Source: Gammaproteobacteria bacterium
Lineage (GTDB): Bacteria; Pseudomonadota; Gammaproteobacteria; SZUA-140
NCBI GenBank assembly: GCA_015491865.1
Contig: WFVD01000018.1
Coordinates: 1 to 64,000, forward strand
Length of the DNA: 64,000 bases
Reading direction: 5' to 3'
Below, in pieces: positions 1 to 64,000 of this stretch. The notes beneath the pieces were generated by a model. It made no database searches. It saw nothing but the letters and a program-made list of their open reading frames with translations, and had not been told where the DNA came from. A program made the translations under genes and the position numbers. Every line of letters begins with the position of its first letter. The first letter of the stretch is position 1.

Positions 1-1
1 C

Positions 2-385
2 ATTCGCCAGTGGCTGGATAAAACGCTGCACCACACACTGCCCAAGGGACTGCTGGGCAAAGCCTTGTCATACCTGGCAAAGAACTGGAAAAAGCTCACG
101 ATTTACACAGAAGACGGTCGACTATCTATCGATAACAATCCCGCAGAGCATGCGATACGCCCCTTCGTTATTGGCCGTAAGAACTGGTTATTCAGTGCCA
201 GCGTCAGAGGTGCGAAATCCAGCGCCAACCTGTATGGTCTGATCGAGACAGCCAAAGCCAATGGGCTTGAGCCTTATGCTTATCTTCGGCATGTTTTTAA
301 AGCACTCCCTCAAGCGGCTAGTGTTGAGGAGATCGAAGCGCTTCTGCCCTGGAACGTGCGCCTGGAATCAGCTGCCATTAAATGA
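2..385 (+). pseudogene. IS66-family transposase, C-terminal part (5' end outside window)
   Basis: The reading frame is open from the window edge to a TGA at 383-385, so only the C-terminal part (about 127 residues) is visible. It matches the end of the IS66 TnpC catalytic domain: the segment DNNPAEHAIRPFVIGRKNW contains the last conserved acidic catalytic region, followed by GLIETAKANG and the family's closing LLPWN motif. Whether the upstream part is intact cannot be seen. The sequence GTTTATCGATCGTTTAC ending at 418 could be the right inverted repeat, since IS66 ends resemble CGCTTAC, but without the left end this is a guess. The element lies tail-to-tail with ppc. Confidence 0.85.
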
Positions 386-539
386 ATTTTTGCTAGATGG
401 GGTTTATCGATCGTTTACGATTGTGTGGCTTCGGGCGCTGAGAGCGTCGAACTGGAAAGAGCCGGGGCCCCTCGCTGTGGGAGGGCTGCTGGTGAAAACG
501 CTCTATAGAATGTGGCTGTACACCCTTTACAGCTTTCCG

Positions 540-3341
540 TTACCCTGTGTTACGCATTCCTGCAGCAATTGCGTTGATTGAGCGCAGTAGTGGATCAAGC
601 CATTTCTGGCGCTCCTCTTCGCTAAGTGATTCATCACGAAAACGCTGCAATAACATCACCTGAATGTAGTTGAGAGGGTTCAGGTAAGGGTCACGGCGGC
701 TAAGTGATAGCGCCAACCTTGGGTTATCTGCCAGTAGTTCTGGCGCTCCTGAGGCGTTAAGAATAGATTCAACAGTGCGATCATATTCATCGCAGACCAT
801 GGTCGAGACCTGGCGTGCCAGGCCTTTGTTTTTACATAAGGTGGCATACTCTTTGAGTATCGCCGTGTCTGCTTTCACTAGCGCCATTTGAGTGTTGCTC
901 ATCAGTGCGCGGAAGAATGGCCAGTTCTTATACATCTCTTTCAGCTGTTCATGCTTCTGAGCATCATCGTTACTCCACTGTTTGAGTGCAGAGCCGATGC
1001 CGTACCAAGCAGGCAGGGTGTGACGTGACTGCGCCCAGCCAAACACCCATGCAATCGCACGCACTGAGGATTTTGAACGATCCCCTTTTTTACGATGACT
1101 TGGGCGTGAGCCGATGTTCATCATGCCGATCTCAGTGACGGGAGTTGCCTCATAGAAGTAATCAAGGAAGCCGGGGGTATCATCAACCAGTTTACGATAG
1201 GCCTCTTCGCCATCTTCAGCAATCTGCTCCATCGCCGTTTCATAACGCTCGGGGACCGGAGCGGGCTCTTTGACGATATTTTTGCTCGCCTTGATCAGGC
1301 CGGTAACACCCATCGTTAATTCAGCGACAGCGGTCTCTTTATTACTATATTTATAGGTGATCATCTCACCCTGTTCGGTAAACTTGATCTGCCCTGTTAC
1401 GGTTCCCTCTGGTTGTGACAGGATCGCTTCATGGGTCGGGCCGCCACCACGCCCCATGGTGCCACCTCGACCGTGGAAAAGACGGCATTCGATGCCGCAG
1501 CTCGCAGTGAGTGCGATGATCTCCTGCTGGGCCTTATAGAGGCTCCACGCGGAGGAGAGGATACCGCCATCTTTGCAGGAGTCGGAGTAACCCAGCATGA
1601 TCTCCTGCACGTTGCCTGCGCTCTGTAACAGGCTTCGATAGACATCCGTTTTGAGCAGGTTCTTCATCACTTGTTCGATATGGCGCAGATCTTCAATGGT
1701 CTCGAACAGGGGGCTGATCTGGATATTACAGAACCAGTTGCCCTGTTTGTTTTTACCGACAAGCCCTGTTTGTTGAGCAAGGAACATCACTTCCATGATG
1801 TGGCTCGCGGTGTGTGTCATGGAGATCACATAACTGCCAAAGGCCTTGGCGCTGATCTCTTCACGCATTTTTTTCATCACATCGAACACTTCAAGAGTTT
1901 CGCGGGTGGTGTCGCTGAGTGACTTCCGATCAATCGTTAGCTGCTCGTCTTCAAGAAGTTCGCTAAGAAAGCGCATACGTTCCCGCTCGCTGAGTGCGGA
2001 GTAGTCCGGATTGCTGCTCTTCTGGGCCAGTATTTCGGTGACAGCATCGGTATGACGAGTAGACTCCTGGCGTAAATCGAGGCTGACGAGGAAAAACCCA
2101 AAGGTCTCGGCGAGGCGAATTAGATCTTTGAGTGCGCCGTTGGCGACATTGGCATCGCCGTGTGAAATCAGCGAATCACGAATCAGACGCAGGTCATTAA
2201 TAAAGTCTTCATCTGAATGGTAGCCATTCTCTGGCGTGAGCGTTTCTTGGGTATTGTAGAGACGGTCACGTACTGCCCACAGGTTACGTTCAAGACGGTA
2301 GCGCATGATGTGCAGCTTTCTGCGGTAGGGTTCGTCTCTAAAGCGATCAGGGTTGTCTGGAAAGGCGCTGGCAGCGTATCGCTCATCGCTATCGAGGCTC
2401 TTCTGGAAAGCCTCTCCCGGTGGGCAGAGCGATGCTGAATGGGTCAGGATCTTCGCCAGCGCAGAGAGACGGGGCAGGTACTCTTTGAGAATAGCCTTCG
2501 CATGCAGGTTCACCGCTGAAACTGTCGTTTCTGGCGTGACGTTAGGGTTGCCGTCACGATCACCACCGACCCATGAACCAAAGCGGATAAAGCTGGGAAT
2601 GGTAACGGTACTGCTGTTGTTGAGGCCGTAGATTCGCTCACTGGCTTTTTCAAAATCGCGATACATCAACGGTACCGCTTCAAAGAGGCTCTCCTGAAAA
2701 TAGAAGATGCCGTTGCGAATTTCGCTGGTTACTTTGGGGCGTTTGCTGCGAACCTCATTACTCTTCCATAAAACCTGGATCTGGCTCTCCAGTTGACTAA
2801 GGATATCGGCACGCTCTTCACGTGTTGGGCGGCCCTCATCAAGCTGCTGGCTGGTAACGAAGATTCGGCGCAGCGCCTCAAGGATGGTGCGGCGTTTTGA
2901 TTCGGTGGGGTGGGCCGTAATTACCGGGATATAAGCAAGTTTGTCAAAGATACTCTGTAGCTGTCCGGGCGTGATACCTGCATCATGAAAATCCCTTAAC
3001 GCTTCATCAAATGAGCCTGCCCCCTGAAGGCCGCCACGACGTTTCTGCTGGCGGCGCTGCTGGTGCTGATTGGCCTCTTCAGCAATGTTGACCAGGCTAA
3101 AGTAGATGCTGAAGGCGCGCACGACATGGGAGAGGATCTCTGGATCCAGCTTACGCATCATGCGCGCAAGTTGCTCATGCTTTTTAGGGTTGTGCTCTTT
3201 GCTGAGTCGAATATAACCCTTTCTAAGTGCCTCAACGGCAACAAAGACCCGGCCACCCGCCTGTTCGCGCAGGATATTGCCCAGCAAATTGCCAAAGAGT
3301 TTTACGCGTGAACGTAGTGCTTTATCACTATCACTAACCAT
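540..3341 (-). CDS. ppc: Phosphoenolpyruvate carboxylase
   Basis: Cytoplasmic anaplerotic enzyme that makes oxaloacetate from PEP and bicarbonate. At 933 residues it is somewhat longer than the E. coli enzyme (883). Catalytic signatures are present: VITAHPTESKRRT with the catalytic His near residue 150, the glycine-rich loop FHGRGGTMGRGGGP, and NIGSRPSHRKKG, and the C-terminus ends in the usual family tail (MRNTG). It is transcribed leftward toward the IS66 remnant. A GlgA-like gene lies 71 bp upstream on the same strand and may be co-transcribed. The ATG at 3341 is the first in-frame start; no unusual residues were noticed. Confidence 0.97.
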   Translation of the reverse strand: MVSDSDKALRSRVKLFGNLLGNILREQAGGRVFVAVEALRKGYIRLSKEHNPKKHEQLARMMRKLDPEILSHVVRAFSIYFSLVNIAEEANQHQQRRQQKRRGGLQGAGSFDEALRDFHDAGITPGQLQSIFDKLAYIPVITAHPTESKRRTILEALRRIFVTSQQLDEGRPTREERADILSQLESQIQVLWKSNEVRSKRPKVTSEIRNGIFYFQESLFEAVPLMYRDFEKASERIYGLNNSSTVTIPSFIRFGSWVGGDRDGNPNVTPETTVSAVNLHAKAILKEYLPRLSALAKILTHSASLCPPGEAFQKSLDSDERYAASAFPDNPDRFRDEPYRRKLHIMRYRLERNLWAVRDRLYNTQETLTPENGYHSDEDFINDLRLIRDSLISHGDANVANGALKDLIRLAETFGFFLVSLDLRQESTRHTDAVTEILAQKSSNPDYSALSERERMRFLSELLEDEQLTIDRKSLSDTTRETLEVFDVMKKMREEISAKAFGSYVISMTHTASHIMEVMFLAQQTGLVGKNKQGNWFCNIQISPLFETIEDLRHIEQVMKNLLKTDVYRSLLQSAGNVQEIMLGYSDSCKDGGILSSAWSLYKAQQEIIALTASCGIECRLFHGRGGTMGRGGGPTHEAILSQPEGTVTGQIKFTEQGEMITYKYSNKETAVAELTMGVTGLIKASKNIVKEPAPVPERYETAMEQIAEDGEEAYRKLVDDTPGFLDYFYEATPVTEIGMMNIGSRPSHRKKGDRSKSSVRAIAWVFGWAQSRHTLPAWYGIGSALKQWSNDDAQKHEQLKEMYKNWPFFRALMSNTQMALVKADTAILKEYATLCKNKGLARQVSTMVCDEYDRTVESILNASGAPELLADNPRLALSLSRRDPYLNPLNYIQVMLLQRFRDESLSEEERQKWLDPLLRSINAIAAGMRNTG

Positions 3342-3412
3342 GATGTCTCTTAAAATGTTATTAACAGCAGAGCTGCCCCGATAGGCAGTTATGAGTTCAA
3401 ACCGAGCGCGTA

Positions 3413-4879
3413 TTATACCTGAAGATCACTGTTTTCCTGAATTTCTATGGTTTTTTTATATAGATCAATGTATTGCTTAGCAGTTTTGCGCCAGCTAAAG
3501 TCCTGCTGCATGCCGTTAATGGCAATTTTTTTCCACTCTTTGGGCTGTTCCAGGTAAAAGGTGATGGCTCGATTGAGTGTGGTGAATAGCGTGTCAGCAT
3601 CGGTCAGGTCTAGCAGAAAACCGCTGGCGGTGTTGTTGCTGAGGGTGTGGTCGTTGGTGTCAACCACGCTGTCGGCAAGTGCGCTGCTGTTGTTTACCGC
3701 AGGTACCGTACCGTAACGTAGTGCCAGGCGTGGACGAGTAGCACATGGGTCCAGTCGTGATGGTGCAAGGTAGATATCGGCACCGCCGATGATTAGATGG
3801 GAGAGGTGGTTATCTTCACGAATATGGGCGGCGATCTGTTCTGAGTGGTTGAGGCAGATGTCACGCAGCTGAGAGACATACTCAATCTCCCCCTTACCCA
3901 GCAGGATGATCTGCATATCCTGTTTTAAGAGTGCCGGGATCACGGCTAATAACTGCTCTATACCCTCGGTAGTGGCTAGCTCTCCGATGACCCCGACCAG
4001 GCAGCAGTTTTCACGCGGTGGCAGATTAAAGGCGCGCTGCAGCGCCAGCTTGCTAAGAATTTTGTCGCCTATTGTGTGGCTGTTGTAGTTTCTGGGGAGG
4101 CGCTTATCTTTTGCAGGATTCCATTTCTGGTAGTTGAGGCCGTTCAATATACCGCGCAGATTCTTTTCGCGCGCCTTAAGCAGACTCTCAACGCCGCAAC
4201 TAGAACCTGCAGTAGTGATCTCTCTGGCATAGGTGGGGCTGGTGGTGCTGATATTATCAGCATAGCGTAACGCCGCTCTGGTAAAGCAGATCTGGCCCTC
4301 TATCATGATTGATGAATCGTCCATGAGGGTTGCTGGTAGCCCCCAGTTTTTCAGCAGCGTAAGTGCGACACGCGCCTGTTTTTCGGGGTTGTGCAGTGTA
4401 AAAAGAGTGGCGACCCGCTTTTCATGGTGCCTCATTAGAGGTGGTATCAGCCCCGTTTGCCAGCCGTTGCAATGCACCAGTTGGGGCCTCCAATTGAAAT
4501 TGGCCTCTCCTGTGGCGATGGCAACCGCGACCTGACAAAAGCGGGCAAAATGCTCATTATGGCCAGCATTGGCGTTGTCATCGGCTTCGTGACCATTCCC
4601 AGCTGGAATATCTGCCAGCAGTAGTTTCACCGAGCTGCCGGGTAGCTTGCTTTCATAAAGGCTGACCGGGAGGTCGAGGCCTTTGATCTTGAATTCGGCA
4701 CATAATGTTCTCTTGCCAACGCTATTCAGGAGTTCCTGGTAGGCTGGCGCCACCACATAAATATGGCGCCGCAGCGCTTTGATTGCCGGCGGTAGTTGCA
4801 TCGTCATATCGATGATCTGGTTGATCGACTCCTGTGGAGTGATCTCGCAGGTCGCAAAGAGGACATTATGGATATTCAT
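3413..4879 (-). CDS. GlgA-like GT5 fold protein lacking catalytic residues
   Basis: The 488 residues align end to end with bacterial glycogen synthase (GT5). Shared structural motifs include FTLHN, SPTYAREIT, ILNGLNYQKWNP, LRYGTVPAV and DFSWRKTAKQY. Signature catalytic motifs are replaced: the N-terminal KTGGL is SINQI (residues 18-22), HAHDWH is HCNGWQ, SRLTSQKG is GELATTEG (the essential Arg and Lys both become Glu), FEPCGLTQ is LDPCATRP, and RTGGL is NSSAL. The fold is probably kept and the ADP-glucose transferase chemistry lost, so this looks like a pseudoenzyme rather than glgA. The open frame and conserved core argue against simple decay. It is 71 bp upstream of ppc and divergent from the 6PGDH-like gene at 5025. 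No other glycogen gene is in the window. Confidence 0.85.
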   Translation of the reverse strand: MNIHNVLFATCEITPQESINQIIDMTMQLPPAIKALRRHIYVVAPAYQELLNSVGKRTLCAEFKIKGLDLPVSLYESKLPGSSVKLLLADIPAGNGHEADDNANAGHNEHFARFCQVAVAIATGEANFNWRPQLVHCNGWQTGLIPPLMRHHEKRVATLFTLHNPEKQARVALTLLKNWGLPATLMDDSSIMIEGQICFTRAALRYADNISTTSPTYAREITTAGSSCGVESLLKAREKNLRGILNGLNYQKWNPAKDKRLPRNYNSHTIGDKILSKLALQRAFNLPPRENCCLVGVIGELATTEGIEQLLAVIPALLKQDMQIILLGKGEIEYVSQLRDICLNHSEQIAAHIREDNHLSHLIIGGADIYLAPSRLDPCATRPRLALRYGTVPAVNNSSALADSVVDTNDHTLSNNTASGFLLDLTDADTLFTTLNRAITFYLEQPKEWKKIAINGMQQDFSWRKTAKQYIDLYKKTIEIQENSDLQV

Positions 4880-5024
4880 GCGGTATAGTTAGGTCTGTAA
4901 TCGATATGCCGGGTTTAGTTTCTGGCTCTATTGTTAAAAAGTCGTTTCGATGCCAACTTGTTAAAGGTTATCGGTATTTTTTCCTGAGCATTTAGAAAAA
5001 ACATGAATTGAGAAGGAATTATTA

Positions 5025-5861
5025 ATGAGATTTGCTCTGATCGGGCTGAAGGGGATGGCTGGAAACATGGCGCGCAGGTTGCGCCAGCAGAAGATAGAGG
5101 TAATCGGGTGCGACGAGGATAGTGACTATGGCAAGCAGCTGGCTGCCGACATCGGCGTGGTGGCGACTTCATCGCTAGTCGCAGCACTGAGAAAATTACC
5201 GGGGGATTCACCGAAGATTGTCTGGTTGATGCGGCCTGATAATGCAGCCGTTGATCGAGAGATTAAAAACCTGCTCAAACGGCTGTCTTTTGGCGATATC
5301 GTTGTTGATGGCAGCCACGCCAATTATCGTGATAGTCAGCGCCGAGGGGCACTGCTCTCACAGAGCGGTATCGGCTTTGTCGATGCCGGCATTCTGGATA
5401 GCGGCAATGGGGTTGAACGGGGCTTTTGCATAACGGTTGGGGGCGAACGAGAACAGGTGAATACAGTAAAGCCACTGTTACAGGCGTTGGCCGCTGATGG
5501 CGGCAGTGGTTGGTCCCACGTCGGCCCAGTCGGCGCTGGCCATTTTGCGAGGATGGTTCATTGCGGGGTTGAGTGGAGTGTGAGGCAGGCCTTTAATGAA
5601 GGGTTTGCGCTGTTGCAGGGCAAGACAAATTTCTCTTTTGATCTGGAGCAGGTTGCACAAACCTGGTCGAAAGGGGCGATGCTTGATGGCGCCGTGCTTA
5701 GCGATGAGGTTGCGATACTGAGCGCTGAGTCATCGGGATGCGTGCAACTACCCAACTTTGATGAGCTTCGCTGGACCGCTATTGAGGCCATTGATCAAAA
5801 TCTTTCCGTGCCCGCTATTTCTGCTGCACTGCAAAGCGCTGCGGGAGATCGAAGCAGCTAA
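5025..5861 (+). CDS. 6-phosphogluconate dehydrogenase-like protein with degenerate active site
   Basis: A 278-residue relative of the short (GndA/YqeC-type) decarboxylating 6-phosphogluconate dehydrogenases. The frame of the family is clear: MARRL near residue 18, YRDSQRR near 101, VERGFCITVGGE near 130, GPVGAGHFARMVHCGVEW near 167-184. Key residues differ. The Rossmann motif GxGxxG is GLKGMA; the substrate motif GGN is GSH (96-98); the SGG stretch is altered; the catalytic Lys is Arg176 and the neighbouring Asn is Cys180, while the following Glu183 is kept. Normal NADP-dependent decarboxylation is therefore doubtful. A good Shine-Dalgarno (GAAGGA) precedes the ATG, and a terminator follows. 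The gene is divergent from the GlgA-like gene. Confidence 0.82.
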   Translation: MRFALIGLKGMAGNMARRLRQQKIEVIGCDEDSDYGKQLAADIGVVATSSLVAALRKLPGDSPKIVWLMRPDNAAVDREIKNLLKRLSFGDIVVDGSHANYRDSQRRGALLSQSGIGFVDAGILDSGNGVERGFCITVGGEREQVNTVKPLLQALAADGGSGWSHVGPVGAGHFARMVHCGVEWSVRQAFNEGFALLQGKTNFSFDLEQVAQTWSKGAMLDGAVLSDEVAILSAESSGCVQLPNFDELRWTAIEAIDQNLSVPAISAALQSAAGDRSS

Positions 5862-5916
5862 CAGGTCGTTGAGATTCGTTCAGGCGAGTAAAGAGCAGGA
5901 GGGCCTGGCCTAAAAG

Positions 5917-5946
5917 AAGCCGTTTACGGGAGTAAATGGGCTTTTT
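5917..5946 (+). terminator. Rho-independent terminator after the 6PGDH-like gene
   Basis: The arm AAGCCGTTTAC (5917-5927) pairs with GTAAATGGGCTT (5932-5943) with one bulged base and one G-U pair, closing on the loop GGGA. The run of five T begins inside the 3' arm. It lies 56 bp after the stop codon. Confidence 0.75.
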
Positions 5947-6001
5947 GAGGTTGGTTTGAACACCGTATCGTACCGCCTGAATAGAATATGCAATATCCTG
6001 C

Positions 6002-6029
6002 TTGATAAAGTTTTGTCTGAGGGTATGCT
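6002..6029 (+). promoter_or_regulatory. Putative sigma-70 promoter for the KefB-type antiporter
   Basis: TTGATA (6002-6007) and TATGCT (6024-6029) are separated by 16 bp, about 95 bp before the antiporter ATG at 6126. This is read from consensus only. Confidence 0.4.
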
Positions 6030-6125
6030 GATATTGTTAGTGAAAACTACAGTTACACATGATTCAGCCGTATAAATTAGCTGCTTTGAACTGGATTTAA
6101 TTAAGATGTTGAGACGGTTGTATTT

Positions 6126-8108
6126 ATGATGGGCGCATCGGTACTTGATGCCATACTGGTGCTGCTGGCAGTTGCGGTGGTGGCCGTTGCAGCATTTCGA
6201 AAATTCAATTTACCACCAATCCTTGCCTATCTCTTTGTCGGTATGCTGGTGGGGCCGTACGCGCTTAACTGGATACCCGAGAGCGACGGAACGCTTTTCC
6301 TTGCCGAGTTCGGGGTGGTCTTCCTGCTGTTCACGATCGGGCTGGAGTTTTCACTGCCACAACTACTGGCGATGCGTCGCGAGGTGCTCGGATTAGGGGG
6401 CGGGCAGGTGGCCTTTACCGCGCTCGTCGCCGGTGGCGTCGCATGGCTGTTTGGAATGCCGCTAACCGCCGCATTTGTGATTGGTGGTGTGTTGGCGATG
6501 TCCTCAACCGCCATCGTTATCAAACAGTTGACCGAGCAGTTAGAAGTGAGTTCTCGTCACGGCCGCTATTCAGTGGGCGTTTTACTGTTTCAGGATGTGG
6601 CAGTGATCCCCTTTTTGATTGTGATCCCGGTGCTGGCCGGTGACTCAAACGCCTCAATATCAACAGAACTGGGGCTAGCGCTGCTGAAAGGTCTCTTTGT
6701 GATCGGTGTCATGCTGGCGATTGGACACTGGTTGTTGCGCCCGCTGTTTCACATCATTGCATCACAGCGCTCATCTGAACTCTTTACTCTGGCGGCGCTG
6801 CTATTTGCATTAGCGGCGGCGTGGCTGACCCATCTGTTTGGTCTCTCTTTTGCGCTAGGCGCCTTTATCGCCGGCATGTTGCTGGGTGAAACAGAATTCC
6901 GCCACCAGGTTGAGGCCGATATTCGCCCTTTCAGAGATGTCTTGCTGGGGCTGTTTTTTGTCACCATCGGGATGATGCTCGATTTGGCGGCGCTGCCCGC
7001 GATTATTCACTGGGTGCTGCTGTTAGTCGTTGCGATTATTGTCTTTAAAGTGGTATTGGTGACCGCGCTGAGTCGCTTGTTGGATGCCTCGCAGGGGGTC
7101 TCGTTACGTACCGGAATTGTGCTGGCGCAGGGCGGCGAGTTCGGTCTGGTGCTGTTATCGTTAGCGCTGGTAGAGGGGTTGCTCGATCCTGCTGCAAGTC
7201 AGGTAGTGCTGGCGGCGATCATTATTACGATGGTGCTGGCCCCTTTTCTGATCGCCTCCAATGGCACTATTGTGAAACGCTTCTACTCCGACTCTTATCT
7301 ACGTAATCGGGAGAGTCAGGTAACCGAAATGGAGGAGCAGTCTGAGCACCTGGATCAACATGTCGTGATCTGCGGTTACGGCCGCATAGGGCAGAATATT
7401 GCACGCTTTCTGGATCAGGAAGGTTTTAACTATATCGCGCTTGATTTAGATCCTGTGCGTGTGCGCGACGCGCGAGCAGCGGGCGAACAGGTTTTTTATG
7501 GCGATTCAACCCATATCGAAAATTTAGGAGCAGCCGGAATTGGGCGCGCCAAAGTGCTAGTGATCAGTTTTGATGATTATTCGCGCTCAATGAAGATTCT
7601 TGAGCAGGTTAAACGACTTTGGCCAGAGCTGCCGGTGCTGGTGCGCACCCGTGATGATGCCAACCTTGACGGCCTGCAACAGGCAGGAGCCACAGAGGTG
7701 GTGCCAGAGACATTGGAGGCGAGCCTGATGCTGGCATCACACCTGTTATTACTGCTGAATGTACCCGTCTCACGCATCGTGAGAAGTGTGCAGGAGGTGC
7801 GTAGTAGCCGGTACCAGATGTTGCGCGGCTTCTTTCACGGGCAGGAGGCAGAGTCGCTGGAACAGGCACCATCATTCCGCGAGCGTCTTCAGTCGGTGGA
7901 GCTGCCTGAGGCTGCTTATGCCGTTGGGCGAACATTGGGAGCGCTGAAGCTGCGAGAGGATGGAGTGGTTGTCACCGCTGTACGTCGTGGAGGCATTAAA
8001 GGGCAGCAGCCACAACCGGACATGGTGTTGCAGGCAGAAGATATTCTGGTGCTCTACGGAACGCCTGAAGATCTGGCCCATGCCGAAACAAAGCTTTTAC
8101 AGGGCTAA
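6126..8108 (+). CDS. CPA2-family cation:proton antiporter with TrkA N and C domains (KefB-like)
   Basis: A 660-residue inner-membrane protein. Roughly residues 5-385 form a hydrophobic Na+/H+-exchanger domain of about 12-13 helices. A cytosolic RCK/TrkA-N domain follows (about 415-530), starting with the nucleotide-binding motif VVICGYGRIGQNIARFL, then a TrkA-C domain (about 580-655, with EDILVLYGT). This is the architecture of KefB/KefC/YbaL transporters, which move K+ or other monovalent cations in exchange for H+ under nucleotide or thiol control. No KefF/KefG ancillary gene is adjacent, so glutathione gating is not indicated. truA follows 20 bp later and may be in the same transcript. The ATG at 6126 is immediately followed by a second ATG; either could start translation. 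Confidence 0.9.
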   Translation: MMGASVLDAILVLLAVAVVAVAAFRKFNLPPILAYLFVGMLVGPYALNWIPESDGTLFLAEFGVVFLLFTIGLEFSLPQLLAMRREVLGLGGGQVAFTALVAGGVAWLFGMPLTAAFVIGGVLAMSSTAIVIKQLTEQLEVSSRHGRYSVGVLLFQDVAVIPFLIVIPVLAGDSNASISTELGLALLKGLFVIGVMLAIGHWLLRPLFHIIASQRSSELFTLAALLFALAAAWLTHLFGLSFALGAFIAGMLLGETEFRHQVEADIRPFRDVLLGLFFVTIGMMLDLAALPAIIHWVLLLVVAIIVFKVVLVTALSRLLDASQGVSLRTGIVLAQGGEFGLVLLSLALVEGLLDPAASQVVLAAIIITMVLAPFLIASNGTIVKRFYSDSYLRNRESQVTEMEEQSEHLDQHVVICGYGRIGQNIARFLDQEGFNYIALDLDPVRVRDARAAGEQVFYGDSTHIENLGAAGIGRAKVLVISFDDYSRSMKILEQVKRLWPELPVLVRTRDDANLDGLQQAGATEVVPETLEASLMLASHLLLLLNVPVSRIVRSVQEVRSSRYQMLRGFFHGQEAESLEQAPSFRERLQSVELPEAAYAVGRTLGALKLREDGVVVTAVRRGGIKGQQPQPDMVLQAEDILVLYGTPEDLAHAETKLLQG

Positions 8109-8128
8109 ACAGGTTTTTCAGGTCGGAT

Positions 8129-8923
8129 ATGCGTATCGCGTTAGGGGTTGAATATGACGGTGCCAACTTTAACGGTTGGCAGATTCAGGCGCAGGGGCAG
8201 GGCCATTCTGTGCAGGGCTGCGTTGAGCAGGCTTTAGCAAAAGTGGCGAATCACGAAGTGCGTACCTTCTGTGCAGGGCGCACCGATAGCGGGGTGCATG
8301 CGACGGGGCAGATCATCCATTTCGACAGTGAGTCGGTGCGTAAAGCGCGTGGCTGGGTGCTTGGTAGCAATGCACATCTGCCTGATGATGTGGCGGTGAT
8401 CTGGGCAAAGCCGGTTAGCGATGCGTTTCATGCACGTTTTTCAGCGCAGCGCAGGCGCTATCGCTATGTGATCTATAGCCGCCCGGTGCGCCCCACTTTT
8501 CTGGCGCGACGGGTGACGTGGGAATACCGAACGCTCGACATCGAACGGATGCAGGCAGCGGCCAGCTATCTGCTGGGCGAGCATGACTTCTCATCGTTCC
8601 GTGCCTACGCCTGCCAGGCGAAAAGTCCGGTACGAACGGTGCACGAACTTAAACTGAGTCGCTCGGGTGAGCGCGGTGAATTCATCATGCTCGATATCGA
8701 AGCGAACGCTTTTTTACACCACATGGTGCGTAATATCGTGGGTGTACTATCAGCCATTGGTGCCGGCGAGCAGCCAGTCGAATGGGCGCGTGAGGTGCTT
8801 GAGCATCGCGATCGCAAGCTGGGCGGGGTAACCGCGCCACCGTACGGTTTGTATCTGGTTGGGGTTGAGTATCCCGAAGAATTTGGTATTCCTTACCTTT
8901 CACCACCTCAGATGGTCTGGTAA
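8129..8923 (+). CDS. truA: tRNA pseudouridine(38-40) synthase TruA
   Basis: 264 residues, normal length. TruA converts uridines 38-40 of the tRNA anticodon arm to pseudouridine. The catalytic aspartate lies in CAGRTDSGVHA (near residue 52). Other family motifs are GWQIQAQG, HARFSAQRRRYRY, and FLHHMVRNIVG near the C-terminus. It precedes trpF by 39 bp, the usual gammaproteobacterial order. Confidence 0.97.
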   Translation: MRIALGVEYDGANFNGWQIQAQGQGHSVQGCVEQALAKVANHEVRTFCAGRTDSGVHATGQIIHFDSESVRKARGWVLGSNAHLPDDVAVIWAKPVSDAFHARFSAQRRRYRYVIYSRPVRPTFLARRVTWEYRTLDIERMQAAASYLLGEHDFSSFRAYACQAKSPVRTVHELKLSRSGERGEFIMLDIEANAFLHHMVRNIVGVLSAIGAGEQPVEWAREVLEHRDRKLGGVTAPPYGLYLVGVEYPEEFGIPYLSPPQMVW

Positions 8924-8962
8924 TCTGCAGGTTACTATTCCGGAATTTTCTAAATTACCTTT

Positions 8963-9586
8963 ATGCGTACACGAGTCAAGATTTGCGGCATCACGCGTCC
9001 CGAGGATGGGGTGGCAGTCGCCGAAGCGGGCGGTGATGCCATTGGACTGGTCTTTTACGAGCCGAGTCCGCGTAGTGTGACGATTGAGCAGGCGCAGGCG
9101 ATCATCGCTGCACTGCCGCCGTTTATCACCGTGGTGGGGTTGTTCGTTAACGCCAGTGATGATGAGATCCGCGAAGTGATCGATGCGGTGCCACTGGGGC
9201 TGCTGCAGTTTCATGGTGATGAACCTGCGGTTCTCTGTGGCGGTTTTGGTCTCCCCTATATCAAAGCGCTGAGGATGGCACCGGGGCTGGATGTGGCGGC
9301 GACTGCAGCGCTCTACCGAGATGCCCAGGGGATTCTGCTTGACGCCTATCGTTCTGGCGTTGCTGGTGGTACCGGTGAGGTCTTTGACTGGAAAGCCGTG
9401 CCCGATGGGCTGAAAAAGCCTATAATTCTTGCCGGCGGGTTGACGCCGAATAATGTTAGCGAGGGCATGGCGCAGGTGCGCCCTTATGCGGTGGATGTCA
9501 GCGGCGGTGTTGAAGCGGCGAAAGGGGTTAAAGATGCCGCTAAGATAGCCGCGTTTGCCGATGCGGTTCGTGGCGGGCCAGATTAA
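8963..9586 (+). CDS. trpF: Phosphoribosylanthranilate isomerase
   Basis: A TIM-barrel enzyme of 207 residues for the third committed step of tryptophan synthesis, converting PRA to CdRP. The catalytic Cys is in [12 protein letters not shown] (near residue 8). [38 protein letters not shown] (catalytic Asp) and [10 protein letters not shown] are all present. It stands as a separate trpF rather than a trpCF fusion, directly upstream of trpBA. The stop codon is inside a long inverted repeat that separates it from trpB. A long antisense open frame over this gene is a shadow. Confidence 0.97.
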
Positions 9587-9641
9587 AAGAGTGAAAGGTG
9601 AGAAGGGTTGCGGGTTACTTTCCATCTTTCACTCTTTTAAT
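9582..9641 (+). repeat. Long inverted repeat between trpF and trpB (hairpin)
   Basis: Sixteen consecutive bases, 9582-9597 (beginning ATTAAAAGAGTG), pair perfectly with 9626-9641 (ending CACTCTTTTAAT). Three more pairs including one G-U extend the stem inward. The 5' arm starts on the trpF stop codon, and the loop is about 20 nt. A short T-rich stretch follows on the plus strand. It could be a partial terminator or RNA-stability element setting the trpF:trpBA ratio, or a remnant of a small palindromic repeat. Confidence 0.7.
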
Positions 9642-9668
9642 CTTTAAATCTAATTAAAGTGAGATTCG

Positions 9669-10889
9669 ATGAGCAGTGAAGCAGTAGAGCCAGAGGTAGC
9701 AGCGCAACCGGATGCCAGCGGTCATTTTGGCGTTTACGGTGGCCGTTTTGTCGCCGAGACGTTGATGGAGCCGCTTGATGAGTTGACCGCCGCCTATGAA
9801 CGGCTGAGAAACGATGCCGAATTCCGCGCGGAGCTGGATAAGGACCTGGCCGATTATGTCGGTCGTCCATCCCCCCTCTATTACGCCGAACGCTGGAGCA
9901 GGCAGCTTGGCGGGGCGAAGATCTACCTGAAGCGCGAAGACCTCAACCACACGGGTGCACATAAGGTCAACAACACCATTGGACAGGCGCTGCTGGCGAA
10001 ACACCTGGGTAAGCGGCGCATCATCGCCGAGACCGGTGCCGGTCAGCACGGTGTGGCGTCAGCGACGGTAGCGGCGCGACTTGGACTTGAATGTGTGGTC
10101 TATATGGGCGCAGAAGATGTCAAGCGTCAGGCGCTAAACGTCTACCGCATGAAGCTGCTGGGTGCTGAAGTGGTGGCGGTTGAATCGGGTTCAAAAACAT
10201 TGAAAGATGCGTTGAATGAGGCGATGCGTGACTGGGTCACCAACGTCGATAACACCTTTTACATTATCGGTACTGTCGCCGGACCGCACCCGTATCCCAT
10301 GCTGGTGCGTGATTTTCAGGCGATCATCGGCCGAGAGGCGAAAGAGCAGATGATGCAGGCGGAAGGGCGTCTGCCGGATGCACTGGTTGCGTGTGTAGGT
10401 GGTGGCTCCAATGCGATTGGTCTCTTCCATCCCTTTATCGAAGACAAAGCCGTTGCGATGTATGGCGTTGAAGGAGGCGGTGATGGGGTGGATACCCCGC
10501 GCCACGCCGCACCACTCTGCGCGGGTCGCCCCGGCGTACTGCACGGCAATCGCACCTATCTGGTTGAAGATGATAACGGGCAGATTATCGAGACCCATTC
10601 GGTCTCGGCAGGGCTCGACTACCCCGGTGTTGGCCCTGAACATGCATGGTTGAAAGATATTGGCCGAGCCAGCTATGTCGCGGCGACCGACGATGAGGCG
10701 CTGGCAGCGTTTCACGATCTAACCCGAATTGAAGGGATCATGCCGGCGCTGGAGTCGAGCCATGCACTTGCCTATGCAAGGAAACTGGCACCGACGATGG
10801 GCAGAGATAAGCTCATCATCGTCAACCTCTCCGGGCGTGGTGATAAAGATATCCATACCGTAGCTGGTCTTGAGGGGATTTCGGTATGA
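9669..10889 (+). CDS. trpB: Tryptophan synthase beta chain
   Basis: 406 residues. The beta subunit joins indole and serine using pyridoxal phosphate. The PLP lysine lies in [15 protein letters not shown] (near residue 99). The phosphate-binding GGGSNAIG (about 241-248), the early GGRFVAETL and the C-terminal LSGRGDKD are typical. The last base of ATGA overlaps trpA, implying translational coupling and the alpha2-beta2 complex. The normal TrpB1 sequence gives no sign of transfer. Confidence 0.98.
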
Positions 10890-11737
10890 GCAGAATTAAA
10901 GGCTGTTTTGAGGCGTTAAGGGCTGAGAATAAAAAGGCGCTGATTCCGTTTGTAACCGCCGGTGACCCCAGTCCCGAGGTGACGGTACCGCTGATGCATG
11001 CGATGGTCGAGGCGGGCGCAGACCTGCTTGAACTGGGGGTGCCTTTTTCTGACCCGATGGCCGAAGGGCCAACCATCCAGAAGGCGTGTGAGCGCGCACT
11101 GGCGCACGGTACCAGCCTGCGCGATGTGCTGGCGATGGTGAGCGAATTTCGTCAAACCAACACCACCACACCCGTGGTGTTGATGGGCTACATGAATCCC
11201 GTTGAGATCATGGGTTACCAACCATTTGCCACCGCTGCCGCAGCGGCGGGTGTTGACGGGTTGCTGACTGTTGACATGCCACCGGAAGAGGCGGGTGATC
11301 TGATCGCGGCACTTAAAGCGGTAGAGATCGATCCGATCTTTCTGCTGGCACCCACCACAGTGAGTGAACGCATCGCTAAAATCTGCGCTGAGGCGGGTGG
11401 TTTTGTATATTATGTCTCATTAAAGGGTGTGACCGGCGCAGCCAATCTTGATGTCGCTGCGGTGGAGGCCAAGGTGGCGCAGATTCGTCGCCACACCGAG
11501 GTGCCAATCGGGGTCGGTTTTGGTATTCGAGATGCTGAAACTGCACAGCGTGTGGCTGCCGTGGCCGATGCGGTAGTGGTGGGGAGTGCAGTGGTCAACC
11601 GTGTCGCCGAAAATGTCGAGTCGCCCGAGAAGATTAATGAAGCGGTTGCCGCGCTGCTGCGAGAGATGCGCGCTGCAATGGATGCAGGCCCGCCGCAGAT
11701 GGGCTGGTTTGCGAGACTATTTGGAGCAGGTAATTAG
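10886..11737 (+). CDS. trpA: Tryptophan synthase alpha chain
   Basis: 283 residues. The alpha subunit cleaves indole-3-glycerol phosphate to indole, which is tunnelled to TrpB. The catalytic Glu is in [17 protein letters not shown] (near residue 50), and the catalytic Asp in [12 protein letters not shown] (near residue 61 in the usual numbering scheme). The phosphate loop GVGFGI is present. The start overlaps the trpB stop by 4 bp, and accD begins 2 bp after the stop, so trpBA-accD is surely one transcript. Confidence 0.98.
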
Positions 11738-11739
11738 AT

Positions 11740-12645
11740 ATGAGCTGGTTTGAAAAACTGATCCCGGAGAAGATTAAAACGGAAGCGAGCAAAAAACGTT
11801 CGATCCCGGAAGGGCTGTGGACCAAGTGCGATGCCTGCAACCAGATCCTTTACCGCGCCGAGCTGGAGCGCAGCATCGGTGTCTGCCCAAAATGTGACCA
11901 CCACAGTCGCATCGGTGCGCGCCGTCGGCTGGAGAGTTTTCTGGACGAAGAGCCGCGTATGGAGCTGGCAGCCGATGTGGAGCCGATTGATATTCTGAAA
12001 TTTCGAGACTCAAAAAAGTATAAAGATCGCATCACACAGTCACAGAAAAATACTGGCGAAAAAGATGCGCTGGTTGTGATGATGGGGCAGGTCAATGCGA
12101 TCCCGTTAGTTGCGATGGCGTTTGAGTTCCGTTTTATGGGCGGCTCGATGGGCTCTGTGGTGGGTGAGCGCTTTGTGCAGGCAGCCAATGCCAGTCTTGA
12201 GTACAACATCCCGCTGGTCTGTTTTTCCGCGAGCGGTGGCGCCCGGATGCAGGAGGCGCTTTTCTCGCTGATGCAGATGGCCAAGACCAGTGCGGTACTG
12301 GCGAAGTTGCGTGAGCGCGGGATTCCGTTTGTTTCGGTCTTGACGGATCCCACCATGGGCGGTGTCTCAGCAAGCCTGGCGATGCTGGGTGATGTGAATA
12401 TTGCAGAACCGAAGGCGTTGATCGGCTTTGCCGGGCCGCGTGTTATTCAGCAGACGGTGCGGGAGACACTGCCGGTCGGTTTTCAGCGCAGTGAATTCCT
12501 GGTTGAACATGGCGCGGTCGATTTTATTGCAGATCGCCGTGATATGCGTGATCGCGTTTCATCGCTGCTGGCGATACTGACCGCGCGTCCGTCGCATAGC
12601 GACCAGATCTCAATTCCGCTTGTCCCTAATGAAGCCTCTAACTAA
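11740..12645 (+). CDS. accD: Acetyl-CoA carboxylase carboxyltransferase subunit beta
   Basis: 301 residues. This is the zinc-finger subunit of the carboxyltransferase that transfers CO2 from carboxybiotin to acetyl-CoA for fatty-acid synthesis. The four-cysteine finger is visible at about residues 27-52 (CDAC and CPKC pairs). The crotonase-like core contains [16 protein letters not shown] and [10 protein letters not shown]. AccA, its partner, is not in the window. The gene is tightly linked to trpA and folC as in many gammaproteobacteria. Confidence 0.97.
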
Positions 12646-12681
12646 AGCGCATCAAACACCATAACATTATCGCATCCTGAT

Positions 12682-14013
12682 ATGCGTTTTGATTCGCTTG
12701 ATGAATGGCTAACGTGGCAGGAGCAGCTCAACCCAGCTGAAATCGAACTGGGGCTTGAGCGGGTGCGGCTTGTGCTGCAACGGCTAAACCTTGAAACGCC
12801 CGATTTTACCGTTATCACCATTGCGGGCACGAACGGCAAGGGGTCGAGTGCGGCGATGTTGCAGTCGATCTACTCGACGGCCGGTTATCGTGTCGGTGCT
12901 TACACCTCACCTCATCTGCAGCGTTATAACGAGCGCATCACACTCAACGGCGTTGAGGCCGATGATGCGCTGCTGTGTGACGCCTTTGAGCAGATAGAGT
13001 GCGCACGCTGTGCGGACAGTGGTGAGGTTCCGCTCACCTACTTTGAATTTGGTACGTTGGCCGCGATTGTGATCTTCCAGCAGGCGGAGGTTGATATCGC
13101 TGTGCTCGAGGTCGGCCTTGGTGGGCGGCTCGATGCTGTCAATGTGCTGGAACCTGATGTGGCACTGGTGACGATGGTCGATCTCGATCATCAGAGCTGG
13201 CTCGGCAATGACCGCGAGACCATTGCGCGTGAAAAGGCCGGTATCTACCGCGCTAACACCCCTGCGATCTGTGCTGAACCGGCTCCTGCGCGCAGCCTGG
13301 TGGCCCATGCCGCTGAGATTGGGGCAGACTACTATGGTCTGAACGAGCAGTTTAGTTACGGCTTAAACGAAGCTGCGGGGGAGGGCAGATGGCACTGGCG
13401 CTCGCTGAGTCAGCACCACCAATCTTATGATCAGCTGCCAGCACTGGGGTTGCACGGCGCCTTTCAGCTGCAAAATGCAGCCGGGGTGTTAATGGCTGTA
13501 ACACTTTTGCAGTCACGCTTTGCTGTTGAAGAGGATGAGCTAATCACAGGGCTTAAGCAGGCGCAGATGGCGGGGCGTCTACAGCGCATGGCCATTGAGG
13601 GGTACGCTAACGTTGAGTGCCTGCTGGATGTTGCCCATAATCCCTCAAGCGCGAAGGTGTTGCGTGAGGCGTTGGCCGCGCGGCCGTGTGACGGAGAGAC
13701 GCACGCAGTGATTGCGATGCTGGCGGATAAGGAGATTGGTGCCGTCGTAGAGATGATGTTGCCGGTGGTTGATCATTGGTATGTGGCGGGTCTGGATTCC
13801 ACCCTTTCTGCGCGCGCCGCAACGGCAGCGGTGGTCGTCTCATCTCTGCCAGAGGCTACCCCCGCGCTGCCATTTGCTGATGTAGGCACGGCAACTGCGG
13901 CGGCGTTGAAAAAGAGCGTGACGGGTGATCGGCTGGTGATCTTTGGCTCTTTTTATACCGTAGCTGAGGCGAAAAGCTTTTTTGAGGATGTTGGGTGCTG
14001 CGAGGCGAATTGA
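12682..14013 (+). CDS. folC: Bifunctional folylpolyglutamate / dihydrofolate synthase
   Basis: 443 residues. FolC adds glutamate to dihydropteroate and to reduced folates. The ATP-binding P-loop is ITIAGTNGKGSSA (near residues 49-60), followed by YTSPHLQRYNERI, the catalytic-region EVGLGGRLDAVN and a C-terminal Mur-ligase-like domain with LLDVAHNPSSA. It follows accD by 36 bp in the conserved accD-folC-SPOR-cvpA-purF order. Confidence 0.97.
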   Translation: MRFDSLDEWLTWQEQLNPAEIELGLERVRLVLQRLNLETPDFTVITIAGTNGKGSSAAMLQSIYSTAGYRVGAYTSPHLQRYNERITLNGVEADDALLCDAFEQIECARCADSGEVPLTYFEFGTLAAIVIFQQAEVDIAVLEVGLGGRLDAVNVLEPDVALVTMVDLDHQSWLGNDRETIAREKAGIYRANTPAICAEPAPARSLVAHAAEIGADYYGLNEQFSYGLNEAAGEGRWHWRSLSQHHQSYDQLPALGLHGAFQLQNAAGVLMAVTLLQSRFAVEEDELITGLKQAQMAGRLQRMAIEGYANVECLLDVAHNPSSAKVLREALAARPCDGETHAVIAMLADKEIGAVVEMMLPVVDHWYVAGLDSTLSARAATAAVVVSSLPEATPALPFADVGTATAAALKKSVTGDRLVIFGSFYTVAEAKSFFEDVGCCEAN

Positions 14014-14091
14014 GGTAAAATCCCCGTTTTGGGGGGCGCGTGGCGATGCCGGAATAACCGATACCTGAATAAATTGGACTGGGGCGACAAG

Positions 14092-14682
14092 ATGCAGGAG
14101 AACAGGATTAAGCAGCGTGTTGTGGGCGGGGTGGTTCTGCTGGCGCTGGCGATTATCTTTATTCCAATGGTGCTCGATTTCCGCAAGGATTATGACCAGG
14201 TGATCAACGGTACCAATATTCCGCCTAAGCCGAAAGATTTTCGTATTGAGACCTTTGAGTTGAATCAGACCGCTCAGGTGAAGGTACCGAGACTCGCGGA
14301 GGAAGGGGGTGTTGAAGAGCAGCTGCAGCAGCATGAGCTGGTGAAACAGAAACAGGCGGCCGATGCAACGGTAGCAAAGGTGGAGGCGAAACAGGCAAAA
14401 GAGGTGGCGGCGGTGAAGCAGCGTGCGCCGTTAAAGGCGCAGCATGAAGGGTGGACAGTACAGGTCGGTAGCTTTGGCAGTGAAAAAAATGCGCGGGGGC
14501 TACGCGACAGGATAGCCCAGCGCGGTTTTCCTGCATTTGTTGACAGTGTGAATGTAAAAGGCAGGTTAAGTCACCGTGTGCGCATCGGGCCGGAAGCCGA
14601 TAAACAGCAGGCAAACAGGCTGAAGCAACAGCTGCAGAAAGAGATGGGCCTGAAAGGGCTTGTGATCTGGCAGCAGCAGTGA
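14092..14682 (+). CDS. SPOR-domain membrane protein (DedD-like)
   Basis: About 196 residues from the ATG at 14092. A longer frame from a non-ATG start at 14029 exists, but its first 21 residues are not membrane-protein-like. After a short basic N-terminus a single transmembrane helix follows (VVGGVVLLALAIIFIPMVL), then a Lys/Gln/Ala-rich linker, then a C-terminal SPOR domain beginning WTVQVGSFGSEKNARGL. SPOR domains bind denuded glycan strands at the division septum. The position between folC and cvpA is the usual place for DedD. Confidence 0.88.
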   Translation: MQENRIKQRVVGGVVLLALAIIFIPMVLDFRKDYDQVINGTNIPPKPKDFRIETFELNQTAQVKVPRLAEEGGVEEQLQQHELVKQKQAADATVAKVEAKQAKEVAAVKQRAPLKAQHEGWTVQVGSFGSEKNARGLRDRIAQRGFPAFVDSVNVKGRLSHRVRIGPEADKQQANRLKQQLQKEMGLKGLVIWQQQ

Positions 14683-14719
14683 ACCAGTAACAGGTGATGA
14701 GATGTGGAGCGCTTAAGCA

Positions 14720-15229
14720 GTGACATTAGTATGGCTTGATTATGTACTGCTGGCAGTTATCCTGTTATCCACATTGATCGGTGTGCTGCGCGGCCTGGTT
14801 AAAGAGGTTATGTCGCTGCTGGGATGGGTGCTGGCCGGCTGGACAGCATTTTACTTCTCGGCTGACTTCTCTCTGTTTCTGAAAAACTTTGTAAACCATG
14901 ATGGGCTGCGTTATGCACTGGCATTTCTTAGTCTGTTTATCGGTGTGCTGGTGGTGAGCATGCTAGTCAACCACCTGGTGTCGAGGCTGGTTCATCTCAG
15001 TGGATTAAAGGGGATTGACCGCACGCTTGGTGCTTTATTTGGCGCGCTGCGGGGGGGGCTGCTCGTCGTGGTGCTGGTGCTGCTAGGTCGCATCTCGCCA
15101 CTGGCCGCTGAACCTGTCTGGCTAGACTCCTTTATGGTTGAATATTTTGAGCAGATATCAACCTGGCTTGCTGATAACTTTTCGGCCCAGGCTGGCGCGG
15201 ATCTTCAGAGTCAGGAGATCGATTTCTAG
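14720..15229 (+). CDS. cvpA: CvpA family membrane protein
   Basis: 169 residues with four predicted membrane helices, starting [20 protein letters not shown]. This is the typical CvpA N-terminus, followed by [12 protein letters not shown]. CvpA is needed for colicin V production and envelope homeostasis; its biochemical role is uncertain. GTG start at 14720 with GGAG about 11 bp upstream. It precedes purF by 47 bp, as in E. coli and Pseudomonas. Confidence 0.93.
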
Positions 15230-15276
15230 CGAGTAGTACAAACCGGGCTGTTTTATTTTTTGATGAGGGTTTTCTA

Positions 15277-16785
15277 ATGTGTGGTGTGGTCGGACTTGTC
15301 CAGAAGAGTAATGTGAATCAGGCGATCTATGACGCCTTAACGGTGCTTCAACATCGCGGACAGGATGCCGCAGGCATCATGACCTGTGATAATGGAAAAC
15401 TCTACCTGCGTAAACAGAATGGCCTGGTGCGAGATGTATTTCACACTTCACACATGATCAACCTGCAAGGTAATGTGGGCGTCGGTCATGTGCGCTACCC
15501 AACCGCCGGCTGCTCATCGTCGGCAGAGGCGCAGCCGTTCTATGTGAACTCACCTTACGGTATTGCACTGGCTCATAACGGAAACCTGACTAATGCGGAC
15601 GAGTTGAAAGAGGCGCTGTTCCGCGATGATAAACGCCACATCAACACCAATTCTGACTCTGAAGTGCTGTTGAATATTTTTGCCCATGAACTGCAATGTG
15701 CCAACAAGCTCCATATCGACGCCGATGATATTTTTGAAGCGGTGCGCGGTGTGCATCACCGTTGTAAAGGGGGGTATGCGGCGATCGCAATGATCACCGG
15801 TATCGGCATCGTCGGCTTCCGTGACCCCTTCGGTATTCGCCCCGTCGTCTTTGGTAAGCGCCGCTCTGAAATGGGCGATGAATATATGATCGCCTCTGAA
15901 AGTGTTGCATTAGATGCGCTGGGTTTTGAGAGAATCAGAGATGTTGCGCCGGGCGAGGCGGTGTTTATTACCGTTGATGGCGAGCTGCATACGTTACAGT
16001 GCGCTGAAAACCCGCTCTATGCGCCCTGTATTTTTGAACATGTCTACCTCGCTCGCCCCGATTCAATCATTGATGATATCTACGTCTATCGTGCGCGTCT
16101 GCGCATGGGTGAAAAGCTGGCTGATAAGATTCAGCGTGAGTTTACAGAGAACGATATCGATGTTGTGATCCCGATCCCGGACACTAGCCGTACGGCCGCA
16201 CTGGCGCTAGCTAACAAGATGGGGGTGCGATACCGCGAAGGGTTTATCAAAAATCGCTATATTGGCCGTACCTTCATTATGCCGGGCCAGCAGCAGCGTA
16301 AAAAATCGGTGCGCCAGAAGTTGAATGCAATTGAGCTGGAATTTAAGGGTAAAAACGTACTACTGGTGGATGACTCAATTGTCCGCGGCACCACCTCTGA
16401 TCAGATTATTCAGATGGCGCGTGATGCCGGTGCGAAGAATGTCTACTTCGCATCTGCTGCGCCACCCGTGCGCTATCCCAATGTTTATGGTATCGACATG
16501 CCGGCGGCGGAAGAGTTGATCGCCTTTAATCGTACGAATGAAGAGGTGTGTGACATTATCGGTGCAGACAGGCTGATCTACCAGGATCTTGATGATTTGA
16601 TCGATGCCGTGCGCGCCGGAAATCCTGCCGTTGAGCGGTTCGATACCTCCTGCTTTAACGGTGAGTATGTGACCGATGACATCACTCCTGAGTACCTCAG
16701 TCATCTTGAAAAATCACGCGCCGATAGCGCCAAGAGCAGGAAAAAAGCGAAAGCCAACGTGATCGACATGCATAACTCTCCGTAG
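15277..16785 (+). CDS. purF: Amidophosphoribosyltransferase
   Basis: 502 residues. First committed step of purine synthesis: PRPP plus glutamine to phosphoribosylamine. The mature N-terminus would be Cys2 of MCGVVGLVQ, the Ntn glutaminase nucleophile. The glutaminase domain continues with [10 protein letters not shown] and LAHNGNLTN, and the PRPP loop is [20 protein letters not shown] Shine-Dalgarno lies about 9 bp before the ATG. Last gene of the truA/trp/accD block before a regulated gap. Confidence 0.98.
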
Positions 16786-16813
16786 GCATTGCATGGCCCG
16801 CTTCGCTGAGCTG

Positions 16814-16842
16814 TTGACAGCCAGCGAGCGTGGGCGTAAGGT
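16814..16842 (+). promoter_or_regulatory. Putative sigma-70 promoter driving the SAM-II leader and metZ
   Basis: A perfect -35 hexamer TTGACA (16814-16819) is followed after 17 bp by TAAGGT (16837-16842). Transcription would start near 16849, shortly before the riboswitch. Confidence 0.5.
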
Positions 16843-16873
16843 TCGCGGTGAGTAGAGCGGTGTGGAAACCACC

Positions 16874-16930
16874 GGGCGCCGATTTGAGTATCAGCTTGCG
16901 GGCGCCTTAAAAATACAGCTAAAGCGGGAA
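16874..16930 (+). ncRNA. SAM-II riboswitch aptamer upstream of metZ
   Basis: The stretch has the parts of the SAM-II (metA motif) aptamer in order. P1 arms are GGCGCC (16875-16880) and GGCGCC (16901-16906). The loop carries GATTTGA (16881-16887) and GCTTGCG (16894-16900), the A-rich linker is TTAAAAATAC (16907-16916), and the 3' pseudoknot strand is AGCTAAAGCGGG (16917-16928). It parallels the crystallised SAM-II RNA, in which GAUUU, UUGC, an A-rich linker and AGCUAAA have the same order and spacing. SAM-II RNAs repress methionine-synthesis genes when S-adenosylmethionine binds; metZ downstream fits exactly. Confidence 0.9.
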
Positions 16931-16967
16931 GAACCTGCTTTAGTTTTCCGACCTGGCGGGTTTTTTT
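16919..16967 (+). terminator. Antiterminator/terminator pair of the SAM-II expression platform
   Basis: CTAAAGCGGG (16919-16928) can pair over ten positions with CCTGCTTTAG (16934-16943). Alternatively ACCTGCT (16933-16939) can pair with GGCGGGT (16955-16961) immediately before seven T (16961-16967), a plausible terminator. The first hairpin uses the aptamer's pseudoknot strand. SAM binding should therefore block it and free the second to stop transcription. This switch is deduced by hand; two pairs of the terminator stem are G-U. Confidence 0.6.
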
Positions 16968-17056
16968 GTGTCCGGATATCACGTTGCTGGGCCGTCTGAA
17001 ATTCGCCGTTATTTTTATTATTTTGTGGGCATGGCAGGTTTTGTGGGGATGCGGCA

Positions 17057-18247
17057 ATGACAGAAAAAGATTTTAGCAAATATGGTATCAGTACTCGCGG
17101 TGTGCGCGCCGGGCAGCGACGTACGCAGGAAGGTGAACAGTCGGAGCCGATCTTCACCACTTCCAGTTTTGTATTTGAGAGCGCCGAGCAGGCGGCGGCC
17201 CGTTTTTCGGGTGAAGAGCCGGGTAACATCTATTCACGTTTTACCAACCCAACGGTGAACACCTTTGAACGACGGCTGGCAGCGCTGGAAGGTGGTGCAC
17301 GTTGCGTGGCAACCGCGTCCGGAATGGCGGCGATCACTGCAGCCTGTAGTGCGCTGTTGAAAAGTGGTGATCACATTCTCTCATCCAATGGCATCTTTGG
17401 CAGTACGACACTGTTATTTAATAAATACCTGTCGCGATTTGGGATTGACCATAGCTCGATTCCGTTGAGTGATCTTGATCGCTGGGAGTCATCGATCAAA
17501 GCCAGCACACGTATGCTCTTTATCGAGACACCCTCAAATCCGCTGGCCGAGGTTGTTGATATCAAGGCGCTTGCTGAAATTGCCAAACGCAAGGGGTGCC
17601 TGCTGGTGGTGGACAACACCGTCTGTACCGCCGCGCTGCAACGCCCGTTAGCATTGGGCGCAGATCTTGTTGTTGTTTCTGCCACCAAATACCTCGATGG
17701 GCAGGGGCGGTGTGTGGGTGGTGCTGTGATTGGTAGCGGTGAGCTGATCGAAGAGGTCTACGGTTTTTTGCGTACCGCAGGGCCGAGCATGAGCCCGTTT
17801 AATGCGTGGGTTTTTATGAAGGGGCTAGAGACCTTACGTGTGCGGATGCAGGCGCATAGTGCGAGCGCCCTGACGTTGGCAAAATGGATTGAAACACATC
17901 CAGCTGTCCAGCAGGTCTTTTATACCGGGCTGGCATCGCACCCGCAGCACCAGCTAGCTGCACAGCAGCAAGAGGGTTTCAGCGGCCTGCTGGCATTTGA
18001 ACTAAAGGGTGGGCGAGATGATGCGTGGCGCTTTATTAATAGCACTGAGCTGGTTTCGATTACGGCCAATCTTGGCGATGCCAAGACAACCATCACCCAC
18101 CCCGCAACCACCACGCACGGGCGCTTAACGGATGAAGAGCGTGACGCTGCAGGTATTCATCAGGGACTGGTTCGTGTGGCAGTGGGGCTTGAAGATGTTG
18201 AAGATCTAAAGGCAGATCTGCAGCGCGGCTTTGATGCGCAGGGATAG
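17057..18247 (+). CDS. metZ: O-succinylhomoserine sulfhydrylase
   Basis: 396 residues. A PLP-dependent Cys/Met-metabolism enzyme that makes homocysteine directly from O-succinylhomoserine and sulfide. The cofactor lysine lies in VSATKYLDGQG (near residue 212). SRFTNPT, TASGMAAI, FIETPSNP and NLGDAKTTITHPATTTH are present. The sequence and the position after purF match gammaproteobacterial MetZ rather than MetB. GGGG precedes the ATG. A SAM-II riboswitch in the 271-bp leader predicts repression by S-adenosylmethionine. Confidence 0.94.
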   Translation: MTEKDFSKYGISTRGVRAGQRRTQEGEQSEPIFTTSSFVFESAEQAAARFSGEEPGNIYSRFTNPTVNTFERRLAALEGGARCVATASGMAAITAACSALLKSGDHILSSNGIFGSTTLLFNKYLSRFGIDHSSIPLSDLDRWESSIKASTRMLFIETPSNPLAEVVDIKALAEIAKRKGCLLVVDNTVCTAALQRPLALGADLVVVSATKYLDGQGRCVGGAVIGSGELIEEVYGFLRTAGPSMSPFNAWVFMKGLETLRVRMQAHSASALTLAKWIETHPAVQQVFYTGLASHPQHQLAAQQQEGFSGLLAFELKGGRDDAWRFINSTELVSITANLGDAKTTITHPATTTHGRLTDEERDAAGIHQGLVRVAVGLEDVEDLKADLQRGFDAQG

Positions 18248-18267
18248 GGTAAAGGGAGGGGCAAGTA

Positions 18268-19191
18268 TTAGTTTGTTCGCTTGAAAACTGGCAGGGTTTC
18301 AAGGTCTACCGCACTCACCGGGTCAAGATGGATGACGACGTCGGCCGTTGGGATCGCCTGTACGATCTTCTCTTCCACTTGATCGGCAATATCATGCGCT
18401 TCGATCAGCGCTAGCTCATCGTCCAGTTCAATATGCATCTGAATGAACTCTGTGCGCCCGGAAAGGCGAGTGCGCAGGTCGTGCATGCCACGCACATCAG
18501 GATGCGCTTTTGCAATATCGATGATCTGCTGGCGTTTCTCTTCAGGTAGCTCGTGGTCAAGCAGATCATGAAAGGCCTCACTACCGATCTCCCATGAGCT
18601 GTAGAGGATGTAGGCTGCGATGCCGAGCGCAAATAATGGGTCAATCCCTAACCAGCCAATCTGTGACAGCAGCAGCGCAGCAATAATAGCTATATTGGTG
18701 AATAGGTCGGTTTTATAGTGCAGCGCATCGGCACGAATAGCGGCGGAATTGGTTTTTCTGATGACATGCTGCTGGATAGCGATCAGCAACAAGGTCGCGA
18801 TGACCGAAAAGATCATCACACCCATCCCGATACCGAAGGCTTCGATGGGGCGGGGGGTGATCAGTCGTTGAATCGCTTCAACTATCAGGAACAGGCCAGA
18901 TCCCGCAATAAAAGTTGCCTGCGCCATGCCAGCAAGCGATTCTGCTTTACCATGGCCAAAGCGATGTTCCTCGTCCGGTGGTGCCAGTGCATAACTGACG
19001 GCGAGCAGATTAATCAGCGAGGCACCCGCATCCATCAATGAATCAACCAGCGATGCAAGAATGCTCACAGAGTCGGTCTGCCAGTAAGCAGCTAGTTTGG
19101 CAATGATCAGGATGAGAGCCGTGGTGACAGAAGCGCGAGTGGCCAGTCTAAGGAGGCGCTCGCTTTCGCTCTTGGTGAGAGTTTCTGACAT
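18268..19191 (-). CDS. fieF: Cation diffusion facilitator (FieF-type metal:proton antiporter)
   Basis: 307 residues with six membrane helices and a cytosolic C-terminal domain. It exports divalent metals (Zn, Fe, Cd, Mn in this subfamily) in exchange for protons. The metal site is visible: DSLMD in helix 2, EEHRFGHGKAESLAG in the loop, and HYKTD in helix 5. The C-terminal domain (from about 210) carries the HPDVRGMHDLRTRLSG signature. Convergent with metZ. The actual metal cannot be read from the sequence. Confidence 0.92.
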   Translation of the reverse strand: MSETLTKSESERLLRLATRASVTTALILIIAKLAAYWQTDSVSILASLVDSLMDAGASLINLLAVSYALAPPDEEHRFGHGKAESLAGMAQATFIAGSGLFLIVEAIQRLITPRPIEAFGIGMGVMIFSVIATLLLIAIQQHVIRKTNSAAIRADALHYKTDLFTNIAIIAALLLSQIGWLGIDPLFALGIAAYILYSSWEIGSEAFHDLLDHELPEEKRQQIIDIAKAHPDVRGMHDLRTRLSGRTEFIQMHIELDDELALIEAHDIADQVEEKIVQAIPTADVVIHLDPVSAVDLETLPVFKRTN

Positions 19192-19327
19192 CAGGTAATT
19201 AGGATTCAGGTTAATGTGTACTTTTGTATGGTAGTTCTTTTTTTCTCTGGCAGCATTAAGAGTCGGTGTTTTCAGACGATTGAGATAAGCGTGTAAATTG
19301 GGATGTCTCTCTCTAATCTGGAATAAT

Positions 19328-19573
19328 TTACTCCGGGGCTCTTAAAATTTCGTACAGCTCATCCTTAAGGCTCAGGCGCTTCTTTTTAAGGGTCTCTGTG
19401 TACTCATCTGAAGGGGTTTCAATTTCTTCTTCAATACGGAAGATCTGCTTATCGATCTCCTGATACTCATCGTAGAGTTTTATAAAGTGGCGGTCATTTT
19501 TCTGTTTAAGTTTATGTATGCGTGCTTTGAATTCAGGGAACTCACGGGCGAGATCATGGTGATGTTCGGGCAT
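19328..19573 (-). CDS. YdcH family (DUF465) small coiled-coil protein
   Basis: 81 residues, highly charged and helical, beginning MPEHHHDLAREFPEFKARI. This is the hallmark of YdcH/DUF465 proteins; the rest (LKKKRLSLKDELYEIL) forms heptads. The molecular role is not known. A good AAGGAG Shine-Dalgarno lies just before the start on the minus strand. It stands alone between fieF and the divergent bcp. Confidence 0.88.
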   Translation of the reverse strand: MPEHHHDLAREFPEFKARIHKLKQKNDRHFIKLYDEYQEIDKQIFRIEEEIETPSDEYTETLKKKRLSLKDELYEILRAPE

Positions 19574-19739
19574 AAGTAGCTCCTTGTGATTTTAATGAGT
19601 GGATGCTGTAGGAATATCCATAATGAACCCTTAATCTATACCCCTGAGTACTACAAGTCTACAGAATGGCAGTAGAATAATGCCTGACCTAAACACTTTT
19701 AAGACGTATACTGGCACGCTTAAATGATTAAGGTTGATG

Positions 19740-20210
19740 ATGAGTAAGTTAAAAAAACAGGAAATAGCGCCGGATTTCTCTCTATTGAACGCCGCTAAAC
19801 GAGAGATCAGTCTCGCTGACTTTAGAGACAGGAAGCATGTTGTTCTCTATTTTTATCCGCGAGACGATACGCCAGGTTGCACGCTTGAAGCGACGGAGTT
19901 TACAAACCTTGCGGGTGATTTTACCAAGCTAAATACGGTAGTCATTGGTGTCAGCAAGGACTCCTGTAAGAGCCACCAGTCTTTTATTGATAAATACAAT
20001 CTAAAGATAGAGCTGCTTGCCGACACAGATGGGGCACTATGTGAACGCTATGGCGTGTGGCAGGAAAAGAGCAGAAAAGGGGTGACGAAGATGGGTATTG
20101 TTCGCTCAACTTTTATCATCGATAAGAGAGGTGTGCTGAGTAGTGTTGAATATGGCACGGCTTCCGGTGGCCATGCTGCACTTGTGCTGGAAAAAATCAA
20201 GAAACTCTGA
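19740..20210 (+). CDS. bcp: Peroxiredoxin, Bcp/PrxQ family
   Basis: About 156 residues with a thioredoxin fold; reduces hydroperoxides using thioredoxin. The peroxidatic Cys is in FYPRDDTPGCTLEATEF (near residue 44). The position five residues later, Cys in the two-Cys form, is Thr here. Another cysteine, in VSKDSCKSHQSF, may be the resolving one, or the protein may be 1-Cys type. Start: TTG-ATG-ATG run at 19734; the ATG at 19740 has the best spacing from AAGG. Confidence 0.92.
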   Translation: MSKLKKQEIAPDFSLLNAAKREISLADFRDRKHVVLYFYPRDDTPGCTLEATEFTNLAGDFTKLNTVVIGVSKDSCKSHQSFIDKYNLKIELLADTDGALCERYGVWQEKSRKGVTKMGIVRSTFIIDKRGVLSSVEYGTASGGHAALVLEKIKKL

Positions 20211-20237
20211 TATTCGGTTGGGAGTGCCTCGCCTGTC

Positions 20238-21023
20238 ATGTTGAAGTGGCTTGATCGCCTGCGTGTTCGTCACATCCTTCGCCGTCATCCCATTCCCCAT
20301 GATGTGTGGGAAGCGCTTATGCATCGGGGTGATATCTTTGGCGGGCTAACGGCTGTTGAGCGTGCCCATCTGCGGGAGCTGACGACACTCTTTTTACACC
20401 GAAAAACCTTTAACGGTGTGCAGGGGGTAACGGTGACAACAGAGATGGCGGTGACGGTCTCGGCGATCGCCTGTCTGTTGGTGCTAAAACTGGATCTGGA
20501 CTATTACGATGGTTGGGTTGAGGTGGTGCTTTATCCCGCGGCCTTTCGGGTTGAACGCGAGAGTATTGACCAGGTTGGACTGGTTTCGCACGAGGCGCAG
20601 GCGTTAAGTGGCGAGTCCTGGTCTCGTGGCGCAGTGATTCTCTCATGGGATGATGTCGCTTTTGGCCTTGTTCATCGGCAGGCAGGCCACAATGTGGTAG
20701 TGCATGAGTTTGCACATAAGCTGGATATGTTAAACGGCAGTGCCAACGGTATGCCTGCGCTGCATCGTGATATGGACTGGCAACAGTGGACGGTTACCTT
20801 TAGCGCAGCCTTTGCTGATTTGCAGCAGCGGCTGCATCACCATCACAAGCCTGCTATTGATGCTTATGGTGCCACGAGCCCTGCTGAGTTTTTTGCAGTG
20901 GTCAGTGAATATTTTTTTACCAACCCGCAACAGCTTTATGATCACTACCCTGAGGTCTACTCGCAGCTGGCGCGATTTTATCGTCAGGAGACGCTGCGGC
21001 GGCGGGTTGCCAGGGCATCGTAA
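20238..21023 (+). CDS. mtfA: MtfA-type zinc peptidase (M90 family)
   Basis: 261 residues. The HEFAH zinc-binding motif is in NVVVHEFAHKLDMLNG (near residue 158), with a distal Glu in SPAEFFAVVSEYFF that fits the third ligand of the M90 family. In E. coli, MtfA modulates the Mlc repressor and has aminopeptidase activity; that regulatory role cannot be assumed here. It starts 27 bp after bcp, probably in the same transcript. Confidence 0.88.
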   Translation: MLKWLDRLRVRHILRRHPIPHDVWEALMHRGDIFGGLTAVERAHLRELTTLFLHRKTFNGVQGVTVTTEMAVTVSAIACLLVLKLDLDYYDGWVEVVLYPAAFRVERESIDQVGLVSHEAQALSGESWSRGAVILSWDDVAFGLVHRQAGHNVVVHEFAHKLDMLNGSANGMPALHRDMDWQQWTVTFSAAFADLQQRLHHHHKPAIDAYGATSPAEFFAVVSEYFFTNPQQLYDHYPEVYSQLARFYRQETLRRRVARAS

Positions 21024-21032
21024 TGTCTGTAG

Positions 21033-23168
21033 CTATAGCATAATCTCCACGCCCTCAACAACCGTAGGCGTGTCATTTTTTTTATCATTGACGGAGGGGT
21101 TGCATTCAAATAATTTCTCTCCATTGATACCCACTTGCGTGGTCAGAAACCCCCGCGCATTATCTGCACGTGTTTGTGCTAACTGGTGTAAGCGGGGCTC
21201 AATTTCATCCGCCGTTTCTGCCAATGCAGTACGATCATCACCCGTGGCAACACCGCATAATGTGATGGAGAGTTTGGGTCGCTTCTTGAGCAGTGCCCCA
21301 ATCTTTTCAAGGTAAGCGCGGTTGGTGGCGTTGATCTCTGCCTTGCCCGCTTCAAAAGAGAGCGCCTTGAAGCGAGGTTTGGCTACAAAGCCGACGATAT
21401 CTTTTGCTAGCAATATAGTCCCCAGTGGCTGTAGTGCCGTGGTGAGGTAGTTCATCGCTGCCATCTTCATCCCTTTGCCGATGGCCAGTTTCATGATACC
21501 GCTGAGTTTAAACTGTGGATCATCAAGGCTGCCGTTTACGGGTAGATCAAACACGATGTTGTCATCACCATCTCGTAGCAGATCCAGGGCGCTGTCCAGA
21601 GGCATCTCTAACTGGTCGATAAGGCCCTGCGCCTTTTCATGATCGCTCTCTTTGATGCTGAGTTTCGCTAGCGATAGTCTGTTGTTGACCTGTAACTGCT
21701 TGCCAATGATAGTAAGCTCAGTCTCAGCTGTCAGACGTCCGCGACGCAGCTGATAGCCGATATTCGCTTCTGTGTAGGGTGATAACGCCGGTAGCGACAG
21801 ATTGGTGAGCTGGCTGTTGAGGGTTAATCGAGGCGTGGCAGCGAGTGGTGAGGTGTTGCCGTTAAGGGCAAGTGTCGCTGATTCATTAATGGTTGCATTG
21901 AGTGAAATCGCTGTGTCAGCACCTGGTTGAGTGCTATCGATGCGGCCGATGGTCAGCGTAAATGGTTGTAGTTTGATGTTGAAGCCAGGAGAGACCGTTG
22001 CATCTTTAAAGGTGAAGGCACTATCTCCCCTGATTGAAAGATTGCCGATACTGAATGCAAGTGGGGCTGGCTTTGACGGTTGCGTTGAGTGTTCGACATC
22101 CGCGCCTCTCTTCTCCTCAGTTGGAGTGGTTGCACTCTGTTTAACTAGCAGATTGCCACTGTTGTCTCGGAAGAGCGCGCTGTTGAGGTCATTGATGATG
22201 ACTTCATCAACGGCAACTCGGGTGGGGTACTGCAGATCGATACGGTTGATCTCGATTGAATTCAGTTTTAGAAAGGTCTCATTATGCAGTGTCGAAATGA
22301 TATCGATATGACGTAGTGTGGTGTTACCGTTTAGATTGATGCGCGGCGCACCCTCTTTGGGGAGTATTACATGGATATGGCTGCGGTGTGACAGGAAGAG
22401 GTGGTTTATGGTGACGATATTCTGCGGCACGACTAGCGCAAAGGCGGCAAGGTCGACATCGGTGACAATCAGTTCTCCGTTGAAGGCAGGCTCATCTGCA
22501 AAGGGAAGCAGCTCGCCTCGGTAGCTGAGAGCACCGCCGCTGATGCCGATTGTGAGTGCGAGCTGTACGGCTTCATCGCTGTTTGCGGTGGAGATGTTTT
22601 TTACGGTGCTATTGAGAGTGATGTGATCGCTGTATTCATCGCTTCGGTAGTTGAGCAGGATCGACTCCAGTGTAATCGACTCTATTATAATATCGGGCGC
22701 GCGGTTAGTGCTGTTTTTAGCAGTGGCTGGCTCTGGCGCGGCTTCGCTTGGTAGCGGCAGCGGGATGCCCGCTACCTGTAGCTGGTTACGGCTGCGCTCA
22801 ATCGCAATTTTTGCGTGACTGAGGATAAGCTCCTTAATGATGAGCTGTCGATTGAAGAGCGCTCGCATATCCAGGTGAACACTGGCGTATTCCAGTAATG
22901 TCATTTGATGCGGCTTACTGCGGTGCGGAATGTTTAGCTGGCGTAAAGATAACTTGCCACTAAAGATGTTGAGGTTGACCTCAGCAACGGTGACCTCGCT
23001 TTGGGCCTGTTCACTGAGCAGCTGCTCTATACCCATCTTAATGGCGATGGGGGCCACGATCAGTAGTGCGAGAATAGCACCGAGAAAGAGCACCAGCAGG
23101 CGCGCCAACAGATTGGCTTTCCGTTTTACGGGGGGCTTTTGTGGTGAATTTTTTATGGTAGAGGTCAT
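21033..23168 (-). CDS. DUF748 (AsmA-like) envelope protein
   Basis: 711 residues. An N-terminal membrane anchor (about 22-47, LARLLVLFLGAILALLIVAPIAI) is followed by a large beta-rich periplasmic region typical of DUF748/AsmA-type proteins, with repeated NIFSGKLSLRQLNI and LALNGNTS-like strands. The last 100 residues (LEKIGALLKKRPKLSITL, then RADNARGFL) resemble an OmpA-type C-terminal domain in degraded form. DUF748 proteins are implicated in lipid or envelope transport by relationship to the AsmA clan; the role is inferred. It is convergent with mtfA, 9 bp apart, and diverges from the nir-nas cluster. Confidence 0.85.
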   Translation of the reverse strand: MTSTIKNSPQKPPVKRKANLLARLLVLFLGAILALLIVAPIAIKMGIEQLLSEQAQSEVTVAEVNLNIFSGKLSLRQLNIPHRSKPHQMTLLEYASVHLDMRALFNRQLIIKELILSHAKIAIERSRNQLQVAGIPLPLPSEAAPEPATAKNSTNRAPDIIIESITLESILLNYRSDEYSDHITLNSTVKNISTANSDEAVQLALTIGISGGALSYRGELLPFADEPAFNGELIVTDVDLAAFALVVPQNIVTINHLFLSHRSHIHVILPKEGAPRINLNGNTTLRHIDIISTLHNETFLKLNSIEINRIDLQYPTRVAVDEVIINDLNSALFRDNSGNLLVKQSATTPTEEKRGADVEHSTQPSKPAPLAFSIGNLSIRGDSAFTFKDATVSPGFNIKLQPFTLTIGRIDSTQPGADTAISLNATINESATLALNGNTSPLAATPRLTLNSQLTNLSLPALSPYTEANIGYQLRRGRLTAETELTIIGKQLQVNNRLSLAKLSIKESDHEKAQGLIDQLEMPLDSALDLLRDGDDNIVFDLPVNGSLDDPQFKLSGIMKLAIGKGMKMAAMNYLTTALQPLGTILLAKDIVGFVAKPRFKALSFEAGKAEINATNRAYLEKIGALLKKRPKLSITLCGVATGDDRTALAETADEIEPRLHQLAQTRADNARGFLTTQVGINGEKLFECNPSVNDKKNDTPTVVEGVEIML

Positions 23169-23271
23169 GCTGGTTTGCTGTAATTAAGTGGTGGCGGTTA
23201 GGTGTTGTTTTAAGGTGGGCCATTCTAGCGCATTAATGGGTTGGCTGTTCCTTTAACCCCCTTGAGGGGGG

Positions 23272-23318
23272 TGTGCTGAAATAGCGCAGCCACCTTTTTG
23301 ATGCACTCTATTGGCGCA
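23272..23318 (+). promoter_or_regulatory. Two NtrC-like enhancer sites upstream of nirB
   Basis: TGCACTCTATTGGCGCA (23302-23318) differs at two bases from the NtrC palindrome TGCACC-N5-GGTGCA. TGTGCTGAAATAGCGCA (23272-23288) is a weaker match. The two are spaced 30 bp start to start, close to three helical turns, and lie about 110-160 bp upstream of the predicted start of transcription. Their arrangement resembles classic NtrC enhancers. Confidence 0.6.
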
Positions 23319-23402
23319 GCTTCGGCCGCTGCTGATAGCCGGTATGGGCCAGGCGATTACTTTTAGCCGACTAATAACAAAGGGTTATGGTTGGTTATTG
23401 GG

Positions 23403-23419
23403 TTGGTATGGTAATTGCT
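23403..23419 (+). promoter_or_regulatory. Sigma-54 (-24/-12) promoter of the nirBD-nas cluster
   Basis: TTGGTATGGTAATTGCT fits the sigma-54 consensus YTGGCACGRNNNTTGCW. GG (23405-23406) and GC (23417-23418) are separated by exactly ten bases. The nirB ATG lies 41 bp after the GC. Confidence 0.75.
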
Positions 23420-23459
23420 AGTAGCCCCGTATAGTTTTAATTTTCAGGAATGTCAGGTA

Positions 23460-25895
23460 ATGAAAGAGAAGTTAGTTCTGGTCGGAAACGGCATGGCGGG
23501 TGTGCGGACACTTGAAGAGTTGCTGAAGATTGCACCGGACAAATATGAGATCACAGTTTTTGGTGCAGAGCCTTACGGCAACTACAACCGTATTCTGTTA
23601 TCGCCAGTGCTGGCAGGTGAAAAGAGTATCGACGATATTATGCTCAACACGATTGAGTGGTATGAAGAGCACAACATCACGCTGCATAGTGGCAAAAAAG
23701 TGGTCAATGTTGATCGCCGGCAGCGCAAGGTGATCGCTGATGACGGTAGTGAAGAGCCTTACGACCGTCTGCTGCTCGCAACTGGATCTAACCCCTTTAT
23801 TATTCCGGTGCCAGGGCATGACAAGGAGGGGGTGATCGGTTTTCGTGATATCCACGATGTCGATACCATGCTGGATTGTGCTCGCCGCTTCAAACATGCG
23901 GTGGTGATCGGCGGTGGCTTGCTGGGGCTTGAAGCGGCCAACGGGCTGATGTTGCAGGGGATGAACGTGACGGTTGTTCACCTGATGGAGACGCTGATGG
24001 AGCGCCAGATGGATCCTGTATCGGGCGAGATGCTGAAACAGGAGCTTGAAACCAAAGGGCTGAACTTTCTGATGAACACGCAGACCGAGGCGATCCTCGG
24101 TGACGAGCGAGTAAGCGGCGTACGCTTTAGCGACGGCAGCGAGATCGCTGCCGACTTGGTGGTGATGGCTGCCGGTATTCGTCCCAATATCGAACTGGCC
24201 AAACGTATCGGGCTGCACGCCGAGCGCGGTATTGTGGTCAATGACACGATGCAGACCTTTGACCCGAAAATCTACTCCGTGGGTGAATGTGTGCAGCATC
24301 GCGGCGAGACCTACGGGCTGGTCGCACCGCTGTTTGAGCAGGCAAAGGTGTGCGCCAACCACCTGGCAGAACATGGTATCGGCTTTTATGAAGGGTCGGT
24401 GACCTCAACCAAGCTAAAGGTAACAGGGGTTGATCTCTTCTCTGCCGGTGATTTTATTGGCGATGAAACCACCGAAGAGATTGTGATGAAAGATGCGGCG
24501 AACGGCATCTATAAAAAACTTGTACTAAAAGATAATAAGATTCACGGCGCGGTGTTGTATGGCGACACGGTAGACGGCGCATGGTACTTCCAGCTGCTAC
24601 GTGACCAGACTGATGTGAGTGATTTTCGTGAGTCGTTGATGTTTGGCCAGGCGCATCTGGGTGACTCGGGTCACGGCGGCGAAAACGCGGCGGCGGCGAT
24701 GAGTGACGATATGGAGATCTGCGGCTGTAACGGTGTTACCAAAGGGTGCGTCGTCAAGGCGATCACGAACGAAGGGCTCTTTACGCTCGATGAGGTTCGC
24801 GCCCACACCAAGGCCTCTGCGTCGTGTGGCTCCTGTACCGGTCTGGTAGAGCAGGTACTGGCATCGACCGTGGGGGATTACTCCGCATCGACCAAAGCGA
24901 CCCCAATGTGCAAATGTACCGACCACTGCCACGATACCGTGCGAGCCGCCATCAGAGATCACCACCTGACCTCGATTCAGGCAGTGCGTGACCACCTTGA
25001 ATGGCGCGAGCCTGATGGTTGCGCCTCATGCCGTCCTGCGCTGAACTTTTATGTGCTGGCAGCCTGGCCTGCGGAGGCGGTCGATGATCCGCAGTCGCGC
25101 TTTATCAATGAGCGTGTCCACGCCAATATTCAAAAAGACGGTAGCTACTCAGTGGTGCCGCGGATGTGGGGCGGCCTGACCACGCCGAATGAGCTGCGTG
25201 CGATTGCTGATGTGGCAGACAAGTTTGAAGTGCCGATGGTCAAGGTGACCGGTGGCCAGCGGATTGATCTGTTCGGGATTAAAAAAGAAGACCTGCCGGC
25301 GGTCTGGAGCGACCTCAACGATGCCGGCATGGTGTCGGGTCACGCCTACGGTAAAACATTGCGTACCGTGAAGACCTGTGTCGGCTCTGAGTGGTGTCGT
25401 TTTGGAACTCAGGACTCTACCGGGCTGGGTGTACAGCTTGAGAAGTTCACCTGGGGTTCAAACATGCCGCACAAATTCAAGATCGCTGTGTCGGGTTGTC
25501 CACGTAACTGCGCCGAGGCAACCATTAAGGACTTTGGTGTGGTCTGTGTCGATTCCGGTTATGAGCTGCATGTGGCTGGCAACGGCGGCATCAAGGTGCG
25601 CGCCACGGATCTGCTCTGCAAGGTTGCGAGCGAAGCGGAGGTGAAGGAGTACTGTGGTGCCTTTATCCAGCTCTACCGTGAAGAGGCGCACTATTTAGAT
25701 CGTACCGCACCCTGGATTGAGCGTGTCGGACTGAGCTATGTGAAAGAGAAGGTGGTCGAGGATGCTGCAAGCCGTAAAGCGTTAAACGAACGTTTTATCG
25801 AATCACAGAAACGCTCTCAGAACGATCCGTGGGCTGAGCGTGTCAGCGGAAAGGTGGCCGCCGATGAGTTTACCCCGCTAAAAGTGATCAGTTAA
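23460..25895 (+). CDS. nirB: Assimilatory nitrite reductase [NAD(P)H], large subunit
   Basis: 811 residues from the ATG at 23460; a 15-residue upstream extension is not family-like. Cytoplasmic six-electron reduction of nitrite to ammonium. Domains in order: an FAD/NAD disulfide-reductase-like module (1 to about 400), then two BFD-like [2Fe-2S] segments (CGC...CGSC and CKC...CASC, about 420-550). A sulfite/nitrite reductase domain follows, with the sirohaem/[4Fe-4S] ligands CVGSEWC and CPRNC. Complete and of normal length. First gene of the operon behind the sigma-54 promoter; nirD follows. Confidence 0.97.
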   Translation: MKEKLVLVGNGMAGVRTLEELLKIAPDKYEITVFGAEPYGNYNRILLSPVLAGEKSIDDIMLNTIEWYEEHNITLHSGKKVVNVDRRQRKVIADDGSEEPYDRLLLATGSNPFIIPVPGHDKEGVIGFRDIHDVDTMLDCARRFKHAVVIGGGLLGLEAANGLMLQGMNVTVVHLMETLMERQMDPVSGEMLKQELETKGLNFLMNTQTEAILGDERVSGVRFSDGSEIAADLVVMAAGIRPNIELAKRIGLHAERGIVVNDTMQTFDPKIYSVGECVQHRGETYGLVAPLFEQAKVCANHLAEHGIGFYEGSVTSTKLKVTGVDLFSAGDFIGDETTEEIVMKDAANGIYKKLVLKDNKIHGAVLYGDTVDGAWYFQLLRDQTDVSDFRESLMFGQAHLGDSGHGGENAAAAMSDDMEICGCNGVTKGCVVKAITNEGLFTLDEVRAHTKASASCGSCTGLVEQVLASTVGDYSASTKATPMCKCTDHCHDTVRAAIRDHHLTSIQAVRDHLEWREPDGCASCRPALNFYVLAAWPAEAVDDPQSRFINERVHANIQKDGSYSVVPRMWGGLTTPNELRAIADVADKFEVPMVKVTGGQRIDLFGIKKEDLPAVWSDLNDAGMVSGHAYGKTLRTVKTCVGSEWCRFGTQDSTGLGVQLEKFTWGSNMPHKFKIAVSGCPRNCAEATIKDFGVVCVDSGYELHVAGNGGIKVRATDLLCKVASEAEVKEYCGAFIQLYREEAHYLDRTAPWIERVGLSYVKEKVVEDAASRKALNERFIESQKRSQNDPWAERVSGKVAADEFTPLKVIS

Positions 25896-25983
25896 GAGAG
25901 GGTGCTGAGTGGGTTATGAAACAAAAGAGGTTTCAAATTCACCTTGTATAGAGACAGATAGTGGTAGCGATAGAGGATTGACA

Positions 25984-26304
25984 ATGAGTAACTGGGTAGA
26001 GGTAGGAACAGTAGAAGAGATCCCCAAACTGGGTTCACGTGTATTGCAGACGCCAGACGGTGATGTGGCCATTTTTCGCACTGCTGATGACGCCATCTTT
26101 GCACTGCGCGATAAATGCCCGCATAAAGATGGCCCACTTTCACAGGGCATTGTCCACGGCCACAACGTTACCTGCCCGCTGCATAACTGGAAGATCAGTC
26201 TTGAGAGTGGTGAGGCGCAGGGACCGGATGAGGGTTGTACCGGCAGCTATGCAGTGAAGGTGAACGATGGCCGCATTCAGGTTGAGTTAAAGAGTCAATC
26301 ATAA
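25984..26304 (+). CDS. nirD: Nitrite reductase small subunit (Rieske type)
   Basis: 106 residues from the ATG at 25984, which has GAGG 7 bp upstream. The frame could be opened 75 bp earlier, but that segment is not protein-like. The Rieske [2Fe-2S] ligands are CPH (KCPHKDGPL) and CPLH (CPLHNWKISL). NirD partners NirB in NAD(P)H-dependent nitrite reduction. The length equals the family's. Confidence 0.96.
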   Translation: MSNWVEVGTVEEIPKLGSRVLQTPDGDVAIFRTADDAIFALRDKCPHKDGPLSQGIVHGHNVTCPLHNWKISLESGEAQGPDEGCTGSYAVKVNDGRIQVELKSQS

Positions 26305-26334
26305 TAGTCGCAAGGACAGATTAGGAGAGTTACG

Positions 26335-28515
26335 ATGCTGTTTGGTCGAGCGAAAAAGAACCCGATTAAACTGCCCGCGCAGGATGTTGTCGAGTGGAAA
26401 TATACCACCTGCGGTTATTGTTCCACCGGCTGTTCGATTGAGGTCGGTCTTGATAAAGAGGGCAGGGCGGTCACAGGGCGTGGTGTGGGGGGTGCCGATG
26501 TTAACCAGGGGAAACTCTGCATAAAAGGGATCTTTGAGCACGAGCTGTTTCACTCTGCGGGTCGTGGCGACAAACCTTTGATGCGTGACCGAATCTTTGA
26601 TCCTTATCAGGCGACTGACTGGGATACGGCAATGGACAGAACCGCTGCCGAGATTAAACGCATTCAGCAGCAGTACGGCCCCGACGCTTTTGCGGTGATC
26701 TCAACCGGGCAGATCCTGACCGAAGAGTTTTATACGTTAGGTAAGTTGGTGCGCGGCTGTATTGGTACCAATAATTATGACGGCAACACGACGCTCTGCA
26801 TGGCGTCGGCGGTCTCCGGTTATAAGCGCAGTTTTGGTTCCGATGGCCCTCCGGGCTGTTATGATGACTTTAGCCATACCGATTGCCTGATCGCCTTTGG
26901 CTCCAACCTGCCGGAGCAGCATCCCATCATCTATTGGCGTATGCGCGAGGCGCGAGAGAAGCGTAAGTTTCCACTGATTGTGGTCGATCCTCGGGTGACG
27001 ATGCTGGCGCAGTTTGCTGATATGCATCTGGCGATCACTCCCGGTACTGACGTGGTGCTATTGAATGCGCTGGCGCATGTGATCCTTGCTGAAGGGCTGG
27101 AAGATCGTGATTACATTAAGGCCCACACCTCCGGCTTTGATGAGTTTTCAAAACTGGTGGCCGAGTATGATCCGGTAACTGCATCGAAGATCTGCGGCAT
27201 CGATGAAGATACAATTCGTAATGTCGCACGCCTCTACGCCAGATCAAATGCGGCGATGAGCATCTGGACCATGGGCATTAACCAGAGCACCCACGGCTCC
27301 GATGGGGTGGTGGGGATTAACAGCCTGAACCTGATTACCGGCAACATCGGCAAACCTGGCGGCACCAGCCTCTCGATCACCGGGCAGTGCAATGCGATGG
27401 GTACGCGTGAATGGTCATCTTGCTCGGGGCTGCCCGGTTATCGTGTACTGGAGAAAGAGCAGGACCGTAACGATATCGCCAGATTCTGGGGCATTGACCC
27501 TGAGTTTTTCCCGAAGAAACGGGGCATGTTTCAGACCGACATCTTTCCCGCCATCGAGACCGGACAGATCAAGGGGCTGTGGATTATCGGCACCAACCCG
27601 ATGACCTCAATGCCAAACACCGCACGTATCCGCAAGACGCTTGAACGCCTCGAGTTTATGGTGGTGCAGGACGCTTACCGCGATGTCGAGACGACCGAAT
27701 ACGCCCATGTCTTTTTTCCAGCCGGTCTGTGGGCCGAGAAAAAAGGGGTGATGACCAACACCGAGCGGCGCGTTAATCTGATTAGCAATGTGGTCTCCCC
27801 GCCCGGTGACTCGAAGCCCGACCTGTGGATCTTTAATCAGATGGCAAAACGTTTTGATAACGGCCAGAAGATCAAATTCCCGGAAGATGCCGCGGATGTT
27901 TTTGATGAGATGGCCGAGCTCTCCAGAGGGCGTTTTCTTGATATCTCGGGGATGAATCACGACAAGATCGAGGCCGCGCGTGGTATTCAGTGGCCGATGG
28001 CAGCAGATGCAGAAGGGGGTACGCCACGTGTCTATAGCGATGGCAAGTTTAACCACCCCGATGGGCGAGCCAAACTCATTCCGCTACCGTTTATCGATAA
28101 TAATGAAGTGCCGTGTGATGACTTCCCTTTCTGGCTAAACAGCGGTCGCGTGGTTGAGCATTTTCATACCCGCACGCGTACCGGCAAGATCGGCAATCAG
28201 AACAAATATAGTCCAACCCCTTATATGGAGATGAACCCCGATGCGGCACAGGCGTTGGGGATCGAGCATATGAGCTATGCTCGACTGGTGTCGCGTCGCG
28301 GGGATGCGGTAGTGCTGGTGCAGCTAACGCATCGTGTCGCACCCAACGCCGTGTTTGTTCCGTTCCATTTTCATGAGTGTGTGAACCGCGTCAGCCTCGG
28401 GCTGCTCGACCCCCACTCTCGGCAGCCGGCATTCAAACAGTGTGCGGTCAGGATTGAAGCGGTGGCGCAGCAAGAGGCCGCTGCTGTTGTCAACCGTGCT
28501 GCCAGAACCTTTTAA
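26335..28515 (+). CDS. Cytoplasmic Mo-bisPGD nitrate reductase-like catalytic subunit
   Basis: 726 residues of the NasA/NapA-type molybdopterin oxidoreductase family. The N-terminal [4Fe-4S] site is Cys26, Cys29, Cys33 and Cys62. Cys155 in NTTLCMASAVSGYKR is the expected molybdenum ligand, as in NasA/NapA. There is no twin-arginine signal peptide, so the enzyme should stay in the cytoplasm. It lacks the C-terminal [2Fe-2S] domain found in the second NasA at 30624. AGGAGAG lies before the ATG. The fused iron-sulfur/anchor gene follows 21 bp later and probably supplies electrons. Nitrate is the likely substrate from context with nirBD; another oxyanion cannot be excluded. Confidence 0.88.
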   Translation: MLFGRAKKNPIKLPAQDVVEWKYTTCGYCSTGCSIEVGLDKEGRAVTGRGVGGADVNQGKLCIKGIFEHELFHSAGRGDKPLMRDRIFDPYQATDWDTAMDRTAAEIKRIQQQYGPDAFAVISTGQILTEEFYTLGKLVRGCIGTNNYDGNTTLCMASAVSGYKRSFGSDGPPGCYDDFSHTDCLIAFGSNLPEQHPIIYWRMREAREKRKFPLIVVDPRVTMLAQFADMHLAITPGTDVVLLNALAHVILAEGLEDRDYIKAHTSGFDEFSKLVAEYDPVTASKICGIDEDTIRNVARLYARSNAAMSIWTMGINQSTHGSDGVVGINSLNLITGNIGKPGGTSLSITGQCNAMGTREWSSCSGLPGYRVLEKEQDRNDIARFWGIDPEFFPKKRGMFQTDIFPAIETGQIKGLWIIGTNPMTSMPNTARIRKTLERLEFMVVQDAYRDVETTEYAHVFFPAGLWAEKKGVMTNTERRVNLISNVVSPPGDSKPDLWIFNQMAKRFDNGQKIKFPEDAADVFDEMAELSRGRFLDISGMNHDKIEAARGIQWPMAADAEGGTPRVYSDGKFNHPDGRAKLIPLPFIDNNEVPCDDFPFWLNSGRVVEHFHTRTRTGKIGNQNKYSPTPYMEMNPDAAQALGIEHMSYARLVSRRGDAVVLVQLTHRVAPNAVFVPFHFHECVNRVSLGLLDPHSRQPAFKQCAVRIEAVAQQEAAAVVNRAARTF

Positions 28516-28536
28516 GTTTTAGGAACCACTAACGCC

Positions 28537-30510
28537 ATGTTTGAAGTACGCAAAGATGAACCCGACTATGCTTTTATCCCTGACGTACCAACGCCGGAAA
28601 AAAATCGTTACGGCAAACCGATTGAACTGGGCAGTGAGAATCGCTCGCTGGTAGGGGAGAGCCTTAATATTAACGGTGATGATTCGGTGGGTAAAAGCCC
28701 CAATCGTTATAAACAGCACGGCTTTCATTTTACGGCTGACAACTGCATCGCCTGTCACGCCTGTGAGGCAGCCTGTAGTGAAAAAAACCAGTTGCCAGCA
28801 CATATCAGCTTTCGTTCGGTCGGTTATGTGGAAGGGGGGAGTTATCCCGCCTATAGCCGCATGAATATTTCGATGGCCTGTAACCACTGCGATGATCCGG
28901 TCTGCCTTAAAGGCTGCCCCACACGCGCTTACACCAAATTTGCTGAATACGGTGCGGTGTTGCAGGATCCCGAAACCTGTTTCGGTTGTGGCTATTGCAC
29001 CTGGGTCTGCCCTTACAACGCGCCACAGCTTGATCCGGTTGAGGGTCAGGTCTCTAAATGTAATATGTGTGTCGACCGGCTTGAAGTGGGGCTGAAACCT
29101 GCCTGTGCAGCGGCATGTCTTGGTGGCGCACTTGACTTTGGGTTGATTGAGACCGCGCCTGAAAATCGTGAACAGATAAAGAACACGATCCCCGGTTTTC
29201 CTACGCCGGATATTACCAATCCCAATATCCGTTTTCAGCAGACCCGTTCACTGCCGCGTGAAATGAGCCGCCCGGATAGTGCGCCGCTGCGTTATCAGCG
29301 TGATGAGCAGGGTCAGAGTGACTATAAACCGAAGGCCGCGCTGAAGGCAGAAGAGCGGCAGTGGAGTCTCAGGAAACTACGCTCACGCGAAGATCCGCTG
29401 GTGCTCTTTACCCTGATTTCACAGGCGGTCGTCGGCGCTTTTTTTCTGCTGTTTCTGGGGCCGCTGCTGGGACTGGGCGCGCTGTCAGAAGGTAGCAACC
29501 CCGCTACCGTGACGATAACGCTGCTGGCAATGCTGGCGCTGCAGGGCTTTGCGCTGGTGATCTCGACCATGCACCTCGGTAAGCCACACCGTTTTTATCG
29601 CGCCTTTAATAACCTGAAGTACTCACCGGTGAGTCGTGAAGTCGCTTCACTGTCGCTATTTTTTGGGCTGTTTGTCGCGTATATTGTGCTGGGCTTTATT
29701 AATATCCCGTTTGTGCATGAAGGGTTTACGGAAGGTCTGCGTTATGTGTGCGGTGCAGGTGCGTTGCTTACCGGGCTACTGTTTATTTATGCGATGCATA
29801 AAATTTACCGTATCGAGGCGCGCCCTTACTGGAACCACTGGCAGGTGCTGAGCAGCTTTTTCGGTAGCACTCTGACACTGGGCGCAGTGCTTGTGGGCCT
29901 GATTTTCGCTATCAGCCTGACCCTTCAGGGGGAACCTTTTAGTGGCCTGATGGCGCTACTGGCGTGGCCGATGGCGCTGGGTTTGGTCATCGAAGGGGTA
30001 GGGCTCTATGCTCATGGACGCGATCTTGATCGCAAGGGTGGCGAAGGTGCGGCGGCGCATCTTGAGCAGCGCACAACCTTTGGCCACACCTATAATAGCC
30101 GTAATGGTGCGCTGGTACTGAGCACAGTTCTGATCATACTGCTCGCGGTGAGCGGGGTTGATGGACCCTTGGGTCTATTGATGTGGCTAGCGCTTGCCGG
30201 GCTGGTGATTGTGACCTCGCTGGTGGGGCGTGCGCTCTTTTATGTACTGGTGGTGCCGACCACCATGCCGGGTGCTTTCTTCTGGAAAAACCAGCGATTT
30301 CAGGAGCACGCACGGGAGTCCGGTCTGGCCGAGATGCCGCAGGTTGGGGTATTACCAAAGACAGATTACCACCACGAACAGATAGCACGTGCGAAACGTG
30401 AAATCAAAGGGGATCTGCTTAAGATCAGGCAGCAAGGGGTTAAGGTTAGCCTGCAGCGCCTTGCCGAAAATGTAAAGGAGCGGCTGCAGGACGCTCTGTC
30501 ACGCGCCTGA
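28537..30510 (+). CDS. Fused ferredoxin-type (DmsB-like) and membrane anchor (DmsC-like) subunit
   Basis: 657 residues. Residues 1 to about 230 form a DmsB-like domain with four [4Fe-4S] cysteine groups: CIACHACEAAC, CNHCDDPVCLKGC, CFGCGYCTWVC and CNMCVDRL...CAAAC. After a charged linker (about 230-285), eight hydrophobic helices match the DmsC/NrfD-type quinol-binding anchor, beginning VLFTLISQAVVGAFFLLF. The C-terminal tail (about 600-657) is basic and helical. By the positive-inside rule and the even helix number, both ends face the cytoplasm. The protein would pass quinol electrons to the cytoplasmic molybdoenzyme encoded upstream. Confidence 0.88.
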   Translation: MFEVRKDEPDYAFIPDVPTPEKNRYGKPIELGSENRSLVGESLNINGDDSVGKSPNRYKQHGFHFTADNCIACHACEAACSEKNQLPAHISFRSVGYVEGGSYPAYSRMNISMACNHCDDPVCLKGCPTRAYTKFAEYGAVLQDPETCFGCGYCTWVCPYNAPQLDPVEGQVSKCNMCVDRLEVGLKPACAAACLGGALDFGLIETAPENREQIKNTIPGFPTPDITNPNIRFQQTRSLPREMSRPDSAPLRYQRDEQGQSDYKPKAALKAEERQWSLRKLRSREDPLVLFTLISQAVVGAFFLLFLGPLLGLGALSEGSNPATVTITLLAMLALQGFALVISTMHLGKPHRFYRAFNNLKYSPVSREVASLSLFFGLFVAYIVLGFINIPFVHEGFTEGLRYVCGAGALLTGLLFIYAMHKIYRIEARPYWNHWQVLSSFFGSTLTLGAVLVGLIFAISLTLQGEPFSGLMALLAWPMALGLVIEGVGLYAHGRDLDRKGGEGAAAHLEQRTTFGHTYNSRNGALVLSTVLIILLAVSGVDGPLGLLMWLALAGLVIVTSLVGRALFYVLVVPTTMPGAFFWKNQRFQEHARESGLAEMPQVGVLPKTDYHHEQIARAKREIKGDLLKIRQQGVKVSLQRLAENVKERLQDALSRA

Positions 30511-30623
30511 TGCAAGACGGTTAAATCTTTTCACCAGACTTTCAGGTGGCTATCGCTTTCTGTGCGGCAGCGTTGCTCTCCTTTCTCTATTGAGAGGTAG
30601 ACTATGGGAGAGGAGGGGCTTTG

Positions 30624-33284
30624 ATGAAAAAATGTGTGAAAACGGTCTGCCCCTATTGCGGCGTCGGTTGCGGTATCGAAGTTACCGTTGATGCGCATAA
30701 AACGGTCTCTGTTCGCGGGGATGTTGACCACCCGGCTAATTATGGTCGCCTCTGTTCCAAAGGGGCCGCGCTAGCTGAGACCCTGTCGCATGATGGTCGG
30801 CTGCTCTATCCCGAAATTGCCGGGCAGCGAGTCTCCTGGAGCGATGCACTCGCAAAGGTTGCCGACGGCTTCTGTTCTGTTATCGAGCAGTACGGCCCTG
30901 ATGCCGTCGCCTTCTATGTTTCGGGACAGTTATTGACTGAAGACTATTATCTTGCCAATAAACTGATGAAGGGTTTTATTGGCTCTGCCAATATTGATAC
31001 CAACTCGCGTCTCTGTATGTCATCGACAGTGGCGGGCTATAAACGAGCCTTTGGTGTAGATACGGTTCCCTGTTGCTACGAAGATTTAGAGCGTGCCAAA
31101 TTGGTCGTGCTAACGGGAAGCAATGCTGCGTGGTGCCACCCTGTTCTATATCAACGTATTAATCAGGCCAAAAAAGAGAACCCTGATTTAATGGTTGTGG
31201 TGATCGACCCGCGCCGTACCAGTAGCTGTGATATTGCTGATCTGCACCTCCCCCTTAAGCCGGGTAGCGATGTTGTGTTGTTTAACGGCCTGTTATGTTA
31301 TCTGCATCGGCATGGCGAGAGTAACGCGCTATTTGTCGAGAATTATACAGAGAGGTGTGAGGAGGCGCTTGCTATGGCTGAAAACAGCGCGCCTACAGTG
31401 GCTGCTGTCGCCCGGCAGTGTGAGCTGGAGGAGTCCGCTGTAGTTGAGTTTTATCGCCTCTTTGCTCGAACTGAACGGGTTGTGACCGTCTTTTCCCAAG
31501 GCGTCAATCAGTCATCTTCAGGTACGGATAAGGTCAATGCGATCATCAACTGTCATCTGCTAAGCGGGCGTATCGGACGCCCAGGGATGGGTCCTTTTTC
31601 GTTTACTGGCCAGACCAATGCGATGGGTGGTCGTGAGGTCGGTGGGCTGGCCAATCAACTGGCAGCGCATATGGAGATCGGTAATTCACAACATCGAGAG
31701 CTGGTACAACGTTTCTGGCAGTCGCCTACCATCGCGGACGAAGCCGGCCTTAAGGCGCTTGATCTGTTTGATGCCGTTGATAAGGGAAAGATTAAAGCGC
31801 TGTGGGTGATGTGCACCAATCCGGTAGTGAGTATGCCGGACGCAGACCGCGTGCGTGCCGCGCTGGATAAATGTGAACTGGTGGTGGTGTCAGAATGTGT
31901 GCGTGATACCGATACCACGGCTGTTGCCGATGTGCTGCTGCCTGCGCTCACCTGGGGAGAGAAAAGCGGCACTGTCACCAACTCTGAGCGCAGCATTTCA
32001 CGCCAGCGACCATTTCTGGCGCCGCCGGGTGAGGCGCGGGCTGACTGGCAGATTATCTGTCAGGTTGCGCAGTGCATGGGGTTTGGGCGGCATTTCGAGT
32101 TTACATCGGTTGATGAAGTCTTTAGCGAACATGCAGCACTCTCCGGCTTTGAGAACAGTGGTCAGCGTGATTTTGACATCTCAGCGTTGGCTACCCTTGA
32201 TGCGGCAGCCTATGATGCTCTGATGCCGATACAGTGGCCACTGGATGACGACGGTAACGGGCGTGCGCGGATGTTTACCGATGGGCGATTTTATACCGCC
32301 AGTGGGAAGGCGCAGTTTGTCGCTGTTGAGCCACGACCGCCCTGCCACAGTACCGATGAAGATTTTCCAATGATACTTAACACCGGTCGCAGTCGTGACC
32401 AATGGCACACCATGACTCGTACGGGCAAGGCGGCGCAACTCACCGAGCACAGTCCGGAGCCTTACGGAGAACTTCATCCAGATGATGCGCTTGCACATCA
32501 TCTGAGTGATGGCTGTTTGATCCGTATCTTTAGCCGCTGGGGTGAAGCGGTGGTGCGAGCACGTATTAGTGCTGGCCAGCAGCGTGGCTCGCTGTTTGTG
32601 CCGATGCACTGGGGTGGACAGTTTGCGAGTAGTGGACGTATCGACGCTGTTGTTAACCCAGTGGCAGACCCACTCTCAGGTCAGCCAGAGTTTAAACATA
32701 CCCCTGTTCGAATTAGCGCCTACCAGCCTGCGTGGTACGGTTTTCTATTATCGCGTCGAGAGTTGTCGTTACACGGGGTGACGTACTGGGCGCGTGCGAC
32801 AGGTGATGGTTTTTATCGTTATGAGATAGCGGGGGAGCAGGCTCCCGGTGACTGGGGTCGCTGGGCACGAGGGATGTTGTGCGAATCGAATGATGATGTG
32901 AACTGGGTGGAGTACCTTGATGTTGCAGCACGGCGTTATCGCGGTGTAAGAATGGTCGCTGATCGTGTCGAGAGCTGTCTCTTCATCGCCCCCGATACGC
33001 AGTTGCCACCGCGTAGCTGGCTTTCAGGTCTGTTTAAACTCGACATCCTGGATCCACAGTCTCGCGCTAGCCTGTTAACCGGCGTTGCCCCGGTAGGTCA
33101 GGAGGATATTGGGCGCATTGTCTGTGCCTGTTTTTCAGTGGGTGAGAATACCATCATGAAAGCGATTAGAGATCAGCGCCTGGTGAATACCGAGGAGATT
33201 GGCAAGGCACTTAAAGCGGGGACTAACTGCGGCTCCTGTGTGCCAGAACTACGGGATTTGATTGACGCAGGTAAGCAGCCGTAA
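30624..33284 (+). CDS. nasA: Assimilatory nitrate reductase catalytic subunit with C-terminal [2Fe-2S] domain
   Basis: 886 residues from the ATG at 30624 (a TTG directly precedes it; strong GGAGAGGAGGGG upstream). N-terminal [4Fe-4S] ligands are Cys9, Cys12, Cys16 and Cys44. The Mo-ligand Cys131 is in NSRLCMSSTVAGYKR. The C-terminal 55 residues form a BFD-like [2Fe-2S] domain (CACFSVGENTIMKAI and CGSC), characteristic of bacterial NasA. It reduces nitrate to nitrite in the cytoplasm. No NAD(P)H-dependent NasB/NasC partner or nitrate transporter is in the window. Its stop codon abuts the convergent NsrR-type gene with no spacer. Confidence 0.94.
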   Translation: MKKCVKTVCPYCGVGCGIEVTVDAHKTVSVRGDVDHPANYGRLCSKGAALAETLSHDGRLLYPEIAGQRVSWSDALAKVADGFCSVIEQYGPDAVAFYVSGQLLTEDYYLANKLMKGFIGSANIDTNSRLCMSSTVAGYKRAFGVDTVPCCYEDLERAKLVVLTGSNAAWCHPVLYQRINQAKKENPDLMVVVIDPRRTSSCDIADLHLPLKPGSDVVLFNGLLCYLHRHGESNALFVENYTERCEEALAMAENSAPTVAAVARQCELEESAVVEFYRLFARTERVVTVFSQGVNQSSSGTDKVNAIINCHLLSGRIGRPGMGPFSFTGQTNAMGGREVGGLANQLAAHMEIGNSQHRELVQRFWQSPTIADEAGLKALDLFDAVDKGKIKALWVMCTNPVVSMPDADRVRAALDKCELVVVSECVRDTDTTAVADVLLPALTWGEKSGTVTNSERSISRQRPFLAPPGEARADWQIICQVAQCMGFGRHFEFTSVDEVFSEHAALSGFENSGQRDFDISALATLDAAAYDALMPIQWPLDDDGNGRARMFTDGRFYTASGKAQFVAVEPRPPCHSTDEDFPMILNTGRSRDQWHTMTRTGKAAQLTEHSPEPYGELHPDDALAHHLSDGCLIRIFSRWGEAVVRARISAGQQRGSLFVPMHWGGQFASSGRIDAVVNPVADPLSGQPEFKHTPVRISAYQPAWYGFLLSRRELSLHGVTYWARATGDGFYRYEIAGEQAPGDWGRWARGMLCESNDDVNWVEYLDVAARRYRGVRMVADRVESCLFIAPDTQLPPRSWLSGLFKLDILDPQSRASLLTGVAPVGQEDIGRIVCACFSVGENTIMKAIRDQRLVNTEEIGKALKAGTNCGSCVPELRDLIDAGKQP

Positions 33285-33758
33285 TCAGGCCTGTTCGGTA
33301 CCAGTAGGCAGGTCTGTTTTTCGGATGACATTGTCATCAAAGATAACGGTTAACTGCTCTCGGTTTGCTAACAGGGTGGCCAGTGTGTAGCGATCCAGTG
33401 TCTGAATAAACTGATTTTGTGCCTGCTCAAAAATATTTTTGATCGAACAGACCTCGCTGATATGGCAGGTGGAATTGGGACGCAGGCACTCAGCAATATT
33501 CAGGTTCACCTCGGTGCAGCGAATAATCTCGGTAAGCGAAATCTCTTCAGGCTCTTTTTTAAGTCTGATACCGCCAGTACGACCACGCATTGTCTGAATG
33601 TAGCCTTCGCGCCCAAGGTTGTGAACAACCTTAACCAGGTGGTTCTGAGTAGCGGCACAGCGCTCAGATATTTCAGCAATGGTGCAGAGCCTGTCTCGAT
33701 TAACCCCAAGATAGAGCAGCACTCGAAAAGAATAGTCCGTATACAGGGTTAACTGCAT
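33285..33758 (-). CDS. nsrR: Rrf2-family regulator, NsrR-like
   Basis: 157 residues. N-terminal winged helix (MQLTLYTDYSFRVLLYLG, then CAATQNHLVKVVHNLGREGYIQTMRGRTGGIRL) and three cysteines in AECLRPNSTCHISEVC (about 92-107), spaced for an iron-sulfur cluster. The sequence is closest to NsrR, the nitric-oxide-sensing repressor, within Rrf2; IscR-type spacing was not seen. It is tail-to-tail with nasA. Control of the adjacent nitrogen cluster or of NO detoxification elsewhere is plausible. No NsrR operator was recognised with confidence. Confidence 0.85.
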   Translation of the reverse strand: MQLTLYTDYSFRVLLYLGVNRDRLCTIAEISERCAATQNHLVKVVHNLGREGYIQTMRGRTGGIRLKKEPEEISLTEIIRCTEVNLNIAECLRPNSTCHISEVCSIKNIFEQAQNQFIQTLDRYTLATLLANREQLTVIFDDNVIRKTDLPTGTEQA

Positions 33759-33940
33759 ATAATGTTTACTCCGTTCCTGTGTAAGATCCTCTTGCGGATT
33801 GGGAGGCGGGCTGATAAAGATTGATTTAACACTTGCTTATTATCTATGTTTCATAGTTAAAGTATTAATAACATCATCAACATACATTAAACATTACATT
33901 ATGTTGAAAGTGAATAAGTATTGTTTTTCTATCTTTCTTC

Positions 33941-33969
33941 TTGACACCTGGATGATTACTCATTATGAC
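33941..33969 (+). promoter_or_regulatory. Putative sigma-70 promoter for the TauE/SafE permease
   Basis: TTGACA (33941-33946) and TATGAC (33964-33969) with a 17-bp spacer lie in an AT-rich stretch about 50-85 bp before the permease start. Confidence 0.5.
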
Positions 33970-34019
33970 GAGTATGACTTTTTATAGCGAATTAAAATGT
34001 GATCTTAGTCCTGTTTTAG

Positions 34020-34787
34020 TTGTTTAGAGATTCCCTAATTTATTGGGTTAAAGCTTTGTCAGAATTATTACTACTGCTGTTGTTAGTCTGCATCATGGCG
34101 ATGCTTTATTCTTCGGTTGGACATGGTGGCGCTTCCGGTTATCTGGCAGCGATGGCACTATTTGGATTAGCCCCGGATGTGATGAAGCCTGCTGCACTCA
34201 CAATGAACCTGTTTGTCGCATCGCTGGTGCTGTTTCGTCTTTACCGCGCCGACTACTTTTCATGGCGGCTCTTCATCCCCATAGCCCTGGCATCGATGCC
34301 GCTGGCATTTATCGGCGGTATGTTGCTGCCACAGGATAGTACTTATCAATACATTGTAGGCGCTGCATTACTCCTCGCATCCATTAGCTTCTTTGTAAGA
34401 ATCACCAATGAGAAAACATGTGTAGAACCTAAACTATGGCTCTCAGTGCCAGTGGGTGGTGCATTAGGTTTTGTTTCCGGCCTGACGGGTGTCGGGGGGG
34501 GGATCTACTTAAGTCCTCTACTGCTTTGGTTGCGCTGGACCAGGATGCGTACCAATGCCGCAATTGCAGCCGCATTTATTTTAGTGAATTCAGCAGCAGG
34601 GCTGGCAGGGCATGTCGTGACTGTGAATAGCTGGCCCGATAATATCGCTTGGTATGTGATAGCCGCACTATTAGGTGCGGTCGTTGGAGCAGAATGTGCA
34701 GTGCGAAGATTGGCACCTTCGATACTACGTCAGCTACTGGGAGTGGTGCTTGTCGTTGCGGGTATCAAGATGTTGTTGACGGCATAA
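34020..34787 (+). CDS. TauE/SafE family sulfite/anion permease
   Basis: 255 residues, eight hydrophobic helices. The paired halves with SSVGHGG near the start and GLTGVGGGIYLSPLL in the middle (about 155-170) are typical of TauE/SafE (DUF81) proteins, which export sulfite, sulfoacetate or related anions. The substrate is not readable. The start is uncertain: TTG at 34020 gives the full frame, but another TTG at 34056 would begin just before the first helix. Its neighbours (nsrR and mltD) give no functional hint. Codon use does not look foreign, although the upstream region is unusually AT-rich. Confidence 0.8.
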   Translation: MFRDSLIYWVKALSELLLLLLLVCIMAMLYSSVGHGGASGYLAAMALFGLAPDVMKPAALTMNLFVASLVLFRLYRADYFSWRLFIPIALASMPLAFIGGMLLPQDSTYQYIVGAALLLASISFFVRITNEKTCVEPKLWLSVPVGGALGFVSGLTGVGGGIYLSPLLLWLRWTRMRTNAAIAAAFILVNSAAGLAGHVVTVNSWPDNIAWYVIAALLGAVVGAECAVRRLAPSILRQLLGVVLVVAGIKMLLTA

Positions 34788-34822
34788 GCCTGTTTTTATA
34801 AAGAGAAACTTGATAGGCCTGT

Positions 34823-36580
34823 TCAGATATTTCCAGACTGGCTCGTAACATCAACAAACAGTGTGAGTCGTTGCCCGGGTTGCAGATACTTTCCGCGCGC
34901 TTTGGGGTTCCAGCGTTTGAGGTTGTTGATGCTGACATTAAAGCGCTGGGAGATGCGAGAGAGAGAGTCACCCCGTCTTACAGTGTAGCGGATGCGCTGT
35001 GTCACATCGTTAAGTGCCGGTGTAATGGCCGCTGTTTTGCTGTTGCTGCTCTTAGAAGCCGACTTCCAGATAACCAGTTTCTGTCCAGGGCGCAAGGTAT
35101 CGCGTGGTGCCATTGCATTCCAGCGCGCCAGTTGGCGAACCCCTACTTTATGTGCCATTGAGATATCCCACAGCGTGTCGCCAGGTTGCACGGTATGAGT
35201 AAGCTTGAGTCCTTTGTTAGGCTTGCTCTTGATCGCCCTGGCGCGTTGGGTCGAACTCAGACTATAACTGCTGGGGGATTTGGCAGCGACAGGAATGAGC
35301 AGATTCTTACCGGCGCGAATCATATGGCCGCGGATTTTATTGACATCTTTGATCACAGCCACCGTAGTTTTATAACGGTTGGCGATATGGCTGAGCGTTT
35401 CACCGCTACGAATACGGTGGCGTGCCCATTTAACACGATCGCTTTTATCAAGTGCCGCCAGCTTCTGTTTGAACTGTGCTGACCTGTCCAGCGGAATGAG
35501 CAGATAGTGTGGGCCATCGGGATCAGTTGCCCAGCGGTTGAATGCCGGATTAAGGCGGTAGAGCTCTTTCAGTGACATGCCTGCAAGTTCTGCCGCCGTG
35601 GCGAGATCGATCTGGGAGCCAGTGGGCACTTTCTCAAAGTAGGGTTCATCTTTGAGTGAGGTCATTACGATGTTGTACTGTTCCGGGTTGGCAACAATGT
35701 CACGTAATGCCAGCAATTTGGGTACATAGGCGCGGGTCTCACGTGGCAGCTTGAGCGACCAGAAATCGGTTGGTTTACCAAGGCGCCTGTTTTTTCGGAT
35801 CGCCTTACGTACGGTACCGCCGCCTGAATTGTAAGCGGCCAGTGCATGTAGCCAGTCGCCGGAGAACTGTTTGTGAAGTGCTTCAAGGTAGTCAAAGGCG
35901 GCGAGTGTTGATGCGGTGATGTCACGGCGGCCGTCGTACCACCAGTTCTGTTTCAGGCCGTACATACGGCCGGTGCCAGGAATGAACTGCCAGATACCGG
36001 CGGCACGGCCGTGAGAGTAGGCGAATGGTTGGAAGGCGCTCTCAACCACAGGCAGCAGCGCCAGTTCCATTGGAATGCCTCGGCGCGCCGCCTCTTCCAC
36101 AATAAAGTGCAGGTAGGGGCGAGCTCGCTCAGTGGTGCGGTCGATATATTCCTGATGGCGTGCGTACCAGCGGCGTTCAGCGCGTGTGCGCGCATGTTCG
36201 CTTCTGGGGAGTGAAAACCCGTTGCGAATACGCTGCCACAGATCATCGGGCCGATGCGCGGCAAACTGCTGGTTAAGGTCATGAAGGGTCAGGCTGTCGG
36301 TGGCGATCTCCTGATAAGGGGTGGCCTCAATTGTGGCGCTTTCATCACTGCCGAGCGTATGATGCTCAGGGTCGAGTGATATGGTGATGTTAGCATCGCC
36401 CCAGAACTCAACTGGTTCGGCCTGTGTCGCCAGCGGTGTTGCCGTTGAAATTGTCGCTGATGAGTGGCTTTTTGTGGCCGCAGAGTGGTGAGCAGGCGTG
36501 GTGGTGCAGCCATTGATAAAGGCTATCCCCACGGTAATAAAAATGAGGTGACGCAGGCTGTTTGACTGATTAATGGCCAT
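34823..36580 (-). CDS. mltD: Membrane-bound lytic murein transglycosylase D with LysM repeats
   Basis: 585 residues. A lipoprotein signal ends at the lipobox GIAFINGC (Cys near 25). The SLT domain (about 155-290) contains the catalytic Glu in LLPVVESAFQPFAYSHGRAAGIWQFIP, and GLKQNWWYDGRRD. Three LysM domains follow (about 385-430, 455-500, 525-575), which bind peptidoglycan. It cleaves murein with 1,6-anhydro product formation at the outer membrane. The gloB gene 131 bp upstream on the same strand and yafS/rnhA/dnaQ beyond follow the gene order known from E. coli. Confidence 0.95.
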   Translation of the reverse strand: MAINQSNSLRHLIFITVGIAFINGCTTTPAHHSAATKSHSSATISTATPLATQAEPVEFWGDANITISLDPEHHTLGSDESATIEATPYQEIATDSLTLHDLNQQFAAHRPDDLWQRIRNGFSLPRSEHARTRAERRWYARHQEYIDRTTERARPYLHFIVEEAARRGIPMELALLPVVESAFQPFAYSHGRAAGIWQFIPGTGRMYGLKQNWWYDGRRDITASTLAAFDYLEALHKQFSGDWLHALAAYNSGGGTVRKAIRKNRRLGKPTDFWSLKLPRETRAYVPKLLALRDIVANPEQYNIVMTSLKDEPYFEKVPTGSQIDLATAAELAGMSLKELYRLNPAFNRWATDPDGPHYLLIPLDRSAQFKQKLAALDKSDRVKWARHRIRSGETLSHIANRYKTTVAVIKDVNKIRGHMIRAGKNLLIPVAAKSPSSYSLSSTQRARAIKSKPNKGLKLTHTVQPGDTLWDISMAHKVGVRQLARWNAMAPRDTLRPGQKLVIWKSASKSSNSKTAAITPALNDVTQRIRYTVRRGDSLSRISQRFNVSINNLKRWNPKARGKYLQPGQRLTLFVDVTSQSGNI

Positions 36581-36711
36581 GAAAAACTCGGATGTCCTTG
36601 AATATAAACCGATCGGCTATTATAGGGGAGTTCTTGAGGCGGGTGTTGAAAAAACGGCCGCTGTTATACCGCAATTTTCACAGCGTGACTCAGTTTTCAG
36701 AATCTGGCAGT

Positions 36712-37497
36712 TTAGAAATGGTTCTTCCAGTCGCGAATGGTGCGAAATGTAGCCGCTGCATCTCTTGGTAGTGGCAAACCGTTCTCTTCTGCATAGCGTT
36801 GAGCCGCTGCCATGATAGTGGGAGTGTGGCAGCGAAGAAAAGGGTTGGTATTTTTTTCCTCAATTAATGTCGATGGGAGGGTGGGCTGGTGCTGCGCTCG
36901 TAGCGCGTCTGTTCTGAGAATGCGGGCCTGAATATCACGGTTGTCAGGCTCTAGCTCAATCGCAAAATTGAGATTGGCCCGGGTATATTCATGGGCGCAG
37001 TAGAGCTGCGTCTCATTGGGCAGTGTCGCAATCTTTTGCAGTGACTGGAACATCTCGTTATATAGCCCTCCGTGCAGTCGTCCACAACCCGCACCGAAAA
37101 GGGTGTCACCACAAAACAGTGCCCCGGCGCCGGTAGGCTGGTAATAACCGATATGGCCGGCAGTATGCCCCGGCAGATCTAGCACCCGGAGCTGAAGCGT
37201 GTTATCAAAGGTGGTCAGGTCACCCTCTTTGAGCGGGTGGCTCATCCTGGGGATCGCCTCACTGGCCGGGCCGTAAACTGGAATACTGTACTGTTCAAGG
37301 ATTGGGCTGATGCCGTCAACATGGTCGTGGCATTGATGAGTAATGATGATGGCGATGGGAGTCAGACGGTGATCGCGCAGGTGTTGTAATAGCGGACGTT
37401 CATCGCCGGGATCGACAATGATAACGTTTGATTTTTCAGTGGGGATGAGCCAGATATAATTGTCTCGAAATGCCTGGATCGCTACGACGTTTTTCAT
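36712..37497 (-). CDS. gloB: Hydroxyacylglutathione hydrolase (glyoxalase II) with a Cys at a metal-ligand position
   Basis: 261 residues with the metallo-beta-lactamase fold. It hydrolyses S-lactoylglutathione to D-lactate in methylglyoxal detoxification. The signature usually HxHxDH is HQCHDH here (ITHQCHDHVDG), so the third position, a first-zinc ligand, is Cys instead of His. This is a two-base codon change, so a sequencing error is unlikely. Other metal ligands stay: DLPGHTAGH, FCGDTLFGAGCGR and CAHEYT. The C-terminal HAGH domain is present. It diverges from the yafS-like gene. Confidence 0.92.
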   Translation of the reverse strand: MKNVVAIQAFRDNYIWLIPTEKSNVIIVDPGDERPLLQHLRDHRLTPIAIIITHQCHDHVDGISPILEQYSIPVYGPASEAIPRMSHPLKEGDLTTFDNTLQLRVLDLPGHTAGHIGYYQPTGAGALFCGDTLFGAGCGRLHGGLYNEMFQSLQKIATLPNETQLYCAHEYTRANLNFAIELEPDNRDIQARILRTDALRAQHQPTLPSTLIEEKNTNPFLRCHTPTIMAAAQRYAEENGLPLPRDAAATFRTIRDWKNHF

Positions 37498-37613
37498 GGT
37501 GTCATGCTGGCAGGAATCGGGATAATCGTCAACGTGGATAGTCGGGATTGAATATTCATTTTATTCAAACCATTACACTAGATCGTACGCTTTTAGCAGG
37601 GTATGCTAACGAC

Positions 37614-38435
37614 ATGGGGTGGAGACGCAAAGCAGTTGAAATGGATTGTAACGGGCGCATGGTCTGTACCGAGCGAGACCGTCTGCGCGAATGGTTTAAA
37701 CAGCCGCTGGGGAAGCGTCTGGCGGCACGCGAAAGAGAAGAGCTCGACAAAGTGCTGGTCAACCTGTTCGGTTTTCATTTATTGCAGGTAGGGTGTCTAT
37801 TAAATGAGGATATGACCAGCGCCAGCCGTATCCTGCATCGTGTGGTGGTGGATGGTGACCCGCACGAGACCGCGACACTGGTTGCGATGTACGGCGTGCC
37901 AGACGCATTGCCAGTCGAGTCAGACAGCATTGATGTTGTGGTGTTGCACCATACCCTGGAGTTTGAACTGAAGCCTCACGAGGTGCTGCGAGAGGTCGAG
38001 CGTATTCTGGTGCCAGAAGGGCATGTCGTGATTCTTGGATTTAACCCCTGGAGCTGGTGGGGGCTGAGGCGTTTTCTGCGCCGTCGTAGTGGCCCGCCGT
38101 GGTGCGGTCGCTTTAGAAGCGCGTGGCGAATGCGTGACTGGCTCTCTCTGCTGGGGTTTGATCATGAGCTCTCCCGCTGGTATTTTTTCCGTCCACCGGT
38201 ACAGAACGAAGGGATCATGCGTCGGCTTGAGGTGCTGGAGCGAGCCGGTGAGCGCTGGTGGCCCTTCTGGGGCGGGGCCTTTCTGGTGGTGGGCAAGAAA
38301 CGGGTTTCTACCGTCACCCCGATCAAACCACGCTGGCACCCTAACGGTAGCCTGATCGATCCGCGCCTTGTTAAACCCTCAACCAGCAGCTCCTCAACCC
38401 GAAACCCTTCGGCCAGACACCAGGAACAGAAGTGA
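37614..38435 (+). CDS. SAM-dependent methyltransferase (YafS-like, type 11)
   Basis: About 273 residues from the ATG at 37614; a longer frame from TTG at 37548 has no ribosome site. Class I methyltransferase: [36 protein letters not shown] near the N-terminus is characteristic of the YafS group. [14 protein letters not shown] forms motif post-I, followed by [24 protein letters not shown]. The substrate is unknown. It overlaps rnhA by 4 bp, so the pair is translationally coupled, and it has the position YafS holds beside gloB and rnhA in E. coli. Confidence 0.85.
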
Positions 38436-38917
38436 GTCAGAACAGCAATAGTGAAACAGCAGTAGAGCATCAATCAGATATCACCGAGATATTTACTGAT
38501 GGTGCATGCCGCGGTAACCCGGGGCCCGGTGGCTGGGGTGCATTGATGCGCTATCAGGGAAATGAAAAAACGCTTTACGGAGCAGAACAGCATACGACAA
38601 ATAATCGCATGGAGTTGATGGCGGCGATCAAGGCGCTACAGGCGCTCAAGCGTCCCTGTCGGGTGAGCCTGACAACCGATTCACAATATGTCCGAAAGGG
38701 GATCACCGAGTGGATCACCAACTGGAAAAGACGCGGCTGGAAAACCGCTGCAAAAAAGCCTGTGAAGAATGATGATCTATGGCGCGAACTGGATGCCGCT
38801 GGTGAAGTGCATGATATCGAGTGGCACTGGGTGCGTGGTCACACCGGCCACCGTGAAAATGAGATCGCCGATGCGCTGGCTAACCGGGCGATCGATGAGA
38901 TGCAGGCCAATGGTTAA
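38432..38917 (+). CDS. rnhA: Ribonuclease HI
   Basis: 161 residues. Removes the RNA strand of RNA:DNA hybrids. The catalytic D-E-D-D set is visible: [28 protein letters not shown] and [12 protein letters not shown] start overlapping the previous stop. About 15 extra N-terminal polar residues precede the core. dnaQ follows 28 bp later. Confidence 0.97.
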
Positions 38918-38945
38918 CCGTAGTAACAGTCGAGGTCTTTGAGCA

Positions 38946-39662
38946 ATGCGTCAAATCATTCTGGATACAGAAACCACCGGCCTTGAACCGAAACAGGGAC
39001 ACCGCATTATCGAGATCGGTTGTGTCGAGGTGGTCGATCGCCGCCTCACCGGGCGACATTATCATCAATACCTGCAACCCGACCGCGAGATCGATGATGG
39101 CGCGGTTGAAGTGCACGGCATTACCAATGAATTTCTCGTCGATAAACCCCGTTTTTGTGACATTGCGGCGGACTTTATCGAATTTATAAAAGGGGCGGAG
39201 CTGGTGATTCATAACGCCCCGTTCGATGTCGGGTTTATCAATCACGAGTTTCGTCTGTTGAGTCGTACCCATGATTTAGTGGAGACGTTCTGCGGTGTGC
39301 TCGATACCCTGGCGCTGGCACGCAAGATGCATCCGGGGCAGCGTAATAGCCTTGATGCGCTGTGTAAACGCTACGATATCGATAACACCCAGCGCACACT
39401 GCATGGCGCATTACTGGATGCCGAGATCCTTGCTGATGTCTACCTGATGATGACAGGTGGCCAGCGTAATTTACTGCTGGGTGGTGAAGAGAGTAGTGAT
39501 GAGTCAAAGGGGCAGGCGATCCGACGCGTGACCGTTGCTGCAGGGAAGCTTAAGGTGATTCGAGCCAGTCACGAGGAGCTTGCCGCGCACCAGGACCGGC
39601 TGGCGGCGATTGAGAAACAGGGTGGCAGTTGTCTCTGGCAGACACTTGAACAGCAGAAATGA
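38946..39662 (+). CDS. dnaQ: DNA polymerase III epsilon subunit (3'-5' exonuclease)
   Basis: 238 residues. Proofreading exonuclease of the DEDDh class: LDTETTGLEP (Exo I, near residue 6), HNAPFDVGFINHEF (Exo II) and HGALLDAEILADVY (Exo III). The C-terminal tail should bind the alpha subunit. Directly after rnhA, co-directional, unlike the divergent E. coli arrangement. Confidence 0.97.
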   Translation: MRQIILDTETTGLEPKQGHRIIEIGCVEVVDRRLTGRHYHQYLQPDREIDDGAVEVHGITNEFLVDKPRFCDIAADFIEFIKGAELVIHNAPFDVGFINHEFRLLSRTHDLVETFCGVLDTLALARKMHPGQRNSLDALCKRYDIDNTQRTLHGALLDAEILADVYLMMTGGQRNLLLGGEESSDESKGQAIRRVTVAAGKLKVIRASHEELAAHQDRLAAIEKQGGSCLWQTLEQQK

Positions 39663-39671
39663 AGAGGTTTA

Positions 39672-40136
39672 GTGGCGATGTTTAACAGTATGAAACAGTT
39701 TTTTGAGACGCGCATCCAGACGGCAATGGGTGAAGATGCCGAAAGCGATGAGCAGGCGTTGCGCCTTGCCACTGCGGCACTGATGATTGAGATGATGCGA
39801 GCAGACTTTGAAGTCACCGATGAGGAGCGCCGAGCGGTTGATGATGTGCTGCGAACGCTGTTTTCGATTAGCGATGAGGAGGCGAAGTCACTAGCGCGGC
39901 TGGCAGAGGCAGAGGTTGATAACGCCGCCTGCCTGTTCAGTTTTACCCGCTTGGTCGATCAGTCATTTACCCAGCCGCAGAAGCAGCGCGTGGTTGAGAT
40001 GCTGTGGCGAGTTGCCTTCGCAGATCAGAGCAAAGATCATCATGAAGAGTACCTGGTGCGCAAGATTGCTGACCTGATTCACGTCTCGCATGAGGAGTTT
40101 ATCAAAGCGCGCCACCGGGTGGAGCAGCAGCGGTAG
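39672..40136 (+). CDS. TerB-family protein
   Basis: 154 residues, all-helical. It matches the TerB/DjlA-like domain, with acidic motifs LMIEMMRADFEVTDEER and VEMLWRVAFADQSKDHHEE that bind metal in this family. TerB domains occur in tellurite-resistance and other surface-associated systems; here it is free-standing, so the name should not be taken as a resistance claim. GTG at 39672 follows AGAGG; ATG at 39678 is an alternative. Co-directional with dnaQ, 9 bp apart. Confidence 0.85.
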   Translation: MAMFNSMKQFFETRIQTAMGEDAESDEQALRLATAALMIEMMRADFEVTDEERRAVDDVLRTLFSISDEEAKSLARLAEAEVDNAACLFSFTRLVDQSFTQPQKQRVVEMLWRVAFADQSKDHHEEYLVRKIADLIHVSHEEFIKARHRVEQQR

Positions 40137-40153
40137 CACACCCCGGTCTCTCC

Positions 40154-40810
40154 ATGAATCTACTCGCTCTCCTGTTGCCACGACTGCTCGCCAGCTTGCT
40201 GTTAACGCAGGTGGCAACGGGGTATGCTGATGAGCGTCTGGTTGCAGATTTCTCAGGTGGATCGCTGTATGAGTGGCAGGAGAAATCTTTTGCAGGCCAT
40301 ACCCGCTATCAGTTTGTGAAGGATGGCGAGCGACAGGCGCTGGAGGCGATCGCTGATGGTGCCGCCTCCGGTTTTTTTCGAGAGATTGAGATCGATCTGA
40401 ACAGAACGCCATACCTGAACTGGTCGTGGTGGATTGAAGATACCCTGCACGGCAATGATGAACAGCAAAAGTCGGGGGATGACTACCCGGTACGGCTCTA
40501 TGTGGTGGTCTCCGGAGGGCTCTTTTTCTGGCGCACACGCGCCATCAATTATGTCTGGTCAAACAGTCAGCCGATCAATAGTGTCTGGCCGAACGCCTAT
40601 ACTGGCCGGGCGATGATGGTGGCACTCCGTTCAGGTAGTGAACAGCGTGGGCGCTGGGTAACAGAGAAGCGCAATGTGCGTACTGATTTCAAGCGGTTTT
40701 TTGATGAAGATATCGATCAAATCGATGCGGTCGCCATCATGAGCGACACCGATAACAGCGGAGGTTATGTACGGGCACGATATGGGGATATATCGTTTAC
40801 GGCGCAATAA
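40154..40810 (+). CDS. DUF3047 secreted protein
   Basis: 218 residues. Signal peptide MNLLALLLPRLLASLLLTQV with cleavage probably near GYADE. The mature part has the family's Trp-rich beta sandwich: TPYLNWSWWIEDTLHGNDE, YVVVSGGLFFW, IMSDTDNSGG. DUF3047 proteins have no assigned activity; the fold suggests a carbohydrate-binding-like envelope protein. It ends 11 bp before the convergent PilZ gene. Confidence 0.85.
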   Translation: MNLLALLLPRLLASLLLTQVATGYADERLVADFSGGSLYEWQEKSFAGHTRYQFVKDGERQALEAIADGAASGFFREIEIDLNRTPYLNWSWWIEDTLHGNDEQQKSGDDYPVRLYVVVSGGLFFWRTRAINYVWSNSQPINSVWPNAYTGRAMMVALRSGSEQRGRWVTEKRNVRTDFKRFFDEDIDQIDAVAIMSDTDNSGGYVRARYGDISFTAQ

Positions 40811-40821
40811 CAGCGCCGTCT

Positions 40822-41193
40822 CTAGATCTGGTCAAGCATCGCCAGTTCGCGGTTGACCAGCTCAGCATCACCAAGGTTGAGTTCCATCAGGCGGCGCAGA
40901 TGAGTGATGCTGCTGAAATCGATATGTTCACAACGGAAGCCGATGCAGTTATCCTGAATATGGGCGACAGAGGCGCTCATGTTGATCGAGACCTCATCCT
41001 CTTTGAGGATCACCGCAACTTTATATTCATCGCCAATCTTGCCCGCCCACGCCTCTGGAAGTTCAATTAAGGCACCTTTCAGTGAGATATCGACGAGGCG
41101 ACTTTGCCAGTGGTGGTTGTCGCAACTGATGGTGGTGGAGGTGTTAAAATCGACGCGGCTAAAACGACGTTTTTCGGTTGAAGAACTGCTCAC
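40822..41193 (-). CDS. PilZ-domain protein
   Basis: 123 residues, one PilZ domain. The c-di-GMP-binding residues are there: RxxxR in RRFSRVDF (near residue 9) and D-x-S-x-x-G in DISLKGALIE. It is probably a soluble c-di-GMP effector. The C-terminal extension after about residue 95 (SSITHLRRLMELNLGD) is typical of this short PilZ group. Target unknown. It is a second PilZ gene to compare with that at 46921. Confidence 0.88.
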   Translation of the reverse strand: MSSSSTEKRRFSRVDFNTSTTISCDNHHWQSRLVDISLKGALIELPEAWAGKIGDEYKVAVILKEDEVSINMSASVAHIQDNCIGFRCEHIDFSSITHLRRLMELNLGDAELVNRELAMLDQI

Positions 41194-41245
41194 TATGGCC
41201 TCTCCCTCTCTGTTATCTGAATCCAGCTGATCTATCCCGGTAATT

Positions 41246-42732
<1,487 letters not shown>

Positions 42733-42740
42733 GTTATCGT

Positions 42741-43562
42741 CTACGCCTCGCGCAGTAGCTCGTTGATGCCAACCTTGCTGCGGGTTTTCTCATCAACCTG
42801 CTTGATGATTACGGCGCAGTAGAGGCTGTGTGAACCATCTTTTGCTGGCAGGTTGCCCGGTACGACGACTGCGCCTGTCGGAACGCGACCGAAGGTGATC
42901 TCACCGGTCATGCGGTTGTAGATTTTGGTGCTTTGGCCGATGTAGACCCCCATCGAGATCACTGCGTTCGCTTCAACGATCACCCCTTCAACGATCTCAG
43001 AGCGGGCACCGATAAAGCAGTTGTCTTCGATGATGGTAGGGTTGGCCTGGAGCGGCTCTAACACGCCCCCGATACCGACGCCACCGGAGAGATGGACGTT
43101 TTTACCAATCTGCGCGCATGAGCCAACGGTCGCCCAGGCATCGACCATGGTGCCGCTACCGACATAGGCGCCGATGTTCACGTAGGACGGCATCAACACC
43201 GTATTGGGGGCGATGTAGGCACCGCGACGTGCAGTGGCGGGCGGCACCACACGCACACCACATTCGCGGAAGTCACGTGAGTTATAGTCGGCATATTTGG
43301 ATTGCACTTTGTCGTAGTAGTTAGTGAAGCCGCCTTTCATAAATGCGTTGTCTTCGATACGGAATGATAACAGCACGGCCTTTTTCAGCCATTGGTTAAC
43401 AACCCAGTCGCCCTCTCGCTTTTCGGCGACGCGCAGGCTGCCGTTGTCGAGCTGAGCCAGCGCATCAAGCACCGCCTCTTTGACGTGGGTATCAACATTG
43501 CGCGGGTTGATCTCGGCGCGGTTTTCAAAGGCCTTTTCAATGATGGCTTGTAAATCACTCAT
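42741..43562 (-). CDS. dapD: 2,3,4,5-tetrahydropyridine-2,6-dicarboxylate N-succinyltransferase
   Basis: 273 residues. Succinylates tetrahydrodipicolinate in the lysine/DAP pathway. The C-terminal half is a left-handed beta-helix of hexapeptide repeats ([19 protein letters not shown], then [21 protein letters not shown]), the normal form for DapD. The N-terminal helical domain is present. Second gene of the dap operon. Confidence 0.97.
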
Positions 43563-43593
43563 GTTGTTTTCTCCGTTAATAAACTTATCTTGG

Positions 43594-44805
43594 TTAAAGG
43601 TTAATAATTAAATCTTTGATCCGTTTTGCGGCGTCGATACACTCATCCAGCGGCGCCACTAGCGCAATACGGACATAACCGCTACCGGGGTTGATGCCGT
43701 GCGCCTCGCGTGACAGATAGCTACCGGGCAGCAGGTTGATCTGTTTCTGTCTGTATAGTTGCAGTGCAAATTCCGCATCGTCGCCGTTCATCGCCAATGG
43801 TGTTTTTAACCAGAGGTAAAAACTGGCTGCGGGCTGAGCGAGTTCGGTCACTTCGCCGAGTATATCAATCATGGTGGTAAACTTTTCACGGTAATAAGCG
43901 CGGTTTTCAACCACATGCTGCTCATCGTTCCACGCCTTAATGCTGGCCTGCTGGGTATAGGGTGCCATGGCGCAGCCGTGATAGGTGCGGTAGAGGAGAA
44001 ATTTTTTAATTAACGCCTCATCCCCGGCGACAAAACCGGAGCGCATACCGGGCAGGTTAGAGCGTTTCGACAGGCTGTGAAACACCATGCAGCGTTTGTA
44101 ATCGGTGTGGCCGATTTCGGCAGCGGCCTGAAGGAGTCCCGCAGGCGGGGTGGCTTCATCGAAATAGATCTCGGAATAGCACTCGTCGGAGGCGATCACA
44201 AAGTCAAACCGCTGCGCAAGTTTTATCAGCTGCTTTAACCGTTCAATATCGATTACCGAACCGGTGGGGTTGCTGGGTGAGCAGAGGTAGAGCAGCTGGC
44301 AGCGTTGCCACGCTGCTTCCGGCACGCTCTCAAAGTCAGGCAGCCAGCCGGTCTCTGCGGTGGCGTTGATGTAGTACGGTTCCGCGCCAGCGAGAAAGGC
44401 TGCACCCTCATAGATCTGATAGAACGGGTTTGGGGTCATCACCAATGGGTCTGGCTGGGTGCGGTCGATCACTGTCTGTGCAAAGGAAAACAGCGCCTCG
44501 CGGGTGCCGTTGACCGGCAGCAGGTGGCGCTCGGCATCGATGCTGTTGGCCGGCAGTGAAAAGCGTGTTATTAGCCAGGCCGCCGCCGCCTCGCGCAGCG
44601 CTGGCATCCCTCTGGTGGCGGGATAGCTGGCCAGTCCATGCAGGTGGGTGATGAGCTCTTCGGTGACAAAGCTGGGCGGGCTGTGCTTCGGTTCGCCCAC
44701 TCCCAGGTTAATTACACGGTAGGCTTTGTCGGGAGTGATGCCGGCCTTCAATTGTGCAAGTTTCTCAAAGGGGTAGGGTTGCAGTCTGGATAAATCTGGG
44801 TTCAT
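43594..44805 (-). CDS. dapC: Succinyldiaminopimelate transaminase
   Basis: 403 residues, class I PLP aminotransferase. The PLP lysine lies in [16 protein letters not shown], with the nearby [13 protein letters not shown] and [11 protein letters not shown]. The position upstream of dapD supports DapC rather than another aspartate-type aminotransferase. First gene of a leftward dapC-dapD-yffB-dapE operon. Confidence 0.93.
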
Positions 44806-44887
44806 GCGTGTTTAGTCGAATGTGGGCGAGCCGTGCTATGGTGGGCGAAATTTCAAATTATCCGCGCAGTATAATTCATTCAGCCAT

Positions 44888-45781
44888 ATGCCGTCCAAAC
44901 AGAGCCACATTATCTTACCCGTACTGGCGTTACTACTGGGGGCGATCCTGTGGGGGCTCTTCTGGTATCCGCTGCGATTATTAGAAGAGAACGGTCTGGT
45001 GGGGCTTTGGGCGACGCTGCTGATCTACGGTGCAGCGCTGGTGGTGGGGATGCCGGTGATCCTCAAACGTCGCTACCCACTTGTACGACCGCGGATGCTG
45101 TTGCTGCTTGCCTGCGTCAGTGCGTGGTGCAACATCGCCTTTATCCTTGCGATCCTGGAAGGGAATGTGGTGCGGGTGACGCTGCTCTTTTTTCTCTCGC
45201 CACTGTGGACTGTGATCCTCAGCAAGTGGCTGCTCGATGAGCCGTTGACCCGCGCTGCACGCATCACGTTGCTGCTTGCGCTGGTGGGCGCGCTGATTAT
45301 GTTATGGGATAGTGAAATGGGTGTGCCGTGGCCGCAGGGGCAGGCGGACTGGCTGGCACTGTCGTCCGGTTTTTCCTTTGCCCTCGCCAATGTACTGATT
45401 CGTAAGCTGCATGATGTCGAAATCTGGGTCAAGACTGTCTGCACCTGGTGGGGGGCGGTGTCGCTTGCCGCCGTGTGGATAGTGGTAGCTGGCGTACCGC
45501 TACCGGAGGTTGAGCGTGAAGTTGTGGTTGGGGCGCTCTCCCTCGGCGCGATTGGCATGGTGGTGATGACGCTGGTGGTACTCTACGGCGTTACTCACAT
45601 GCCGGCACATCGCTCAGCGGTGATTCTACTCTTTGAGTTAGTGGTTGGGGCGGTCTCGGCGCAACTCCTTACCGATGAACATGTGACGCTTAATGAGTGG
45701 GTCGGCGGCCTGTTGATCGTGCTGGCTGGCTGGTATGCCGCACGCCATCAGATACGTGGCGCAGGTAGTGGGGAGAGATAA
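44888..45781 (+). CDS. EamA/DMT-family transporter
   Basis: 297 residues from the ATG at 44888; an upstream extension to 44822 is non-hydrophobic and lacks a ribosome site. Ten hydrophobic helices in two EamA halves: ILWGLFWYPLRLLEENG near the start and ALSSGFSFALANVLIRKL at the second repeat. Substrate is unknown; the family includes amino-acid and metabolite exporters. It diverges from the dap operon. Confidence 0.87.
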   Translation: MPSKQSHIILPVLALLLGAILWGLFWYPLRLLEENGLVGLWATLLIYGAALVVGMPVILKRRYPLVRPRMLLLLACVSAWCNIAFILAILEGNVVRVTLLFFLSPLWTVILSKWLLDEPLTRAARITLLLALVGALIMLWDSEMGVPWPQGQADWLALSSGFSFALANVLIRKLHDVEIWVKTVCTWWGAVSLAAVWIVVAGVPLPEVEREVVVGALSLGAIGMVVMTLVVLYGVTHMPAHRSAVILLFELVVGAVSAQLLTDEHVTLNEWVGGLLIVLAGWYAARHQIRGAGSGER

Positions 45782-46078
45782 GGCTTGCGTATGTTGTCAT
45801 GGTGTCCGTTGATGTGCCTCCCAATATATAAAATAACGATTAGCCGTGATGTTCATTGCAGGTTTATCTTCATGGGCCGATAGTCAGGTATGAATGTTAT
45901 TTTTCCACTAACAGGCCGCTGAACGGCTATTCAGATGGCACGAAACATCGTTAAAACTCATCTGAAAATGCTCATTTACTCCAGTAATCAGCGCTCTTTC
46001 GACGGGTTTTTCCTCTCCTCGTGCTCACCTGAACGAACCTCAACAACCTGTTAAGTCACCGTTGCGGCAATATATGAT
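45782..46078. other. Intergenic region with a possible dispersed repeat
   Basis: 297 bp without a convincing gene. At 45910-45990 there is a run with small inverted repeats, GCCGCTGAACGGC and TTACTCCAGTAA, that does not look like a promoter and resembles dispersed intergenic repeats of gammaproteobacteria. Copy number cannot be judged from one window. Confidence 0.35.
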
Positions 46079-46798
46079 ATGGACATCATCGAAATCACCT
46101 ACTGTTTTCATCTGGAAGATAAAAAGAGAGAGACTTTTAAGCTCAGGCTGGATGCCGGTAGCCTTGAGTTGATTAGTGATAACGGCGCACCGGTGCCTGA
46201 GTGGGCTGCGCTTGAGTATCATCAATGTTCGAATTGTACTCATAATAGAGAAGAGACCCCATATTGCCTCGTGGCTAAAAATCTTGCCAGTGTGATCAGC
46301 CGCTTTGATGCTATCTGTTCGCACGAAAAGATTGACCTTGAAGTGATCACCGACGAAAGGCGCATTATTCAGAATACAACCGCACAGCGGGCGATAAGCT
46401 CTCTGCTGGGGCTGATATTTGCGACCAGTGGTTGCAGTCATACCGCCTATATGAAGCCAATGGCACGCTTTCATCTGCCGCTGGCTTCACATGAAGAGAC
46501 GACCTTCAGGGCGGCAGGTATGTTTCTGCTGGCACAATATTTTCAGGAGAAAGCTGGTCAGGGGGGCAAGTTTGATATGGCGGGACTTAAGGATATCTAT
46601 CAGGCCCTTCATGTGATTAACATAGCTATTTCAGATCGAATCAGAAGCGCCCTGTCGGCTGAGGCATCGATTAATGCCGTGGTGATTCTGGATACTCGTG
46701 CCAACTTGATACCGTTTTCGATTGAAGAGCAATTTGATGAGATTCGCCACCTGTTTGATGCGTATGACTCTGAGGGTATCGACGAGAACAGGCGTTGA
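46079..46798 (+). CDS. Hypothetical protein with a CxxC-x10-C motif
   Basis: 239 residues; not recognised. The N-terminal 60 residues look like a beta-rich module (IIEITYCFHLEDKKRETFKLRL, AALEYHQC). Then comes CSNCTHNREETPYC (about 50-63), a possible metal or cluster site. The remainder is helical (PLGLIFATSGCSHT-type hydrophobic core; FRAAGMFLLAQYFQEKAG). No signal peptide or membrane helix is evident. A PilZ gene lies 122 bp downstream on the same strand, and a PAS-GGDEF-EAL gene comes soon after, so a place in c-di-GMP signalling is possible but unproven. Confidence 0.7.
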   Translation: MDIIEITYCFHLEDKKRETFKLRLDAGSLELISDNGAPVPEWAALEYHQCSNCTHNREETPYCLVAKNLASVISRFDAICSHEKIDLEVITDERRIIQNTTAQRAISSLLGLIFATSGCSHTAYMKPMARFHLPLASHEETTFRAAGMFLLAQYFQEKAGQGGKFDMAGLKDIYQALHVINIAISDRIRSALSAEASINAVVILDTRANLIPFSIEEQFDEIRHLFDAYDSEGIDENRR

Positions 46799-46920
46799 AA
46801 ATATCGGCCAGATCTGTGATGTGACTGGTATCGCTCACGCCAGTAGACGAAGAGATTAGAATGGATATGTGATTGTGTTCTTTGTTTGTCCTTGTTTAAA
46901 TCAGCTAAGATGATTGATGA

Positions 46921-47292
46921 GTGAACCTTGGAACTGTTGATATGAAAGAGCATCGTCGCGCAGAACGTATTACCCCGCCGCAGCCGTCGCAGGAAAGACT
47001 GACACTACATGTGGATGGTCAGGGCTTTGCTGTAAAGTCAGTGCAAGATGTTTCGCCGTTTGGGGTGGGTGTCTGCATTGAAAGCGATGTCGGCCAGGGT
47101 ATAGATGTCCGCCTGAGCTATCAGAGCGAGGGTCATGAATCAGAGGTATTCGGCACCATTGCCTGGAGCTCACCTGTTGAGGTGGCCAGCGCTGCTGACA
47201 CAGTGAGTTTATACCGTATCGGCATCTGCCTTCAGCCCGAGAATGTTAAGGATAATCTTCACTTTTATAAGCTCATCTCATCCGTCTGTTAG
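46921..47292 (+). CDS. PilZ-domain protein
   Basis: 123 residues from GTG 46921; ATG 46942 is an alternative start just before the domain. The c-di-GMP motif RxxxR is HRRAERI (about residue 11) and the second motif is DVSPFGVGV. The strand pattern to the C-terminus (LYRIGICL) completes a PilZ barrel. It probably works with local or distant diguanylate cyclases; a GGDEF-EAL protein is encoded at 48135. Confidence 0.85.
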   Translation: MNLGTVDMKEHRRAERITPPQPSQERLTLHVDGQGFAVKSVQDVSPFGVGVCIESDVGQGIDVRLSYQSEGHESEVFGTIAWSSPVEVASAADTVSLYRIGICLQPENVKDNLHFYKLISSVC

Positions 47293-47352
47293 CACTCCTT
47301 GAGTAGCGCACCGCTGGCGTTGCTGAAACAGGTGTGGAGGGTGGGTCTTTTC

Positions 47353-47376
47353 GTTCCCACGGAGGCGCGTGGGAAC
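47353..47376. repeat. REP-like palindromic element
   Basis: GTTCCCACG (47353-47361) and CGTGGGAAC (47368-47376) form a 9-bp perfect hairpin with a six-base GAGGCG loop. GTTCCCAC-type palindromes of this kind recur in many gammaproteobacterial intergenic regions. It lies between convergent genes. Confidence 0.6.
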
Positions 47377-47429
47377 CAGAAGAAGTATCGGTATTGCGGA
47401 TGCCAGTGTGGCACCCGCTGGAGAGCAGT

Positions 47430-47783
47430 TTAATCAGTTTTTTCGCTAGCAGCTTCAGTCGCCTCGTCCTCTTCAGGCTCAGCAGGCCTGTTTTTCGCCA
47501 GCACAAATTCACTGATGGCCGTTAGTTCTGCGCCCTGAATATTAGGGAAGGCGGGCATCACCATTTCACCTTTGCTGATGATGGTAGCGATGGCCTCAAC
47601 ATTGGCCTTTTCTGGTGAGATCTCAAAAATGTAGCTGCCGTCAGGCGTGTGGCAGTCAATGCAGGCGCTGCTGAAGATCTCTTCACCGGTATTGCCGGCA
47701 ACCGGGGTGTAATCGTTAGATACAGAGCAACCGGCGGTGGTTGCGATAACAGTGGCTGCGGTCAGCATGGTCAGGCGTTTCAT
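47430..47783 (-). CDS. Monohaem cytochrome c lipoprotein
   Basis: 117 residues. The signal sequence MKRLTMLTAATVIATTAGC ends in a lipobox, so it is anchored to a membrane in the periplasm. One haem motif, CIDCH (near residue 38-42), is followed by a likely distal Met in KGEMVMPAF, as in class I cytochromes c. The tail is very acidic (EPEEDEATEAASEKTD). It is a candidate electron carrier; its partner is not evident. Upstream, 47784-48134 holds two divergent promoter regions and no gene. Confidence 0.88.
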   Translation of the reverse strand: MKRLTMLTAATVIATTAGCSVSNDYTPVAGNTGEEIFSSACIDCHTPDGSYIFEISPEKANVEAIATIISKGEMVMPAFPNIQGAELTAISEFVLAKNRPAEPEEDEATEAASEKTD

Positions 47784-48134
47784 CTAATCCTCACTTTAAT
47801 ATGATTGGGGGGAGTATCTGCCGAAATTGAGAGGGAATGCTATCAAAATAGCGGGGTGGTTGGAACTGTTGTTGCGAGTTCTTTGTTATTTATTGCCTGA
47901 TGTTCAGGGAGGCAATCCATGATAGCGGGCACAGTTTGTGATATTTGAACTACAGAATTTCTGCTGAGTCACGATATTAATTAGGAACTATACCTGCGTT
48001 ATATCAGTGATTATTACCCTTTATTCTGAGTGGTTAATTAACAGGAGGAAGGTTCTGGATATTTCGACTAACCGGCGCGAGGGGGCAATGTTGTGCTCCT
48101 CGAACTCATTCACTTTCAGTTGTGAGATAGCGTT
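47784..48134. other. Intergenic region between cytochrome c and GGDEF-EAL genes
   Basis: 351 bp between divergent genes. An AT-rich stretch near 47975-48040 could hold promoters. AGGAGGAAGG (around 48041-48050) is a strong ribosome-like site but no usable start codon follows it closely. A possible short frame at about 48088 encodes only 19 codons and is not credible. Confidence 0.5.
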
Positions 48135-50354
48135 ATGTTTGCTGTGATGATCACCGCTATCTGCCTCACTGTTGTTGCTATTCTGCTGATCTATCTACGC
48201 GCTCTTAAGCAGCGCATCAGAGAGGGCGAATTGCAGCGGGCGGCGCAGAACGAAAAGATTCGCCTGATGCAGCAGTCACAGCGGATCGCTAAAACTGCGC
48301 CATGGGTCTGGCATATCGAGCGTGATGTGATTGAGTGGAATGATGAATTTTTTGAGATGCTGGACTATGAACCCGGTTCGTTTAATCTTGATCGTAGCTT
48401 TTATATCAGCTGTGTACATCCTGATGACAGAGAGACTGTAGAGAATGCGATGGCCAGGGTGTTGTCAAAGGATGCTGCCGCATCGCTGGAACATCGGATT
48501 TTTACACGTACCGGCGAGTTGTTATGGATTGAGCAGCGGGCAGAAGTAGTCCGCAACTCTGTGGGTAAAGCGCAGTATGTGGCGGGTGTGTGCCAGGATA
48601 TTACTGCAAGAAAACTGTCAGAGCGAGATCTGCTGGAGAAGAGGCATACGCTACGGCTGATTCTTGACAACGCCCCCATTGGAATCTGGCTGCAGGATCG
48701 TCAGGGTAAACTGCTCTTTGTGAATAAGGCTTTTTGCCAGGCGTTAGGGATGCCAGAGGGACGCTTTCTCTCCGTGAGTCATTACGCTGAAATTTATCCT
48801 GGTGACGAGGCGTCGGTGATGAGCTGCATCGCCTCTGACGAGGCTGCACTGGCACAGGATGGACCGCACCGTTCATATGAACGTCTAAAGTTTTCGGATG
48901 GAAAAATGCATGACCTTGAGATCATAAAAGTGAGGCTATCGAATAGTGACGGGGCGGTGAGTGGTTTGATTGGGCTGAGTACAGATATCACGCAGCGAAA
49001 AATTGCTGAAGAGAATTTGCTACATCTCGCGCATCATGACGGTTTAACCGGTCTTGCTAATCGTAACTATTTTGTCGATCAACTGCGTAAAACCTTTGCT
49101 GCTGCCCGACGCCAGAAGAGTTATGGTGCGATCTTCTTTTTTGACTGTGACCATTTTAAATCGATTAATGACACGCTGGGACATCAGACAGGTGATGATA
49201 TCTTAAAAGAGATGGGTGAGCGCCTTGCAAAAAATATTCGCCAGGAAGATGAGGTGGCTCGGCTGGGCGGAGATGAGTTTGTGGTGATGGCGGTCAATAT
49301 CGGTGACGATCCACGCGTCGCTGCTGAACGTGCGCAAAGTATTGCTGAAAAATTAAAGGATGTACTACTGCAACCTTACGAGATTTCTGGTCAACTGCAT
49401 CATTTGACACCGAGCGTTGGGGTGAGCCTTTTTCCGCAGGAGGAGCAGACCGCAGATGATGTGTTAAAACACGCCGATACGGCGATGTACCGGGCGAAGG
49501 ATGCAGGGCGAAATACTATCCGCTTTTTTATGCCGAGCATGCAGGAAGAGGTGGAGCAGCGTCTACGAACCCAGACTGAACTGCGGCATGCGCTCGACCA
49601 TGATGAGCTGGAGCTGCATTACCAGCCACAGATCAACGCCACAACCGGGGTGACGGGCGTTGAAGCGCTGATTCGCTGGAACCACCCTGAAAGAGGAATG
49701 GTCTTTCCAGGTGATTTTATTGAGATAGCTGAAGAGAGTGCACTGATCATCCCGATGGGTGAGTGGGTGCTGAGGAAGGGGCTGGCGCAGCTTAAACAGT
49801 GGCAGACGGAAGGGCTCTGCCTGGAGACGCTGGCGATCAATGTGAGTCCGAAACAGTTTCATCAGGATAGCTTTGTTGAGTATGTAAAAGGGCTGTTGAA
49901 TGAGATGCAGATGGGTGGTGACGCACTTGAACTGGAGTTGACAGAGAATATCCTGCTTGACCAGACTGCCGAAACGGTCAGTAAGATTGAGGCGCTAAAA
50001 GAGGTGGGTGTGCTTTTTTCGATTGATGATTTCGGTACCGGCTATTCATCGATGGCCTACCTGAAAAAACTGCCACTTGACCGCCTCAAGATAGACAAAT
50101 CTTTTGTGAGTGATATCACCACCGACATTAATGATGCCCATATTGTAAAGACAATTATCGGTATGTCGCATAACCTTGGGTTAGCGCTGATAGCCGAAGG
50201 GGTTGAGAGCAAAGAAGAGATGGACTTTCTGCTTGAAAATGGCTGCGATAATTATCAGGGGTACTATTTCTCTCGGCCGATCGCGGCGAATAAAATTATC
50301 GATTTCTGTAACGGGTATAAGCCTGTTCTTGGCCAGAAAAAAGCCCTCGCGTAG
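48135..50354 (+). CDS. PAS-PAS-GGDEF-EAL c-di-GMP signalling protein
   Basis: 739 residues. An N-terminal helix (about 3-22) anchors it to the membrane. Two PAS domains follow (about 45-150, 165-285; APWVWHIERDVIEWND and IGIWLQDRQGKLLFVN). The GGDEF domain (about 290-455) has the intact LGGDEF and, five residues earlier, the product-inhibition I-site RQED. The EAL domain (about 475-730) has EALIRWNHP, the metal-binding ELELTENILLD, and DDFGTGYSSMAYL. Cyclase and phosphodiesterase signatures both look intact. PAS cofactors are unknown. Encoded near two PilZ genes, so c-di-GMP effectors are at hand. Confidence 0.93.
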   Translation: MFAVMITAICLTVVAILLIYLRALKQRIREGELQRAAQNEKIRLMQQSQRIAKTAPWVWHIERDVIEWNDEFFEMLDYEPGSFNLDRSFYISCVHPDDRETVENAMARVLSKDAAASLEHRIFTRTGELLWIEQRAEVVRNSVGKAQYVAGVCQDITARKLSERDLLEKRHTLRLILDNAPIGIWLQDRQGKLLFVNKAFCQALGMPEGRFLSVSHYAEIYPGDEASVMSCIASDEAALAQDGPHRSYERLKFSDGKMHDLEIIKVRLSNSDGAVSGLIGLSTDITQRKIAEENLLHLAHHDGLTGLANRNYFVDQLRKTFAAARRQKSYGAIFFFDCDHFKSINDTLGHQTGDDILKEMGERLAKNIRQEDEVARLGGDEFVVMAVNIGDDPRVAAERAQSIAEKLKDVLLQPYEISGQLHHLTPSVGVSLFPQEEQTADDVLKHADTAMYRAKDAGRNTIRFFMPSMQEEVEQRLRTQTELRHALDHDELELHYQPQINATTGVTGVEALIRWNHPERGMVFPGDFIEIAEESALIIPMGEWVLRKGLAQLKQWQTEGLCLETLAINVSPKQFHQDSFVEYVKGLLNEMQMGGDALELELTENILLDQTAETVSKIEALKEVGVLFSIDDFGTGYSSMAYLKKLPLDRLKIDKSFVSDITTDINDAHIVKTIIGMSHNLGLALIAEGVESKEEMDFLLENGCDNYQGYYFSRPIAANKIIDFCNGYKPVLGQKKALA

Positions 50355-50386
50355 CAACAACAGCCGGTCTTAACGTGCTACATTTT

Positions 50387-51613
50387 TTATAGCCAGTGCT
50401 GTCCCGGATAGTGTCCATATTTGAGGCGGGCGATACTTTCTCGCATGATCTCCCTTCCCCATTTAAACTCCTTGTAAAGGCAGACAAAACGCCACATATC
50501 TCGCAACACGTTGAGCCGGTCCTTGAGAGGAAGTGCCATTAATGCGGCTGGGAAGTCCGCTTCATGTGGGCGGCCAAAGGCGATCTTAAGCGGGTTCCAT
50601 TGATCAGTGGTGCGCCTGACCTCGGTGGCAATCATGTCGCGATAGAGTGGTTGCAGTTCACGGTTATGAATCGCCGCTTCAATAATCGCCTCACCCGCGA
50701 TAGCACCGGAGTGCAGCGCACAACTCATCCCTTCGCCAATCATGTTGAGAAAACCGGCTGCCTGGCCTGTAATCAGTACATTGCCTTTTCCAAAGACATA
50801 GCGATTGATCAGCGAAGGGCCAAAATTTTCGGCGCACCCCTCATGGTCGACATCGGCTGGCTTTAATCGCACACCGTGTTTATCCTGAAGATAACTGGCG
50901 ACATGCTGATGGCGTTGATGAAAGTTGTCACCCCGTTTAAAACCAACACCGACTATCTGTCTGCCGTCACGTGCATGGCTCCAGGTGTAATGTCCCAGTC
51001 CGGGGTGAAACCAGAAATGGAAGTAGGCCTCATCCAGTGGGCAGTCGATGATCTCATGAAACTTCTGACCCACAAAAAACCACGGAATCTGCTGTGGGTA
51101 GTCGGGGTAGAGCGAGCGCACTACCGGTGAGCTGGGGCCGTCGGCACCGATCACATAACGGCTCCTGTATTGAACTTCATCGCCCCCTTTTTTACGAGTC
51201 GTCACGATCTGCTCTTTGCCCTGCTGCTGCAGACGGATAAACGAGGTTGCATCATGCACCTCGGCGCCGCTCGACTCGATGGCCCAGTGGTCGGCATATT
51301 TCCGATGCAGGTGGGGTGTGGTGCCGCCAAAAAAGTCCATCGACATCGAAACCATCGAAGGGAAATGAAAGGTGACACCTCGGCATGAGGTTGGGTTGTG
51401 GAGTGCCTGTGGCGGAATCGGCCCGAAGTTTTCGAGCAGAAAACGGTGGCCGCGTGGTGACAATATCCCGCTACAGATCTTGTGCCGTGGCAGCTCACGT
51501 TTCTCAATGATCAACGTCTCCATGCCCGTGTCATGCAGACGCCTGGCGGCAGCGGCGGCAGCCAGGCTGGCCCCTACGATGATGACATCAACACGGCGTA
51601 TGGCGCTGGACAT
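50387..51613 (-). CDS. Geranylgeranyl-reductase-like FAD oxidoreductase
   Basis: 408 residues related to the GGR/FixC flavoprotein family. The N-terminal dinucleotide motif normally GxGxxG reads GASLAA (residues near 14-19), and the substrate-loop motif is KICSGILSP, as in GGR-type reductases. The C-terminal FAD-binding GQAAGFLNMIGEGMSCALHSG is well preserved. Members reduce isoprenoid chains of lipids or quinones, but other substrates occur. Start ATG 51613, 3 bp after the ferredoxin-like gene; the same operon as the FAD oxidase. Confidence 0.82.
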   Translation of the reverse strand: MSSAIRRVDVIIVGASLAAAAAARRLHDTGMETLIIEKRELPRHKICSGILSPRGHRFLLENFGPIPPQALHNPTSCRGVTFHFPSMVSMSMDFFGGTTPHLHRKYADHWAIESSGAEVHDATSFIRLQQQGKEQIVTTRKKGGDEVQYRSRYVIGADGPSSPVVRSLYPDYPQQIPWFFVGQKFHEIIDCPLDEAYFHFWFHPGLGHYTWSHARDGRQIVGVGFKRGDNFHQRHQHVASYLQDKHGVRLKPADVDHEGCAENFGPSLINRYVFGKGNVLITGQAAGFLNMIGEGMSCALHSGAIAGEAIIEAAIHNRELQPLYRDMIATEVRRTTDQWNPLKIAFGRPHEADFPAALMALPLKDRLNVLRDMWRFVCLYKEFKWGREIMRESIARLKYGHYPGQHWL

Positions 51614-51616
51614 CGG

Positions 51617-52567
51617 TTATGCCTCCATCAGATCGGCAATGTGGAGCACGGGCTGGCGGGTGACCTGCGACATTGCCAGCCCATCTTCGGCGCACTCAAC
51701 GACGATGCGCTGTACATTGCGCCCGCTCAATATCCAGTTCCCCTGTTCAGTAGCGTCGAGCGCTGGCTGCAGTGTGTTAAGCACACCCGCGGCGGTGGGG
51801 ATCGCATTGCACTGCAGGTCAAGATTGGTCTGGCACCCCTGCTGATAGCGTAGCTGATCATAATGTGTGATCTTCTGTTTGTGATCGAAGTGGAAGCTCC
51901 GCGCCTCGATTAAATAGAGGTCACTCTTTTTCAGCTTGCTGGTGAGTTCGCCGAGCTGGCTAAGGCTATAACCAAGCGCGCAGAGCGCTGTTGCCGGTAG
52001 CCATTGGTGCAGTGCCCTTAAGAGGTGAGCGTTACTAATATAGAGCCGCCTTGCCTCCTGTAGCGGCTCCAGAAAGTTGCGTCGCCGCTGTTCTGAAATG
52101 TGGATGCCTGCTTCAAGTGCGAGTGCAATATCATCTCCATCATCGGTGGCAATTGCGGCGTGAGTTTCGTTAGAGAGTAGTGTCTGTATCTTTGTGAGAG
52201 TATCGGGCATTGAGCGTAGCGCCTTGCCGGGGAGAATAATGGTGTTCGCTTCGATCCTGGTTTCAGCGACTGGCTGGGTTAATAGCGATCCGATATTTTT
52301 CCTGAGCTCAATTTCGCCCCCTTTCGCAAAGAGCGTCTGACGGAGTGTTTTGATCGTATCGGTGATGTCGATCTGTTCCGGGCAGAGCACGTCGCAGGCA
52401 CCACACAGCAGGCAGCTAAAGAGCGCAGGTGCGATCTCATCATTTGTAGCGTTGTGTTGTAGTGCCTTGAAGATCCCCTGTGGACTATATTGCACATCGC
52501 GCCGCTGTTGCCACATAGGGCAGGAGAGCAGGCAGAGGCTGCAGCCATGACAGTTTGAATGTGACAT
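51617..52567 (-). CDS. 2x[4Fe-4S] ferredoxin-type protein (HdrC/GlcF N-terminal-like)
   Basis: 316 residues. Two canonical cluster motifs: CHGCSLCLLSCP (residues 6-17) and CLLCGACDVLCP (about 52-63). The rest is a soluble domain that loosely resembles the CCG region of GlcF/HdrB proteins (GCQTNLDLQC), without full CCG motifs. It probably transfers electrons between the FAD oxidase (whose stop codon overlaps its start) and the GGR-like gene downstream. No membrane helices. Confidence 0.8.
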   Translation of the reverse strand: MSHSNCHGCSLCLLSCPMWQQRRDVQYSPQGIFKALQHNATNDEIAPALFSCLLCGACDVLCPEQIDITDTIKTLRQTLFAKGGEIELRKNIGSLLTQPVAETRIEANTIILPGKALRSMPDTLTKIQTLLSNETHAAIATDDGDDIALALEAGIHISEQRRRNFLEPLQEARRLYISNAHLLRALHQWLPATALCALGYSLSQLGELTSKLKKSDLYLIEARSFHFDHKQKITHYDQLRYQQGCQTNLDLQCNAIPTAAGVLNTLQPALDATEQGNWILSGRNVQRIVVECAEDGLAMSQVTRQPVLHIADLMEA

Positions 52568-54138
52568 TAGAAAATGACGTGGCGGTTAAGGATCATGGAA
52601 GGATCGGCCTGGCGCTTCATCGCCAGATGTTTTTCAACCATCTCATCGCCAAGGGCGCGGCGGATATACCCTTTCATCATACCGCCAAAGCGATAATAGC
52701 TGGTGCCCAGATCAACGCCGATGTCATAGATTTCATTCTTAAAAGATTGCAGCTGGTCGCGGCTATAGCTGTTATCGCCCATCATCGGCTCAAACTCGCA
52801 GCCGTAGGCCCACTCTTCGGCATCGGGTGGAATGCAGGAGAGCTCATAGTGTGGTTTATGGTCTGCTCGAAGTTTGATGCCGACACAGTAGAGAGTGTAA
52901 TGCGGAAAATATTTTTTGCACACTGCATTGCCGCGCTCGACCGATTCGACAAATTTATCAACGCTGCTGGCGAGATCAGGGATCACCATCTGGCGTCCTC
53001 CCCAGTGTTTCCATACGGCGCGTGAGAAGACTACGGTGCGGTCGATCATCTGCCCCCCCTGCATGTGATGTGCGGGCTGAAGGTCCGGGAAGAGTTCACG
53101 CTTGCGTTGATAAAGGTAGAGCGCCTCCTTAACCCGCCACGGGCGCACTGCGTAGTAGGCCGCAGTGCGTATCGCAAAGGGGAGTTCGCCGTAGCCCCGC
53201 ACAGCTTGACGATGGTGGTTTAAAAATTCAGTTTCGCGTTCGTCGCTATCAAAGGCGACCAGCAGTGTGATCGCTCTGTCCATCATTGTCAGAATACCGC
53301 TGTAGTCACAGGCTTCTGTTCTGTCGAGATGGATCAGATCTTCGACGGCGTTGCGTAGTGATGAGTAATAGTAGTAATGCATGCGCAGTGGGGTGTAGGG
53401 GCGTATCCGTAAGGTCGCTTCGGTGATGATGCCGAACTGGCCGTAGCCCAGGATCACCCGCTGAAAAAGTTCAGCATGCATTTCATCTGAACATTCCACG
53501 ATCTCTCCCGTCGGGGTGACCACCTGGAGTGCGATCGCCTGGTCTGCGCTGCAACCGAGCTTTGATGAGTTGACATCGATGCCGCCTACGCCCAGGGTGC
53601 CGCCTACCGAGGAGGTCAGGTTCAGGGGAGCCGACAGATAGTCAAGTCCTTCACGGCGTAGCGCCTCGGCTAGCAGGTGCCAGAATATCCCCCCTTCAGT
53701 ACGTACCGTGAGTGCTGTTTTATCAATATGGAGGACGCGGCTCATGCCAGTCATGTCGAGCAGCACACCGCCGAAGGCGACCGATTCTCCCTCTGTGGTC
53801 AAACCGCCACCGCGGGTCGTGACCGGTACCTGGAACTGTTGCGCAAGCTGCATCAGCGTGGCGATCTGCGCGGCGCCACGTGCGATGACCACCCCGTGTG
53901 GTTTGCCGTAAGCGAGGCCGCCCGCATCTGTCATATAAGTGCCGGTGTTGTGCGGTGCGACGCGCAGTTCGATATTGGCCTGCTTTAGCGCTACGACAAA
54001 TGCAGGCCACTGCTCACCCTGCCAGCGTGCCGGATTGGTCTGCTGCCGCGGGATACCCTGAAGCGAATCGGGCGCGACCGGGCAGGGCGGTATTTTACCG
54101 ATGGTGTTACGAGGGTAGGTGATGTGCTGTTTATCCAC
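52567..54138 (-). CDS. FAD-linked oxidase (GlcD-like, PCMH fold)
   Basis: 523 residues. The PCMH-type FAD-binding domain has VPVTTRGGGLTTEGESVAFGG (about residues 105-125) and LSAPLNLTSSVGGTLGVGG. The C-terminal domain ends in DPSMILNRHVIF, as in the vanillyl-alcohol-oxidase superfamily of (S)-2-hydroxy-acid dehydrogenases. The substrate is unknown. GTG start at 54138. It heads a leftward three-gene operon (FAD oxidase, 2x[4Fe-4S], GGR-like); the first overlap is TAATG. Confidence 0.82.
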   Translation of the reverse strand: MDKQHITYPRNTIGKIPPCPVAPDSLQGIPRQQTNPARWQGEQWPAFVVALKQANIELRVAPHNTGTYMTDAGGLAYGKPHGVVIARGAAQIATLMQLAQQFQVPVTTRGGGLTTEGESVAFGGVLLDMTGMSRVLHIDKTALTVRTEGGIFWHLLAEALRREGLDYLSAPLNLTSSVGGTLGVGGIDVNSSKLGCSADQAIALQVVTPTGEIVECSDEMHAELFQRVILGYGQFGIITEATLRIRPYTPLRMHYYYYSSLRNAVEDLIHLDRTEACDYSGILTMMDRAITLLVAFDSDERETEFLNHHRQAVRGYGELPFAIRTAAYYAVRPWRVKEALYLYQRKRELFPDLQPAHHMQGGQMIDRTVVFSRAVWKHWGGRQMVIPDLASSVDKFVESVERGNAVCKKYFPHYTLYCVGIKLRADHKPHYELSCIPPDAEEWAYGCEFEPMMGDNSYSRDQLQSFKNEIYDIGVDLGTSYYRFGGMMKGYIRRALGDEMVEKHLAMKRQADPSMILNRHVIF

Positions 54139-54288
54139 GTGGTAGGTTCTGCCCGGTTGCTTTGGTCTGATTCAGGCGGTGCCCGCCAACAAAACAGCCA
54201 ATTCTAGACTAAAACGGGTGGAATGGCATCGTTGCCAGCGTTTTTATTGTCAGCGCTGTTGGGGGGAATAACCCGTTGATGCGAGCAT

Positions 54289-55110
54289 CTATTCCGCCAG
54301 CGCTTTTTTCTCTCGCGCCTCTTCGATGATCTCCTGCAACTGCATCTCACTCAGGTCGAGCAAAATGGATAGCTTTTCCTGAGAGTCGATGATCTCTTCA
54401 GCGAAACAGTCGCTATCGATCGCCACCTGTGGCCACAGATGGTGGGCAAGGTCGAGAATACAGATGTAATGGCCAATACGCTGTTCGACACTGGTGGTGG
54501 GTTTATGGGTATGGAAGTTGGCGAGGGTGTCCACATAGGGTTCTGGCAGTCTGAAGCGCTCGGAAACGGCAGCCATGATGATGTCGTGGGTGAGTTCGAA
54601 TCTCTTCTCTTCCAGAGTAGTGATGGCGACGCCTTCCTCGAGCGAGCGAGTGAAGAGTTGCTGGTATTCGTCTGGAAAGCTTTGATTCAGGATTAACATG
54701 CCCATGTCGTGGATCAGACCGAGAAACTCCAGGTCATCACGGAGTTCCGGAAAGGTTTTGTCCGCAATGAGTTTACATAGCAGCGCAATATCAAGGTTAT
54801 GGTTGAGGATTGCCCTTGAAGTGGCCGTTGCAGGCTCTGCCATGGCGCGCATCGTTGCCATAGCAACAGCGCTGCGGATATTTTTCAGGCCAAGAATACG
54901 GATCGCCGCCGGAACATTTGACACATGATTGGCGCGTCGATAGAGCGGTGAATTGGCATATTTGATCAGTGTGCTGGCAAGGGTCGGGTCGCTAAGGAGC
55001 GCCTTTTCCAGCTGTTTGATGTCAGGCTCCGGGCTGGAGACGATATCGAGAACCTTTAGCCCCTCGGGTGAAATGGAGGGGAGCGTGAGTTGAGATAGAT
55101 CAATCGACAT
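54289..55110 (-). CDS. HDOD-domain protein
   Basis: 273 residues from the ATG at 55110, which has GGAAG 6 bp upstream; the frame could extend to 55200 but without support. The HDOD domain spans about 12-205 (ALLSDPTLASTLIKYANSPLYRR; IHDMGMLILNQSFP). HDOD proteins are degenerate HD phosphodiesterase relatives used in signal transduction. The few HD residues here do not form a clear metal site. Stands alone between the FAD-oxidase operon and hemH. Confidence 0.87.
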   Translation of the reverse strand: MSIDLSQLTLPSISPEGLKVLDIVSSPEPDIKQLEKALLSDPTLASTLIKYANSPLYRRANHVSNVPAAIRILGLKNIRSAVAMATMRAMAEPATATSRAILNHNLDIALLCKLIADKTFPELRDDLEFLGLIHDMGMLILNQSFPDEYQQLFTRSLEEGVAITTLEEKRFELTHDIIMAAVSERFRLPEPYVDTLANFHTHKPTTSVEQRIGHYICILDLAHHLWPQVAIDSDCFAEEIIDSQEKLSILLDLSEMQLQEIIEEAREKKALAE

Positions 55111-55352
55111 CTTTAAACTTCCTGTTTTATATTCCGGGTCACGATTTATAGGGGGGCATTGCATCTCTGCCTGTAGCGACCACTTCCTGGATATCATCAT
55201 ATTCTCATGAAGTTACGCGTGGCAAATTTTTTTGAGAGTGGCATACTAGGCGACGTTTGGCATACGCAATAACCACTATTTTAGTAATGCGAGCGGCTAA
55301 TGTTCACTCGCTTTTATTTTTATAAACATATTGAACAGGCAGGTCTTTTGGG

Positions 55353-56465
55353 ATGACGATGGAAAAAGGTGAGGTATCACATGAACATGGCAAAGCGAGT
55401 CCCATTGGCATCCTGATTACCAACCTGGGTACCCCTGATGCGCCGACGAGCGCGGCGCTGCGAAAATACCTGGGTGAATTTTTATGGGATTCACGGGTTG
55501 TTGAGATCCCGCGGCCGGTGTGGTGGCTGATTTTGCATGGCTTTGTGTTGCCTTTTCGCCCCAGACGTTCAGCAAAGAACTACCTGCGTATCTGGGATAA
55601 TGAAGGCTCTCCGCTGCTATTAACCGCGCAAAAACAGGCTGCGGCACTGCAGGCTTACCTGAATGATCAATTTCCTGGTCCGGTAGTCACGGCCCTTGGC
55701 ATGCGTTACGGCAACCCCTCAATAGAGTTCGCACTGGAAAAATTGCGTGAAGCCAATGTGCAGCGTCTATTAGTGTTTCCGCTCTATCCCCAATATTCGG
55801 CGGCGACAACGGCCTCTACCTTTGATGCCGTGGCTACGGTGTTTAATAAATGGCGCAGAATTCCGGAGATGCGCATGATTAACCAGTACCACGACGACCC
55901 TGACTATATTGGCGCATTGGCCAGTTCGATACGTGAACACTGGCAGCGCCACGGGCGCGAAGGGCGACTCTTGATGTCGTTCCACGGCATGCCGAAGCGC
56001 ACCCTGCTGGCGGGAGATCCCTACTATTGTCAGTGCCAAAAGACAGGACGGTTGATTGCTGAATGTCTTGAGCTGGCTGACGATGAGTGGTTTGTGAGTT
56101 TTCAGTCTCGCTTCGGCCGTGAAGAGTGGTTGCAGCCTTATACCGATAAGACGCTTAAAAAGTGGGCGAAAGAGGGGGTTAAGCGGGTCGATGTTATCTC
56201 TCCCGGTTTTTCGGCGGATTGTGTCGAGACACTTGAAGAGCTTGATCTGGAGAATCGTGAAGCGTTTATGGCCGCTGGTGGTGAAGAATATTTTTATATT
56301 CCGGCACTGAATGAGCGCGATGATCATATTCGCGCACTCGGTGAGCTTGTGTTGCGCCATACGCAGGGGTGGCCGGGCAGTGGCGATGAGTGGGATGGTG
56401 AAGAGGCAGCTCAGGCTCGTGAGCTGGGGCGGCAACGTGCATTAAAGCAGGGCGCCAAAGGCTAG
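55353..56465 (+). CDS. hemH: Ferrochelatase
   Basis: 370 residues. Inserts Fe2+ into protoporphyrin IX, the last step of haem synthesis. Signatures: ILITNLGTPDAP near the N-terminus, the catalytic His in LMSFHGMPKR (near residue 209), QSRFGREEWLQPYTD, and SPGFSADCVETLEE with the catalytic Glu. Membrane-associated through helices only. A Smr-domain gene is convergent 7 bp beyond. Confidence 0.96.
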   Translation: MTMEKGEVSHEHGKASPIGILITNLGTPDAPTSAALRKYLGEFLWDSRVVEIPRPVWWLILHGFVLPFRPRRSAKNYLRIWDNEGSPLLLTAQKQAAALQAYLNDQFPGPVVTALGMRYGNPSIEFALEKLREANVQRLLVFPLYPQYSAATTASTFDAVATVFNKWRRIPEMRMINQYHDDPDYIGALASSIREHWQRHGREGRLLMSFHGMPKRTLLAGDPYYCQCQKTGRLIAECLELADDEWFVSFQSRFGREEWLQPYTDKTLKKWAKEGVKRVDVISPGFSADCVETLEELDLENREAFMAAGGEEYFYIPALNERDDHIRALGELVLRHTQGWPGSGDEWDGEEAAQARELGRQRALKQGAKG

Positions 56466-56472
56466 CGCATTG

Positions 56473-57027
56473 TCAGCCCCGTTTTAGTAATAGATAGACT
56501 GCTCCAGTGCCACCATCCCTCGGTTGTGCCGAACAGAAGGCGAGCACCTCATCGATCTGTCGAAGCCAGCTGTTGAGACAGTTTTTTAATACAGGATGCC
56601 TGCCTGATGAGCCATGGCCCTTACCGTGGACGATGCGGGCGTAACGTGCGTGGTGAACATTGCATTCAGCGATGAACTCAAGCAGCGCCTGACGCGCCTC
56701 CGTGACAACCATGCCGTGCAGGTCAAGTTCCGCGCGGGTAATGAACTGGCCGCGGCGCAGCTTTTTAACCACGCGCTGCTGCAGCCCTGAGCGGCTGAAC
56801 AGCAGCTCATCAGCGGAGGTGACCGGCTTGACCCGGTACTCATCCGAGAGCAGATCTTCAGATGTTCGCCGCCTGTTTTGCTGCTGTGGCCTAAGCCGAG
56901 TGGATAAGGGGGGGTGATTGTGGTGGTGCACGGTGTTTTGCTGTTTTAATGGGCGAGCATCCGCGACGCTCTGGCGAAACAGCGTAAAGTCATCCTCCTC
57001 TGCGGGCTCTGCTTTCTTGTCGCTCAT
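56473..57027 (-). CDS. Smr-domain protein
   Basis: 184 residues from the ATG at 57027; the frame extends to 57045 but begins with TTG and lacks support. The C-terminal Smr domain has LDLHGMVVTEARQAL (about 98-112) and VHGKGHGSSGRHPVLKN. Smr domains nick DNA or RNA. Located between hemH and the tRNA-Asn; the precise role is unknown. Confidence 0.88.
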   Translation of the reverse strand: MSDKKAEPAEEDDFTLFRQSVADARPLKQQNTVHHHNHPPLSTRLRPQQQNRRRTSEDLLSDEYRVKPVTSADELLFSRSGLQQRVVKKLRRGQFITRAELDLHGMVVTEARQALLEFIAECNVHHARYARIVHGKGHGSSGRHPVLKNCLNSWLRQIDEVLAFCSAQPRDGGTGAVYLLLKRG

Positions 57028-57100
57028 ACGTAACGATTTCACCAAATCAGCGGGTTAGCAGGCTATTATATTGATAAGCTAAGAAAATTTCGAGATGCTA

Positions 57101-57129
57101 TTGACCAATGGGGGGTGCATGAGTAATAT
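57101..57129 (+). promoter_or_regulatory. Sigma-70 promoter of tRNA-Asn
   Basis: TTGACC (57101-57106) and TAATAT (57124-57129) with the ideal 17-bp spacer, followed by a GC-rich discriminator (AGCGCC), typical of stringently controlled stable-RNA promoters. Start of transcription near 57136, 15 bp before the tRNA. Confidence 0.75.
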
Positions 57130-57150
57130 AGCGCCTCAGCCAAATACTGA

Positions 57151-57226
57151 TCCCCGATAGCTCAGTTGGTAGAGCAGTTGACTGTTAATCAATTGGTCGG
57201 TGGTTCGAGTCCGCCTCGGGGAGCCA
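57151..57226 (+). tRNA. tRNA-Asn (anticodon GTT)
   Basis: 76-nt cloverleaf with encoded CCA. Acceptor arm TCCCCGA pairs with TCGGGGA. The anticodon stem GTTGA/TCAAT encloses the loop CTGTTAA with anticodon GTT (57184-57186). The T-loop GGTTCGAGTCC is standard. It has its own promoter at 57101 and a downstream terminator. Confidence 0.97.
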
Positions 57227-57231
57227 ATTCT

Positions 57232-57296
57232 AAATCATCCACTTCTGCGCCCCGGCCTGTGCTGGCACAGCAGAAGCAAGCGATGATTTCTGTTTT
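57232..57296 (+). terminator. Terminator downstream of tRNA-Asn
   Basis: AAATCATC (57232-57239) pairs with GATGATTT (57282-57289) around a second stem CTTCTGC (57242-57248)/GCAGAAG (57270-57276), followed by TGTTTT. A strong nested hairpin. Confidence 0.6.
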
Positions 57297-57311
57297 ATCT
57301 GATTGAAACAA

Positions 57312-57341
57312 TTCCACTGGTATTACATGCTTGGCTAATAT
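57312..57341 (+). promoter_or_regulatory. Putative promoter of the first channel gene
   Basis: TTCCAC (57312-57317) and TAATAT (57336-57341) with an 18-bp spacer. The -10 region and discriminator repeat the bases TAATATAGCGCC seen at the tRNA-Asn promoter. Confidence 0.4.
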
Positions 57342-57398
57342 AGCGCCGTGCTTCCTGGCGAGATAATTTATTGTGAATAGCGAAATGGAGTCATAACC

Positions 57399-58250
57399 AT
57401 GAATTCAGATGTGTCCGGCTGGCGAGAACATTTTGTTGTGATACGCAGCAATAAGCTTTTTGAGATGGTCGTAGTGACGATCATCATTCTCTCTGCCATG
57501 ATGATTGGTGCAACCACCTATGATATCGCCCCTCACTGGATGAACGTACTGAAGGGCTTTGATGTGGCGGTTACAATCTTTTTTCTGATAGAGCTGCTTA
57601 TTCGCATGGCCGCAGAACCCCGCCTGCGCGACTTCTTTAAAAAGGGGTGGAATATCTTCGATTTCATCATCGTCACCGCAAGTCTGATACCAATCGATGA
57701 GAGTGAGCTGGTGTTACTGGCACGGCTGTTGCGCATCTTCCGCATGTTGCGTCTGGTCTCCATGGTGCCGGAGATGCGGATCTTAATGGATGCACTGGTC
57801 AAGGCGATTCCGCGTATTGGCTATGTGGTCTTATTGATGTTTATTATTTTCTATATTTATGGTGCGATCGGCAGCTTCCTGTTTGAAAAGATTAACCCGG
57901 TGCTATGGGGTGATATTAGCATTGCGATGTTAACCCTGTTCCGTGTTGCAACCTTTGAGGACTGGACCGATGTGATGTATGAGACGATGGCCGTTTTTCC
58001 CTTTAGCTGGGCCTTTTACCTCTCGTTTATCTTTCTGACGGCGTTTGTTTTTCTCAATATGATGATCGGCGTCGTGCTGGATGTGATGCAGGAAGAGCAT
58101 GAAAAACATAATCGTGAAGAGGGTGAGGGCACCGCGGGAGACATCACCCAGATTAAGGAGCAGACTGAGGCGATGGAGCAGCGCATGGCGCGGATGGAGG
58201 TGATGCTGCAGCAGGTGGTGGCGCATAAAGGCGAGAAACCTGACACCTGA
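57399..58250 (+). CDS. Voltage-gated channel of the BacNav family with EDWTD filter
   Basis: 283 residues, six helices. S4 has four arginines spaced by three (LLARLLRIFRMLRLV, about 106-117). The pore loop between S5 and S6 reads TLFRVATFEDWTDVM (about 184-198); the corresponding NavAb motif is TLFQVMTLESWSM, so the positions lining the filter become acidic (E, D, D). S6 (FLNMMIGVVLDVM) is followed by a coiled-coil tail (IKEQTEAMEQRMARME). A homotetrameric inner-membrane channel is expected. The added acids match those of the engineered calcium-selective CavAb, so Ca2+ selectivity is predicted. A paralogue is at 60678. Confidence 0.88.
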   Translation: MNSDVSGWREHFVVIRSNKLFEMVVVTIIILSAMMIGATTYDIAPHWMNVLKGFDVAVTIFFLIELLIRMAAEPRLRDFFKKGWNIFDFIIVTASLIPIDESELVLLARLLRIFRMLRLVSMVPEMRILMDALVKAIPRIGYVVLLMFIIFYIYGAIGSFLFEKINPVLWGDISIAMLTLFRVATFEDWTDVMYETMAVFPFSWAFYLSFIFLTAFVFLNMMIGVVLDVMQEEHEKHNREEGEGTAGDITQIKEQTEAMEQRMARMEVMLQQVVAHKGEKPDT

Positions 58251-58312
58251 GAGAACCCTGAAGCCACCTCACTCTCAAGCAACCAAAAATTTTCGGAGCC
58301 CTCTTAAAACGG

Positions 58313-58987
58313 ATGATCGATAGCATAGAACAGCAGCAACGCCTGATCGATGGCTTCCCACTATTAATGGGTGCTTCTGCTCAGTTTCGTCAGGCTTTCT
58401 TTCGCAGCGCCACCTTGGTGCAGATTCCGGCGGGTCATACCATTGCATCGGAGGGGAGTGAGTGTGGCCAGTTGGCAGTAGTTTTTTCGGGCCGAGTGCG
58501 TGTCTACAAACTTGCCGAATCGGGGCGGGAGATCACACTTTATCGCATCAACAGTGGTGACAGTTGTGTATTAACGGCTTCATGTATCATGAGTGAAACC
58601 CCCTTTCCAGCGATTGCAGAAACAGAAACAGATGTTGAGGCGCTGGTTATTCCCTCTCGGCAGGCTTCTGAATGGGTGAGAGATTCAACCCCCTGGCGCA
58701 CCTTTATCTTTGGTTTGATCTCCAGGCGGTTGGCGGATGTGATTGCGTTACTGGAGAATGTGGCCTTTCATCGAATGGATGAGCGCATAGCGGCTTATTT
58801 AATCGCCATCGCATCACAGGGGCCGGTCGTGAATATTACACACCATGAAATCGCTTCTGATTTAGGCACGACTCGAGAGGTGGTGAGTCGAATTCTTAAG
58901 GAGTTTGAAGGTAAGGGGCTGGTGGTCGGGGCGCGTGGTAAGCTTACTATTATCGATCTGCCTGGCCTGCAGGCCTATTGCCGTTAA
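58313..58987 (+). CDS. Crp/Fnr-family transcriptional regulator
   Basis: 224 residues. Cyclic-nucleotide-binding barrel (about 20-140), dimer helix, and a Crp-type helix-turn-helix (VNITHHEIASDLGTTREVVSRILKEFEGKGLV, about 172-202). It lacks the FNR N-terminal Cys cluster, but two cysteines occur in the barrel (DSCVLTASCIMS, about 85-95), as in regulators adjacent to sulfur genes. The ligand is unknown. It may control the downstream DUF2892 and DUF442 genes. Confidence 0.9.
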   Translation: MIDSIEQQQRLIDGFPLLMGASAQFRQAFFRSATLVQIPAGHTIASEGSECGQLAVVFSGRVRVYKLAESGREITLYRINSGDSCVLTASCIMSETPFPAIAETETDVEALVIPSRQASEWVRDSTPWRTFIFGLISRRLADVIALLENVAFHRMDERIAAYLIAIASQGPVVNITHHEIASDLGTTREVVSRILKEFEGKGLVVGARGKLTIIDLPGLQAYCR

Positions 58988-59101
58988 TTGAGTTTGTAAA
59001 ATCGGTTTATTGTGGAGAAAGGTGTTTTAGTCACATACAGACCCCCTGGGTAATGTTCATTATAGTTGCGAGTCTAATCTAAACCGAAATGGAGCACTAT
59101 C

Positions 59102-59293
59102 ATGAATAAAAATGTTGGCGGAATCGACAGGGGAATCCGTATTGTAGCTGGAGTTGCTGCGATTGGCGCAGGTCTCTATTTTCAGAGTTGGTGGGGGGCG
59201 ATTGGTCTGGTGTTAATTGCGACCGCATTGATGAGTTGGTGTCCCCCTTATGCACTGCTTGGGATTAATACCTGTAAATCAAAAAATGGCTGA
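59102..59293 (+). CDS. DUF2892 small membrane protein (YgaP-tail-like)
   Basis: 63 residues in two hydrophobic helices with the DUF2892 signature MNKNVGGIDRGIRIVAGV and the C-terminal WCPPYALLGINTC. The fold is that of the C-terminal tail of the E. coli rhodanese YgaP. It lies next to a Crp/Fnr regulator and a DUF442 phosphatase-like gene, a combination seen near sulfide-handling genes. A possible membrane element for sulfane-sulfur metabolism. Confidence 0.88.
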   Translation: MNKNVGGIDRGIRIVAGVAAIGAGLYFQSWWGAIGLVLIATALMSWCPPYALLGINTCKSKNG

Positions 59294-59365
59294 GGGGCTG
59301 TGTAAACACCGTCATGACTGTTTGATGAATTTACTGTGTCAGAAGAAAAACGGGAGGCACTAAAT

Positions 59366-59899
59366 ATGTCAGCACTCTTTAAGACGCTGGCGGTTGTTTT
59401 CGCTCTGGCTTTTATGGCGGGATGCTCAACGTCGAGTGATTCTGTTGTTGTTGACCAAAGTGCCATTAAACAGCTGAAGATTAAAAACCTTAGTCACCCA
59501 GGAAAATTGATATATGCCAGTGGTCAGCCTACCCAGGATGAATTCCGAGGACTTGCGCAGGCGGGTATTAAGCATGTGATCAATCTTCGCCCAGCACAGG
59601 AGCAAGAGTGGAATGAAGCTGAGTTTGTTCAATCACTTGGCATGGAGTATCACTCACTGCCTGTTGCTGGTGCCGCTGGTATTACGACTGAAAATGCGGC
59701 ATCTTTAGCTGATATGATCGCTGCTGTTAACGGTGAGCCAGTGCTTGTGCACTGTTCAAGTAGCAATCGAGTGGGGGCGCTTATTGCTCTCGGTGAACGG
59801 ATGAAAGGCGCGCGCGTTGATGAGGCTATTGCCACAGGAAAAGCGTGGGGACTGACTCGTCTGGAATCCTTGGTAAGAGAAATTCCAGTCGCTCCCTGA
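59366..59899 (+). CDS. DUF442 / BLH-type phosphatase-like lipoprotein
   Basis: 177 residues from the ATG at 59366 (GGGAGG upstream); a frame from 59336 lacks a signal peptide at its start. Signal peptide and lipobox MSALFKTLAVVFALAFMAGC. The mature domain belongs to DUF442, the dual-specificity phosphatase-like N-terminal module of BLH sulfide dioxygenases. The active-site loop is VHCSSSNRVGA (C-x4-R, as in the family). It should sit in the periplasm. The two genes before it form a probable sulfide or persulfide stress module. Confidence 0.85.
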   Translation: MSALFKTLAVVFALAFMAGCSTSSDSVVVDQSAIKQLKIKNLSHPGKLIYASGQPTQDEFRGLAQAGIKHVINLRPAQEQEWNEAEFVQSLGMEYHSLPVAGAAGITTENAASLADMIAAVNGEPVLVHCSSSNRVGALIALGERMKGARVDEAIATGKAWGLTRLESLVREIPVAP

Positions 59900-59924
59900 T
59901 TATGTTGAAAAGTGCGACAGGGGC

Positions 59925-60578
59925 TTAAGGGGAGGGTGGTTCGCTCAGCCGTTGAGCCTCTTCCGCACTCAAATAGCGCCATGGTGCTGGCAACATCGCA
60001 GGCACCCGGCGTTGATACTCTTGGTATTGTCTGCCAAACTGAATAACCAGCTTTTGCTCTTCCAGTCGTGCGCCGATGATGAAATAAGCGCTGAGCATCA
60101 GGTTGGAGACCAGCGTGGTGCTCTCAATATCACGCGTCCACAAAATCACCAGCGCCAGTGAATACCACGGATGTCTGACAAAACGGTGCAGTGGTGAAAT
60201 TGTCAAGGCACCCTCATCATTGGTGCTGTTCTTTCTGTTACGCCACTGATGCGTGCCCATAAAAATAGAGATGTCGTAATAGCGTGTCGACCAGATAAAA
60301 GCAGCGACGGCAGCCAGCATGAGTGAGAGCACCGCGATCTTTGAAACGCCTGACCATGACCACAACAGCACCCCATCAATATGCTGCTCCAGGGCGAGAA
60401 TTGGAATCAGCAGCACTACCGCAAGGGTGTTGAATGCGATCCGATAGCGGTACATCTGTTGTGGCCAGCGCGCCCGAAACCACGCTTTGCAACGGAGTGA
60501 CGCCAGCAGCGAATGCAGTGCGCCATACGCAAGCCATGCAGCCGCAAGCCCGATTAACGCTATTAAATGCGGGGTCAT
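59925..60578 (-). CDS. Isoprenylcysteine methyltransferase-like (NnrU/PEMT) membrane protein
   Basis: 217 residues, about six hydrophobic segments. The C-terminal half carries the ICMT/PEMT SAM-binding signature RHPWYSLALV, EEQKLVIQFGRQYQEYQRRVP. The N-terminal third (GALHSLLASLRCKAWF) resembles NnrU/MddA-type proteins. Members methylate thiols, lipids or prenylcysteine; the substrate is not evident. Convergent with the DUF442 gene and divergent from the second channel. Confidence 0.8.
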   Translation of the reverse strand: MTPHLIALIGLAAAWLAYGALHSLLASLRCKAWFRARWPQQMYRYRIAFNTLAVVLLIPILALEQHIDGVLLWSWSGVSKIAVLSLMLAAVAAFIWSTRYYDISIFMGTHQWRNRKNSTNDEGALTISPLHRFVRHPWYSLALVILWTRDIESTTLVSNLMLSAYFIIGARLEEQKLVIQFGRQYQEYQRRVPAMLPAPWRYLSAEEAQRLSEPPSP

Positions 60579-60677
60579 ATTTGAGGCGCAGGCTCCATGG
60601 TCGAGTTCGATTCAGAAAAACGTCTATAATAGCCGCGATATCCAAACATTGTCGATCTGACTAAAAGGTGCCGCGAA

Positions 60678-61499
60678 GTGATTAGAGCATATTGCCAGAA
60701 AATTGCAGCCCACAAGGCGTTTGAGCGTTTTGTGGTAGCGGTGATCGTCATTAATGGTGTGATTCTGGGGCTTGAGACCTCGGCTGATATTTTTGCGCAA
60801 TATGGCGACCTGTTAATGCTGGGTAATCAGCTGGTGTTGGCGATCTTTATTCTGGAAGCGGCGATCAAAATCACAGCCGTCGCACCGCAGTGGAAGCGCT
60901 ATTTTGGTGATGGCTGGAACCTGTTCGATTTTAGTGTCGTGGTGCTGTCACTGATCCCATTTACTGGCGATCTTGCGATGGTGGCACGTCTGCTGCGCCT
61001 GCTGCGAGTACTGCGCCTGATCTCGGCAATTCCCGAATTACGCCTGATCGTCTCGACATTGATGCGCTCGATCCCCAGTATGGGCAATGTCCTGCTATTG
61101 ATGAGTATAATCTTCTATATCTATGCGGTGGCAGGCTATCACCTGTTTCATGCCCATGACCCAGAGCATTGGCGCACGCTGGGGGTCTCGTTATTGACGC
61201 TATTTCGTATTGTCACGCTCGAAGACTGGACCGATGTGATGTACACCGCGATGGAAATGCATCCATTGGCGTGGATCTATTTCGTTAGTTTTGTCATCAT
61301 GGGCACTTTCGTCATTATTAACCTCTTTATTGCGGTGGTGCTTAATAACCTGGATGAGGCGAAGGCTGAACGTCTGGAGCAGCTACAGCCACCTGTTTCG
61401 CGTGATGAGCTGTTGCGTGAGCTGCGCCAGACTCAGGAGTCGCTGGCGCGACTGCATCGACGTCTCGAGGCGCAGGACGAGAGGCGCCCGGACGGCTGA
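60678..61499 (+). CDS. Voltage-gated channel of the BacNav family with EDWTD filter (second copy)
   Basis: 273 residues, GTG start. S4 holds MVARLLRLLRVLRLISAIP, four arginines spaced by three. The pore loop is TLFRIVTLEDWTDVM (about 175-189). It is clearly paralogous to the channel at 57399, about 2.4 kb away, but has its own length and tail (ELRQTQESLARLHRRL). The filter again carries the acidic positions of CavAb. A likely homotetrameric inner-membrane cation channel. Confidence 0.88.
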   Translation: MIRAYCQKIAAHKAFERFVVAVIVINGVILGLETSADIFAQYGDLLMLGNQLVLAIFILEAAIKITAVAPQWKRYFGDGWNLFDFSVVVLSLIPFTGDLAMVARLLRLLRVLRLISAIPELRLIVSTLMRSIPSMGNVLLLMSIIFYIYAVAGYHLFHAHDPEHWRTLGVSLLTLFRIVTLEDWTDVMYTAMEMHPLAWIYFVSFVIMGTFVIINLFIAVVLNNLDEAKAERLEQLQPPVSRDELLRELRQTQESLARLHRRLEAQDERRPDG

Positions 61500-61580
61500 A
61501 TAAAGGAGCGTTGTCTCGTTGATGAAAAGATTTTTATGTTGGTTCTGTTTAGATAATTATTTTCCAAAGTGGGGGTTCGT

Positions 61581-61862
61581 ATGACAACAGCAAGTGCAAG
61601 GCATATATTGGTAGATAGCGAAGAGGAGTGCGAATCACTCAAGGCTCAGATTGAGTCGGGTGCAGCGTTTGAAGAGATCGCCAAAGACCATTCCAAATGT
61701 CCATCGGGTGGTCGTGGTGGTGACCTCGGCACATTTGGCCCGGGCCAGATGGTAAAAGAGTTTAATGATGTGGTCTTCAGCGAGGCGGTCGGTGTGGTGC
61801 ATGGCCCGATTCAGACGCAGTTTGGTTATCACCTGATTGAGGTCACGGAGCGTTCTGAGTAG
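61581..61862 (+). CDS. ppiC: PpiC-type parvulin peptidyl-prolyl isomerase
   Basis: 93 residues from the ATG at 61581 (GGGGG just upstream), equal to E. coli PpiC. Single parvulin domain: ARHILVDSEEECESLKAQIESG, HSKCPSGGRGGDLGTFGPGQMV, PIQTQFGYHLIEV. No signal peptide, so cytoplasmic. A strong hairpin terminator follows. Confidence 0.95.
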   Translation: MTTASARHILVDSEEECESLKAQIESGAAFEEIAKDHSKCPSGGRGGDLGTFGPGQMVKEFNDVVFSEAVGVVHGPIQTQFGYHLIEVTERSE

Positions 61863-61897
61863 TGGTTGATGGCGTGTGTTGATCACGTCTGGATCAT

Positions 61898-61935
61898 GCA
61901 GACAGCCACCGCTTCAACGGTGGCTGTCTGCTTTG
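61898..61935 (+). terminator. Rho-independent terminator after ppiC
   Basis: GCAGACAGCCACC (61898-61910) pairs perfectly over 13 bp with GGTGGCTGTCTGC (61919-61931), loop GCTTCAAC, then TTTGT. It lies 36 bp after the ppiC stop and before prmB. Confidence 0.75.
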
Positions 61936-61964
61936 TACAGTCATGCTTTGACAGGTTTGGATAG

Positions 61965-62891
61965 ATGCAGATAACAGATGAGATTGTGGCTTCACTCGCT
62001 AGCGCAGAGGCGTGGGTGCAGTGGGGCGGGGAGTACTTTGAGCAGCACGGTATCTACTTTGGCCACGGCACTGACAATGCGATTGATGAGGCCGCCTGGC
62101 TGGTGCTCCATGCGTTAGCGATGCCGCTTGACCTCTCTCTCAGTGAAGTGCCGCAACCGCTGGCCGAGCGGCAGCGACGCACCATCGCCACCCTCTTTCA
62201 GAAGCGTGTCGAGAGCCGCAAACCGGCAGCTTATCTCACCCACGAAGGGTGGTTCTGTGGTTTGCGGTTTTATGTCGATGAGCGGGTGCTGGTACCGCGT
62301 TCACCGATTGGTGAGCTGATCGTGAAGAGCTTTGCACCGTGGTGGCCCGCTCAACGTCCGGTGGGACGGGTGCTGGATATCGGCACCGGTAGCGGCTGCA
62401 TCGCGATCGCCTGTGCCCATGCTTTTCCCGATGCGGTGGTCGATGCGGCCGATATCTCGCCCGATGCGTTAGCGGTGACAAAGCGTAATATCGAACTGCA
62501 TAAGCTGGCAGGGCGTGTGAACGCCGTTGAGTCCGACCTCTTTAGTGCGCTGCAGGGGGAACGTTACGACATCATCGTCAGCAACCCACCCTATGTCGAT
62601 GCTGACGATATCGCCTCGATGCCACAGGAGTTCCATCACGAGCCTCAACTGGGGCTGGTTGCCGGTGAAGACGGGCTCGATTTTGCAATTCGCATATTGC
62701 AGGATGCGCCGCACCATCTCAGCGAAGATGGCATTCTGATTGTCGAAGTGGGTAATAGTGATGCAGCACTGGTGCGGCGTTTTCCAACAGTCCCTTTTAT
62801 CTGGCTGGCATTTGAATATGGCGGCCACGGCGTCTTTCTGTTAACGGCGCGTGAACTGGCCGAATATCAGCCGCTCTTCCTTAACGCGTGA
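61965..62891 (+). CDS. prmB: 50S ribosomal protein L3 N5-glutamine methyltransferase
   Basis: 308 residues. Methylates Gln150 of L3. The SAM-binding motif is VLDIGTGSGCIAIA (near residue 136), and the glutamine-methyltransferase motif NPPY is in VSNPPYVDADD (near residue 206). The position and length fit PrmB better than PrmC. The stop overlaps the start of the following MFS gene (GTGA). Confidence 0.94.
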   Translation: MQITDEIVASLASAEAWVQWGGEYFEQHGIYFGHGTDNAIDEAAWLVLHALAMPLDLSLSEVPQPLAERQRRTIATLFQKRVESRKPAAYLTHEGWFCGLRFYVDERVLVPRSPIGELIVKSFAPWWPAQRPVGRVLDIGTGSGCIAIACAHAFPDAVVDAADISPDALAVTKRNIELHKLAGRVNAVESDLFSALQGERYDIIVSNPPYVDADDIASMPQEFHHEPQLGLVAGEDGLDFAIRILQDAPHHLSEDGILIVEVGNSDAALVRRFPTVPFIWLAFEYGGHGVFLLTARELAEYQPLFLNA

Positions 62892-64000
62892 TCACACGCC
62901 TTTTTCGTTCATTAAAAGAGGACGACGAGTCGCGTCGCATCTACTCATGGGCGCTCTACGACTGGGCCAACTCCGCCTACGCAACCGTCGTGATCGCCGC
63001 ATTTTTCCCTATCTTCTTTAAACAGTACTGGGCTGCTGATCTCAGTGCCGCCGAAAGTACCTATCAGCTTGGGATCGCCAATGCTCTGTCGAGTCTGGTG
63101 ATGATGGTTTTTGCACCACTGCTCGGTGCGATTGCCGACCGGGGTTCCGCACGCAAAAAATTTCTAATTTTTTTTGCAGTGATGGGGATTGTGATGAGTG
63201 GTGGGCTATTTTTTATTGCGCAAGGCGAGTGGTTTCTGGCGATGGTGATCTACCTGCTCGCCACCATCGGCTTTATGGGCGGCAATCTCTTTTACGATTC
63301 ACTGCTGCTGCAGGTGGCAGCAGTGAAAAAGTTGGACCGGGTCTCTGCACTGGGTTACGGCCTCGGCTACCTTGGTGGCGGTCTGCTGTTTGCAGTAATG
63401 GTTGCGATGTCGCTATGGCCAGCGGCTTTTGGACTGGTTGATGCGAGCGAGGCTGTGCGCGTCTCATTTATCTGTGTCGCCCTCTGGTGGGGGCTATTCT
63501 CCATTCCACTGTGGCTCTTTGTGAAAGAGCCTGCGGCGGCTCAAAACGAATCGATAGTGAAATTAATTGCGGGTGGCTGGCTGCAGTTGTGCGAGACACT
63601 GCGTGAGATTCGCCAGTTAAAAGTGGTGATGCTGTTTCTACTCGCCTACTGGTTCTACATTGATGGCGTCGATACGATTGTGCGGATGGCGATCGATTAC
63701 GGGCTAGCGATCGGTTTCGACTCCAGCAGCCTGATGGTCGCGCTGCTGATCACCCAGTTTGTCGGCTTTCCGGCCGCTATTCTGTTTGGCCGGCTCGGAC
63801 AGCATTTTGGTGCAAAGGGGGGTATCTTGATCGCGATTGGAATCTACATGGGAATCACGGTGTGGGCGTCGATGATCGAAAAGGAGATCGAGTTTTACGG
63901 CCTTGCGGTGATGATAGGGCTGGTGCAGGGGGGGATTCAGTCACTCAGCCGTTCACTCTATGCACGTCTGATTCCACTCGACAGGGCGGCCGAGTTTTTT
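62888..64000 (+). CDS. MFS permease of the UMF1 family (3' end outside window)
   Basis: 371 codons are visible from the GTG at 62888 and the frame runs intact to the window edge, so the gene is cut by the window, not truncated in nature. The N-terminal signature RRIYSWALYDWANSAYATVVIAAFFPIFF is typical of UMF1 (ATG22/YxiO-like) permeases, and many helices follow. A possible nutrient or metabolite exporter; substrate unknown. Coupled to prmB by a 4-bp overlap. Confidence 0.88.
   Translation, partial: MITRLFRSLKEDDESRRIYSWALYDWANSAYATVVIAAFFPIFFKQYWAADLSAAESTYQLGIANALSSLVMMVFAPLLGAIADRGSARKKFLIFFAVMGIVMSGGLFFIAQGEWFLAMVIYLLATIGFMGGNLFYDSLLLQVAAVKKLDRVSALGYGLGYLGGGLLFAVMVAMSLWPAAFGLVDASEAVRVSFICVALWWGLFSIPLWLFVKEPAAAQNESIVKLIAGGWLQLCETLREIRQLKVVMLFLLAYWFYIDGVDTIVRMAIDYGLAIGFDSSSLMVALLITQFVGFPAAILFGRLGQHFGAKGGILIAIGIYMGITVWASMIEKEIEFYGLAVMIGLVQGGIQSLSRSLYARLIPLDRAAEFF

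What the first reader, a model, noticed from the sequence alone, without database searches (positions are those of the whole stretch)
3413..4879. GlgA-fold pseudoenzyme with all main catalytic motifs replaced
Seen: the 488-residue frame aligns with glycogen synthase along its length, but KTGGL becomes SINQI, HDWH becomes NGWQ, SRLTSQKG becomes GELATTEG, EPCGLTQ becomes DPCATRP and RTGGL becomes NSSAL. Known: in E. coli GlgA the KTGGL lysine, the Arg/Lys pair of the SRLTSQKG segment and the Glu of EPCGLTQ bind or act on ADP-glucose. Inference: glucosyl transfer is lost while the fold is kept under selection, so it may serve as a regulator, scaffold or sugar sensor.
Basis: partly seen in the sequence, partly recalled or inferred. 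Interest (0 to 1): 0.7.

Follow-up and report, generated by a model that had tools for sequence, protein, structure and literature searches.

The report
Paired dead GlgA and Gnd paralogs
In one genus of probable hydrothermal-vent bacteria, two adjacent sugar-metabolism genes (glycogen synthase and 6-phosphogluconate dehydrogenase) lost their active-site residues while intact substitutes sit elsewhere in the genome, yet both are still preserved by selection, which suggests they were reused together for a non-enzymatic job.

Summary
A 488-aa GlgA homologue lies at 3413-4879 on the minus strand. It passes the general GlgA model but has lost nearly all ADP-glucose and acceptor residues. It is not isolated decay: all eight genomes of the genus in which the locus is assembled keep it (68-95% identity), with the same sites lost and dN/dS 0.08-0.27, like the intact GlgA of the same genomes. 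Lost invariant residues are concentrated in the substrate site (odds ratio 14, p = 2e-5).

(1) The gene occupies the ancestral glgA position (gnd | glgA > ppc), where other genera of the family keep their only, intact glgA; here an intact glgA sits in a separate glgC-glgB-glgA-pgl-zwf cluster. (2) The divergent neighbour, a short-type Gnd (5025-5861), looks dead too: catalytic Lys183 to Arg in all eight genomes, NADP fingerprint and C-terminal tail lost, while a full-length Gnd lies elsewhere. Both genes show a long stem branch (1.4-1.6 changes per site), then constrained evolution.

Best reading: a displaced enzyme pair kept as non-catalytic, probably protein-binding, partners. The binding step is inference; the structure models failed.

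The parts
3413..4879 (-). glgA-p: degenerate GlgA homologue, 488 aa
4814..4828 (-). SINQI in place of KTGGL (residues 18-22; Lys15 to Ser or Pro)
   Evidence: 7 of 7 copies changed
4463..4465 (-). Gly139 in place of acceptor-binding Asp137
   Evidence: 7 of 7
3962..3985 (-). GELATTEG in place of SRLTSQKG (residues 299-306; Arg300 to Asp/Glu, Lys305 to Glu/Asn)
   Evidence: 7 of 7
3815..3820 (-). Arg354-Glu355 in place of adenine-contacting Gly354-Tyr355
   Evidence: 7 of 7
3731..3751 (-). DPCATRP in place of EPCGLTQ (residues 377-383; Glu377 to Asp, Pro or Ala)
   Evidence: 7 of 7 changed
3677..3691 (-). NSSAL in place of (R/N)xGGL (residues 397-401)
5025..5861 (+). gnd-p: degenerate short-type 6-phosphogluconate dehydrogenase homologue, 278 aa, divergent from glgA-p
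5043..5060 (+). GLKGMA in place of the GLGKMG cofactor fingerprint (residues 7-12)
   Evidence: second and third Gly lost in 8 of 8
5541..5576 (+). HFARMVHCGVEW in place of HFxKMIHNGIEY (residues 173-184; Lys183 to Arg, Asn187 to Cys/Ser, Tyr191 to Trp/Ser)
   Evidence: 8 of 8
4880..5024 (.). 145-base region between the two start codons, with two blocks conserved across the genus
540..3341 (-). ppc (PEP carboxylase), the ancestral downstream neighbour

Best explanation
The gene is most likely the genus's original, vertically inherited glgA, which stood in an old divergent pair, gnd | glgA, in front of ppc. In the ancestor of this genus a second glgA (in a cluster with glgC, glgB, pgl and zwf) and a full-length Gnd took over the enzymatic work. 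The two displaced neighbours were not lost. Both went through a burst of change that removed substrate and cofactor residues but kept the conserved core, then settled under purifying selection. They most likely work as non-catalytic, protein-binding partners, with each other and/or with their active counterparts, tuning glycogen synthesis and the oxidative pentose phosphate step. Shown: motif loss, conservation, purifying selection, synteny, parallel history of the two genes. Inferred: loss of activity, order of events, protein-protein action and its target.
For: Substrate-site residues lost preferentially while 62 other invariant residues are kept. Present with the same losses in all eight genomes where the locus is assembled. 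dN/dS 0.08-0.27 for glgA-p and 0.04-0.16 for gnd-p, against 0.08-0.17 for the intact GlgA. All ten other genomes of the family hold an intact glgA divergent from gnd with zwf behind it, eight of them with ppc downstream. Intact glgA in a separate cluster and full-length Gnd in the same genome. Stem branches of 1.42 and 1.57 changes per site with short crowns. Conserved shared intergenic region.
Against: No binding or activity data. Structure models failed. The tree does not reject glgA-p and the intact GlgA as sisters (AU p = 0.213), so the displacement order rests mainly on synteny. Co-retention is one event in one genus, so it cannot be counted as repeated association. ppc may have its own promoter, so no operon link to glgA-p is shown.
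Confidence: 0.5

Rival explanations
1. Each protein acquired a new catalytic activity: a GT-B protein with a rebuilt cleft and a dehydrogenase-fold protein with a new reaction, perhaps as consecutive steps.
For: 47 residues are invariant in glgA-p and rare in intact GlgA, some of them in the old cleft (Arg354, Glu355, Gly139, Ala380). His161 in glgA-p and His186 and Glu190 in gnd-p are kept.
Against: The former catalytic positions are partly variable (position 377 is Asp, Pro or Ala; 305 is Glu or Asn). gnd-p has lost its cofactor fingerprint.
Confidence: 0.2
2. The two are regulators that act alone, each only as a subunit of its own active counterpart (glgA-p with the intact GlgA, gnd-p with the full-length Gnd), and their adjacency is only inherited.
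For: The adjacency is ancestral, so it needs no joint function. Precedent: prozyme activates its active paralogue (PMC5201418).
Against: gnd-p is of the short type and its active counterpart is of the distant full-length type (about 30% identity), a poor case for mixed dimers. Both genes show the same long stem and later constraint.
Confidence: 0.18
3. Slow decay: both genes are on the way to loss and kept by chance or by the control elements inside them.
For: The start of glgA-p carries extra synonymous constraint, and a conserved TATAAT overlaps its stop codon.
Against: Open frames in all copies and dN/dS like that of the intact GlgA across a genus with synonymous distances above 1.
Confidence: 0.07
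4. glgA-p is still a glycosyltransferase with altered donor or acceptor.
For: The general GlgA model is passed; His161 and mostly Asn246 are kept.
Against: Phosphate-binding Arg and Lys became acidic or Asn, adenine-stacking Tyr became Glu, and acceptor Asp137, Tyr95 and Tyr165 are gone (residue roles from PMC6210743).
Confidence: 0.05

Closest known systems
Bacterial glycogen synthase GlgA (GT5, TIGR02095)
   Same: Homologous along the whole length; 62 of 112 invariant columns kept in all copies; same gene position as the family's intact glgA.
   Different: Donor and acceptor residues lost; a second, intact GlgA is present in the genome.
Plant STARCH SYNTHASE 5 (described as non-enzymatic; PMC10801857)
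   Same: A GT5-type protein without enzymatic activity that is kept by selection; acts through protein partners.
   Different: Plant, different lineage; its role is starch granule initiation. No homology beyond GT5 was tested here.
Prozyme, the dead paralogue of trypanosome AdoMet decarboxylase (PMC5201418)
   Same: Dead paralogue kept beside an active one in the same genome.
   Different: Unrelated fold; binding to the active paralogue is shown there and only proposed here.
MKIP1, a dead plant starch branching enzyme that binds MatK (PMC13172542)
   Same: Glucan enzyme that lost catalysis, stayed under constraint and was reused.
   [quoted passage not shown] unrelated fold.
Short-type 6-phosphogluconate dehydrogenase (NF007161) for the neighbour gnd-p
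   Same: gnd-p aligns over residues 1-272 and holds the family's ancestral gnd position.
   Different: Lys183, Asn187, Tyr191, cofactor fingerprint and conserved C-terminal tail lost.

Membership tests
GT5 / GlgA (homology) | Full-length match to the GlgA model | tested here: met
   TIGR02095, 362 bits, residues 5-476, above cut-off
Functional GlgA | Match to a GlgA equivalog model above its cut-off | tested here: not met
   357 bits at best against a cut-off of 459
Functional GlgA | Lys15, Arg300, Lys305, Glu377 and Asp137 present | tested here: not met
   None kept in any of seven copies; all kept in 51 of 51 intact GlgA
Functional GlgA | Glucosyl transfer from ADP-glucose | not testable with these tools
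   Needs purified protein
Pseudoenzyme | Catalytic residues lost and the gene kept by purifying selection in a clade | tested here: met
Pseudoenzyme | Fold retained | tested here: inconclusive
   Core residues kept, but the model has pLDDT 33.7
Pseudoenzyme | No catalytic activity; role through binding | not testable with these tools
   Needs assays and pull-downs
Functional 6-phosphogluconate dehydrogenase (neighbour) | Lys183, Asn187, GxGxxG fingerprint and C-terminal tail present | tested here: not met
   All lost in eight of eight genomes; residue roles from PMC8900737

The most novel reading that the evidence does not exclude
Two enzymes of different pathways, displaced by substitutes, were converted together into a two-component non-catalytic regulator that links glycogen synthesis to the pentose phosphate pathway; four new invariant cysteines in glgA-p (198, 292, 293, 342) would allow a redox-sensing form of it.
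Probability: 0.2. Interest if true: 0.8.

Novelty: new variant of a known kind. Interest (0 to 1): 0.55.

Why it matters
Dead paralogues are usually described one at a time. Here two neighbouring enzymes of different pathways seem to have lost catalysis in the same ancestor, at their original locus, and to have been kept since. That makes a testable case of paired pseudoenzymes after enzyme displacement, and a bacterial counterpart to the non-enzymatic starch synthase of plants. It also warns annotators: both genes would be named glgA and gnd by homology, and glgA-p passes the general glgA cut-off.

Tried and rejected
Isolated decay: rejected by conservation and dN/dS. Recent duplication of the intact GlgA as the source: disfavoured by synteny and tree, not rejected statistically. 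Absence in G009 and G007 as evidence of loss: not used, since their assemblies also lack ppc and a close kef homologue, so the whole locus is probably unassembled. Wider spread of glgA-p: of 229 genomes sampled in the class only the two members of this genus score above 1000 bits, all others at most 440; one scan of 84,980 species genomes with peptide patterns found three loci, all in genomes of this genus (finds close relatives only). RNA element in the intergenic region: no Rfam match. GlgA-bearing viral contigs for alignment depth: none confirmed. AlphaFold2 models: unusable with four sequences, so no fold search was run. Literature search for a dead bacterial GlgA: nothing found (open-access library only). 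A paper giving E. coli GlgA mutants was not found; residue roles come from PMC6210743.

Full report
Observation. The frame at 3413-4879 lies on the minus strand and encodes 488 residues. It matches the general GlgA model TIGR02095 above its cut-off over residues 5-476, but scores under the cut-off of every GlgA equivalog model. BLASTP to the other GlgA of the same genome gives 37% identity over 478 aligned columns.

Residue by residue. Roles of E. coli GlgA residues are taken from Tables 1 and 2 of PMC6210743. Against 51 intact GlgA sequences, the seven full-length copies of this protein have lost donor residues Lys15, Gly18, Arg300, Lys305, Gly354, Tyr355 and Glu377, and acceptor residues Tyr95, Asp137 and Tyr165, in every copy; His161 and Glu9 are kept in every copy and Asn246 in five. 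Arg300 is always Asp or Glu; Lys305 is Glu in six and Asn in one. Of 112 columns at least 95% conserved in intact GlgA, 31 are lost in all copies and 62 kept in all; 13 of the 31 but 3 of the 62 are substrate-site columns (odds ratio 14.2, p = 2.2e-5). The site was lost while most of the rest of the conserved core stayed. I chose the site columns from the published tables plus eight neighbouring motif residues before counting.

A conserved clade. The order, as held in the collection, is one family of 20 genomes, ten of them in the genus of the window. Eight genomes of the genus carry the gene at 68-95% identity (in G002 it is split over two contigs), with the changed sites. The two without it also lack ppc and a close kef homologue, so their locus is probably unassembled. 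In 229 genomes of the class, the two members of this genus score above 1000 bits against the clade profile and everything else at most 440. The genome of the window has a RuBisCO large subunit, and one relative probably comes from a Southwest Indian Ridge vent chimney (sample name D96SM, PMC9174799).

Selection. dN/dS (NG86) of glgA-p is 0.08-0.27 in six genome pairs; that of the intact GlgA is 0.08-0.17. Mean protein identity within the clade (75%) is close to that within the intact clade (76%). This is not decay.

Location. All ten other genomes of the family carry their only GlgA, intact, divergent from gnd with zwf behind it, and eight of the ten have ppc downstream (not G014 and G018); G041, outside the family, has the same order. 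Divergent gnd | glgA also occurs in at least ten more sampled genomes of other families (G093, G131, G055, G053, G038, G099, G102, G106, G074, G080; compare coordinates). In the genus of the window this position is held by the degenerate pair, while the intact glgA lies in a malQ-GH57-glgC-glgB-glgA-pgl-zwf cluster. The tree places glgA-p with the family's own GlgA (84/84) and the intact copy in another part of the tree; a clade of glgA-p plus the intact copy is not rejected (AU p = 0.213). So vertical descent of glgA-p is the favoured, not the proven, reading.

The neighbour. The divergent gene at 5025-5861 is a short-type Gnd homologue (NF007161 225.7 bits, under its cut-off of 271). Residue roles are from PMC8900737. 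In all eight genomes Lys183, the general base, is Arg; Asn187 is Cys or Ser; Tyr191 is Trp or Ser; the second and third Gly of the cofactor fingerprint are gone; and the conserved C-terminal end is missing. Glu190 and His186 are kept. A canonical full-length Gnd lies at C16 of the same genome; such a copy was found in most genomes of the genus and in none of the four family genomes searched outside it. gnd-p groups with the family's gnd (90/94) on a stem of 1.57 changes per site; glgA-p has a stem of 1.42. dN/dS of gnd-p is 0.04-0.16 in the six pairs where it could be computed.

Shared control region. The 145 bases between the two starts hold two blocks conserved across all eight genomes, one running into the first codons of glgA-p, where synonymous codons are unusually conserved (0.83 against 0.54 for the whole gene). 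A promoter-like match on the plus strand at 4860-4889 fits this, but such matches are no more frequent than in shuffled sequence. A conserved TATAAT overlaps the glgA-p stop codon, so ppc probably has its own promoter; this is inference.

Mechanism. With both substrate pockets broken and both cores conserved, a role through protein contacts is the most likely (inference). Precedents: plant SS5, described as non-enzymatic (PMC10801857); MKIP1, a dead branching enzyme that binds MatK (PMC13172542); prozyme, a dead paralogue in functional complex with its active partner (PMC5201418). Which partner is bound here is not known. Four cysteines are invariant in glgA-p and absent at those positions from all 51 intact GlgA (198, 292, 293, 342), which would allow redox control; this is a lead only.

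Limits. AlphaFold2 gave pLDDT 33.7 and 46.2 because only four sequences could be used, so nothing is said about structure. All the evidence traces to one conversion in one genus. Function was not measured.

Noticed in passing
window 5025-5861 (+): Neighbouring short-type Gnd is itself degenerate in all eight genomes of the genus; now part of the finding.
   Followed up: yes
window 4860-4889 (+): Promoter-like AGGACA-N18-TATAGT inside the conserved start of glgA-p, pointing toward gnd-p; the first ten codons of glgA-p have unusually conserved synonymous sites.
   Followed up: partly
window 3412-3417 (-): Conserved TATAAT overlapping the glgA-p stop codon, followed in several genomes by a short G+C-rich inverted repeat before ppc; possibly the ppc promoter and leader.
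   Followed up: partly
window 65-385 (+): Open frame that looks like the C-terminal part of an IS66-type transposase; judged by eye only.
   Followed up: no
L044 (G053:C1:1417195-1418645): In another gammaproteobacterium the glgA beside an intact gnd is split over two frames of 315 and 202 codons, a likely broken gene.
   Followed up: no
L041 (G002:C66) and L042 (G005:C49): A further, divergent short-type gnd beside zwf in the intact glg cluster of two genomes; it keeps the catalytic Lys183 motif.
   Followed up: partly
window 3413-4879 (-), residues 198, 292, 293, 342: Four cysteines invariant in glgA-p and absent at those positions in 51 intact GlgA.
   Followed up: no
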